Source: Candidatus Omnitrophota bacterium
GTDB lineage: Bacteria > Omnitrophota > Gorgyraeia > Gygaellales > Profunditerraquicolaceae
Assembly: GCA_026387335.1 (NCBI GenBank)
Contig: JAPLLX010000006.1
Coordinates: 1-44,948 of the forward strand
Length of the DNA stretch: 44,948 bases
Direction: 5' to 3'
The translations under genes and the position numbers were made by a program. The notes under the pieces are model-generated. The model was not told the origin of the DNA and ran no database searches. It worked only from the letters and a program-made list of their open reading frames with translations. The first letter of the stretch is position 1. Every line of letters begins with the position of its first letter. This document shows, piece by piece, positions 1 to 44,948 of the stretch.

Positions 1-1268
1 GATTCGGCAACGTCGGTTCAGGGGTAGTCAAGATTTTGCGCGAGCGCAAGGCGCTCTTGCTTGAGAAAACCGGACTGGATATAAATATTAAAAAAATTGC
101 CGACCTGAATATCTCCTCGCGGCGCAACGTCAGCGTGAATAAAGAACTGCTTACCCGCGACGTAAAAGAGATCATCAATAACCCGCAAATAGATATTTTG
201 GTGGAATTAATCGGCGGGATCCACCCGGCTAAAGAATTTATTCTTGAGGCCTTAAGGAAGGGTAAAAACGTGGTCACCGCTAATAAAGCGCTTCTGGCCC
301 AGGCCGGACAAGAATTATTTACTGAGGCAACTGACCGCGGAAAGAATATTTATTTTGAGGCATCGGTGGGTGCCGGTATACCGATTATAAAATCCCTGCG
401 CGAAGGCCTGGTGGCCAATAGATTTAACAGCATCTTCGGCATCGTCAACGGCACCTCTAATTATATATTATCTTCTATGTCCAAAAATAATTGCAGTTTT
501 CTAGACGCGCTTAAAGAAGCCAGGGCTAAAGGATTCGCGGAAAAGGACCCTACTTTGGATATAGAAGGGATGGATTCGGCGCATAAGTTAATTTTGCTTA
601 CGTATCTGGCGTTTGGAAAATTCGTTGATTTAAAAGACGTTTTTATTGAAGGCATCTCGCGGATCTCTTTAGCGGATGTAAACTACGCTAAAGAATTGGG
701 CTTTGAAATAAAACTACTGGCCATTGCCAAAAAAGAAGCCGAGGGTCTAGAGGTAAGGGTGCATCCTACGCTTATACCCAAGGGGCATTTATTATCTTCG
801 GTTGAAGGCGTCTTTAACGCTATCTATGTCTCTAGCGACTTAGCCGGAAATTTATTATTTTACGGGCCCGGAGCAGGACAATCATCCGCTGCCTCGGCGA
901 TAGTTTCAGACTTAGTGGATTTAACCCAGGATATCAAAGCCGGGCTCTTTAGGCCTACCTTAAAAACTGTGGCGGATAAAACCGTGAAGAGGTTACTCAA
1001 TATTGACGATTTTGAAAGCCGATATTACATCCGCTTTATGGCTCTGGATAAACCGGGAGTGCTGGCTAAGGTATCGGGGATCCTGGCTAAATTCGGCATA
1101 AGCATTGCTTCGGTTACTCAGAAAGAGCGCTCCAGGACGCAACTGGTTCCTATAGTCATGCTTATTCACCAGGCAAAAGAGAAGGATATGCGCAGCGCTC
1201 TAAGCATGATTGACCGAATGGACGCCATAAAAGAAAAATCAGTGGCAATCAGGATGGAGGAAGTGTGA
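1..1268 (+). CDS. hom: Homoserine dehydrogenase, 5'-truncated by window edge
   Basis: This enzyme reduces aspartate semialdehyde to homoserine, the branch step toward threonine and methionine. The open frame is already running at base 3, where it reads FGNVGSGVV, the Rossmann dinucleotide loop whose first glycine lies before the window. So the true start is upstream and the TTG at 36 is not the start. The catalytic-domain motifs [10 protein letters not shown] and [11 protein letters not shown] are present. The last 80 or so residues form an ACT domain ([18 protein letters not shown]), the usual site of feedback control by threonine. The stop overlaps the next gene by 4 bases (GTGA), which suggests translational coupling to thrC. 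About 421 residues are visible, close to the usual 430. The family call is secure; the promoter is not visible. Confidence 0.95.
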
Positions 1269-2326
1269 AATACTTAGGGGTAATTGATAAATACAGGAAA
1301 TACCTTCCGCTAACAGATAAGACACCGATAATTACCTTAAACGAAGGCAATACTCCTTTGATTTATTCCGCTAATTTAAGTAAGCTTTTAGGAAACGGTT
1401 TGGAAGTTTACCTGAAATATGAGGGCCTCAACCCGACAGGCTCTTTTAAAGACAGAGGCATGACTATGGCCATCTCTAAAGCCTGTGAAGCAGGGGCTAA
1501 AGCGGTCATGTGCGCTTCAACCGGAAATACTTCGGCTTCCGCAGCTGCCTATGCGGCAAGAGCCGGTATAAAATGCATTGTCCTTATACCAAACGGAGCG
1601 ATTGCTTTAGGAAAATTAAGCCAGGCTCTTATTCACGGAGCGACTGTTTTAGCGGTAGAAGGAAATTTTGATGCTGCTTTAAACCTGGCCCGGGAGATTA
1701 CTGCCGAATATCCCATCACCCTGGTAAATTCGCTTAACCCTTTTCGTATTGAAGGCCAGAAAACAGCGAGCTTTGAAATATGCGAATTTTTAGGTGATGC
1801 CCCGGATTTTCAGGTTATGCCCGTAGGTAACGCCGGAAATATTACTGCTTACTGGAAAGGGTATAAAGAATATAAAAAAGCGGGTGAGTCTAAGAAACTT
1901 CCCAAAATGCTGGGTTTTCAGGCGGAAGGAGCCGCGCCTATTGTAAGAGGCCACCCCATAAAGGACCCGGAAACAATCGCGACTGCTATACGTATCGGTA
2001 ACCCCGCCAGCTGGATTCAGGCTGAAGAAGCCAGAGATGAGTCAGGCGGATTAATTGATATGGTTTCCGATAAAGAGATTCTGGAAGCGTACAAAGAGCT
2101 GGCTAGTCATGATGGAGTATTTGTTGAGCCTGCTTCAGCCGCGTCAGTCGCCGGGTTGATTAAGCTTAACCAAAACGGTTACTTTAAAGATAAGACTCCG
2201 GCAAAATTAGTCTGCATATTGACCGGCCACGGCTTAAAAGATCCGGATAGGGCTGTAAAGAGCGTAAATGAACCGCGCTTAATCCAGCCGGATAAGAAAG
2301 CGATATTAAAAGAGATCGGTTATTAA
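1265..2326 (+). CDS. thrC: Threonine synthase
   Basis: This PLP enzyme converts O-phosphohomoserine to threonine. The 353-residue protein has the short bacterial/plant-like fold-type II form. The motif TGSFKDRGM carries the PLP-binding lysine (K62), and [19 protein letters not shown] is the phosphate/cofactor loop. GTG is used as start and overlaps the hom stop by 4 bases, preceded by the GGAGG of 'atggaggaa', which serves as ribosome binding site inside the end of hom. The stop at 2324-2326 lies inside the probable start of coaB. Hom and ThrC flank the homoserine kinase step, yet no GHMP-type thrB is present here; see the ApgM-like gene two genes downstream. High confidence. Confidence 0.95.
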
Positions 2327-2952
2327 ATAAAAGAGTCCTGATTACTGCTGGCCCTACCTGGGTCCCGATAGACGCGGTCAGGGTAATCAGTAATAGCGCA
2401 ACCGGGAGGACCGGAATCTTATTGGCTGAAGATTTGGCCAAAAAGGGTGCCCGGGTCACGCTTATATTAGGGCCGGTTGAGAATTGCTGTATTGATAAAA
2501 GGATAAAGGTCATCCGTTTTAGCTTCTTTAAGGAGTTGAACCGTTTATTAAAGAACGAACTTAAAAAGAAGCGTTATGATATTGTGCTACATTCCGCGGC
2601 AGTTTCTGATTACCGGCCGGCGCAAGAGAGAAAAAATAAACTTAACTCGCATAATAAAAAGTTGACATTAATCCTTAAACAGACGCCTAAGATGATTGAC
2701 TATTTACGTAAGGAGAGCCCCTGCTCTTTCTTAATCGGGTTTAAATTTGAACCTCAAGCGTCTAAAAGATCACTGATAAAGCAAGCCCGTTTGCTTATGC
2801 GCAGGGCGCATCTGGACCTAGTGGTAGCTAATAGTCTGGTTAAGAATAACTATGTAGCCTATCTGGTTAAGGCAAAAAATAAATATGGCCCGTTTTTAAA
2901 AAAAGAAAGGCTGAGCCGAGGTTTAATCGGTTTGATTGAAAAAATAATATGA
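2305..2952 (+). CDS. coaB: Phosphopantothenate-cysteine ligase, stand-alone CoaB domain; start codon uncertain
   Basis: CoaB joins 4'-phosphopantothenate and cysteine in coenzyme A synthesis. The frame reads [18 protein letters not shown] then [10 protein letters not shown], the nucleotide-binding start of CoaB, followed by [10 protein letters not shown], an NKL...L segment, FLIGFKFEP and LVVANSL, all in CoaB order. Most bacteria fuse CoaC and CoaB into one ~400-residue protein; here only the CoaB half exists, directly after thrC. The first ATG/GTG/TTG in frame (TTG 2419-2421 or later) would delete the conserved N-terminal motif. The in-frame stop at 2293 leaves ATT at 2305 (215 aa) or CTG at 2338 (204 aa) as likely starts. 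A coordinate of 2305 is given as the outer bound. Product confident, start not. Confidence 0.8.
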
Positions 2953-4157
2953 AATATATTGTTTTAGTCTGCGATGGAATGAGTGATTACCCCATTAAAG
3001 AGCTGGGTGAACGCACGCCGATAGAGGCGGCTAAAACCCCGAATATGGATTTTATCGCTAAACACGGAAGGTTAGGCCGGGCCAGGACTATTCCCGCTGG
3101 ATTCACCCCCGGTTCAGATGTAGCCCAAATCAGCATTTTTGGCTATGACCCTAAAAAATATTATACCGGACGCGGCCCGCTGGAAGCGGCAAACTTAGGG
3201 GTCCAATTGGAAGATGACGACGTAGCCTTCCGCTGTAACCTGGTCACGGTTTCCGCTGATAAGCTTACGGATTATAGCGCCGGGCACATCAGCTCAAAAG
3301 AAGCAGGGATTCTGATTAAGTTTATTGACCAAAACCTGGGCACCAACCGGATTAAATTCTATTCCGGCATAAGCTACCGGCACTTAATGGTCGCCAAGAG
3401 AGGTACAGACGAACATCTTGAAAATGTTTCCTGCAAGCCTCCGCACGATATAACCGGACAAAAGATATCCGCAAATCTGCCCAAAGGCGACGGTAGCGAT
3501 ATACTGATTAAATTAATGGATGAATCGCGCTCTATTCTGAGCAAACATGAAATAAACCTTGTGCGCATTGACCTAAAAGAAAATCCCGCGAATATGATCT
3601 GGCTTTGGGGCCAAGGCAAGCGCCCGAGCATGCCGAAGTTTAGCGAAAAATATAATCTGGCCGGCAGCGTTATATCCGCCGTAGATTTAATTAAAGGGCT
3701 GGGTAAACTTTTAGGATTAGAGGTAATTAATGTCCCCGGAGCAACGGGTTATTACGACACTAACTACGAAGGAAAAGCCAAAGCCGCGCTAAAATCACTG
3801 GAAAATAATGATTTTGTATTTGTCCATGTGGAAGCGGCTGACGAAGCCGGCCATAACGGGGATTTAAGAGAGAAAATCACCGCTATCGAAAGGTTTGACC
3901 AGTTGGTTTTAGGGACTATACTCCAAGCTTTTAAACATAAGCATAATTTCAGGATAATGGTTTTACCGGACCACGCTACTCCGGTTTCACTCAAGACGCA
4001 CATCGGCGACCCCGTGCCTTTCGGAATATTCGGGCAAGATGTCATTGCCAGAGGTTTCTTAAATTACAGCGAGAAGGAAGCGCAAAAATCCGACCTTTAT
4101 TTTGAAAAAGGCCATGAATTGATGGATTTTTTCATTAAAGATGCCGGTAAAACCTAG
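2949..4157 (+). CDS. ApgM-family (archaeal-type phosphoglycerate mutase-like) protein, probable homoserine kinase
   Basis: The 402-residue protein belongs to the alkaline-phosphatase-superfamily group of cofactor-independent phosphoglycerate mutases of archaeal type. The N-terminal metal site is VLVCDGMSDYP, and the nucleophile-serine region is FTPGSDVAQISIFGYDP. YYTGRGPLEAA follows, and the C-terminal metal ligands are in HVEAADEAGHNGD and LPDHATP. A subfamily of these proteins has been proposed as the homoserine kinase in genomes lacking ThrB (the TIGR02535-type group). Position between hom-thrC and lysC, with no other thrB visible, supports that role. A glycolytic mutase role cannot be excluded by sequence reading alone. 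It overlaps coaB by 4 bases (ATGA). Its TAG stop merges into a GGGGAC palindrome. Family call high, function moderate. Confidence 0.85.
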   Translation: MKYIVLVCDGMSDYPIKELGERTPIEAAKTPNMDFIAKHGRLGRARTIPAGFTPGSDVAQISIFGYDPKKYYTGRGPLEAANLGVQLEDDDVAFRCNLVTVSADKLTDYSAGHISSKEAGILIKFIDQNLGTNRIKFYSGISYRHLMVAKRGTDEHLENVSCKPPHDITGQKISANLPKGDGSDILIKLMDESRSILSKHEINLVRIDLKENPANMIWLWGQGKRPSMPKFSEKYNLAGSVISAVDLIKGLGKLLGLEVINVPGATGYYDTNYEGKAKAALKSLENNDFVFVHVEAADEAGHNGDLREKITAIERFDQLVLGTILQAFKHKHNFRIMVLPDHATPVSLKTHIGDPVPFGIFGQDVIARGFLNYSEKEAQKSDLYFEKGHELMDFFIKDAGKT

Positions 4158-4183
4158 GGGACAGTCACCTGGGGAGCGTCCCC
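4157..4183. repeat. GGGGAC...GTCCCC palindromic element (copy 1)
   Basis: GGGGACAGTC starts at the last base of the ApgM-like stop codon and pairs with GCGTCCCC ending at 4183. The element fills most of the 44-base gap before lysC. It resembles the other GGGAC/GTCCC palindromes in this window (15884, 25780, 39404), though the inner part differs. It has no T-run, so it is unlikely to be a strong terminator. Confidence 0.6.
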
Positions 4184-4201
4184 ACATAAATAAGGAGAGA
4201 A

Positions 4202-5422
4202 ATGAGCAGGAAGTTGATTGTTCAGAAATTTGGCGGCTCATCTGTTGCCAATGTTGAACGCATACAGCGGGTTGCGGAAAGGGTGGTCAGCTATAAGAAG
4301 AAAAAGCGCGATTTAGTCGTGGTAGTCTCGGCGCTAGGAGACACAACCGATGAATTGATTGAGTTGGCGAATAAGATTAACTCTGAACCCAGCGAGCGCG
4401 AAATGGATATGTTACTATCCACGGGAGAACAGATTTCGGTCGCGCTTTTGGCTATGGCCATACATAAATTAGGATTTGAAGCGATATCATTTACCGGTTC
4501 GCAGGTCGGCATTATTACCGATACAAGCCACACCCGGGCCAGGATCATTAAGATTAACGCGGATAAAATCAAAGAAGCCTTAAAACAGGATAAGATTGTT
4601 ATTGTCGCCGGTTTTCAAGGAGTAACCTTGAATCAGGATATTACTACCCTGGGCCGGGGAGGCTCGGACTTAACCGCTGTGGCTTTAGCTAAGGAATTAA
4701 AAGCGGATGAATGCGAAATATACACCGACGTAAAAGGGATTTACACTACTGACCCCAGAATTGAACCTAAAGCCAAAAAAATAAAGGCCTTAACCTATGA
4801 TGAAAGGCTGGAGATGGCTTCTCTTGGCGCCCAGGTAATGCAGGCGCGCTCTATTGAAGTGGCTAAAAAATTTGGTGTTCCTATACACGTGCGCTCAAGC
4901 TTTACGCGGGAAACCGGAACGATGATCATTAAGGAGGTTAAAAACATGGAAGAGGTTGTTGTTTCTGCGGTGACTTTAAATAAAGGAGAATCCAAGATCA
5001 CGATTTGCAATGTCCCTGACCGTCCGGGTGTCGCCGCTAAGATATTCAACGGCCTGGCCATTAAGGGAGTAAGCGTAGATATGATCGTCCAAAATGTCAG
5101 TCACCTGCGTCAAACAGATATATCCTTTACCGTCAGTAAGGTGGGAGCAGCCAAAACCTTTAAAACAACTAAGAAGATAGCTAAGTCCCTGGGTACAGGC
5201 GAAATCTTAGAGGATGATAATATCGCGCGCGTCTCTATTGTCGGGGTAGGAATGAAGTCCCATCCCGGGGTAGCCGCCAAGATGTTTGAGGTCCTCGCCG
5301 ACAACAAAATTAATATTGAGATGATTTCTACTTCCGATATAAGTATCTCCTGTATAATTCAAAAGAAGTTTGCCGAGATAGCGGTCAAAGCGCTGCATGA
5401 AAAATTCGGTTTAGCAAAATAG
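4202..5422 (+). CDS. lysC: Aspartate kinase (alpha form), catalytic domain plus two ACT domains
   Basis: Aspartokinase phosphorylates aspartate, the first step to lysine, threonine and methionine. The amino-acid-kinase domain begins VQKFGGSSVANVERI and includes the nucleotide-site motif TTLGRGGSDLTAVALA. The regulatory part carries two ACT domains (TICNVPDRPGVAAKIFNGLA and SIVGVGMKSHPGVAAKMFEV). The length of 406 residues matches the Bacillus subtilis LysC type of about 408. The start has a good ribosome site (AAGGAGAG) 5 bases before ATG. A second, in-frame start with a stronger Shine-Dalgarno lies at 4946, before the ACT region, so the gene likely yields two proteins. It is followed after 12 bases by cimA. 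Confidence 0.95.
   Translation: MSRKLIVQKFGGSSVANVERIQRVAERVVSYKKKKRDLVVVVSALGDTTDELIELANKINSEPSEREMDMLLSTGEQISVALLAMAIHKLGFEAISFTGSQVGIITDTSHTRARIIKINADKIKEALKQDKIVIVAGFQGVTLNQDITTLGRGGSDLTAVALAKELKADECEIYTDVKGIYTTDPRIEPKAKKIKALTYDERLEMASLGAQVMQARSIEVAKKFGVPIHVRSSFTRETGTMIIKEVKNMEEVVVSAVTLNKGESKITICNVPDRPGVAAKIFNGLAIKGVSVDMIVQNVSHLRQTDISFTVSKVGAAKTFKTTKKIAKSLGTGEILEDDNIARVSIVGVGMKSHPGVAAKMFEVLADNKINIEMISTSDISISCIIQKKFAEIAVKALHEKFGLAK
4931..4937 (+). promoter_or_regulatory. Internal Shine-Dalgarno for lysC beta subunit
   Basis: AAGGAGG lies inside the lysC coding region, 8 bases before an in-frame ATG at 4946. It is the best match to the anti-Shine-Dalgarno sequence in this gene, better than the site of the upstream start. 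Confidence 0.75.
4946..5422 (+). CDS. lysC: Aspartate kinase beta (regulatory) subunit, nested in-frame in lysC
   Basis: An ATG at 4946, in the same frame as lysC and preceded by AAGGAGG, would produce a 158-residue protein (MEEVVVSAVTLNKGESK...) made only of the two ACT domains. This matches the known arrangement in B. subtilis LysC, Thermus and Corynebacterium Ask. There an internal start gives a beta subunit of about 160 residues that assembles with the full-length alpha subunit as alpha2beta2 and binds the feedback inhibitor. The start falls at the junction between the kinase domain and the ACT pair, where it is expected. The nested product is inferred from the ribosome site and family precedent; it is not proven. 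Confidence 0.75.
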   Translation: MEEVVVSAVTLNKGESKITICNVPDRPGVAAKIFNGLAIKGVSVDMIVQNVSHLRQTDISFTVSKVGAAKTFKTTKKIAKSLGTGEILEDDNIARVSIVGVGMKSHPGVAAKMFEVLADNKINIEMISTSDISISCIIQKKFAEIAVKALHEKFGLAK

Positions 5423-5434
5423 CGGGGGAAAATT

Positions 5435-7003
5435 ATGCCTAAAGTAAAAATATATGATACTACTTTGCGCGACGGCGCTCAGGGCGAAGGTATTTCTTAC
5501 TCCGTGATGGATAAGATAAATATCGCTAAAGAACTGGATATGCTGGGTATCCAATATATTGAAGGCGGTTGGCCCGGCTCAAATCCTAAGGATATGGAAT
5601 TTTACCTTAAAATGTCCAAGGTCAGGCTTTTAAACAGTAAACTCGCCGCGTTCAGCATGACGCGTAGGTTAAATACCAAAGCCAGCGAAGACATAAATAT
5701 AAAATCCCTGATTAAATCCCAGGCCCAAATTATCACTATCGTAGGTAAAACTTGGGACCTGCACGTTACGGATGTCTTAAAGACGACCCTTGATGAAAAC
5801 CTGGATATGATTAAAGATACAGTCGGCTTTCTGACATCCTGTGGCTTAACCGTATTTTACGATGCTGAACATTTCTTTGACGCGTATAAATCAAATAAGG
5901 AGTACGCGCTAAAGACTTTACTTACTGCCCAGGAGGCGGGAGCGCAAGCTTTATGTCTTTGCGATACTAACGGAGGCACGCTAACTTGCGAAGTTTCAAA
6001 AGTCATCTCTGAAATCAGAGACAAAATTAAAGTCAGCCTGGGTATTCATTGCCATAATGACGCCGGGGTTGCTATTGCCAATTCGCTTGTAGCGGTAGAA
6101 GCAGGATGCGATATGGTCCAAGGGACTATCAACGGCATTGGCGAAAGAAGCGGGAACGCCGATCTAATCGCTATCATCGCTAATCTTAAGTTAAAGATGG
6201 GCCGGGATTGCATTCCGGATGATAAATTAAAGGAACTAACCCATGTCTCACATTTTGTAAGCGAAATAAGCAATCTTAAACCTCGCCAAGACCAACCTTA
6301 TGTCGGCGAATCCAGCTTCGCGCACAAAGGCGGGATGCATATCAACGCGATAATGAAAAACTCCCGGACTTATGAACATATTGACCCTACATTAGTAGGA
6401 AATCACCGCAGAATTTTAGTTTCGGAACTTGCTGGAAAAACAGGGGTATTAATCCGGGCGAAAGATATGGATCTGGATTTAAGCAAAGAAGACCCCAAGA
6501 CCAAAAAAATCCTGCAGCTCGTCCAGAAACTGGAACACGAAGGCTATCATTTTGAAGCGGCTGAAGCGTCATTTGAGTTACTGATGAAGCGCGCGCTCAA
6601 AAAATACAAAAAATTCTTTGAATTGGAAGGCTTCAGGGTTGTAATTGAAAAAAAGTCTAAAGATAAGATAACTACCGAGGCGATCATCCGCATCAAGGTT
6701 AAAGGCGTAAAGGAACATACCGCCGCTGATGGCGACGGTCCGGTCAACGCTTTGGATAACGCTTTGCGTAAAGCTTTAAAACAATTTTATCCCACGCTCT
6801 CTAAGATGCATCTATCCGACTTTAAGGTGCGCGTTTTGGATGAAAAAGCAGGCACTGCCGCAAAAGTAAGAGTACTTATCCAATCTCAGGATGAAACCGA
6901 CGCCTGGAATACTATCGGCGTCTCAGGAAATATCATAGAAGCCAGTTGGCAGGCGCTATTAGACAGCATAGAGTATAAACTTCTAAAAGATAACGTGAAA
7001 TGA
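5435..7003 (+). CDS. cimA: (R)-citramalate synthase
   Basis: CimA condenses pyruvate with acetyl-CoA to citramalate, giving 2-oxobutyrate for isoleucine without threonine deaminase. The 522-residue protein starts with IYDTTLRDGAQGEGISYSV, the DRE-TIM metallolyase signature in the CimA/2-isopropylmalate group, and continues with IEGGWPGSNPKD, typical of the long CimA family. Further catalytic motifs are GIHCHNDAGVAIANS and the HKGGMHINA loop. The C-terminal 130 residues resemble the LeuA allosteric domain that binds isoleucine or leucine. The ribosome site is GGGGG before ATG. The gene follows lysC by 12 bases and overlaps valS by 4 bases, linking isoleucine/valine supply with charging of valine. 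Confidence 0.92.
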   Translation: MPKVKIYDTTLRDGAQGEGISYSVMDKINIAKELDMLGIQYIEGGWPGSNPKDMEFYLKMSKVRLLNSKLAAFSMTRRLNTKASEDINIKSLIKSQAQIITIVGKTWDLHVTDVLKTTLDENLDMIKDTVGFLTSCGLTVFYDAEHFFDAYKSNKEYALKTLLTAQEAGAQALCLCDTNGGTLTCEVSKVISEIRDKIKVSLGIHCHNDAGVAIANSLVAVEAGCDMVQGTINGIGERSGNADLIAIIANLKLKMGRDCIPDDKLKELTHVSHFVSEISNLKPRQDQPYVGESSFAHKGGMHINAIMKNSRTYEHIDPTLVGNHRRILVSELAGKTGVLIRAKDMDLDLSKEDPKTKKILQLVQKLEHEGYHFEAAEASFELLMKRALKKYKKFFELEGFRVVIEKKSKDKITTEAIIRIKVKGVKEHTAADGDGPVNALDNALRKALKQFYPTLSKMHLSDFKVRVLDEKAGTAAKVRVLIQSQDETDAWNTIGVSGNIIEASWQALLDSIEYKLLKDNVK

Positions 7004-9630
7004 TAGATGAAATTCCAAAGCAATATAATCCCAAAGAGACAGAGGACAAGTGGTATAAATTTTGGGAAGAGAGCAATTTCTTCGCGGCAAAGCCAAACCC
7101 TGCTAAAAAACCGTTTACAATAGTCATTCCTCCGCCCAATGTAACCGGGATCCTGCATATGGGCCACGCCTTAAACAATACTATTCAGGATATCCTTATT
7201 CGCTACCAAAGAATGCAAGGAAAAGAAACACTTTGGATGCCGGGGACTGACCACGCCGGTATAGCGACTCAAAATGTAGTCGAAAAAGCTATAGCCAAGG
7301 AAGGATTAAAACGTCAGGATTTGGGGCGCGAAAAATTTATTCAGCGTGTCTGGCTCTGGAAAGAGCAATATGGCTCAACCATCATCCGCCAGCTTAAAAA
7401 ACTGGGAGCGTCCTGCGATTGGCCGCGCGAACGCTTTACCATGGATGAGGAGTATTCCAAAGCAGTAAAAAATGCCTTCGTTATTCTTTGGAGAAAGGGA
7501 TTGATTTATCAAGACGATAAAATTATTAACTGGTGCCCGCGCTGCCAAACCGCGCTCTCGGATGAAGAAGCGCCCCACCGCGAACTCCAGGGGAACCTTT
7601 ATTACCTTAGATATCCTTTAAAAGATAATCCGCAGGAATGTGTTGTCGTGGCGACTACGCGGCCGGAAACCCTGCTCGGCGATACTGCGGTTGCGGTTAA
7701 TCCTAAAGATAAACGCTATAAAAAGTTAATCGGGAAAATCTTAATCCTGCCTTTAATCAATCGGGAAATCAAAGTTATCGCGGATAGTATAGTCGATATG
7801 AAATTCGGGACCGGAGCAGTCAAAGTCACGCCTAGCCATGACCCTAATGACTATTCCTTAGGCAAAAAACACCGCCTGGAATTTATCAATGTAATGCATC
7901 CCGACGGCAAGATGAATGAATTTGCCGGAGATTATAAGGATATGGACCGCTTTGAAGCCAGGGAAGTAATACTGGAGGATTTAAAAGAAAAGAAGTTATT
8001 AGAAAAAGTTGAGCCGCATCCCTTAAGTGCCGGGCATTGCTACCGCTGCCATACCATTATTGAACCGTATCTTTCCAGGCAGTGGTTTGTCAAAATGGCC
8101 TCCTTAGCTAAACCGGCGATAGAAGCAGTTAAAAAAGGTAAAATCAAATTCCACCCCCAGCGCTGGACTAAAGTTTACTTAAACTGGATGGAGAATATCC
8201 AGGACTGGTGCATCTCGCGGCAAATCTGGTGGGGCCACCGTATTCCAATATGGTATTGTTTAGATTGTAAAAAGAATACGGCCAGCGTGGAAACACCGCT
8301 AAAGTGCGACGAATGCGGCTGCGTAAACATTAAACAGGATGAGGACGTCTTAGACACCTGGTTTTCCTCCTGGCTCTGGCCTTTTGCCACTTTTAAAAAT
8401 AAAGAAGACCTAAAATATTTTTATCCCACTTCAACTCTGGTCACCGCGCCGGAAATCATTTTTTTCTGGGTAGCCAGAATGATTATGGCCGGCCTGGAAT
8501 TCCAAAAAGATATTCCCTTTAAGGATGTCTATATCCACGGGACAGTTCGCGATATAGAAGGCAAGAAAATGTCCAAGTCTTTAGGGAACATTATTGACCC
8601 CTTAGAGATTACTAATGAATACGGCTGTGATGCCCTGCGTTTTAGCCTTATTTCGATAACAGCGCAGGGACAAGACGTATATCTATCTAAAGAGAGGTTT
8701 GAGCAGGGAAGGAATTTTGCCAATAAGATCTGGAATGCCTCCAGGTTTATTTTGATGAATCTGGATACTTCAGTAATAAAAACCGACCTCTGCGTTTTCT
8801 TTAAAAAAGAGGATTTGAGTTTAGTTAACCGCTGGATATTGAGCAGATTTTATTCAACCCTTAAAAGCGTAGAGAAGTATCTGGATAATTATCAGTTTAA
8901 CGAAGCAGCCAACCTGCTTTACGGGTTCTTCTGGCATGAATTCTGCGACTGGTACCTGGAATTAATCAAATCTGAAATCAAGAATCCGCATAATCAGGTA
9001 GTCATGTATAAAATACTGGAAAAATTCCTACGGGCGCTCCATCCCTTCATGCCTTTTATCACGGAAGAGATATGGCAGAAACTTCCGCACGAAGGTAGTT
9101 CAATTATGCTTACGGCCTGGCCGCACCTGCAAGAGAATATTATTGAACCTAAGATTGAAAATATAATGGAAGAAGCCCTGGAAATCATCACCAATATCAG
9201 GAATATGCGCCTAGGGCTGGAAATCCCCCCTCAAGCGGATAACGTCAGCGTAAAAATATCTGTCCCCGATAAAAATAAAAGAGCCGTGTTAGAGTCTGCT
9301 GCTAACCACATAAAGAATCTGGCCAGATTAAATAAAGTAGAGATTTTAGGCGAATATAAGCGGGCTGAGAGAGAATTTAGCTCGGTATTCAAGGATAAGC
9401 ATATCACTATACCGCTATCCGGAGTTATTGATATTGAAAAACATCAGGAGAAGATAAGCTTAAAGATAGCTAAAGCGGAATCAGATATAAAGTTAAAAGA
9501 AAAGATGCTCTCCGATAAAAACTTTTTAAAACGGGCGCCTCAGGAGATCGTGGAAAAGGAGAGAGAGAAATTAAATAACCTAAAAGATGAGGTGCAAAAA
9601 CTAAAAGGAGTAAAAGATGGCCTTAGGTAA
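7000..9630 (+). CDS. valS: Valyl-tRNA synthetase
   Basis: This class I synthetase charges tRNA-Val. The HIGH-type motif HMGH lies at residues 53-56 within PPPNVTGILHMGHALN, and KMSKS is at 523-527 (EGKKMSKSLGN). The CP1 editing domain with TTRPETLLGDTAVAVNP is present. Cys clusters CYRCH and CLDCKK...CDECGC suggest zinc sites. The C-terminal 70 residues are a charged coiled coil (KISLKIAKAESDIKLKEKM), the ValRS-specific tRNA-binding arm. The 876-residue length is normal. The start overlaps cimA by 4 bases (ATGA), and the 3' end overlaps nadC by 14. Confidence 0.97.
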   Translation: MIDEIPKQYNPKETEDKWYKFWEESNFFAAKPNPAKKPFTIVIPPPNVTGILHMGHALNNTIQDILIRYQRMQGKETLWMPGTDHAGIATQNVVEKAIAKEGLKRQDLGREKFIQRVWLWKEQYGSTIIRQLKKLGASCDWPRERFTMDEEYSKAVKNAFVILWRKGLIYQDDKIINWCPRCQTALSDEEAPHRELQGNLYYLRYPLKDNPQECVVVATTRPETLLGDTAVAVNPKDKRYKKLIGKILILPLINREIKVIADSIVDMKFGTGAVKVTPSHDPNDYSLGKKHRLEFINVMHPDGKMNEFAGDYKDMDRFEAREVILEDLKEKKLLEKVEPHPLSAGHCYRCHTIIEPYLSRQWFVKMASLAKPAIEAVKKGKIKFHPQRWTKVYLNWMENIQDWCISRQIWWGHRIPIWYCLDCKKNTASVETPLKCDECGCVNIKQDEDVLDTWFSSWLWPFATFKNKEDLKYFYPTSTLVTAPEIIFFWVARMIMAGLEFQKDIPFKDVYIHGTVRDIEGKKMSKSLGNIIDPLEITNEYGCDALRFSLISITAQGQDVYLSKERFEQGRNFANKIWNASRFILMNLDTSVIKTDLCVFFKKEDLSLVNRWILSRFYSTLKSVEKYLDNYQFNEAANLLYGFFWHEFCDWYLELIKSEIKNPHNQVVMYKILEKFLRALHPFMPFITEEIWQKLPHEGSSIMLTAWPHLQENIIEPKIENIMEEALEIITNIRNMRLGLEIPPQADNVSVKISVPDKNKRAVLESAANHIKNLARLNKVEILGEYKRAEREFSSVFKDKHITIPLSGVIDIEKHQEKISLKIAKAESDIKLKEKMLSDKNFLKRAPQEIVEKEREKLNNLKDEVQKLKGVKDGLR

Positions 9631-10498
9631 ATATTTTCTTTCTGAAAGCACACCAAAGCTCAACCAGGATAAGCTGGATTACATTGTCCGTCACGCCTTA
9701 ATTGAAGACATCGGAAGGGGCGATATCACTACTCAGCTGACCATCCCCAAAGATAAAACAATCAGCGCGCATATTTTATTCAAGGAAAAGGCGGTCGTTT
9801 GCGGAATGGATGTAGCTGAACATGTTTTTAAGGCAATTGACCCGGCAATTATATTCAAACCTATGGCTGAAGACGGTAAAGAAGTCAGGGCGGGTAAGAT
9901 TATTGCCCGCATTTCAGGCAAAGCCGCCAATATCCTAAGCGCAGAGAGAGTCGCGCTTAACCTCTTAAGCCTGCTTTCCGGCATAGCCACCAAAACCAGA
10001 GAATATGTTGAGCATATCGAGCCTTACAAAGCCAAAATAACGGATACCCGTAAAACTTTTCCGGGTTTAAGAGATCTGCAGAAATACGCCGTGCGCGTCG
10101 GTGGCGGGCATAACCACCGGATGGGCCTGGATGAAATGATCTTAATTAAAGATAACCATATTAAGGTTACTGAAGGTTATGAAAAGCTCCCCAGCGTGCC
10201 CAAAGGTTTTAAAATTGAGGTCGAAGTGCAAAACCTGGACGAATTTAAGCACGCTCTTTATTTTAAGCCGGATGTGATCATGCTGGATAATATGAGCATT
10301 GAAAATATGCAAGAGGCGGTCAAGATCAGAAATAACACCGAATTTAAGAGCCACCATCCTCCTACTATGCTGGAGGCGAGCGGAGGAGTTGATTTTGATT
10401 CGGTGAGAAAAATTGCCGCTATAGGCATCGATATCATCTCTATCGGGGAACTAACGCATTCAATTAAAGCAATTGATATGAGCTTAGAGGTAATCTAA
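9617..10498 (+). CDS. nadC: Nicotinate-nucleotide pyrophosphorylase (quinolinate phosphoribosyltransferase)
   Basis: NadC converts quinolinate and PRPP to nicotinate mononucleotide in de novo NAD synthesis. The substrate-binding core ITDTRKTFPGLR, YAVRVGGGHNHRMGL and LIKDNHI is clear. The usual DTRKTTPGLR reads DTRKTFPGLR here, a substitution next to the substrate-contacting Arg-Lys. The C-terminal phosphate-binding segment LEASGGV and ISIGELTHS is intact. The 293-residue length is normal. AAAGGAG sits 7 bases before ATG and lies inside the end of valS, so the genes overlap by 14 bases. nadA and nadB are not in the window. Confidence 0.95.
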   Translation: MALGKYFLSESTPKLNQDKLDYIVRHALIEDIGRGDITTQLTIPKDKTISAHILFKEKAVVCGMDVAEHVFKAIDPAIIFKPMAEDGKEVRAGKIIARISGKAANILSAERVALNLLSLLSGIATKTREYVEHIEPYKAKITDTRKTFPGLRDLQKYAVRVGGGHNHRMGLDEMILIKDNHIKVTEGYEKLPSVPKGFKIEVEVQNLDEFKHALYFKPDVIMLDNMSIENMQEAVKIRNNTEFKSHHPPTMLEASGGVDFDSVRKIAAIGIDIISIGELTHSIKAIDMSLEVI

Positions 10499-10499
10499 C

Positions 10500-12473
10500 T
10501 TGCCGGATTTTAAGCTTGTCTCAAAGTATAAACCTTGCGGCGACCAGCCCAAGGCGATAAAAGAACTCACCCAAAACATTGCTTCAGGCGAGCGCTACTC
10601 TACACTCTTAGGCGTTACCGGCTCAGGGAAAACTTTTACCCTGGCTAACGCGATAGCCAAACTAAATCTTCCGGTTTTAGTAATCTCGCATAATAAAACT
10701 TTAGCTGCCCAACTTTATTCTGAATTTAAAGAATTCTTTCCGCAGAACGCGGTAGAATATTTTGTAAGTTATTACGATTATTACCAACCCGAGGCCTATA
10801 TACCTTCAACAGATACCTATATCGAAAAAGACGCTTCCATTAACGAGCGGCTGGACCGCCTGCGCCTATCGGCCACTACTTCATTAATGAGCCGCCGGGA
10901 TGTTATTATTGTCGCTTCGGTCTCCTGTATTTATAATCTGGGTGACCCGCAAAGTTACCAGGAAATGCTGGTTTTGTTAGAGCAAGGCCAAGCGCTTAAC
11001 CGCGATGAGTTAATCGCTAAATTCATCCAGATACAATATGAAAGAAACGATTATGAGTTTGTGCGCGGAAGGTTAAGAGTAAGAGGAGATGTGCTGGAGA
11101 TTTTTCCCTCGTATCAGGAAAAGGCAATACGCCTGGAGTTAAATAACGACAAAATCGAAAAAATATCCGAGTTTAACCCGGTTTCGGGCCAAATTATCAG
11201 TCGACTGGAAAAAATCGCGATTTATCCGGCCAAACATTTTATTATTTCACAGGACAAGATCGATACAAGCCTTAACTCCATAAGAAAAGAATTGGAAGAT
11301 CAGCTTAAAATTTTAAAATCTCAAAACAAATTATTAGAGGCTCAGAGGCTGGAATCCCGGACTAAATATGATCTGGAAATGTTAAAAGAAATCGGCTACT
11401 GCCACGGCATAGAAAACTATTCACGCCACCTTTCCGGCAAACCGGCGGGCTCACGCCCCTATTCTTTAATTGATTATTTTCCGGATAAATTCCTTACTGT
11501 TATCGATGAATCGCATGTAAGCATACCTCAAATCCGTGGAATGTATGAAGGGGATAAGGCCAGAAAAGAAGTGCTGGTAAAATATGGTTTCCGCTTACCC
11601 TCATGCTTGGATAACCGCCCCTTAAAGTTCGAAGAGTTCAATAAATTGATAAAACAAGTTGTTTTTGTTTCAGCTACACCCAATGAATATGAAATTAAGC
11701 AAAGCGAAAATAAACTAATCCAGCAGATTATCCGGCCAACCGGTTTAATTGACCCTGAAATCGTCATTCGTCCCTCTGAAGATCAAATCGAAGATTTAAT
11801 CGTAGAGGTTAAAGCGCGCGCCAAACTTAACGAGCGCGTCCTTGTTACTACCCTGACCAAACGCACTGCCGAAGATTTAACTGCCTACTTGGAAGAAAAG
11901 GGGTTAAAAGTAAAATACCTGCACTCGGATATCCAAACCATCGAGCGTTCTACCATTCTTAGGGATTTAAGAAAGAAAAAATTCGACTGCCTTGTGGGAA
12001 TAAATTTGTTAAGAGAGGGGTTGGACTTACCGGAAGTTTCACTTGTCGCAATTCTTGATGCTGACAAAGAAGGATTTCTGCGTTCAGCAACCAGCTTAAT
12101 CCAGGTTTCCGGAAGAGCAGCGCGTAATATCAATGGAAAAGTAATAATGTACGCGGATACGGTTACCGGCTCGATGAAGAAAGCTATTCAAGAAAGCAAC
12201 CGCCGAAGAGTAATACAATTGGAATTTAACAAAACAAACAAAATCAACCCGCGCTCAATCGAAAAAGCCATAAAAGAAGGGATCGAGGACTTAGCTAGCG
12301 CTGAAGAATTCGTAGTCAATCTTACCGGAGAAGCAAGGGATGAATTTGAGTTGCGAAAATATATTTCCGAGCTAGAATATGAGATGGAACTTGCGGCAAG
12401 GAACCTCCAGTTTGAAAAAGCCGCGTTAATCCGGGACAAAATAAAGGAAATGAGAAATGCTACTAGCCATTGA
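10500..12473 (+). CDS. uvrB: UvrABC excinuclease subunit B
   Basis: UvrB verifies DNA damage and recruits UvrC in nucleotide excision repair. Walker A is GVTGSGKT around residues 38-45. The beta-hairpin that probes the duplex is YYDYYQPEAYIP, and the DEAD-like box is VIDESHV. The motif V/VI region includes GINLLREGLDLPEVSLVAILDADKEG (described by its position near residues 498-523) and QVSGRAARN. The C-terminal UVR domain that contacts UvrC is present (ELEYEMELAARNLQFEKAA). The start is TTG at 10500, one base after the nadC stop, because the next residues (MPDFKLVSKY) align with known N-termini. The 657 residues are typical. The 3' end overlaps coaX by 17 bases. Confidence 0.97.
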   Translation: MPDFKLVSKYKPCGDQPKAIKELTQNIASGERYSTLLGVTGSGKTFTLANAIAKLNLPVLVISHNKTLAAQLYSEFKEFFPQNAVEYFVSYYDYYQPEAYIPSTDTYIEKDASINERLDRLRLSATTSLMSRRDVIIVASVSCIYNLGDPQSYQEMLVLLEQGQALNRDELIAKFIQIQYERNDYEFVRGRLRVRGDVLEIFPSYQEKAIRLELNNDKIEKISEFNPVSGQIISRLEKIAIYPAKHFIISQDKIDTSLNSIRKELEDQLKILKSQNKLLEAQRLESRTKYDLEMLKEIGYCHGIENYSRHLSGKPAGSRPYSLIDYFPDKFLTVIDESHVSIPQIRGMYEGDKARKEVLVKYGFRLPSCLDNRPLKFEEFNKLIKQVVFVSATPNEYEIKQSENKLIQQIIRPTGLIDPEIVIRPSEDQIEDLIVEVKARAKLNERVLVTTLTKRTAEDLTAYLEEKGLKVKYLHSDIQTIERSTILRDLRKKKFDCLVGINLLREGLDLPEVSLVAILDADKEGFLRSATSLIQVSGRAARNINGKVIMYADTVTGSMKKAIQESNRRRVIQLEFNKTNKINPRSIEKAIKEGIEDLASAEEFVVNLTGEARDEFELRKYISELEYEMELAARNLQFEKAALIRDKIKEMRNATSH

Positions 12474-13200
12474 TATAGGTAATACCAATATATCATTCGC
12501 TTTATTCGGAAGAGAACGGATTTATAAAATATGGGATATCCCGGTTAAACATTACACTAAAACCCGGCTCCTTAAACATATAAAAGATACCCGGCTAAGC
12601 GCCGCGCTTATCTGCAGCGTCGTTCCTAAAATAACCGGTAGGCTTTGCTCGGATATAAATAACATCACGAATATAAAGCCTAAGGTTATCGGCAAAGATA
12701 TCAAAGTTCCTCTTAAGAATCTCTACCTGAATAAAAAACAGCTTGGGCCTGACCGCCTGACTAACGCCTATGCCGCCAGCCAAATTTACCCTCTTCCAGC
12801 TATAGTAGTTAACTGCGGCACAGCCATAACAATAGATGCTGTATCTAAAAACAAAGAATACCTTGGCGGTTTTATCATTCCGGGACTGTCTTCTTCGCTA
12901 TCCGCATTAAACTTGTCTACGGCGCTCTTACCCAAAGTTAAAATTATCCCGGCGTCAGGCTCAATCGGCAGGAATACCCGGACCTGTATTCTAAACGGAG
13001 TAATTATTGGGAGCGCCGCGGCAGTAGACGCCTTAATTCTAAAGATCCGGCTTAAGGCTGGGGGCAATACCCAGGTCATAGGCACCGGAGGAAATATTGA
13101 TTTGATAAAAAAATTTTCCCGGTATATAATAAAAACAGACAAGGAACTTTTATTAAAAGGTATCTTTCTTCTCTTTAAAAATGCGTTTAAAAACAATTAA
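12457..13200 (+). CDS. coaX: Type III pantothenate kinase
   Basis: CoaX phosphorylates pantothenate, the first step of CoA synthesis, and is the ASKHA-fold type that is insensitive to CoA feedback. The phosphate-1 motif is AIDIGNTNISFALFG at residue 4, the pantothenate-site motif is LGPDRLTNAYAAS, and the phosphate-2 motif is VNCGTAITIDAVS followed by LGGFIIPGL. The 247-residue length is typical. The start lies in the last codons of uvrB, with AAAGGAAATGAGAA upstream serving as ribosome site. The end overlaps the next gene by 20 bases. Together with coaB, panE and panB in this window it covers much of the pantothenate-to-CoA route. Confidence 0.94.
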   Translation: MLLAIDIGNTNISFALFGRERIYKIWDIPVKHYTKTRLLKHIKDTRLSAALICSVVPKITGRLCSDINNITNIKPKVIGKDIKVPLKNLYLNKKQLGPDRLTNAYAASQIYPLPAIVVNCGTAITIDAVSKNKEYLGGFIIPGLSSSLSALNLSTALLPKVKIIPASGSIGRNTRTCILNGVIIGSAAAVDALILKIRLKAGGNTQVIGTGGNIDLIKKFSRYIIKTDKELLLKGIFLLFKNAFKNN

Positions 13201-13807
13201 ATTTATTACCAGCGCTGCATTAGTCATTTTATCTTTTTTGACTGGACAATCCTGCGTCTGCCTTGCCCAAGAAACAGCTGCTCCTGCCCAAGCTGTTGAA
13301 ACCGGAGTATCCCTTGAACAGGCTCTGAAGAATGTCGAAACTCAAAAAGCCAAAGAGCGAAAAGCCCTGGCCCTAAAATACAGCAACCAGCTAAACCTGG
13401 TGCTTGCTAACTGGCTATTCCAGAGAGAAGCTCTGAAAAAATCCCAGCTTAACGCAGCTATTGAACAAGACTGGGATAAACTTTCCGATCGGTACTTTTC
13501 TAGTGTGCATAGCGAATATTATTTAAAAGGATTTAATTACGGTATTTTAAGCAGCGAGATTAAAGAAACTGAATCGCTCACCGCGCCTATAAAAGCCCAG
13601 GTAATAATCAGGGAAAAAATATACGCGGAGCAATACCATAATCCAGATATAAGCGATATTGATCCTTATTGCTTTACCGTTATCAGCTCCATAACGTTAA
13701 ATATGGAACACCGCCAGGATAATTTTGTAATAACCGGTACTGATATTAAAATGCTGTCGAAAGATAATAATGATTACCCTGAAGAACTAAAAAAACTAAG
13801 GTTCTAA
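13181..13807 (+). CDS. Exported protein of unknown function
   Basis: I do not recognise this 208-residue protein. It starts MRLKTIKFITSAALVILS, a signal peptide with a basic n-region and hydrophobic core, probably cleaved after CLAQ or shortly beyond. An Ala/Pro-rich linker follows, then a charged helical stretch (LEQALKNVETQKAKERKAL, about residues 44-90) likely to form a coiled coil, then a mixed C-terminal part. A cysteine in the signal region (QSCVC) does not fit a good lipobox, so a periplasmic rather than lipoprotein fate is favoured. It overlaps coaX by 20 bases and ends 16 bases before the groES promoter, so it closes the valS-nadC-uvrB-coaX run. Confidence 0.7.
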   Translation: MRLKTIKFITSAALVILSFLTGQSCVCLAQETAAPAQAVETGVSLEQALKNVETQKAKERKALALKYSNQLNLVLANWLFQREALKKSQLNAAIEQDWDKLSDRYFSSVHSEYYLKGFNYGILSSEIKETESLTAPIKAQVIIREKIYAEQYHNPDISDIDPYCFTVISSITLNMEHRQDNFVITGTDIKMLSKDNNDYPEELKKLRF

Positions 13808-13823
13808 CTTTTTGTAAAAAAAC

Positions 13824-13851
13824 TTGACAAAATTTTTTTTTTGATTATAAT
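13824..13851 (+). promoter_or_regulatory. Sigma-70-type promoter of groES-groEL
   Basis: TTGACA at 13824-13829 and TATAAT at 13846-13851 are both exact consensus hexamers with a 16-base spacer that is nearly all T/A. The last base of the -10 is the first base of the CIRCE operator, so transcription would begin inside the operator. Confidence 0.88.
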
Positions 13852-13877
13852 TAGCACTCTTAGAGATAAAGTGCTAA
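13851..13877 (+). promoter_or_regulatory. CIRCE operator (HrcA binding site)
   Basis: TTAGCACTC (13851-13859), a 9-base spacer, then AAGTGCTAA (13869-13877). This is the CIRCE consensus TTAGCACTC-N9-GAGTGCTAA with one mismatch in the right arm. It overlaps the -10 and the start site of the groESL promoter, the expected place for HrcA repression. hrcA itself is not in the window. Confidence 0.92.
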
Positions 13878-13905
13878 AATTAACCAAATTTAAAGGAGGG
13901 GAATT

Positions 13906-15863
<1,958 letters not shown>

Positions 15864-15883
15864 TCCCATAAGGTTACCTAACC

Positions 15884-15919
15884 AAAGGGACGGCTCTGAC
15901 AGAGCCGTCCCTTTTTCTT
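15884..15919 (+). terminator. Rho-independent terminator after groEL, built from the GGGACGG palindrome
   Basis: AAAGGGACGGCTCT (15884-15897) and AGAGCCGTCCCTTT (15901-15914) are perfect inverted repeats with a 3-base loop, followed by a T-rich tail. The stem shares GGGACGG/CCGTCCC with the intergenic repeat family at 25780 and 39404, so a repeat copy appears to serve as terminator. Confidence 0.85.
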
Positions 15920-15932
15920 TCTAAAATAATGG

Positions 15933-15961
15933 TTGACAAATCAGCTGCGCTGGTGTAAAAT
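15933..15961 (+). promoter_or_regulatory. Sigma-70-type promoter of guaB3-guaA
   Basis: TTGACA at 15933-15938 and TAAAAT at 15956-15961 with a 17-base spacer, following the groEL terminator. This implies a leader of roughly 88 bases before the GuaB3 start. I see no recognised riboswitch or clear hairpin in that leader; it is A/T rich. Confidence 0.78.
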
Positions 15962-16055
15962 TCACTATCCTTTCGTTAAAATTCAGCAAAAATGAGACAA
16001 AAATTCGTAAATTATTGATAAATAATAACTTACATACTAGAGGAGAGGCTGAAAA

Positions 16056-17216
16056 ATGGCAGAGTGGATAGGTATAGGCAGGCGCGCTCGTAGATGTTAT
16101 GGCTTTGATGAAATTGCCCTGGTTCCCGGGGCCCAAACAGTTAACCCTAACGAAGTTAGTATTTCTCTTGATATAGGCGGAAGAAAATTCAAAGTCCCGA
16201 TTTTAGCCGCGGCTATGGACGGCGTAGTAGATGTTAATTTTGCCGTTGAGATGTCGAATTTAGGCGGTATCGCGGTTTTAAACCTGGACGGCGTCCAAAC
16301 CCGGTATGAAAATCCGGCAAAAGTCCTGGCCGAAATTGCCCAGGCCAGCCCCCAAAAAGCAACCCAGTTAATCCAGTCATTATACACACCGGCCATCCAA
16401 GAAAAACTAATCTTAAAAAGAGTTTCTGAAATAAAGAAGAAAAAAGGCACGGCTGTAGTAAGCTGTATTCCGGCGAATGCCGAAAGATTTTCTAAGCTCG
16501 CTATCTCTGCCGGCGCGGATATCTTTGTCATCCAGTCTACAGTCACTACCACCAGGCACCTATCCAAGGAATATAAAACTTTAGATTTATTTAAATTCTG
16601 TAAAGCCACCAAAATCCCGGTTATTCTGGGTAACTGCGTGACCTACGAAACCACCATTGAACTAATGGAGACCGGGGCCGCGGCCTTGCTTATCGGCGTC
16701 GGCCCGGGAGCAGCTTGCACAACCCGGGGCGTATTAGGCATAGGCGTGCCGCAGGTGACCGCAACCGTTGACGCAGCCGGAGCGCGCGACTTCTATTACA
16801 AAAGAACAGGAAGATATATACCTATTATTACTGACGGCGGAATGAACCGCGGAGGAGATATTTGCAAGGCTTTTGCCTGCGGGGCGGACAGCGTAATGAT
16901 CGGTTCGAGTTTTGCCCGGGCAAAAGAAGCTCCGGGAGGAGGCTATCACTGGGGTATGGCTACTTCCCATATGAATTTGCCGCGCGGCACCCGTATTCAA
17001 GTCGGCACCACCGGCTCTTTAAAAGAAATCCTTTTCGGGCCGGCTAGGGTTGACGACGGCTCGCAGAATTTAATCGGAGCGCTGAAAACCTCCATGGGGT
17101 CATTAGGCGCCTCAAACTTAAAAGAAATGCACGATGTGGAAATTATTATCGCTCCTTCGATCCAGACTGAAGGAAAAATATTCCAGGTCGGCCAACGCGT
17201 AGGAATGGGAAAATGA
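16056..17216 (+). CDS. guaB3: GuaB3-family IMP dehydrogenase-related protein (IMPDH or GMP reductase)
   Basis: The 386-residue protein is an IMPDH/GMPR-type TIM barrel without the CBS pair that canonical IMPDH carries in its middle. The N-terminus IGIGRRARRCYGFDEIALVP and the segments VPILAAAMDGVVD and GYHWGMATSHMNLPRGTRI match the GuaB3 family (TIGR01304 type) of cyanobacteria and actinobacteria, closest to the cyanobacterial form as I recall it. The active-site loop is GVGPGAACTTRGVLGIGVPQ with the catalytic Cys221. A cyanobacterial GuaB3 has been reported to act as GMP reductase, so the reaction direction is open. GAGGAGAGG lies upstream of the ATG. The stop overlaps guaA by 4 bases, placing it in guanine nucleotide metabolism either way. 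Confidence 0.88.
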   Translation: MAEWIGIGRRARRCYGFDEIALVPGAQTVNPNEVSISLDIGGRKFKVPILAAAMDGVVDVNFAVEMSNLGGIAVLNLDGVQTRYENPAKVLAEIAQASPQKATQLIQSLYTPAIQEKLILKRVSEIKKKKGTAVVSCIPANAERFSKLAISAGADIFVIQSTVTTTRHLSKEYKTLDLFKFCKATKIPVILGNCVTYETTIELMETGAAALLIGVGPGAACTTRGVLGIGVPQVTATVDAAGARDFYYKRTGRYIPIITDGGMNRGGDICKAFACGADSVMIGSSFARAKEAPGGGYHWGMATSHMNLPRGTRIQVGTTGSLKEILFGPARVDDGSQNLIGALKTSMGSLGASNLKEMHDVEIIIAPSIQTEGKIFQVGQRVGMGK

Positions 17217-18754
17217 CCAGACAAACAGTATTGATTTTAGATTTTGGTTCGCAATACACGCAATTAATCGCCAGGCGCGTAAGAGAAAGCAAAGTCTTTT
17301 CCAAAATCATTCCTTTTAATACGCCGGCAAAAGAGATAGCCAGCTTAAGTCCCAAAGGATTGATCCTCTCCGGAGGCCCGGCCTCGGTTGTGAACAAAAA
17401 AAGCCCTCTCCCGGATAAGGGAATATTTAAATTAGGGATCCCGATTCTGGGGATCTGCTACGGAATGCAGGTCATATCGGAAATGCTGGAAGGTAGGGTC
17501 AAACACACCCGCGAGCGCGAATACGGTAAAGTGGAATTATTTATAGACGATAACCGGGATCTCTTCAGCCATATGCCGGGAAATTTCACCTGCTGGGCCA
17601 GCCACGGCGATTTTGTAACCAAAGTCCCCTCAGGATTTCATGTCAGCGCCCATACTATGAGTACGCCGGTCGCGGCCATCAGTAACCAAAAAAGAAAAAT
17701 ATTCGGAGTGCAATTTCACCCCGAAGTAACGCATACCGAAAAAGGAAACCAGATTTTAAGCAACTTTTTATTTAAGGTCTGCGGCTGCCTTAGCCGCTGG
17801 ACCATGCAATCATTCATCAAAGAGACTATTGAGAATATTAAAAAGACTGCCGGCCGGGATAAGGTTGTTTTGGGCCTAAGCGGCGGAGTAGATTCTTCCG
17901 TAGCCGCGCTATTACTGCATAAGGCGATAGGGAAAAACTCCCGCTGTATATTTATCAATAACGGATTACTAAGAAAAGATGAACCTGAACAGGTAAAACG
18001 GGTCTTCCGCGATGTTTACCACCTGAATTTAGGTTACGTTGATAGAAGCAAAAAATTCCTCGGCCGCTTAAAAGGGGTGACTGACCCTGAAGAAAAAAGA
18101 AAGATTATCGGCGATGAATTCGTCAAGACGTTTGAAGAAGAAGCAGCCAAGGTAAAAGGGGTAAAATACCTTGCTCAGGGAACATTATACCCGGACGTGA
18201 TTGAATCCATATCCGCTACCGGTGCTCCTAGCCGTAAAATCAAGAGCCACCATAATGTAGGAGGCTTACCCGCCCATATGAAACTAAAACTTATTGAGCC
18301 TTTGCGCGAAATATTCAAAGATGAGGTCCGCGCGATAGGCAGGGAGTTAGGATTGCCTGACGCGATAATCCAGCGCCAGCCGTTTCCCGGACCAGGGCTA
18401 GCTATAAGGATAATCGGCGAGATCACCGAAGAACGCCTGAATATCCTGCGCGAAGTCGATAAACGGGTGGTTGACGAAATAAGGGCTGCCGGATTATATG
18501 AAGAGATATGGCAATCCTTTGCTATATTGCTCCCGATAAAAAGCGTAGGGATAATGGGCGATGAGCGCACCTATGAAAATGTCGTGGCTTTAAGGTGCGT
18601 CTCTAGCTTTGACGGAATGACCGCTGACTGGGTCAAGCTTCCTTATGAAGTAATGGGAAAAATTTCCAACCGCATCATCAATGAAGTAAAAGGCGTCAAC
18701 CGCGTTGTTTACGATATAAGCTCAAAGCCTCCCGCAACCATAGAGTGGGAATGA
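17213..18754 (+). CDS. guaA: GMP synthase (glutamine-hydrolysing)
   Basis: GuaA aminates XMP to GMP. The N-terminal class I glutamine amidotransferase domain has the nucleophile in GICYGMQ (Cys82) and the His-Glu pair in FGVQFHPEVTHT. The ATP-pyrophosphatase domain has the P-loop LGLSGGVDSSVAALLLHKA. The C-terminal dimerisation/XMP-binding domain has RQPFPGPGLAIRIIGEIT and ends in PPATIEWE, the family's invariant terminus. The 513-residue length is normal. The start overlaps guaB3 (ATGA), and the stop overlaps the preferred dnaE start in the same way, so three genes are probably translated as a coupled unit. Confidence 0.98.
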   Translation: MTRQTVLILDFGSQYTQLIARRVRESKVFSKIIPFNTPAKEIASLSPKGLILSGGPASVVNKKSPLPDKGIFKLGIPILGICYGMQVISEMLEGRVKHTREREYGKVELFIDDNRDLFSHMPGNFTCWASHGDFVTKVPSGFHVSAHTMSTPVAAISNQKRKIFGVQFHPEVTHTEKGNQILSNFLFKVCGCLSRWTMQSFIKETIENIKKTAGRDKVVLGLSGGVDSSVAALLLHKAIGKNSRCIFINNGLLRKDEPEQVKRVFRDVYHLNLGYVDRSKKFLGRLKGVTDPEEKRKIIGDEFVKTFEEEAAKVKGVKYLAQGTLYPDVIESISATGAPSRKIKSHHNVGGLPAHMKLKLIEPLREIFKDEVRAIGRELGLPDAIIQRQPFPGPGLAIRIIGEITEERLNILREVDKRVVDEIRAAGLYEEIWQSFAILLPIKSVGIMGDERTYENVVALRCVSSFDGMTADWVKLPYEVMGKISNRIINEVKGVNRVVYDISSKPPATIEWE

Positions 18755-21700
18755 GAAGTGAGTTTATCCACTTACACCTACACACCCAATTTAGCCTTCT
18801 TGACGGCGCCTGCCGCATACCCGAGCTCCTGAATCTGGCCAAACTTTACAAGATGGATTCCCTGGCTATTACCGACCATGGTAATATGTTCGGGGCGGTT
18901 GATTTTTATCTGGAAGCCCAAAAAGCGGGAATAAAACCCATCATTGGTTGCGAAGTTTATGTCGCGCCAAAGAGCCGTCTGGACAGAGAATCCCGCGGCA
19001 TTGATGAAGCAGCTTACCATTTAATACTCTTAGCCAGAAATGAATCCGGGTATCATAATTTAATGAAGCTGGTTTCCATAGCTTACCTGGAAGGCTTCTA
19101 TTATCGGCCCCGCATAGACAAAGAAATCCTTAGCCAATATTCCAAGGGCCTGATCGGCCTGAGCGCCTGCTTAAAAGGCGAAATACCGTCATTAATCCAG
19201 CAAAAACGCTTTAACGACGCCTTGAAACTTAGCGATACCTACCTGAACATCTTTGAAAAAGATTGTTTTTATTTGGAGCTGCAGGAAAACTCCATACCTG
19301 AACAGGAAGTTGTCAATAAAGGACTGATTAAAATAGGAAAAGAATTAAACCTGCCCTTAGTCGCCACCAACGACGTGCATTACCTGACCCGTGACCGGGC
19401 CCAGGCCCACGAGGCGCTTTTATGCATTCAGACCCAGACCACCCTGGATGATCCTAACCGGATGCGTTTCCAGACGAATGAATTCTATTTTAAATCTCCC
19501 CAGGAGATGAAGGATATTTTTAAGGAGATCCCGGAAGCTATTGCGAACACTTGCGAAATTGCTTCCCGCTGTAATTTAGAATTAGAATTTAATAAAGTGC
19601 ATCTTCCTAAATATGAGCCTCCAGTAGGCAAAACAAAAGAAGAATACTTAAAAGAACTCTGCGCGGCCGGACTTAAGGATAAATATGAAAAGGTTACTCC
19701 GGAAGTAAGCGAAAGGCTGGAACATGAACTTAAGATTATCCAAGATATGGGCTTTGTCAGCTACTTCCTCATTGTCTGGGATTTTATTCATTACGCTAAA
19801 AGCCAAGGGATCCCCGTCGGCCCGGGCAGAGGCTCGGCAGCCGGAAGCTTAGTCAGCTATCTTCTGAGCATAACCGATTTAGACCCCCTGGATTACGGCC
19901 TGCTTTTTGAAAGATTCTTAAACCCCGAGAGAACGGGCCTTCCCGATATAGATATAGACTTCTGCTACGAAAGAAGGCAGGAAGTCATTGATTATGTTAC
20001 TAAAAAATACGGACAGGAGAATGTCGCCCAGATTATTACCTTCGGGACAATGCAGGCGCGCGCGGTTGTCCGCGATGTAGGCAGGGTCATGGGGATGAGT
20101 TACGCGGATGTTGACCGGATCGCTAAAATGATCCCGCCGGAACTGGATATGACGCTTAAAAAAGCGCTGGAGAGCGAGCCTGAACTGAATAATCTTTATA
20201 AGAACGACCCGGAAGTAACCAAACTTATTAACACCGGACTATCATTAGAAGGCTTAAATCGTCACGCCTCGGTCCACGCGGCCGGAGTGGTTATCGCGGA
20301 TAAACCGCTGAACAATTACAGCCCGCTTTTTAAAACCAGCGACGACCAGATAACTACCGGCTTTAGTATGGGCATTTTGGAAAAAATCGGTTTATTAAAA
20401 GTTGATTTCTTAGGGTTAAGGACGCTCACCGTAATTGATCAGGCGTTAAAAATAATCAAAGAAACAAAAGGCAAGGATATCCAAATACGCAAACTCCCGC
20501 TGGATGACCAAAAGACTTACCAACTTCTGGCTCAAGCCAAGACTATGGGCGTATTTCAGGTGGAAAGTTCCGGGATGCGCGACCTGCTTAAAAAGTTAGA
20601 ACCGGAGCGTTTTGAGGATTTAATCGCCCTGCTTGCGCTATACCGGCCCGGCCCGATCGGTTCCGGGATGCTTAATGACTTTATTAAGCGCAAACATAAA
20701 CTTGTCCCTATTAAATATGAACATCCTAAATTGGAAACAGTGCTTAAAGAAACTTACGGGATCATGGTCTATCAGGAACAGATCATGCAAATCGCCTCCC
20801 TCTTAGGCGGATTTAGCCTGGCCCAGGCGGATATTTTGCGCAAGGCTATGGGTAAAAAGATTCCGGAGGTCATGGAAAAACAAAGAAGTAATTTTATCCA
20901 CGGTTCGGTTAAAAACGGGATAAAAGAATCCACCGCGGCAAAAATCTTTGATTTAATCGAGTATTTTTCAGGCTACGGCTTCAACAAATCTCATTCCACG
21001 GCCTACGCGCTTATTTCTTACCGCACGGCTTACTTAAAAGCGAACTATCCGGTGGAGTTTATGACGGCGCTCTTAACTTCCGAACGGGACAATACGGATA
21101 AAATAGTTGAATATGTAAACGAGGCCCAACGTATGGGCCTTAAGGTCCTGCCGCCGGATATCAACTCAAGCGAAGCTTTATTTAAAATCGTGGACAATCA
21201 AACAATACGCTTTGGCATGTTGGCGATTAAAAATGTAGGAGTAGGAGCGGTGGAGTCAATAATTGAAGCCAGAAAATCCTCCCAGTTTGGCTCTTTGGAA
21301 GATTTATGCCAGCGCGTGGATTTACGCCTGGCTAACCGTAAGGTCCTGGAAAGTTTGATTAAATGCGGAGCCCTGGATTCTTTTAATATGGCCCGGGCCA
21401 AGATGGTTGCTTCCTTAGATATGATATTAGAATCTGCTTCCCGCAGCCAAAAAGATAAAGCCAAGGGCCAGCTTTCTTTCTTTGATAAAAATTTATCCGC
21501 CACCAATGGCTTTAAGCGCTCTTCGACTGAGCTGCCTCAGGTCCATGAGTGGCCGGAACCGCAGTTATTGGCATTTGAAAAGGATATGCTGGGATTTTAT
21601 GTAAGCGGACATCCTTTGGCGCGTTACGCCCGGCAGCTAAAACGCTTTGTTTCTTCGTCTATAAATGACCTGCATCAGCATAAAGATGAAGATGAAATAA

Positions 21701-22185
21701 AAATTGTCGGCCTGATCTCTAAAATCAAACATACTATAACCCGGGCTAAACAGGAGAAGATGGCTATTTTAAAATTGGAAGACCTGGAAGGTTCAGTGGA
21801 ACTCCTGGTTTTTCCCCGGGCATTTCAGAAAGTATCCCGTTATATCCAGCCGAATAGCGTAGTTTTAGTCAGAGGCACCTTAAACCTGAAAGAAGATACT
21901 CCTAAGGTCCTGGTAAACGACCTTTTCCCGTTTGATGAAATATACAAACTTATCACCGCGATGAGCATTAACCTTTCCGGCCTAAGAGAGAATGTTTTTG
22001 AAAGTTTAAAAGAACTGCTGGCTGCTTCCCGCGGGAATATCCCGATATACCTGAATTTAGATACTCCGGCAAAATCCCGGGTCCAATTAGTAGTAGGTGA
22101 AGGGCTCTATGTTTCTGTCTCCGAGAAATTAATTAAGGATATAGAGGACCTCCTGGGCGAAGAAAGGCTCTCCTTAGTAGTATAA
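18751..22185 (+). CDS. dnaE: DNA polymerase III subunit alpha
   Basis: DnaE is the catalytic subunit of the replicative polymerase. The N-terminal PHP domain begins FIHLHLHTQFSLLDGACR and keeps the metal-ligand motifs ITDHGNMFG and ATNDVHYL. The palm carries GPGRGSAAGSLVSY and the catalytic PDIDIDFCYERR, with the finger region GYGFNKSHSTAYALISY. A C-terminal OB fold (KIVGLISKIKHTITRAKQEK) follows the tandem HhH part. I chose ATG 18751, which makes the common ATGA overlap with guaA and gives 1144 residues; GTG 18745 is two codons earlier and GTG 18759 is also possible. It is the last gene of the run, and a new promoter follows its stop. Confidence 0.96.
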   Translation: MRSEFIHLHLHTQFSLLDGACRIPELLNLAKLYKMDSLAITDHGNMFGAVDFYLEAQKAGIKPIIGCEVYVAPKSRLDRESRGIDEAAYHLILLARNESGYHNLMKLVSIAYLEGFYYRPRIDKEILSQYSKGLIGLSACLKGEIPSLIQQKRFNDALKLSDTYLNIFEKDCFYLELQENSIPEQEVVNKGLIKIGKELNLPLVATNDVHYLTRDRAQAHEALLCIQTQTTLDDPNRMRFQTNEFYFKSPQEMKDIFKEIPEAIANTCEIASRCNLELEFNKVHLPKYEPPVGKTKEEYLKELCAAGLKDKYEKVTPEVSERLEHELKIIQDMGFVSYFLIVWDFIHYAKSQGIPVGPGRGSAAGSLVSYLLSITDLDPLDYGLLFERFLNPERTGLPDIDIDFCYERRQEVIDYVTKKYGQENVAQIITFGTMQARAVVRDVGRVMGMSYADVDRIAKMIPPELDMTLKKALESEPELNNLYKNDPEVTKLINTGLSLEGLNRHASVHAAGVVIADKPLNNYSPLFKTSDDQITTGFSMGILEKIGLLKVDFLGLRTLTVIDQALKIIKETKGKDIQIRKLPLDDQKTYQLLAQAKTMGVFQVESSGMRDLLKKLEPERFEDLIALLALYRPGPIGSGMLNDFIKRKHKLVPIKYEHPKLETVLKETYGIMVYQEQIMQIASLLGGFSLAQADILRKAMGKKIPEVMEKQRSNFIHGSVKNGIKESTAAKIFDLIEYFSGYGFNKSHSTAYALISYRTAYLKANYPVEFMTALLTSERDNTDKIVEYVNEAQRMGLKVLPPDINSSEALFKIVDNQTIRFGMLAIKNVGVGAVESIIEARKSSQFGSLEDLCQRVDLRLANRKVLESLIKCGALDSFNMARAKMVASLDMILESASRSQKDKAKGQLSFFDKNLSATNGFKRSSTELPQVHEWPEPQLLAFEKDMLGFYVSGHPLARYARQLKRFVSSSINDLHQHKDEDEIKIVGLISKIKHTITRAKQEKMAILKLEDLEGSVELLVFPRAFQKVSRYIQPNSVVLVRGTLNLKEDTPKVLVNDLFPFDEIYKLITAMSINLSGLRENVFESLKELLAASRGNIPIYLNLDTPAKSRVQLVVGEGLYVSVSEKLIKDIEDLLGEERLSLVV

Positions 22186-22198
22186 TATAAAGTTTGAC

Positions 22199-22227
22199 TT
22201 GACATCGTAACTTTTTGCTGTTATTAT
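22199..22227 (+). promoter_or_regulatory. Sigma-70-type promoter of the HU gene
   Basis: TTGACA (22199-22204) and TATTAT (22222-22227) are spaced by 17 bases, just after the dnaE stop and about 45 bases before the HU start. Confidence 0.75.
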
Positions 22228-22273
22228 ACTTAGAAAATAAAGCTGTCATTAACAGGCTGTCAGGGAGGATAAA

Positions 22274-22546
22274 ATGACTAAAAAAGATATTATCTTAAAA
22301 GTAGCGGACGACACCGGTTTAAAACAGATAGACGTTAAAGCTGTAGTCCAGAAGACCTTTGATTGTATCGTAGAGGCATTGGTCAGAGGGGAAAAAATAG
22401 AATTGCGTAATTTCGGAGTCTTTAAGATTAAACAGCGCAAAAGCCGCACAGGCAGAAACCCGCGTACCAACCAGATCATCCCTGTCCCACCGAGAAAAGT
22501 AGTAGTCTTTAAATCCGGATTAGAGATGAAACAAAGAGTAAAATAA
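22274..22546 (+). CDS. HU/IHF-family DNA-binding protein
   Basis: This 90-residue nucleoid protein bends DNA as a dimer. It begins MTKKDIILKVADDTGLKQID and has the HU core IELRNFGVFKIKQRKSR. The DNA-binding arm is TGRNPRTNQIIPVPPRKVVVF, whose central proline is the residue that intercalates in this family. Whether it is HU or an IHF subunit cannot be told from one sequence; the arm with TGRNPRT is general. GGGAGG is 6-7 bases before the ATG, and a good promoter lies upstream. The 40 bases between it and hisS hold two copies of TACTGCATA and no terminator that I can see. Confidence 0.95.
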   Translation: MTKKDIILKVADDTGLKQIDVKAVVQKTFDCIVEALVRGEKIELRNFGVFKIKQRKSRTGRNPRTNQIIPVPPRKVVVFKSGLEMKQRVK

Positions 22547-22586
22547 CCTACATACTGCATACTAATTACTGCATATTTATATATTA

Positions 22587-23828
22587 ATGTTTAAAAGAGT
22601 ATCCGGCACTAAAGATATTTTACCTGATGAAGCAATCCTCTGGCAGCGCTTAGAGGAGATTAGCCGCAATATATTTTCTTTGTATAACTTCCGGGAAATC
22701 CGCCCGCCGCTGATTGAAGAAGCGGCATTATTTAACCGCTCGCTCGGCGAATCCGCAGAAATAGTCAAGAAACAGATGTTCCTTATCCAGAACAAAGATG
22801 AAACTTACGCGCTGCGGCCCGAAGGTACGGCCTCTATCGTGCGTGCTTACATTGAAAACAACTTTCAGAAGCTGGGCGGTTTTGCCAAATTTTATTATAT
22901 CGGTCCGATGTTTCGGCTTGAGCGGCCGCAAAAGGGGCGCTTAAGGCAATTTCATCATATCGGGGCTGAAGCCATCGGCTCACTTGAGCCGGAGTTAGAT
23001 ATTGAGATGCTTTCCTTAGCAGATACCCTGCTACGTAATTTTTCCATAGAAGGCTATAAGATTAGGCTCAACACGCTTGGTTGCGCGAATGACAAGGATA
23101 AATTAGTGGAAACCTTGCGTAAAAACCTTAAAAACAAGACCGCAGCTCTCTGCCCGGAATGCAATAAACGACTAAGTATTAACCCTTTAAGGATTTTAGA
23201 TTGTAAGAACGAACCCTGCAAAGAAGTAGTCAAAGGGTTAAAAATTTCAAATGAATACCTCTGTGCTGATTGTAAGAAACATTTTAATAAGGTCAGAGAG
23301 GGCCTGGATTCCTTAAAGATTGACTACGAAGTGAGCCCGCATCTTGTGCGCGGCCTGGATTATTACACCGGGACAGTCTTTGAAATATCCCATAATGAAC
23401 TAGGGGCTCAGGACGCAATAGGCGCCGGAGGCAGGTATAATAACTTAGTTAAAGAATTAGGCGGTGCTTGTGCCGGAGCGATTGGCTTTGCGTTTGGAAT
23501 AGAGAGGCTACTTATGGCATCCCCAAAAAAGGAAGAAGCGGCCCTTGAAAAGAAACTTGTTTATTTGATCGCCCTCGGAGATAAAGCCAGATCTTACGGC
23601 TTGAAATTATTAGCCGAATTGCGCAAGAATAATATCCCCAGCGATACGGATTACGAAAATAAATCCATTAAAGGGGCTCTGCGCCAGGCCAACGATCTAG
23701 GGGCGTGGCTGGTTTTAATTATCGGGGATAATGAGCTCGCTAAAGGCGTAATCACCTTAAAAGATATGCTCTCCGGAGTCCAAAAAGAGATTAAAGCTGA
23801 AGATATTCTAAAGGAAATCAAATGCTAA
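22587..23828 (+). CDS. hisS: Histidyl-tRNA synthetase
   Basis: This class II synthetase charges tRNA-His. Motif 1 lies near REIRPPLIEEAALFNRSLGE, motif 2 is FRLERPQKGRLRQFHHIGAE, and the histidine-binding signature is LVRGLDYYTGTVFE followed by AIGAGGRYNNLV. Motif 3 is AIGFAFGIERLLM. The C-terminal anticodon-binding domain is present (VYLIALGDKARSYGLKLLAEL). Cysteine pairs (CPEC, CADC) in the insertion domain could hold a zinc. The length of 413 residues is typical. The 3' end overlaps aspS by 7 bases, an adjacency common in bacteria. Confidence 0.97.
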   Translation: MFKRVSGTKDILPDEAILWQRLEEISRNIFSLYNFREIRPPLIEEAALFNRSLGESAEIVKKQMFLIQNKDETYALRPEGTASIVRAYIENNFQKLGGFAKFYYIGPMFRLERPQKGRLRQFHHIGAEAIGSLEPELDIEMLSLADTLLRNFSIEGYKIRLNTLGCANDKDKLVETLRKNLKNKTAALCPECNKRLSINPLRILDCKNEPCKEVVKGLKISNEYLCADCKKHFNKVREGLDSLKIDYEVSPHLVRGLDYYTGTVFEISHNELGAQDAIGAGGRYNNLVKELGGACAGAIGFAFGIERLLMASPKKEEAALEKKLVYLIALGDKARSYGLKLLAELRKNNIPSDTDYENKSIKGALRQANDLGAWLVLIIGDNELAKGVITLKDMLSGVQKEIKAEDILKEIKC

Positions 23829-25219
23829 GGACCCAGACTTGCGGCGAATTAACCGCTAAAGATGCCGATAAGGAAGTAACGCTTTGCGGTTGGGTAGCCC
23901 GCAGGCGCGATCACGGAAAACTTATCTTTATTGATATCAGGGATAGGTCTGGTTTTACCCAAGTTGTCTTTATACCTAAAGAATCTGGAGATGCCTATAA
24001 GTCAGCTCAGGAGTTAAGGAATGAGTTCGTCATCCGGTTAACCGGTAAGGTTAATCAGCGGCCGCCAGGCACTGTAAATTCTAAATTAAACACGGGGGAA
24101 ATAGAGGTTTTAGCTACGGGCTTAGAAATCTTAAATCCCAGCGCAAATCCGCCTTTTGAAATCATTGACGATTCAGATATTACGGAGGACGCCCGGCTTA
24201 AATACAGGTACCTGGACTTAAGGCGGCAAAAAGTATTTAATAAACTGCTCTTACGCAGCAACCTTTATAAAATTATCCGGGCCTATCTAGATACGCAGGG
24301 ATTTATTGAATGCGAAACCCCGATCCTGACTAAATCCACTCCCGAAGGGGCCCGCGATTATCTGGTTCCCTCGCGGCTTAATTTGGGACAGTTTTACGCG
24401 CTTCCGCAATCGCCCCAGTTATTTAAACAGATCTTAATGGTCGCCGGAATCGAAAAGTACTACCAGATCGCCAAATGTTTCCGCGATGAGGATTTAAGGG
24501 CTGACCGGCAACCGGAATTTACCCAGTTGGATCTAGAGATGTCGTTTATTAACGAAGAGGATGTCTATTCCGTGATTGAAGAACTAATCTACAGGATTTT
24601 TAAACAACTTAAGGGGATAGAATTAAAAATACCGTTTGCGCGCATGACTTTTGACGAAGCGCAAAAAAAATACAATACGGATAAACCGGACCTGCGTAAA
24701 GATTTTAATACGGAGTTTGCTCTTAGCTGGATAGTGGATTTCCCTCTATTTAAATATAATACCGAGGAGAAACGCTGGGAAAGCGAACACCATCCTTTTA
24801 CCGCTCCGGCGGAAGCTGACCTGGATGCCCTTGAGAAATCTCCGGACAAAGTAAAATCGCGCTCCTACGATTTAGTCTTAAATGGCGTAGAATTAGGTTC
24901 GGGCTCCATAAGGATCCATAATCAGAAACTACAGGAGAAAATATTTAAAATAATCGGGATAGATAAAGAGAGCGCCCGGCAACGTTTCGGTTTTCTGCTG
25001 GAAGCTTTTCAATTCGGAGCGCCACCCCACGGCGGCTTTGCCTTTGGCATAGATAGGCTTCTGACTATTCTATCCGGCGAAACAAGCATAAGAGAAGTAA
25101 TAACTTTCCCTAAGACGAGCGCGGGAGTCTGCCCTCTAACAGGCGCGCCTTCGGATGTAGATGAAAAACAACTGAAAGAACTAGGTTTAATTATTAAGAA
25201 AGGAAGGGAGCAGAAATGA
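23822..25219 (+). CDS. aspS: Aspartyl-tRNA synthetase lacking the GAD insertion domain, probably non-discriminating
   Basis: The enzyme charges tRNA-Asp and possibly tRNA-Asn. The N-terminal anticodon-binding OB fold (CGWVARRRDHGKLIFIDIRD) and the catalytic core are bacterial type: TKSTPEGARDYLVPSR, FRDEDLRADRQPEFTQLDLE (motif 2), GFAFGIDRLL (motif 3). The protein has 465 residues, whereas bacterial AspRS usually has about 590. The break is precise: SDKPDLR-like NTDKPDLRKDF runs straight into ALSWIVDFPLF, with none of the ~125-residue GAD insertion between. His in RRRDHG and Gly in RPPGTVN are the residues seen in non-discriminating enzymes. It overlaps hisS by 7 bases and the lipoprotein by 4. 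The reading frame is intact, so this is domain loss and not a frameshift. Confidence 0.93.
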   Translation: MLRTQTCGELTAKDADKEVTLCGWVARRRDHGKLIFIDIRDRSGFTQVVFIPKESGDAYKSAQELRNEFVIRLTGKVNQRPPGTVNSKLNTGEIEVLATGLEILNPSANPPFEIIDDSDITEDARLKYRYLDLRRQKVFNKLLLRSNLYKIIRAYLDTQGFIECETPILTKSTPEGARDYLVPSRLNLGQFYALPQSPQLFKQILMVAGIEKYYQIAKCFRDEDLRADRQPEFTQLDLEMSFINEEDVYSVIEELIYRIFKQLKGIELKIPFARMTFDEAQKKYNTDKPDLRKDFNTEFALSWIVDFPLFKYNTEEKRWESEHHPFTAPAEADLDALEKSPDKVKSRSYDLVLNGVELGSGSIRIHNQKLQEKIFKIIGIDKESARQRFGFLLEAFQFGAPPHGGFAFGIDRLLTILSGETSIREVITFPKTSAGVCPLTGAPSDVDEKQLKELGLIIKKGREQK

Positions 25220-25755
25220 AAAACCAGAAGTTATTCTATTTTTTAGCGTTAACATCGGTTTTAGTCTTATCCGGCTGCGTTGCCAGGACCTATCCTTTAA
25301 CCAGGGACAGAGTTGATCAGGATTTAGCCAGCGGTAACCGTGGTTTCCTTATGGGCAAGTCTTCTTCTGAGTCAGCTTCCCCAAGAAAAGAAACCCGCAC
25401 AATAAGAGTATTTGAATTTGAGTTTGGCCGAACTTACAAAACGGATAAAACCTGCGCCCCTGTTACTACTGTTACTAAAGAGGCTAGCGCGGAAAATGTC
25501 TCTGCGGAGCCGCTAATTGAGGCTACCAGCACAGTTTCGCAAAAATATACCGTAGGTAAGAATGATACCTTGCAAAAGATATCCCAGAAATTCTACGGCA
25601 CAAGCAAAAATTGGATGAAGATTTACAACGCCAATACTGATGTATTAAAAGGCCCGGACAGGGTTTATCCCGGACAAATATTAAATATCCCGGATATCTC
25701 TACAGGCACGCTGCCTGCCAACGAACTAAAAGAGCCAAAAGAAAACCTTAAATAA
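25216..25755 (+). CDS. LysM-domain lipoprotein
   Basis: The 179-residue protein begins with a type II signal peptide; the lipobox VLSG-C places the lipidated cysteine at residue 21. The middle is a low-complexity Ser/Thr linker. A single LysM domain spans about residues 113-160 (YTVGKNDTLQKISQKFYG ... VYPGQILNIP), which binds peptidoglycan glycan strands. It probably tethers the inner leaflet of the outer membrane to the cell wall. No catalytic domain is present, so an enzymatic role is not supported. It overlaps aspS by 4 bases (ATGA). A palindromic repeat follows its stop. Confidence 0.88.
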   Translation: MKNQKLFYFLALTSVLVLSGCVARTYPLTRDRVDQDLASGNRGFLMGKSSSESASPRKETRTIRVFEFEFGRTYKTDKTCAPVTTVTKEASAENVSAEPLIEATSTVSQKYTVGKNDTLQKISQKFYGTSKNWMKIYNANTDVLKGPDRVYPGQILNIPDISTGTLPANELKEPKENLK

Positions 25756-25779
25756 GAATAACTAAATAAAGGGATAAAA

Positions 25780-25824
25780 AGGGGACGGTTCTATTAAGAT
25801 AGCCATAAGCTTAGAGCCGTCCCT
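25780..25824. repeat. GGGACGGTTCTA...AGAGCCGTCCC palindromic element (copy 3)
   Basis: AGGGGACGGTTCTA (25780-25793) pairs with AGAGCCGTCCCT (25813-25824) with one G-T wobble, and an AT-rich centre of about 20 bases. It is the same stem core as the groEL terminator but with a longer centre. It fills most of the 77-base gap between the LysM lipoprotein gene and phoH. The lack of a good T-run makes terminator function uncertain. Confidence 0.8.
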
Positions 25825-25832
25825 AAATTGAT

Positions 25833-26789
25833 ATGGATAAGATAATTAAATTACAAACTCATCGGGAAGCGCAGGAACTGCTTGGCCTGCACGATGCCAA
25901 GGCTAAGCTTATCGAAGAAGAATTTAAGGTAAAGATTACCCTGCGCGGAGGCCACCTGAAATTAAGCGGCAGCGCCACCAATATTAAGAAAGCCTGCGGG
26001 TTAATTGAATACCTCCTGAAGGCTTACCGCTTAGGACAGGAAGAGACGGGTAAACTGGACTTAGCCTGTCTTATCGCTAATTTCAAAAACACCAAAAAAG
26101 AAGGCTCTCTGGATATTCCTGAATACGCGATTATCCGCGCTTCAACCGGAAAACAAATCGGCCCTAAAACCACCGGGCAACGCGAATATGTGGAAGCCAT
26201 AAAAAAACACGATATTGTTTTCGGTATCGGCCCGGCAGGCACGGGAAAAACTTACCTGGCTATGAGTTGCGCGGTGGAAGCCTTAAAAAAACAGGAAGTC
26301 CGCAGGATCATCCTTACCCGGCCGGCTATTGAAGCCGGCGAATCATTAGGCTTCCTACCCGGCGATATGCAGGAAAAAATATCTCCGTATCTGCGGCCCT
26401 TATATGACGCACTTTACGATATGGTGGAAGCGGAGCGTATTGAAAAATACCTGGAAACCGGGATTATTGAAGTCGCACCCCTGGCTTATATGCGGGGCCG
26501 GACACTGAACGACGCTTTCATTGTCCTGGATGAAGCGCAAAACTGCACCGCCGAACAAATGAAGATGTTCCTGACCCGTCTGGGGTTTGACTCCAAAGCC
26601 GTTATTACCGGAGATATAACTCAAAGCGATCTCCCTAACGGAAAACCCCTGGGGCTCCTGCAGGCGCAGGATATCCTAAGCAGTACCGACGGAATTAAAT
26701 TTATCTACTTTAGCGGCTCGGATGTGGTAAGGCACGCGTTAGTGCAAAGGATCATTGAGGCGTATGATAAAGCTGGCCGAAAAAATTAA
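25833..26789 (+). CDS. phoH: PhoH-family ATPase
   Basis: PhoH-like proteins are P-loop ATPases linked to RNA metabolism and commonly found beside ybeY. The N-terminal part (about residues 1-75) is a small KH-like nucleic-acid-binding domain (KVKITLRGGHLKLSGSATNI). The ATPase domain has Walker A GIGPAGTGKTYLAMSCA, the conserved TRPAIEAGESLGFLPGD segment, MRGRTLNDAFIVLDEAQNCT with Walker B, and the RLGFDSKAVITGD sensor. The 318 residues are normal. The start ATG follows 'attgat' closely after the palindromic repeat; a ribosome site is weak. The end overlaps the HD gene by 26 bases. Family call is certain; the cellular role is not well settled. Confidence 0.94.
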   Translation: MDKIIKLQTHREAQELLGLHDAKAKLIEEEFKVKITLRGGHLKLSGSATNIKKACGLIEYLLKAYRLGQEETGKLDLACLIANFKNTKKEGSLDIPEYAIIRASTGKQIGPKTTGQREYVEAIKKHDIVFGIGPAGTGKTYLAMSCAVEALKKQEVRRIILTRPAIEAGESLGFLPGDMQEKISPYLRPLYDALYDMVEAERIEKYLETGIIEVAPLAYMRGRTLNDAFIVLDEAQNCTAEQMKMFLTRLGFDSKAVITGDITQSDLPNGKPLGLLQAQDILSSTDGIKFIYFSGSDVVRHALVQRIIEAYDKAGRKN

Positions 26790-28155
26790 TTATAAACTAA
26801 TCATAATTTTAGCGCTGATCGTTATTTTTAGCGCGATAGCCCGGATTAACCTGGCTATCGCGCTATTCTTAGCGGTTTTATATTCCTACCTGAAACTAAG
26901 GGGTTTGAATATAAAAAACTGTAACTTACTTAATCTTTCACTGCTTTTTCTAGTCTTCTGCGCCGCAGGTTACTTTATAATAAAACAGGGCCTGCCGATA
27001 TATTATATCCCGTTTGCCGCGGTGCCGATGCTAACAACCCTGCTATTTAACAACCTGGAATTATCCTTACTGATTACGCTGGGTTCCAGCGTCTCAATTG
27101 CTTCCTTCTCCGTAAACCCTTTAGAAATAATCCTCTTTTCTCTGATCAATGGGCTAGTATCCAGCGTCCTTGTTTTAGGCGCCCGTAAACGTAACACTGT
27201 TATCCGGGCCGGGATCGTTACGGCCTGCTTTCAGATCTTAACCTTATTACTCATTGAGCATTTATGGGTCGGCCCGCCGGAGCGCTACCTGGCTCTTTTT
27301 CTTAACGGGATAATCTCCAGTATTATCGTCTTAGGAGTCTTGCCTGTTTTTGAATACCTGTTTAATACCGCCACCAATATTAGTTTGCTGGAATTAGCGG
27401 ATTTTCATCATCCGCTTTTACAACGGCTGGTTCAGGAGGCTCCGGGCACTTACCACCATAGCTTAATAGTAGGAAATCTTTCCGAGACTGCCTGCCGCGC
27501 GATTGGGGCAAACGCTTTACTGGCTAGAATCGGGGCCTATTACCATGATATCGGTAAACTGCAAAAACCGGAGTATTTTAGCGAAAATCAATTCCGGGAA
27601 CTGAGTAAACACGGCAACCTTTCTCCCAGTATGAGTAAATTAGTAATCATGAACCATGTCAAAGAAGGAATAGAGCTGGCTAAAAAATACCGGCTTAATC
27701 CGCCCTTAATAGATTTTATTCAACAGCACCACGGCAACAGCCTGGTTTATTATTTTTACCGCAAGGCCCTGGAAAGCATTGAAGAGGACCAGGATGTAAA
27801 AGAAGAGGGCTTTCGTTATCCGGGACCCAAACCAAATTCCAAAGAAACCGCCGTAGTCCTACTGGCCGATTCGGTAGAAGCCGCGGGAAGGGCCTTAAGG
27901 GATCCAGCGCCGGCCAAGATTGAAGAGCTGGTGCATAAAGTAATCAATAACAAATTTATCGACGGCCAGCTGGATGAATGCGAGTTAACCCTAAAAGACC
28001 TGGAAAAGATTTCAGTAGTATTTATCCGGTTGCTCTGCGGCATATACCATAACCGGACAAACTATCCTGAAAGCGAAAGAATTGAAAATAACCATAAGAA
28101 ATCTTCAAAAAAAGATCCCCATCTATCCGACAAGGATAAAAAAGTCAATCCTTAA
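26764..28155 (+). CDS. Membrane HD-domain phosphohydrolase, compact PgpH/YqfF type
   Basis: The protein joins a hydrophobic N-terminal half with about six membrane helices to a cytoplasmic HD domain. The HD signature is IGAYYHDIGKLQKPEYF (His261-Asp262 counted from the chosen start), with upstream HHP and YHHSLIVGNLSE, and downstream QQHHGNSLVYYFY. This matches the 7TMR-HD family whose member PgpH degrades cyclic di-AMP. Those proteins usually have 700 or more residues with a large extracellular domain before the membrane helices; here that domain is absent (463 residues). I chose ATG 26764, preceded by GAGG, over TTG 26755. It overlaps phoH by 26 bases and ybeY by 74. c-di-AMP as substrate is inferred. 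Confidence 0.87.
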   Translation: MIKLAEKINYKLIIILALIVIFSAIARINLAIALFLAVLYSYLKLRGLNIKNCNLLNLSLLFLVFCAAGYFIIKQGLPIYYIPFAAVPMLTTLLFNNLELSLLITLGSSVSIASFSVNPLEIILFSLINGLVSSVLVLGARKRNTVIRAGIVTACFQILTLLLIEHLWVGPPERYLALFLNGIISSIIVLGVLPVFEYLFNTATNISLLELADFHHPLLQRLVQEAPGTYHHSLIVGNLSETACRAIGANALLARIGAYYHDIGKLQKPEYFSENQFRELSKHGNLSPSMSKLVIMNHVKEGIELAKKYRLNPPLIDFIQQHHGNSLVYYFYRKALESIEEDQDVKEEGFRYPGPKPNSKETAVVLLADSVEAAGRALRDPAPAKIEELVHKVINNKFIDGQLDECELTLKDLEKISVVFIRLLCGIYHNRTNYPESERIENNHKKSSKKDPHLSDKDKKVNP

Positions 28156-28501
28156 GGCCTTAAAAGGCGAAGGCGTTAAACGCGGTGAAATAACTGTCTC
28201 TTTTGTAAACGACAGAACGATCGCCAAACTCAACTCTAAATACTTAAAAAAGAGCCAGCCTACGGATGTACTGGCCTTTAACTTGGGGAGCCTGGATGCA
28301 AAGGCAAAAAATATTTTTGCCGATATAATCGTATCCGCCCAGACAGCCAGGCGTAATGCCAAAATTTATAAAACTACGCTTTCCTACGAATTAAACCTAT
28401 ATTCTGTTCACGGAGTCCTGCATATCCTTGGTTATAACGATCATGATCCAAAAGAGATAAAAATCATGCGTAAGAAAGAAACTGGTTATGTCAATTCATA
28501 A
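28082..28501 (+). CDS. ybeY: Endoribonuclease YbeY
   Basis: YbeY is a metal-dependent RNase needed for rRNA maturation and ribosome quality control. The zinc motif is VHGVLHILGYNDHDP, with three histidines in the H-x3-H-x5-H spacing. The other conserved segment is LNSKYLKKSQPTDVLAFNL (TDVLSFP in most members, here TDVLAFN) followed by ADIIVSAQTA. The 139-residue length is slightly short. The start is TTG at 28082, giving MKITIRN, which fits family N-termini; this creates a long 74-base overlap with the HD gene. It overlaps recO by 14 bases. The phoH-HD-ybeY order is widely conserved and supports the call. Confidence 0.92.
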   Translation: MKITIRNLQKKIPIYPTRIKKSILKALKGEGVKRGEITVSFVNDRTIAKLNSKYLKKSQPTDVLAFNLGSLDAKAKNIFADIIVSAQTARRNAKIYKTTLSYELNLYSVHGVLHILGYNDHDPKEIKIMRKKETGYVNS

Positions 28502-29243
28502 GACCGAAGCAATAGTTTTAAGGCGCTTTGATTTTCACGAAACCTCGCTCATTGTGGATCTATATACCCGCGACTTTGGCAGGCTAAGCGGTTTGCTCAA
28601 AGGCATCCGCACAGAGCCGGATAAATTCGCTAGCTCCCTAGAGGTATCTTCGCATAACGACGTTATATTTTATAAAAAAACCAACACCACCCTGCATCTG
28701 GTCAGCGCCTGCGACTTAAAGGATAACTTCTTTAATATCCGCCGCAGCCTGCTTAAGGCGGGCCTGATGGGGGTGATGATGGAGTTAGTCGCCTCAGTCA
28801 TGCAACCTGAAGATAAAAATGAAGATATCTTTAATCTGGCTTTAGAATGCCTCAAAGAACTGGAAACTACCAATAGCCCGGAAAAGGTGACGACTATTTT
28901 TAAAATTAAGATACTTGCGCTTTCCGGCTTTAAGCCGCATTTTGATTCCTGCGTATCCTGCTCCAATAGGATACTTGGCCAATCCAAGTTTTCTTTAAGC
29001 TTAGGGGGACTTTTGTGCGAAAAATGCTATTATAAAGACTTAAGCGCCCGCAGCATATTCCGCGGGACGATCGCCTCAATATTGTATATTGAAAAAAATA
29101 ATTTTAAAAATAACTTAAATCTGGGGCTAAACCCGCAAATCAAGAAAGAACTGGAAATAATCCTCAACGCTTTTTTAAATTTTCATTTGGAGAAAGAACT
29201 TAAATCGCAAAAGGTCTTAAATAAGTTAGCGGCCCATATATAA
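28488..29243 (+). CDS. recO: DNA repair protein RecO
   Basis: RecO helps RecR load RecA on SSB-coated DNA and anneals single strands. The N-terminal OB fold reads KTEAIVLRRFDFHETSLIVD and LYTRDFGRLSGLLKGIRTE. A helical bundle follows. A four-cysteine zinc cluster is visible: CVSC in the middle and CEKC after the SLGGLL segment. The 251-residue length is typical. The ATG start lies inside the end of ybeY (14-base overlap), consistent with translational coupling. The stop is followed directly by a small hairpin and then panE. Confidence 0.92.
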   Translation: MSIHKTEAIVLRRFDFHETSLIVDLYTRDFGRLSGLLKGIRTEPDKFASSLEVSSHNDVIFYKKTNTTLHLVSACDLKDNFFNIRRSLLKAGLMGVMMELVASVMQPEDKNEDIFNLALECLKELETTNSPEKVTTIFKIKILALSGFKPHFDSCVSCSNRILGQSKFSLSLGGLLCEKCYYKDLSARSIFRGTIASILYIEKNNFKNNLNLGLNPQIKKELEIILNAFLNFHLEKELKSQKVLNKLAAHI

Positions 29244-29264
29244 CCTGCTAAAATTTTAGGCAGG
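29244..29264. other. Short hairpin between recO and panE
   Basis: CCTGC-TAAAATTTTA-GGCAGG forms a near-perfect inverted repeat starting at the base after the recO stop. It lacks a T-run and lies directly before the panE ribosome site (AGAAAGGA), so it may separate the two genes at the mRNA level. Confidence 0.45.
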
Positions 29265-29277
29265 CAGAAAGGATATT

Positions 29278-30204
29278 ATGAAAATAGTCATAGTAGGCCC
29301 TGGAGCAATGGGTTGCCTGTTGGCGGCTTTTTTATCTAAAATCAAGGAAGAGGTATGGATCCTTGATTATAATAAAGAGCGGGCTGAAAAAATTAACAAA
29401 TCCGGAATAAACCTGACCGGGTTATCCGGAGAGTGGACTTCTAAACCCAAAGCCAGCTCTGATATTAAAGATATCGGGACCGCTGACCTGCTTATTATAT
29501 GCGTCAAATCTTACGATACCAAAGCCGCGATAACCCATTCCAAGGCGCTAATCGGCCAAAATACCTCGGTCTTAACCCTGCAGAACGGCATCGGTAATAT
29601 TGAAATTATAAGCGAGGCGATCGGGCCGGAGAGGATCATCGGCGGAGTGACTAACCTGGGCGCAACTTTGCTCGACGTAGGCAAAACTAAGCACGCCGGA
29701 AAAGGCGAAACTGTGATCGGCCGAGTCGATGGGAAAATTACGGTCGAGATGCGTTCCATACGCGAGATCTTTAATCGGGCCGGATTAGAGATGCGTATTT
29801 CAAAAGATATAAAAAGCCTGCTTTGGTCAAAATTAATTATTAATGTCGGCATTAACGCTTTAACCGCCATAACCCGGCTGAAAAACGGTAGATTAACGGA
29901 GTTTGAAGGCCCGCGTAAGATCATGCGCGAGGCCGTTACCGAAGCAGTGCGTATAGCTAAACGCAAAAAGATAAAACTTATTTATGACGATCCGTTAGCT
30001 AAGGTGGAGGCGGTATGCGAGGCTACGGCGGAAAACATCTCTTCGATGCTGCAGGATATCGAGCGTAAAAAACGCACTGAAATAGATTTCATAAACGGGG
30101 TAATCGTGCGACTGGGGCAGGAATTAGGTATCCCGGTCCCGGTAAACACTATACTTATGGATTTAGTCAAAACTATTGAAGCAAGCCATAAGCTAAAGCC
30201 TTAA
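29278..30204 (+). CDS. panE: 2-dehydropantoate 2-reductase (ketopantoate reductase)
   Basis: PanE reduces ketopantoate to pantoate with NADPH in pantothenate synthesis. The 308-residue protein opens with the nucleotide motif VIVGPGAMGCLLAAFLS. It contains LIICVKSYDTKAAI and LTLQNGIGNIE, the LLWSKLIINVGINALTAIT segment with the catalytic lysine region, and a C-terminal helical domain with SSMLQDIERKKRTEIDFING. These are all standard ApbA/PanE features. AAAGGA precedes the ATG. panB lies 3.5 kb downstream. Because ketopantoate reductase-like proteins form a broad family, exact substrate is inferred from the good motif match and the presence of panB, coaX and coaB. Confidence 0.92.
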   Translation: MKIVIVGPGAMGCLLAAFLSKIKEEVWILDYNKERAEKINKSGINLTGLSGEWTSKPKASSDIKDIGTADLLIICVKSYDTKAAITHSKALIGQNTSVLTLQNGIGNIEIISEAIGPERIIGGVTNLGATLLDVGKTKHAGKGETVIGRVDGKITVEMRSIREIFNRAGLEMRISKDIKSLLWSKLIINVGINALTAITRLKNGRLTEFEGPRKIMREAVTEAVRIAKRKKIKLIYDDPLAKVEAVCEATAENISSMLQDIERKKRTEIDFINGVIVRLGQELGIPVPVNTILMDLVKTIEASHKLKP

Positions 30205-30225
30205 TCAGGAATAGCCCTTAACTAA

Positions 30226-31155
30226 ATGTTTAAAAAAATCTTTCCTGTATTATGTATATCTTGCGCTTTTATATTCGGCCTACTGCTGTTAAGCGGCTGC
30301 GAGAATCGAGAACTTTATCGCCAGGCGCGCGTAATGCTGGGCACATTTATAGAAGTCAACTCCACCGACCCTCGAGCGGCAAAAATCGTATTTAACGAAA
30401 TCAAGCGTATTGAAAATTTGTTAAGCAAGTATGAACCGGAAAGCGAAATAACGAAATTAAATAAAACAGGTTACTTAAAGGCCAGCCCGGAAACATTCTA
30501 TATTATAAAAAAATCAAAAGAGTTTTACAAGGCATCTGGCGGCGCCTTTGACATAACCGTAGCCCCGCTTATGGATATCTGGGGCTTTACGGATAAAGAA
30601 TACAAGATACCTAAAAAGACTCAAATAAAAGATGCTTTAAGACTGGTAGGAACGGATAAAATTATTTTGCAGGAATCTAATAATGTGATACAATTTGAAC
30701 TTTCCGGAATGAAAATAGACCTGGGCGCGATAGCTAAAGGTTATTGCCTGGATTGCGCGGCCAAAAAGTTAAGGGAGGCGGGGATTAAAAATTGCCTGAT
30801 CAATGCCGGGGGCCAGGTTTATTGTTTAGGGACGCGTTGGAATAAACCCTGGAGAATAGGGATAGCTAACTCCCGGGGGGATCGCTTAAGCGGGTATTTA
30901 GAGTTGAAAAATAAATTCGCAGCGACCTCCGGAGATTATGAACAATACTTCATTAAAAATAAAAAACGTTACGCGCATATACTAAACCCTCAAACTGGTT
31001 ATCCGGCTAACTCCAAGATTACTTCAGTAACGGTTATAGCCGATAACGGGTTAACAGCGGACGCCTTAGCTACGGCAATTTTTGTCCTGGGGAAAGATAA
31101 AGGAAATGAACTAAGCAAAAAATTTAACGATATTCAGGTTAAAATATATGAATAA
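30226..31155 (+). CDS. apbE: FAD:protein FMN transferase, lipoprotein
   Basis: ApbE attaches FMN to threonine residues of exported or membrane flavoproteins such as RnfG and NqrC. The 309-residue protein has a type II signal peptide with lipobox LLSG-C near residue 25, so it is anchored in the periplasm. Motifs include RVMLGTFIEV, YEPESEITKLNK, GGAFDITVAPLMDIWGF, KIDLGAIAKGY, LINAGGQVY, TSGDYEQYF, HILNPQTGYPAN and the metal-binding DALATAIFVLG. No Rnf/Nqr subunit gene is visible here, so the target protein is unknown. The end overlaps the next gene by 8 bases, which is probably incidental. Confidence 0.94.
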   Translation: MFKKIFPVLCISCAFIFGLLLLSGCENRELYRQARVMLGTFIEVNSTDPRAAKIVFNEIKRIENLLSKYEPESEITKLNKTGYLKASPETFYIIKKSKEFYKASGGAFDITVAPLMDIWGFTDKEYKIPKKTQIKDALRLVGTDKIILQESNNVIQFELSGMKIDLGAIAKGYCLDCAAKKLREAGIKNCLINAGGQVYCLGTRWNKPWRIGIANSRGDRLSGYLELKNKFAATSGDYEQYFIKNKKRYAHILNPQTGYPANSKITSVTVIADNGLTADALATAIFVLGKDKGNELSKKFNDIQVKIYE

Positions 31156-32434
31156 TACTCCTAAAACCTTTATCTTTCTTTACTACATTATCAAACTTCC
31201 GGTCATTGATGCCAATACGGGCAAAAGAATCGGCCGGGTTCTGGACCTGGCCGCGGCCTTAAAGGAAATGTATCCTAAGGTGACCGGATTAATCATGCGC
31301 GACAAAGAAGGCAAGAAAAACTATATCCCCTGGAAGAATGTAAAGATGCTGACGGAAGAAAAAGGGGTTTTTGTAGAAAATACCCCGGAGGCATTTCAGC
31401 CGGATTTTAAATTAGCGGAAAACGAAATATTACTTAAAGAAACATTCCTGGATAAGCAGATCGTAGATATTCATGGTTCAAAAGTAGTCCGGGTCAACGA
31501 CCTGCATCTTTTAAGGGAAGGCTTGAATCTTTGGGTAGTGCACATGGACATAGGTATCACCGGCTTAATTCGCAGGTTAGGCTGCATTAAAATATTCAAT
31601 TTTATCGTCAATCTTGTTTCTTCTTATGAACTGCAAGACAGATTAATCTCCTGGAAACACGTCCAGCCTATAAACGGGCCGATTGGAAACGATTCCCTGT
31701 CGTTAAAAGTACACCATTCAAAATTAGCCGAACTGCATCCGGCGGATATCGCGGATATTATTATCGACTTAGGGACAGAAGAAAGGTTAAATATTCTAAA
31801 ATCCATGGACAGCGCCACTGCGGCCAGCACTATTCAAGAGCTCCCTTTAAGGGTGCGCCTGCAAGTCGCCGACCTCCTGGATCAAAAATCCCTGGTAGAT
31901 ATCATTAACGAAATGGCCATAGATGAAGTTGTGGATTTATTTTCGCAATTACCCAAAAAGAAGATAACAAATTTATTTTCCCGGCTCCCAGAGGAAAAAG
32001 TGGCGCAAATTTCTGACCTCCTTGGCCATGCCCAGGATATCGCCGGAAGTATAATGAACACAGAGTTTGTTTCCCTGAAACACAATATGACCGCGGGAAT
32101 GGTTTTGGAAAAAATAAAAGAGGTAAAAAAGAAGATCTCCGTTTATTATATTTATGTCCTGGATGATGCTGATCTATTAGTAGGAGTCTTAACCTTACAG
32201 CAACTACTCATGGCTCCTGCGGAGAAAATAATCTCGGAATTTATGCGTAAACGCGTCGCCAAAGTCAAGGTGAACACCAAGATAAAAGATGTGGCGGAGG
32301 TTTTTTATAAATATGATTTTACTGTAGTTCCGGTTATTGATAAATCCGGTAAAATGCAAGGAATAATCACTATGAAGGACGCTTTTGAATCAGTATTTCA
32401 TCAGATACGCCAAGAAACAGAGGAAATTAAATGA
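31148..32434 (+). CDS. Soluble PRC-barrel / MgtE_N / tandem CBS protein
   Basis: The 428-residue protein has two PRC-barrel-like parts (about residues 10-80, IIKLPVIDANTGKRIGRVLD, and 95-175, DKQIVDIHGSKVVRVND). An MgtE N-terminal superhelical domain follows at about 190-295 (LAELHPADIADIIIDLG, FSRLPEEKVAQISDLLG). Two CBS domains close it, from AGSIMNTEFVSL onward (about 300-420). In MgtE magnesium channels the N and CBS domains bind Mg2+ and gate the pore; here the pore domain is absent and there are no membrane helices. The stop overlaps the NRAMP-like transporter gene by 4 bases (ATGA), so it probably acts as a Mg2+-responsive partner or regulator. Domain calls are confident; the role is inferred. 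Confidence 0.87.
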   Translation: MNNTPKTFIFLYYIIKLPVIDANTGKRIGRVLDLAAALKEMYPKVTGLIMRDKEGKKNYIPWKNVKMLTEEKGVFVENTPEAFQPDFKLAENEILLKETFLDKQIVDIHGSKVVRVNDLHLLREGLNLWVVHMDIGITGLIRRLGCIKIFNFIVNLVSSYELQDRLISWKHVQPINGPIGNDSLSLKVHHSKLAELHPADIADIIIDLGTEERLNILKSMDSATAASTIQELPLRVRLQVADLLDQKSLVDIINEMAIDEVVDLFSQLPKKKITNLFSRLPEEKVAQISDLLGHAQDIAGSIMNTEFVSLKHNMTAGMVLEKIKEVKKKISVYYIYVLDDADLLVGVLTLQQLLMAPAEKIISEFMRKRVAKVKVNTKIKDVAEVFYKYDFTVVPVIDKSGKMQGIITMKDAFESVFHQIRQETEEIK

Positions 32435-33705
32435 AATTCCTAGATAAAATCAAAGAAAACCCGATGATGCGCAATCTAATAATATTCCTGGCTATCCTCG
32501 GGCCCGGAATCATTACCGGCAGTGTAGATAATGACGCGGGTGGTATTACCACTTATTCCGTAGCCGGCGCGTTATATGGCTACAAGTTGTTATGGACATT
32601 AATCCCATCTTTTGTGATTTTAGCTGTAGTGCAGGAGATGAACGCCAGGATGGGTATTGTTACAGGCAAAGGCTTAGCTGACCTTATCCGCGAGAATTTC
32701 GGGGTTAAGATCACCTTTTTTATATTTTTAGGCCTGGTTGCCGCGGATATCGGGAATACCGCGACGGAATTTGCCGGTGTTGCCGGAAGTATGGATATCT
32801 TCGGAGTAAGTAAATACCTATCTGTGCCCCTGGTTGCGCTGGGCGTCTGGATACTTGTAGTCAAAGGCGACTATAAAATATCAGAGAGAATCTTCCTGCT
32901 TTTTAGCTTTTGTCTTTTATCTTATATAGTATCCGCTATCCTAGCCAAGCCAGATTGGGCGCAAATCGGCTCTTCCTTGATAAACCCGACAATGCATCTG
33001 ACTAAAGATTACTTAGGTATGGTTTTGGGTATAGTCGGCACAACCATCGCGCCCTGGATGCAATTTTATATGCAATCAGCAGTCATCGAAAAACGGATCA
33101 AGATAGAGGATTATAAATTTGTGGTGCTGGATGTGATTATCGGATGCCTGGCAACGATTGTGGTGGCGTTTTTCATTATGGTTGCCTGCGCCGCTACGCT
33201 GCATCAAAACGGAATAGTAATAAACGAAGCTAAAGACGCGGCAATATCCCTAAAGCCATTCGCCGGAATATTCGCTTCACAACTTTTTGCTTTCGGGTTA
33301 TTTGTAGCTTCGGTATTCTCCGCCACCATACTTCCTCTGGCTACAGCATTTTATGTCTGCGAGGCATTTGGTTTTGAAGCCGGAATAAATAAAAAGATCA
33401 ATGAAGCCCCTCAATTCTACGCCTTGTTTACGTTTATCATAGTAATCGCCGTAATCATAATTCTTATACCCAACGCTCCGCTTATCGCCATTACCATCTG
33501 GTCGCAGATAATCAATGCCATGCTTTTACCGGTAGTGCTCATATCAATGATCAGCATGGTCAATAACAAGAAAATAATGGGGGAATATACCAACAATAAA
33601 TTCCAGAACGCGGTAGGCTGGTCAACCACTATAGTATTGATCGCGCTTACTTTTATGCTTATAATTTCGCCTTTGATCACTTATCTTCTAAGGTTTTTCA
33701 AATAA
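32431..33705 (+). CDS. NRAMP-family (SLC11-like) transporter with altered metal-site motifs
   Basis: The 424-residue protein has about 11 membrane helices and the NRAMP arrangement: LGPGIITGSVDNDAGG ... AGALYGY in helix 1 and GTTIAPWMQFYMQSAVIEK in helix 6. In Mn2+/Fe2+ NRAMPs these motifs read DPGN and MPH. Here they read DAGG (Asp35-Gly38) and APW (207-209): the Asp is kept, but the Asn and the transition-metal-binding Met are lost. Loss of that Met has been described for NRAMP-related magnesium transporters. The coupling to an MgtE_N-CBS protein points to Mg2+ or another divalent ion that lacks soft-ligand preference. Fold confident; substrate inferred. Confidence 0.85.
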   Translation: MKFLDKIKENPMMRNLIIFLAILGPGIITGSVDNDAGGITTYSVAGALYGYKLLWTLIPSFVILAVVQEMNARMGIVTGKGLADLIRENFGVKITFFIFLGLVAADIGNTATEFAGVAGSMDIFGVSKYLSVPLVALGVWILVVKGDYKISERIFLLFSFCLLSYIVSAILAKPDWAQIGSSLINPTMHLTKDYLGMVLGIVGTTIAPWMQFYMQSAVIEKRIKIEDYKFVVLDVIIGCLATIVVAFFIMVACAATLHQNGIVINEAKDAAISLKPFAGIFASQLFAFGLFVASVFSATILPLATAFYVCEAFGFEAGINKKINEAPQFYALFTFIIVIAVIIILIPNAPLIAITIWSQIINAMLLPVVLISMISMVNNKKIMGEYTNNKFQNAVGWSTTIVLIALTFMLIISPLITYLLRFFK

Positions 33706-33726
33706 AATAGGTTTGGAGGGATTAAT

Positions 33727-34551
33727 ATGCACAAAGTAACGATTAGTGAAATTTTAGCTTTAAAAGGCAAGCGTAAAATCACTATGCTGACTGCCTATGA
33801 CTATCCAATAGCCGGCCTAGTGGATAGGGCAGGGCTGGATATGATTTTAGTGGGCGATTCGCTGGCGAATGTGGTTTTAGGCCTGGATTCTACAACTAAA
33901 GTCGGAATGAACGAGATGCTGCATCACGCCAAAGCCGTGACCCGGGCAGTAAAAGAGGCGCTGGTAATCGGCGATATGCCTTATGCATCCTACCAGCTTA
34001 ACTCCGCAGAATCGGTAAAAAATGCCCAGAGATTTATCTCTGAGGCAAATTGCCAGGCGGTAAAACTAGAGTGGTTTCCAGATTGCCCGAAAGTAACCGA
34101 AGAAATACTTAAAGCCGGAATACCTGTTATGGGCCATATCGGGCTCACTCCGCAAACCGCGGATCAACTAGGAGGATTTAAAGTCCAGGGCAAAGATGCC
34201 AATGCCGCCCGCAGGCTTATTGAACAGGCGCAATTACTGGAAAAACTGGGATGTTTTTCAATAGTCCTGGAATGTGTTCCGGATAAAATAGCGCAGATGA
34301 TTACTCAGAAATTAAAAATACCGACCATCGGAATCGGAGCAGGGTTGTATTGCGACGGACAAGTATTAGTGATCAATGACATGCTTGGGCTCTTTGAACG
34401 CTATACGCCTAAGTTCGTCAAAAAATACGTGAATCTTTCGCCATTGATCCTTAAGGCGATAGAAGATTTTAAAGAAGAGGTTTTGCAGGAAAAATTCCCC
34501 GCGCCTGAACACACCTTTACCATTAAAGTTGACGAGTTAAATAAAATATGA
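33727..34551 (+). CDS. panB: 3-methyl-2-oxobutanoate hydroxymethyltransferase
   Basis: PanB transfers a hydroxymethyl group from methylenetetrahydrofolate to ketoisovalerate, giving ketopantoate. The 274 residues contain ITMLTAYDYPIAGLVDRAG, ILVGDSLANVVLG (metal-binding Asp), GDMPYASYQ (second metal Asp region), AVKLEWF in place of the usual AVKLEGG, MGHIGLTPQ, VLECVP and IGIGAG. The WF after the catalytic-region glutamate is a small deviation. GGAGGG precedes the ATG. The gene is 21 bases after the NRAMP-like gene and overlaps the following unknown gene by 4 bases. PanE in the window does the next step. Confidence 0.94.
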   Translation: MHKVTISEILALKGKRKITMLTAYDYPIAGLVDRAGLDMILVGDSLANVVLGLDSTTKVGMNEMLHHAKAVTRAVKEALVIGDMPYASYQLNSAESVKNAQRFISEANCQAVKLEWFPDCPKVTEEILKAGIPVMGHIGLTPQTADQLGGFKVQGKDANAARRLIEQAQLLEKLGCFSIVLECVPDKIAQMITQKLKIPTIGIGAGLYCDGQVLVINDMLGLFERYTPKFVKKYVNLSPLILKAIEDFKEEVLQEKFPAPEHTFTIKVDELNKI

Positions 34552-35255
34552 AAAACGCGCTTATAAAATTTCTATTGAATGCTATCGTCTTAGGTTTGGC
34601 CTGCGCGTTTGTGATTAAATTCGCCGCCCCGCAGATCCTGCGGGCCTATATCCAGATAGGTATCGGCGATTGCTCAAAAATACCTATCCTCTGCCTGGCT
34701 CCCCAAGAGCCGCTGGTACTCTTGGCTATAGATAAAAACTATGCCCAGGAGCTTATTCCTCTGGAATTTCCCAAAACCAGAATCAGCGCTCCTAAAGGTT
34801 TTAAAGTGGTCCAGGAACTAGTAAAGAAACCCTACTACAAAAAGAAGAGGCCGCGTAACGCCGAGTCCGTTATTTACATATTACACCAGCCGGCGGGTTT
34901 TTTTATAAACCTTTTTCCCCAGGTTAAGCAGGTAGGGATAAAGGACAACTATGAATTTATGTATAGCCTTATGTCCGCGCGCCAGGCAGAAATCAATAAT
35001 CTCAAAGACGCTTTTTTTGTTATCCTGAAAAGCATTTTTACTCCTGATCTAGGGGACCAGAGGACAGCTAAGATGATCCGATTCAAATCAGAAGAGAGGA
35101 ATTATTTCATTAACTATAATTTATCCGGCCCGGTTAACTTTTTTGACTGCAGCATAATCACTAAATCCGGAGATTTCTTTAAAGTCTATATAAAAGATAC
35201 CGGTAAGGTATTGGACCTGAATAAAGCATTTACTATCGCATCCGGCATTAATTAG
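34548..35255 (+). CDS. Membrane-anchored protein of unknown function
   Basis: I do not recognise this 235-residue protein. The N-terminus MKNALIKFLLNAIVLGLA is a single signal-anchor helix (about residues 5-27). The rest is a soluble, probably periplasmic domain with mixed alpha/beta character, including PKTRISAPKGFKVVQELVKK, a basic patch KKPYYKKKRPRN near residue 95, and FYVKVYIKDTGK-like beta strands at the end. Two cysteines, GDCSKIPILC near residues 41-49, could form a disulphide. The start overlaps panB by 4 bases (ATGA), so it is translated with panB, but nothing in the sequence ties it to pantothenate. Confidence 0.7.
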   Translation: MKNALIKFLLNAIVLGLACAFVIKFAAPQILRAYIQIGIGDCSKIPILCLAPQEPLVLLAIDKNYAQELIPLEFPKTRISAPKGFKVVQELVKKPYYKKKRPRNAESVIYILHQPAGFFINLFPQVKQVGIKDNYEFMYSLMSARQAEINNLKDAFFVILKSIFTPDLGDQRTAKMIRFKSEERNYFINYNLSGPVNFFDCSIITKSGDFFKVYIKDTGKVLDLNKAFTIASGIN

Positions 35256-35282
35256 GGAGAAAAATGGTCGCTGTCCCTAATT
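35250..35282. repeat. AATTAGGGA...TCCCTAATT inverted repeat (divergent copy or terminator)
   Basis: AATTAGGGA (35250-35258) and TCCCTAATT (35274-35282) are perfect arms around a 15-base centre that ends CTGTCCC. It overlaps the stop of the upstream gene and is followed a few bases later by GATTTTTATT, so it may terminate transcription before glyS. Kinship with the GGGACGG palindromes is weak. Confidence 0.5.
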
Positions 35283-35325
35283 ATACTTGATTTTTATTCC
35301 AAACTATGCTAAAAATAAAGGACTT

Positions 35326-36630
35326 ATGAGCGAAAACTTGATGGAGAAGGTCGTTTCCCTCTGTAAAAGAAGAGGATTTATATTCCAATCCTCGGATATT
35401 TACGGGGGTTTAAGCAACACCTGGGATTACGGGCCCTACGGTGTAGAGCTTAAAAACAACCTTAAGCGCGCCTGGTGGAAGGCCAATGTCTACGAGCGTT
35501 ACGATATCCTAGGAATGGATGCGGCTATCCTTATGCACCCTAAAGTTTGGGAAGCCAGCGGCCATGTCCAGAATTTTTTTGATTTAAAGAGCGACTGCAA
35601 ATCCTGTAAAAAACGTTTTAAAAGCGCTGACCTTAAAGATAAAAACAAATGCCCGGAATGCGGGGGAGCGCTGACTGAAGCCCGTCCTTTTAACCTGATG
35701 TTTAAGACCTATCAGGGACCGATAGAAGAGAGCGGGAATGAAATATATATGCGTCCGGAAACCGCGCAGGGGATGTTGGTAAATTTCTTAAATATTCTGG
35801 ACTCCCGCCACCCTAAGCTTCCGTTTGGCCTGGCCCAAATCGGCAAGGCCTTCCGCAATGAAATCACTCCCGGTAATTTTACCTTCCGTACGCGCGAATT
35901 TGAACAGATGGAGATTGAATATTTTGTAAAGCCGCTTGACGCGGATAAAGCGCTGGAAGATTGGATAACCTATCGCTTTAACTGGTATCTTGACTTAGGC
36001 CTAAAAAAAGAATCTTTAAGAAAACGCTCACATGGTAAAGACGAGCTGGCGCATTATGCGCGAGCTTGCACAGATATAGAATATAATTTTCCTTTTGGCT
36101 GGAGCGAATTAGAGGGTATTGCTAACCGTACGGATTTTGATTTAAAGCAGCATTCGCAATACAGCGGCAGGGACCTGCAGTATTTTGATGACTCAACAAA
36201 AGAAAGGTTTTATCCTTATATAATCGAACCTTCGGGCGGAGTGGACCGGGCAGTATTGGCATTTCTAGTTGACGCTTACAATGAAGAAAAGGTCAGGGAT
36301 GATACGCGCGTAGTCTTAAAACTCCATAAGGACCTGGCTCCCACCAAAGTGGCAGTGCTGCCGCTCTTAAGAAACAGGCCCGAGATTGTGGAGCTAGCTA
36401 AAAAAATCGCTCAGGATTTGAAGAAAACAATAATCACGGTATATGACGATACCGGCGCAATCGGGAAACTTTACAGAAGACAGGATGAAGTAGGCACGCT
36501 TTATTGTGTTACGGTTGATGTGCAGAGCCTGGAGGACAAACAGGTGACTGTGCGCCAGCGTGACACAATGTTACAGGAGAGAATTTCGATAGATAAACTA
36601 AAAGAGTACTTGTCCAACAAACTTACCTAA
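35326..36630 (+). CDS. glyS: Glycyl-tRNA synthetase, single-chain dimeric type
   Basis: This class IIa enzyme charges tRNA-Gly and is of the alpha2 type found in archaea, eukaryotes and some bacteria, not the alpha2beta2 type. The N-terminus carries KRRGFIFQSSDIYGGLSNTW and DYGPYGVELKNNLKRAWW. Catalytic motifs include MRPETAQGMLVNF, FRNEITPGNFTFRTREFEQM (motif 2) and IEPSGGVDRAVLAFL (motif 3). A four-Cys zinc ribbon (CKSC ... CPEC) sits in the insertion. The C-terminal anticodon domain is present. I chose ATG 35326, with AAAGGA upstream, giving 434 residues; the TTG at 35287 lies next to the palindrome and adds non-conserved residues. Confidence 0.95.
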   Translation: MSENLMEKVVSLCKRRGFIFQSSDIYGGLSNTWDYGPYGVELKNNLKRAWWKANVYERYDILGMDAAILMHPKVWEASGHVQNFFDLKSDCKSCKKRFKSADLKDKNKCPECGGALTEARPFNLMFKTYQGPIEESGNEIYMRPETAQGMLVNFLNILDSRHPKLPFGLAQIGKAFRNEITPGNFTFRTREFEQMEIEYFVKPLDADKALEDWITYRFNWYLDLGLKKESLRKRSHGKDELAHYARACTDIEYNFPFGWSELEGIANRTDFDLKQHSQYSGRDLQYFDDSTKERFYPYIIEPSGGVDRAVLAFLVDAYNEEKVRDDTRVVLKLHKDLAPTKVAVLPLLRNRPEIVELAKKIAQDLKKTIITVYDDTGAIGKLYRRQDEVGTLYCVTVDVQSLEDKQVTVRQRDTMLQERISIDKLKEYLSNKLT

Positions 36631-36652
36631 GAAAGGCAGGGTTTTAAAGGAA

Positions 36653-39394
36653 ATGAGTAGCAAAAAATACGTTTACTCCTTCGGCGGCGGCAAAGCGGAC
36701 GGCAACGAAAGCATGAAAAATCTTCTGGGTGGCAAAGGCGCGAATCTCGCGGAAATGGCCGGCCATAAAAATTTAAAGCTTCCTGTTCCTCCCGGATTTA
36801 CTCTTACCACGGAAGTCTGCACCTATTATTACGAACATAAAAAGTCTTATCCTAAAGAACTGAAAGCCCAGGTGGAAAAAGCGCTTTCTACCGTCGAGAA
36901 ACTTATGGGCAGGAAATTCGGCGACTCTGTAAATCCGTTACTGGTTTCTGTTAGAAGCGGCGCCCGCAAGTCCATGCCCGGAATGATGGAGACTGTTTTA
37001 AACGTAGGGTTGACTGAAAAAACAATTCCCGGCTTAATCAAACAAGCAGGCGGCAATGAACGTTTTGTTTACGATGCCTACCGCAGGCTGATTACGATGT
37101 ACTCCGACGTTGTAATGGAAAAAGCAGCCGGCATAGAGCCAAAAGATGATATGGGCATCCGTAAGCAGCTTGAGCGGATCATGGATGAGGTTAAACTTAA
37201 AAGGGGCTCCAAGGCCGATACGGATTTAACTCTTTCCGACCTAAAAGATATCTGCGCAAAATATAAAATAAAAATTAAAGAAGTCTTGGGCCAAGAATTC
37301 CCGGATGAACCGCTGCAGCAGCTGTGGGGCGGAATAGGCGCGGTATTTGCTTCCTGGAACGGAAAACGCGCGATAAGTTACCGCCGCATTGAAGGGATTC
37401 CTGACGAATGGGGAACCGCGGTAAACGTGCAGACTATGGTTTTTGGAAATATGGGCAATGACTCCGCAACCGGTGTAGCCTTTACTCGTAATCCCGGAAA
37501 CGGCGACCCGTATTTTTACGGAGAATTTTTAATCAATGCCCAGGGCGAAGACGTAGTCGCGGGTATCCGCACTCCTGCGCCAATTAACACTTTTTCCCAA
37601 TCAGCGCACAATAAAGACCTGGTGACTCTTGAAAAAGCAATGCCACAAATTTATAAAGAGCTTTTTACCATTCAAGAACGCTTAGAAAACCATTATCGCG
37701 ATATGCAGGATATTGAATTTACCATTGAAAAAGGCCGGCTCTTTATGCTGCAATGCCGCGTGGGAAAACGTAACGGCCCGGCAGCAGTGCGCATGTGTAT
37801 GGATATGATCAAAGAAAAACTAATTAAAAAAGAAGAAGCAGTTATGCGCGTAACACCCAGCCAATTAGACGAGCTGCTGCATCCGATTATTAACCCTAAG
37901 GTAGAGGCGGTAAGTAAGCCCTTGGTTAAAGGTTTACCTGCCGGCCCCGGAGGCGCTTGCGGACAGATTGTTTTTACGGCCCGCGACGCGGTAGAATGGA
38001 AACTCCAGGGTAAAAAAGTAATACTCCTACGCGAAGAGACAAATCCGGAAGACGTTGAAGGTATGCGCGCGGCAGAGGCAATCCTTACTGCCCGCGGCGG
38101 AATGACTTCCCACGCAGCCTTAGTTGCCCGCGGTTGGGGCAAATGCTGTATCGTAGGTTGTAGCGCTTTGCATGTTGATTCAGGAAACAAGACAATCAAC
38201 GCCGGCGGAAAAACCTTAAAAGAAGGCGATTGGATCACCTTAAACGGAACCAAAGGCGCGGTCTACGAAGGCAAGCTTCCGATGATGGATGCCTCCGAAG
38301 AAAATACCACGCTGATGGACTTCTTAAAAATCTGCGGCAGCATTAAAAAACTGGGTATCCGCACTAACGCCGAAACCCCGGAGGACGCGGCTAAAGCCCG
38401 CCAATTCGGAGCAGAAGGAATAGGATTATTCAGGACCGAGCATATGTTCTATGGTAAAGGCGCGGATGAACCGTTATTTATCCTGCGTAAAATGATCATT
38501 TCAAAAACAACGGAGGAAAGGAAAAAAGCGACCGAAGAGTTGTTCCCGTATGTTAAGAAGGACATTAAAGGGACACTGGCGGCAATGGACGGCTTTCCTG
38601 TAGTCATCCGCTTACTTGATCCGCCGCTGCATGAGTTTGTCCCTCGCGAGCAGGCAAAGTTAGAAGAGCTGGCCCGAGAGTTAAATATCAGTATGGAAGA
38701 ACTCTCTAAGCGCGCTAACAACCTGCATGAATCTAACCCGATGATGGGCCATCGCGGCGTACGCTTAGGCATAACCTATCCTGAAATCAGCGCGATGCAA
38801 ATCCGCGCTATATTTGAAGCTGCTGCTGAATTGCTCCAAGAAGGTAAAAAACCTTATCCGGAAATTATGATCCCGGTTGTCTGCGATGTTAAAGAGCTTG
38901 ATGACCAACTCGTCATAGCCAAGACGGTTTACGCTCAAACTTTGAAAAAATACAATATTAAAGCAATCAAGCATATGTTTGGAACAATGATTGAAATCCC
39001 GCGCGCAGCACTAGTCGCAGATAAAATAGCCACAGTGGCCCAATTCTTCTCCTTCGGGACCAATGATCTGACCCAGATGGGCTTTGGATTTTCCCGCGAT
39101 GATATCGGAAGCTTTATGCCGGAATACATTAAAAAAGACATCCTAGCGGAAGACCCCTTCCAGAGCATTGACCAGGAAGGAATCGGCCAACTGATTGAGA
39201 TCGCCATTGAAAGAGGAAGAAAGACCCGTAAGAACCTAGAAGTAGGTATCTGCGGTGAACATGGCGGTGAGCCCAAGTCAGTTGAGTTCTGCCATAAGGT
39301 AGGAATGGATTATGTCAGTTGTTCGCCGTTTCGCGTTCCAATCGCTAAACTGGCGGCGGCCCAAGCAGTATTAAGGGATAAAAAAAGGAAATAA
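36653..39394 (+). CDS. ppdK: Pyruvate, phosphate dikinase
   Basis: PPDK interconverts pyruvate, ATP and phosphate with PEP, AMP and pyrophosphate. In anaerobes it often works in the glycolytic direction and in gluconeogenesis. The nucleotide-binding domain begins VYSFGGGKADGNESMKNLLG with GGKGANLAEMA. The swivelling domain carries the catalytic histidine in TARGGMTSHAALVARGWG, with the regulated threonine two residues before. The PEP/pyruvate barrel holds GIGLFRTEHMF, DPPLHEFVP, GTMIEIPRAAL and the catalytic Cys in YVSCSPFRVPIAKLAAAQA. The 913 residues are slightly longer than the common ~880. AAAGGAA is directly before the ATG. A composite palindrome follows the gene. Confidence 0.97.
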   Translation: MSSKKYVYSFGGGKADGNESMKNLLGGKGANLAEMAGHKNLKLPVPPGFTLTTEVCTYYYEHKKSYPKELKAQVEKALSTVEKLMGRKFGDSVNPLLVSVRSGARKSMPGMMETVLNVGLTEKTIPGLIKQAGGNERFVYDAYRRLITMYSDVVMEKAAGIEPKDDMGIRKQLERIMDEVKLKRGSKADTDLTLSDLKDICAKYKIKIKEVLGQEFPDEPLQQLWGGIGAVFASWNGKRAISYRRIEGIPDEWGTAVNVQTMVFGNMGNDSATGVAFTRNPGNGDPYFYGEFLINAQGEDVVAGIRTPAPINTFSQSAHNKDLVTLEKAMPQIYKELFTIQERLENHYRDMQDIEFTIEKGRLFMLQCRVGKRNGPAAVRMCMDMIKEKLIKKEEAVMRVTPSQLDELLHPIINPKVEAVSKPLVKGLPAGPGGACGQIVFTARDAVEWKLQGKKVILLREETNPEDVEGMRAAEAILTARGGMTSHAALVARGWGKCCIVGCSALHVDSGNKTINAGGKTLKEGDWITLNGTKGAVYEGKLPMMDASEENTTLMDFLKICGSIKKLGIRTNAETPEDAAKARQFGAEGIGLFRTEHMFYGKGADEPLFILRKMIISKTTEERKKATEELFPYVKKDIKGTLAAMDGFPVVIRLLDPPLHEFVPREQAKLEELARELNISMEELSKRANNLHESNPMMGHRGVRLGITYPEISAMQIRAIFEAAAELLQEGKKPYPEIMIPVVCDVKELDDQLVIAKTVYAQTLKKYNIKAIKHMFGTMIEIPRAALVADKIATVAQFFSFGTNDLTQMGFGFSRDDIGSFMPEYIKKDILAEDPFQSIDQEGIGQLIEIAIERGRKTRKNLEVGICGEHGGEPKSVEFCHKVGMDYVSCSPFRVPIAKLAAAQAVLRDKKRK

Positions 39395-39403
39395 CTTAGG
39401 ATA

Positions 39404-39479
39404 CAGGGACGGTTCTCAACTCAAAGCAAAAGTGTCCCCAAATAGGGGACGCTTTAAGATTGGCTTGAGAACCGTCCTG
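39404..39479. repeat. Composite nested palindrome of the GGGACGG family (copy 4)
   Basis: The outer arms are CAGGGACGGTTCTCAA (39404-39419) and TTGAGAACCGTCCTG (39465-39479), matching except for one missing C. Inside lies a second hairpin, GTCCCC (39434-39439) with GGGGAC (39445-39450). The double-hairpin form resembles paired REP elements. It occupies the gap between ppdK and the sigma factor gene, and an ORF extension of the sigma gene into it (GTG 39432) is probably not translated. Confidence 0.85.
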
Positions 39480-39488
39480 ACTGAAACC

Positions 39489-40304
39489 ATGGAAGCATTA
39501 AGAACATACCTTAAGGAAATCCGCGATATTCCCTTGCTAACGGCAAGCGAAGAAATTTCTTTAAGCAAAAAAATAAAAAGAGGCGATGAACAGGCGCGCA
39601 AACAAATGATCCAGGCCAACCTACGCCTGGTAATCAACATCGCCAAAAGATATATGCGCCTGGGTACACCTTTCCTGGATCTTATTGAAGAAGGTAACCT
39701 GGGGTTAATGAAAGCCGTGGAAAAATTTGATCATCGTAAGGGATTCCGCTTCTCAACTTACGCGGCCTGGTGGATCAAGCAAGGGATCACCCGCTCGCTC
39801 TCCGAGCAGGGTAAGATGATCCGCGTGCCTGTCTATATGAATGATATGATCACCAAGTGGCGAAAAACCAAGGAGCGGATGAGCCAAAAATCAAAACGCC
39901 TACCTTCCGACGACGAAATCGCCAAAAAATTAAAGATACCCCAAGATAAAGTTACTCAGATAAACTTTTGGATGTCCACTTCCACTTCATCGCTGGAAGC
40001 GCCAATCGGTGAAGATAGCGAAGGCAAAGTCTCGGATTTAATCGAAGATACAACTTCTTTACAGCCGGACAGCGAAATTGAACACCTGCTGGATAAAGAA
40101 CGCGTGGAAAACCTCCTGGAGATCATGAATGACCGGGAGAGGGAAATCCTGGATATGCGCTTTGGCCTGGCGGACAAAAAACCGCATACCCTGGCGGAAG
40201 TAGCCAAGAAATTAGGGGTTTCCAGAGAACGCATACGCCAGATTGAAGAAACAGCCCTGATGAAAATAAGAAAATTTGTGGAAGGGACAAAGGGAGAATT
40301 ATGA
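39489..40304 (+). CDS. RNA polymerase sigma factor, sigma-70 family (RpoD/RpoS-like)
   Basis: The 271-residue protein starts MEALRTYLKEIRDIPLL, region 1.2, followed by region 2 with QANLRLVINIAKRYMRLG, DLIEEGNLGLMKAVEKFD and the -10-binding FRFSTYAAWWIKQGITRSL. Region 3 is present, and region 4 ends with the helix-turn-helix TLAEVAKKLGVSRERIRQIE. It is short relative to a primary sigma (no region 1.1 or long non-conserved region), so it may be a primary sigma of compact form or a group 2 factor. I chose ATG 39489 because upstream GTG/TTG codons lie in the palindromic repeat. No clear ribosome site is seen before ATG. It overlaps apt by 4 bases. Confidence 0.93.
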   Translation: MEALRTYLKEIRDIPLLTASEEISLSKKIKRGDEQARKQMIQANLRLVINIAKRYMRLGTPFLDLIEEGNLGLMKAVEKFDHRKGFRFSTYAAWWIKQGITRSLSEQGKMIRVPVYMNDMITKWRKTKERMSQKSKRLPSDDEIAKKLKIPQDKVTQINFWMSTSTSSLEAPIGEDSEGKVSDLIEDTTSLQPDSEIEHLLDKERVENLLEIMNDREREILDMRFGLADKKPHTLAEVAKKLGVSRERIRQIEETALMKIRKFVEGTKGEL

Positions 40305-40834
40305 AAAATAATCCCCTTTTAGAAAAGGCCATAAGAAACATCGTTGATTTTCCCAAAGCCGGGATTATCTTTCGCGACATCACCTCTTTAATTCAAAATA
40401 AATCCGCCTTTAAAAAAGCCGTAAACCTCTTATGTAATAAATATAAAGGTAAGAAAATCGATAAGGTGGTCGGGGTAGAAGCGCGGGGATTCATTTTTGG
40501 CGCGGCCATTGCCCATAAAATCGGCGCCGGATTTATCCCGGTGCGTAAAAAAGGGAAACTACCTTGTAAAACCATATCCGCTACCTATGAATTAGAATAC
40601 GGAACAGACACCTTAGAGATCCACGAAGACGCGATAAAGCCGGGTGAAAGTATCCTTATTATTGACGACCTTTTGGCTACGGGCGGCACCGTAAAAGCAG
40701 TGACTGGCCTGGTTAATCAACTAAAAGGCAGGATTCAGGGAATCGGATTTGTAATTGAGCTGGTTGACCTTAAGGGCAAAGAAAAACTAAAAGGATACCC
40801 GGTTTTTTCGCTGGTAAAGTTCCGAGGCCATTAG
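40301..40834 (+). CDS. apt: Adenine phosphoribosyltransferase
   Basis: Apt salvages adenine to AMP with PRPP. The 177-residue protein shows IRNIVDFPKAGIIFRDITSLI at the N-terminus, GVEARGFIFGAAIAHKIGAGF, RKKGKLPCKT and the PRPP-binding motif ILIIDDLLATGGTVKA. The C-terminus contains GIGFVIELVDLKG, matching the family. AAGGGAGAATT precedes the ATG, which overlaps the sigma factor stop by 4 bases. The tRNA-Arg gene begins 8 bases after the stop, so apt and the tRNA may share a transcript. Confidence 0.96.
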   Translation: MKNNPLLEKAIRNIVDFPKAGIIFRDITSLIQNKSAFKKAVNLLCNKYKGKKIDKVVGVEARGFIFGAAIAHKIGAGFIPVRKKGKLPCKTISATYELEYGTDTLEIHEDAIKPGESILIIDDLLATGGTVKAVTGLVNQLKGRIQGIGFVIELVDLKGKEKLKGYPVFSLVKFRGH

Positions 40835-40842
40835 AGCGAATT

Positions 40843-40916
40843 GCCCCTGTAGCTCATAAGGATAGAGCAACAGTTTCCTAAACTGTGTGTGGCAGGTTCG
40901 ATTCCTGCCAGGGGCA
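40843..40916 (+). tRNA. tRNA-Arg, anticodon CCT (reads AGG)
   Basis: The cloverleaf can be folded by eye. The acceptor GCCCCTG pairs with CAGGGGC; the D arm is GCTC/GAGC with a GG loop. The anticodon stem ACAGT/ACTGT encloses the loop TTCCTAA with anticodon CCT. The T arm GCAGG-TTCGATT-CCTGC has the normal TTCRA loop. The discriminator is A at 40916. The 3' CCA is not encoded (next bases are TATT), so it must be added by a nucleotidyltransferase. Confidence 0.95.
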
Positions 40917-40926
40917 TATTAAAATT

Positions 40927-41577
40927 ATGATGTATAATTACAATCTTCACGCGCATACTTTTTTAAGTGACGGGGAATTACTTCCTTCGGAAGTAGCCGT
41001 GCGCTATATGGCGGCCGGTTATAAAACGATTGCAATTACTGACCACGCTGATTACAGCAATATTAAACCGGCGCTGGCGGCAATAGTGGAATTTTGCCGC
41101 AGGTGGCCGAAAAACTCTTCTATACAAATACTGCCGGGAATAGAATTAACCCACCTGCCGCCTGAGCAATTTAAGCCTTTAGCTAATTACGCCAGAAAAC
41201 AGGGAGCTAAAATTATTATCGCGCATGGCGAGACTACAGTTGAGCCGGTAGTAAAAGAGACCAATAAACTGGCGCTTTTGGCTGATATTGATATACTGGC
41301 CCATCCCGGGTTGATTAACGACGCCGATACGCTGCTGGCTAAAGAAAAAGGAGTATTCCTGGAGATTACCAGCCGCCGGGGACATTGTGAGACTAACGCG
41401 CATGTAGTTAAACAAGCCAGGCAATTCGGCGCGAAATTAATCCTGAATAACGACAGCCACTCTCCGGAAGATATTATTACTCCGGCGCAATTAGTTAATA
41501 TAGGAATAGAGGCGGGCTTAGCTAAAGATGAAATAGAGAAAATTTATACGGATGTAACCACTTTCTTAGCAAAGTAA
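40927..41577 (+). CDS. PHP-domain phosphoesterase, histidinol-phosphatase-like
   Basis: The 216-residue protein is a stand-alone PHP (polymerase and histidinol phosphatase) domain, which uses a trinuclear metal site. Ligand motifs are NLHAHTFLSDGELLP, TDHADYSNI, LPGIELTHLPP, IIAHGETT, ILAHPGLI and NNDSHSPED. The start ATG 40927 lies 10 bases after the tRNA; longer frames that reach 40885 would begin inside the tRNA and are rejected. Substrate is unknown; histidinol phosphate or a small phosphodiester is possible. No his-operon gene is nearby except hisS, which does not inform the point. Confidence 0.88.
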   Translation: MMYNYNLHAHTFLSDGELLPSEVAVRYMAAGYKTIAITDHADYSNIKPALAAIVEFCRRWPKNSSIQILPGIELTHLPPEQFKPLANYARKQGAKIIIAHGETTVEPVVKETNKLALLADIDILAHPGLINDADTLLAKEKGVFLEITSRRGHCETNAHVVKQARQFGAKLILNNDSHSPEDIITPAQLVNIGIEAGLAKDEIEKIYTDVTTFLAK

Positions 41578-41608
41578 TACCCCGCGCTTATAAGGAATTG
41601 CGCGGGTA
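41578..41608. other. GC-rich hairpin between PHP gene and lipoprotein gene
   Basis: TACCCCGCGC (41578-41587) pairs with GCGCGGGTA (41600-41608), leaving one bulged C, around a 12-base loop. It begins directly at the PHP stop and has no T-run after it. It may be an mRNA-stabilising or processing hairpin; terminator function is not supported. Confidence 0.55.
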
Positions 41609-41633
41609 TGCCCTTGTGGGCAAAGGAGGTAAG

Positions 41634-42089
41634 ATGAAACTTTTTAAGCAACTGCTGATTGTTATTTTTCTTCTAACTACTCTTTCCGGGTGCGCTGCAT
41701 TAACCAATAAAGAGAGCGAAACACCGGCCTTACAAGCCCAGTCAATTTTAAAGTTTCCGGATTTACCTGTGCCGGCCGGATTTAAAATCCTGGCGAAAGA
41801 TTCCTATTCCTTTGAAAGCTCCGGCATGCGCGTAGGACTGTTAAGATACCAGGGCAAAGGCACTTTAGACCAGGTAGTTAATTTTTACAAAGAGCAGATG
41901 CCCATGTATAACTGGGCCCTCCTGAACATTACGGAATACGGCGACTGCATAATGAATTTTGACCGCGACATAGAGAGCTGTATTATCAGCATTAATGTCA
42001 AAGGAGGCTCTTGCGTAATTAACTTAGCCTTTGGCCCGAAATCTCAAATCTCGCCAAAGAAATCTAAGCAAAAAACACTTGACAAATAA
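41634..42089 (+). CDS. Lipoprotein of unknown function
   Basis: The start ATG 41634 is preceded by AAAGGAGG, giving 151 residues; the longer in-frame ATG at 41598 lies in the hairpin and adds residues that do not fit a signal peptide. The type II signal peptide is MKLFKQLLIVIFLLTTLSGC with a lipobox cysteine at residue 20. The soluble part holds ILKFPDLPVPAGFKILAKD, SSGMRVGLLRYQGKGTLDQV and VNFYKEQMPMYNWALLN, which looks like a compact alpha/beta domain I cannot name. Its 3' end contains the probable promoter of the porin gene. Confidence 0.82.
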   Translation: MKLFKQLLIVIFLLTTLSGCAALTNKESETPALQAQSILKFPDLPVPAGFKILAKDSYSFESSGMRVGLLRYQGKGTLDQVVNFYKEQMPMYNWALLNITEYGDCIMNFDRDIESCIISINVKGGSCVINLAFGPKSQISPKKSKQKTLDK

Positions 42090-42106
42090 CAGGTTATGTG
42101 TTAAAA
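42079..42106 (+). promoter_or_regulatory. Probable promoter of the porin gene
   Basis: TTGACA (42079-42084) followed after 16 bases by TTAAAA (42101-42106), with TG just before the -10. It lies in the last codons of the upstream lipoprotein gene. The -10 is imperfect, so confidence is moderate. Confidence 0.55.
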
Positions 42107-42132
42107 AAGAACAAAGTGTGGCGGAATATCAT

Positions 42133-42158
42133 CTAGGCGCATACATCCTTAAGCCTAG
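42133..42158. other. Leader hairpin upstream of porin
   Basis: CTAGGC (42133-42138) and GCCTAG (42153-42158) are exact inverted repeats around a 14-base loop, followed by TTTTATAT. It is in the roughly 100-base leader of the porin mRNA, 50 bases before the start codon. It could be a weak terminator/attenuator or a stabilising 5' structure. Confidence 0.45.
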
Positions 42159-42207
42159 TTTTATATAAAAATAGAGCAAGGTATCATAAAAAAGGAGGAG
42201 AAAGAAA

Positions 42208-43578
42208 ATGAGTAAACGCTTAATTGTGGTACTTGCGCTTCTCTTTGTAGTTGGCATAGCTTGTGCCGCCTACGCTGAAGTGCAAAACGTCAAGGTATCC
42301 GGTGATATCTTGGTAAGTGGAGTAGCCAGGGAACATTTCAATCTACAAAGCAGCCGCCCAGGAGCCAAAAGCTTCCTAAAACAAAGCTTCCTTATGTCCC
42401 AAATCAGAGTACGTATTGATGCCGACCTTACTGATAATGTTATGGCAACTGTAAGGCTCATCAATGAAAGAGTTTGGAACGGGCAGAATGATTCTTCTAG
42501 CAGCGGAAATTCAAATGTTGATCTGGACCTCGCTTATGTTACCTTAAAGGAATTCTTGTATTCTCCTTTAAGTTTAACTGTAGGCCGTCAGGAAATCCGC
42601 TTTGGTAATGGCTTGATTATGGGTAATGCTAAAGTAGCAAACACATCTACCAGGATACCTACTGATTTAACCGAAAGAAAAGCATTTGATGCAATTCGGG
42701 CTACTTTAAACTATGACCCGCTCGTAGTTGATTTTATTTATGCCAAAGTAAGACAAGCTGACAACAGCGATAACACAGATACTGTTAATAACGACGATAC
42801 AAATACTATCAATTTAGCTGGAATTAACGCAGCCTATGCCTTAAACAAAAATACTAATGTTTCAGCATATTACTACATCAAAAAAGATAGATATAAAAAT
42901 GATGCTGCTGATGCAGACACCAGGCAAAAAGCTGATATGGTAAACACTATCGGCGCTTTAATTACAAGCGCTCCGATTGAAAACCTTACTGCATCTTTGG
43001 AAGCTGCTTATCAGTTTGGCAGAAATGACAGCACAATCACAAATCAGAAAGAGCATAACGCCTGGTCTTTACAGGCTATGGCAGATTATACATTTGCCAA
43101 GGTCAAAACAACTCCTATGATCGGCGCTTCCTATACATATCTATCCGGAAGCAAGAACAATACTAGTGAGACCAGAAATTCTGGTTGGGATCCTATGTTC
43201 TATGACCAGAAGCTGAATAACATCGTTTATACGCTTCTGCCGTTTACGAACATGAGCGTTTTCAATTTAAAAGCAAGCTGCAAACCAGTTGAAGATGTTA
43301 CCATAGGTGCTGTTTACGGATATTATGATGTTGCTAAAAAGAGCCATGGGTCAATTACTTGCCCAAATAATTATGATGGTACAGGTTCATATTACACCGG
43401 CGCGACCTATACCGGCAAATCCCATCTTGGTGATGCTTTAGATATCACTGCTACCTACGACTACACTGAAGATGTGCAGTTTGGATTAACTGGCGGTTAT
43501 TTTAGACCCGGCCGTGGAATTTCCATTGACGGAAAAGATGCACAACAGTTAATCGGTTCAATGAAGGTTACATTCTAA
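42208..43578 (+). CDS. Outer-membrane beta-barrel protein (porin, alginate-export-like)
   Basis: The 456-residue protein has a Sec signal peptide MSKRLIVVLALLFVVGIA ending in YAE at about residue 24. The mature part is a series of alternating strands rich in aromatic residues and Asn/Thr. It includes VKVSGDILVSGVAREHFNLQ, RVRIDADLTDNVMATVRLIN and LSLTVGRQEIRFGNGLIMG, the last being typical of the alginate-export/porin superfamily. It ends in MKVTF, the C-terminal phenylalanine of outer-membrane barrels recognised by BamA. GGAGGAG is 12 bases before the ATG. Base use is more A/T-rich than neighbours, consistent with high expression. Substrate is unknown. Own promoter and terminator make it a single-gene unit. 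Confidence 0.87.
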   Translation: MSKRLIVVLALLFVVGIACAAYAEVQNVKVSGDILVSGVAREHFNLQSSRPGAKSFLKQSFLMSQIRVRIDADLTDNVMATVRLINERVWNGQNDSSSSGNSNVDLDLAYVTLKEFLYSPLSLTVGRQEIRFGNGLIMGNAKVANTSTRIPTDLTERKAFDAIRATLNYDPLVVDFIYAKVRQADNSDNTDTVNNDDTNTINLAGINAAYALNKNTNVSAYYYIKKDRYKNDAADADTRQKADMVNTIGALITSAPIENLTASLEAAYQFGRNDSTITNQKEHNAWSLQAMADYTFAKVKTTPMIGASYTYLSGSKNNTSETRNSGWDPMFYDQKLNNIVYTLLPFTNMSVFNLKASCKPVEDVTIGAVYGYYDVAKKSHGSITCPNNYDGTGSYYTGATYTGKSHLGDALDITATYDYTEDVQFGLTGGYFRPGRGISIDGKDAQQLIGSMKVTF

Positions 43579-43601
43579 GACAACTTATGTAGAAACACTC
43601 G

Positions 43602-43634
43602 ACCCTCAGGGGAGCAATCCCCTGAGGGTTTTTT
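43602..43634 (+). terminator. Rho-independent terminator after porin
   Basis: ACCCTCAGGGGA (43602-43613) pairs perfectly with TCCCCTGAGGGT (43618-43629) around the GCAA tetraloop, followed by TTTTT. It is the strongest terminator in the window and isolates the porin gene from the GH57 gene. Confidence 0.93.
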
Positions 43635-43643
43635 AATAAACTT

Positions 43644-44948
43644 ATGCTTAATCTCGCCTTTATCTTCCATATGCACCAACCGTATTATAAAGATCTCCTT
43701 ACTCAAAAGGCAGATCTACCCTGGGTCAGGCTGCACGGAGTCAAAGATTACCTGGATATGGTGCAGATATTAGAGAAATACCCTAAAATCCATAAAACTT
43801 TTAATGTTGTGCCGTCTTTACTGGAACAAATTGAAGACTACGGCTGCGGGAACATTAAAGACAAGTTTCTTGAGCTTTCATACAAGGCAGCTAAAGACCT
43901 AACCCCAGACGAAAAAACCTTTATTCTGAAGAACTTTTTTTCTATTAATAAGGACAGGGTAATTTCGTTTTTCCCGCGTTATTATGAATTATATTTTAAG
44001 AAACAAAGGGGAGGGGAATTTAGCACTAATGATTATCTGGACCTGCAGGTCTGGTTTAACCTCGCCTGGATTGACCCGTCTTTTCGCCTGAAATTCCCGG
44101 AATTAAAAGCAACTGTCGCCAAAGGCAGATTTTTTAGCGAAGAAGAGAAACGCGTTGTCCTGGATAAACAGTTAATAATTTTAAAAGATATAATCCCTAA
44201 CTACAATAAATTTCGGGAGAGCGGACAAATTGAATTAAGCGTTACCCCGTATTATCATCCGATACTTCCCCTACTTTATAGCACGAATAGCGCCAAAGAA
44301 GCTAACCGGCAAAGCCTGCTTCCTAAAGAAGAATTCCGTTACCCTCAGGACGCTTTGGCCCAAATTGACTCTAGTGTTACATTTTATCAGGAGAGGTTTA
44401 AAATAGCGCCACAAGGTATGTGGCCATCCGAAGAATCAGTCAGCGAAAGTATCCTTGGGCCTATAATAAATTCCGGAATAAAGTGGATAGTTAGCGACGA
44501 GGCAATACTCTTTAAATCTTTAAATAAAAAGAGACGGGATACTCAGCTCCTCTATCAACCTCACTTGTTAAAGAGGGAGGAGGGGGAATTAAACATAGTC
44601 TTTCGCGACCGCAACCTCTCGGATTTAATTGGATTTACTTACCATACCTGGAAAGCTGAAAACGCGGTTATGGATTTTATAGGGCATCTAGATGACATAA
44701 ACAAGGCGTTTAAGAACGAGGATATACTGGTGGTCATAGCCATGGACGGAGAAAATGCCTGGGAATATTACGCTAATGACGGCCAGGATTTCCTAAACTT
44801 GCTTTATCAGCGCTTAAGCGAATCTAGCTCTATTAAAACAACCACGGTATCCGAATATTTAAAGACCCACCAGACAAAATCTAAAATCCGGCATTTATGC
44901 GCCGGTTCCTGGATTTACGGTAATTTTAATAAATGGATGGCTAATCCG
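43644..44948 (+). CDS. Glycoside hydrolase family 57 protein, 3'-truncated by window edge
   Basis: An open frame of 435 codons starts at ATG 43644 and runs off the end without a stop. It opens MLNLAFIFHMHQPYYKDLL, with the GH57 HQP motif at residues 11-13. Further GH57 motifs follow in order: ELSVTPYYHPILPLL, GMWPSEESVSE with the probable nucleophile Glu263, AMDGENAWEYYANDG with the probable acid Asp368, and GSWIYGNFNKWMANP at the visible end. GH57 enzymes act on alpha-glucans (amylase, amylopullulanase, branching enzyme), and without a signal peptide this one is likely cytoplasmic. It follows a terminator and has no clear ribosome site. Specificity cannot be told. Confidence 0.92.
   Translation, partial: MLNLAFIFHMHQPYYKDLLTQKADLPWVRLHGVKDYLDMVQILEKYPKIHKTFNVVPSLLEQIEDYGCGNIKDKFLELSYKAAKDLTPDEKTFILKNFFSINKDRVISFFPRYYELYFKKQRGGEFSTNDYLDLQVWFNLAWIDPSFRLKFPELKATVAKGRFFSEEEKRVVLDKQLIILKDIIPNYNKFRESGQIELSVTPYYHPILPLLYSTNSAKEANRQSLLPKEEFRYPQDALAQIDSSVTFYQERFKIAPQGMWPSEESVSESILGPIINSGIKWIVSDEAILFKSLNKKRRDTQLLYQPHLLKREEGELNIVFRDRNLSDLIGFTYHTWKAENAVMDFIGHLDDINKAFKNEDILVVIAMDGENAWEYYANDGQDFLNLLYQRLSESSSIKTTTVSEYLKTHQTKSKIRHLCAGSWIYGNFNKWMANP

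Follow-up and report, generated by a model that had tools for sequence, protein, structure and literature searches.

How does a cell that takes up Mg2+ through an uncoupled importer of the NRMT kind avoid overfilling itself with the ion? On physiological grounds, uptake that is uncoupled and powered by the membrane potential calls for a brake of some sort, and two adjoining genes in the window (the whole stretch of 44,948 nucleotides of Candidatus Omnitrophota DNA analysed here) bear on how this is achieved. Taken as a whole, our answer is that they probably encode an uncoupled NRMT Mg2+ importer and a separate Mg2+-sensing brake. That the window pair imports Mg2+ is very likely; that the other protein (the partner) is a brake acting on the NRMT in trans we infer with confidence a little above even. 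The genes and their parts lie as follows.

31148 to 32434, + strand: partner gene, 428 aa (open reading frame, Pfam, AlphaFold2 secondary structure, Foldseek)
31148 to 31345, + strand: first PRC-barrel domain, residues 1 to 66 (Pfam PF05239, E value 9e-5 at residues 8 to 66)
31424 to 31705, + strand: putative second PRC-like unit, residues 93 to 186 (AlphaFold2 strands and invariant columns)
31733 to 32035, + strand: MgtE_N domain, residues 196 to 296, containing D259 and D263 (Pfam)
32048 to 32395, + strand: CBS pair, residues 301 to 416, containing D390, D411 and E414 (Pfam)
32431 to 32434, + strand: ATGA overlap of the transporter start codon and the partner stop codon (sequence)
32431 to 33705, + strand: NRMT-type transporter, 424 aa (Pfam, PDB search, family motif counts)

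The partner frame is open over 31148 to 32434 and encodes a soluble protein with the order PRC-PRC-MgtE_N-CBS-CBS and no pore. Pfam matched PRC at residues 8 to 66 (E value, 9e-5), MgtE_N at residues 196 to 296 (5e-20), and CBS (2e-19) in two stretches, the pair reaching about residue 416; the MgtE pore (PF01769) was absent from the Pfam matches of the protein and from the whole genome, and the plug helix is nearly missing. The partner AlphaFold2 model (55 relatives in the alignment; mean pLDDT, 86.6; pTM, 0.46) has a beta-rich PRC-like unit at about residues 93 to 186, upstream of the MgtE_N helices. This second unit had no Pfam match, and the model and alignment alone point to it. Foldseek searches with the model returned MgtE cytosolic domains or whole MgtE as the top ten matches; overlaid on MgtE, the model gave TM scores of 0.29/0.49 and an rmsd of about 12, the domain matches being sure and the overall arrangement too uncertain (pTM, 0.46) to judge whether the ligands meet. 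Among 55 partner relatives, Pfam found PRC in 50 and both MgtE_N and CBS in all 55. The second PRC-like unit is the richest in residues invariant across these 55 partners (D102, D107, D118, D134, R143, and W169), and D33 in the first unit is likewise invariant. Because invariant residues fall there too, beyond the sensor domains, the PRC part is a reasonable candidate dock for the transporter. That the partner is a broken or truncated MgtE was rejected, the PRC-bearing architecture being conserved across phyla and the genome having no MgtE pore. Longer partners are found at L200 and L182, with open reading frames of 588 and 518 aa.

Ligand numbering was checked against the Thermus thermophilus MgtE sequence. 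In the window partner, D259 and D411 align to D91 and D247 (Mg4), D263 to D95 (Mg6), and D390 and E414 to D226 and D250 (Mg5), with both Mg5 positions kept. NMR and electrophysiology of MgtE connect these Mg2+ sites to gating (PMC5882242). Retention of the acidic MgtE N/CBS ligands, proposed as a check by an earlier sequence-only reading of this locus, holds at the Mg4 and Mg6 positions in 110 to 121 of 121 partners: all 121 are acidic at the D95 position, 120/121 at the D247 position, and 110/121 at the D91 position, which is lost in a divergent group with the NRMT gene first. Lysine stands at the first Mg5 position in 42 of the 43 resident Omnitrophota partners; the Mg7 glutamate position is S227 in the window partner, and the Mg2 and Mg3 ligands are gone along with the plug helix that carries them. 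The same ligand columns were equally conserved in full MgtE controls, which means that the partner has kept, and did not newly acquire, the sensor fold and its N-CBS sites; these give no pointer to NRMT regulation.

The transporter frame is open over 32431 to 33705 and matched Nramp (PF01566; E value, 3e-95). Its top PDB match was 7qia (EleNRMT; 1e-108), with the best MntH far behind at 3e-28. Helix 1 reads DNDAGG and helix 6 GTTIAPWM, giving the site motif D35-A-G-G38/T204-T-I-A207, and W209 takes the NRAMP histidine position. The window transporter carries the NRMT signature, since DAGG and TTIA match the published DxxG-TxxA/T exactly (available text of PMC8806188). Among relatives, helix 1 is DNDAGGI in 52 of the 54 rows not gapped at that point and helix 6 is GTTIAPWM in 49/56, a conservation far beyond chance. 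The PDB alignment also shows that two residues of proton-coupled NRAMPs, the histidine of helix 6 and the aspartate of TM3, are replaced in the window transporter, as they are in EleNRMT. Motif and PDB ranking therefore point to an NRMT, for which uncoupled Mg2+ transport is predicted; EleNRMT itself carries Mg2+ without H+ coupling and also moves Mn2+ (PMC8806188, available text). A canonical Mn2+/Fe2+ NRAMP was rejected on the site motif (DAGG/APW versus DPGN/MPH) and the PDB ranking. The score against PRK00701 (NCBIfam MntH subfamily) was 156.7 bits, under the curated cut-off of 430.

Much of the sequence-only reading is borne out by these searches. Its domain calls (PRC-barrel, MgtE_N, and tandem CBS without a pore, beside an NRAMP fold) were matched by Pfam, its hand alignment (DPGN to DAGG, MPH to APW, methionine lost) agrees with that of the PDB search, and its placing of the protein among NRAMP-related Mg2+ transporters accords with the 7qia match (1e-108) and the DAGG/TTIA motif.

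The ATGA overlap that it had described is present at 32431 to 32434, and genes of other pairs also overlap or are separated by anything from a few bases to some tens. A phylum survey covered 285 genomes of Omnitrophota, of which 57 carry NRMT, with 56 checkable loci; the partner adjoins NRMT on the same strand in 55 of these 56 (partner first in 48, NRMT first in 7). In the genome collection, the 80 best loci have hosts that include Bacteroidota, Bacillota, Spirochaetota, Ignavibacteriota, and others; contig ends truncate three, and of the 77 checkable loci, 72 have an adjacent partner and five genuinely lack one. The conserved pairing that the earlier reading had expected from one locus is thus found within the phylum (55/56) and elsewhere (72/77, best 80 loci). 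Partner-transporter fusions, as a sign of contact, were not seen in about 130 loci. A cytosolic loop motif exclusive to partnered NRMTs was not found either; partnerless NRMTs keep the same loops. The NRMT-first divergent group (L092, L094, L103, and L113 to L116; partner second) has glycine at the D91 position in 7/7 partners and transporters only 34 to 37% identical, and may perhaps handle another metal.

Within the 285 genomes, the MgtE pore (PF01769) is present in 4 of 57 NRMT genomes versus 144 of 228 others (Fisher test, 2e-15, relatedness ignored), and within the window's family in 1/20 versus 18/30 (P 7e-5, relatedness again ignored). CorA had no such exclusion with NRMT in the same genomes (P 0.17). 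Few genomes have NRMT together with a true MgtE, and this near-exclusion adds evidence that the pair takes the place of MgtE. In the window's own genome, neither the MgtE pore nor CorA was found; it holds a CNNM/CorC-type protein and P-type ATPases below the MgtA cut-off. None of NRMT, MgtE, and CorA is present in 36 of the 285 genomes, so other Mg2+ routes exist. G102 and G104, from the window's genus, are among these 36, and incomplete assemblies may account for some.

No M-box riboswitch was found in the window. An M-box lies ahead of the locus on the same strand in 13/16 Bacillota relatives, about 100 to 280 bases ahead of the partner in 11 of them, and the window transporter falls in one supported clade (99) with these M-box Bacillota NRMTs, except the partnerless L197 and L198. 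At those two Peptococcaceae loci the NRMT stands directly behind an M-box, which is transcriptional control without a sensor protein. According to the available text of PMC4072509, an M-box is upstream of only some nrmT operons and is not a membership requirement.

Transporters 70 to 89% identical to that of the window form a clade (type W) represented in five or more families of the phylum; most members of these families have another transporter type only about 52% identical to type W. In the trees, partners group by host family, unlike transporters; mapped on the partner tree, transporter type shows eight or more switches, and a single clade of type-W-associated partners was rejected (p 5e-63, from a quick tree and for a group named after the tree was seen). 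Between L222 and L223, most matched flanking genes are 82 to 89% identical on both sides and the partner is 81% identical, versus 52% for the transporter; L228 and L229 have the same pattern, and the swapped stretch covers the whole transporter gene. The slot used in the window's family runs recO, ketopantoate reductase, ApbE, pair, panB, glyS, and ppdK (ends missing in some contigs), and it holds a W partner with a W transporter, a resident partner with a W transporter, or a resident partner with a resident transporter. At 29278 to 34551 of the window, a ketopantoate reductase-like gene and panB (pantothenate synthesis) flank the pair and ApbE, a slot conserved in the family. In G282, the resident partner has no adjacent transporter; a different contig of this genome carries a W transporter. 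At L093 and L117 (G282), the partner has lost its transporter but still occupies the ancestral site, next to an endonuclease III-like gene. Contig chimerism is an unlikely source of the swaps, because several assemblies show them with undisturbed flanks. Repeated exchange of the transporter gene at its original site, next to a resident partner that stays put, is a new observation (L222 to L237). One partner beside two rather different transporters fits a common contact surface, or loose coupling. The swaps are natural tests, with one sensor set beside two transporters and three combinations in the slot of one family.

The sequence-only reading had offered the pair as a new candidate system, which it is not. 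In the available text of their paper, Shin et al. (2014; PMC4072509) named nrmT, reported that most nrmT genes have as a neighbour a gene encoding the cytoplasmic domain of MgtE, and suggested feedback regulation or a chaperone role for its product; both the pairing and the feedback idea were already there. The window pair belongs to this described kind, with the pairing known since 2014. In the same text, Ca_c0685 and Ca_c3329 rescued a Mg2+ importer mutant without the partner, and the Acidobacterium capsulatum transporter gave no better rescue when its partner was co-expressed. These results neither confirm nor exclude a brake.

We propose that the pair would form a Mg2+ uptake operon. The membrane potential would draw hydrated Mg2+ in through the NRMT, with no coupling to protons. 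The partner would be a soluble MgtE sensing half on a tandem PRC-like N-terminal part, and would bind cytoplasmic Mg2+ at the interface of its N and CBS domains. When Mg2+ is plentiful, the partner would bind the NRMT and lower its activity in trans, probably docked on it by the PRC part. The pair would in this way do the job of a one-piece MgtE and replace MgtE in these genomes. If the partner is such a brake, then in many phyla the sensing half of one superfamily serves another superfamily's pore as a free-standing subunit. More tentatively, and with less than even confidence, the partner may be a portable Mg2+-sensing brake whose PRC part docks on a surface common to NRMTs about 52% identical. 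A portable brake with a common docking surface would let the transporter be replaced wholesale while the sensor stays, making the pair a two-piece, mix-and-match counterpart of MgtE.

The brake has to be weighed against an alternative that we regard as unlikely but deserving of attention: that the operon imports Mg2+ but its partner, instead of gating, buffers or chaperones cytoplasmic Mg2+, or reports the level of Mg2+ or of adenine nucleotides to another target. CBS pairs bind nucleotides in many proteins, which counts for this alternative, as does the persistence of the partner away from any NRMT in G282. It further draws on transport without the partner and on the null co-expression result, both of which are also points against a brake (PMC4072509, available text). 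Near-universal tight adjacency and the near-exclusion of MgtE nevertheless better suit a dedicated regulator. A second alternative, which we consider improbable, questions the metal: the transporter would be mainly a Mn2+ or a mixed importer, with a partner responding to Mn2+ or another metal. The A. capsulatum transporter is mainly a Mn2+ importer that rescues a Mn2+ mutant fully and a Mg2+ mutant only poorly (available text of PMC4072509), so it would be unsafe to take every member as Mg2+-selective, and EleNRMT carries Mn2+ as well (available text of PMC8806188). The window transporter, however, has the NRMT site motif and shares its clade (99) with Bacillota NRMTs behind a Mg2+ riboswitch, in a host genome without MgtE or CorA. 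That the genes adjoin for expression reasons only, with no functional link, is very improbable despite separate transporter and partner histories in about seven lineages, given that nearly every replacement puts the new NRMT beside the old partner with synteny conserved, that adjacency holds in both gene orders, and that the adjacency counts argue strongly against it.

The preferred reading, an NRMT importer with a Mg2+-sensing brake, can be set beside four known systems. The NrmT and MgtE-fragment operons (Ca_c0685, A. capsulatum) have the same two genes, in the same order in most loci, and share the feedback proposal; their Bacillota relatives have an M-box, whereas the window has none, the closest members to the window pair are from Omnitrophota, and the available text of Shin et al. 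(2014) contains no mention of a tandem PRC N-terminal part (PMC4072509). EleNRMT (Eggerthella lenta, 7qia) is 44% identical to the window transporter and shares the DxxG-TxxA site and the loss of the NRAMP histidine, but is without the N..MG...N...N loop after TM10 that paired NRMTs have; it was studied alone, with no partner mentioned in the available text (PMC8806188). Canonical NRAMPs such as MntH share the fold of the window transporter, in which their helix 6 Met and His, helix 1 Asn, and TM3 aspartate are all replaced. The MgtE channel (T. thermophilus, 2yvy/2zy9) has in common with the window partner its N and CBS domains and the Mg4, Mg5, and Mg6 acidic positions, whereas the partner is without the pore and plug helix, has S227 for the Mg7 glutamate, and has gained a PRC part.
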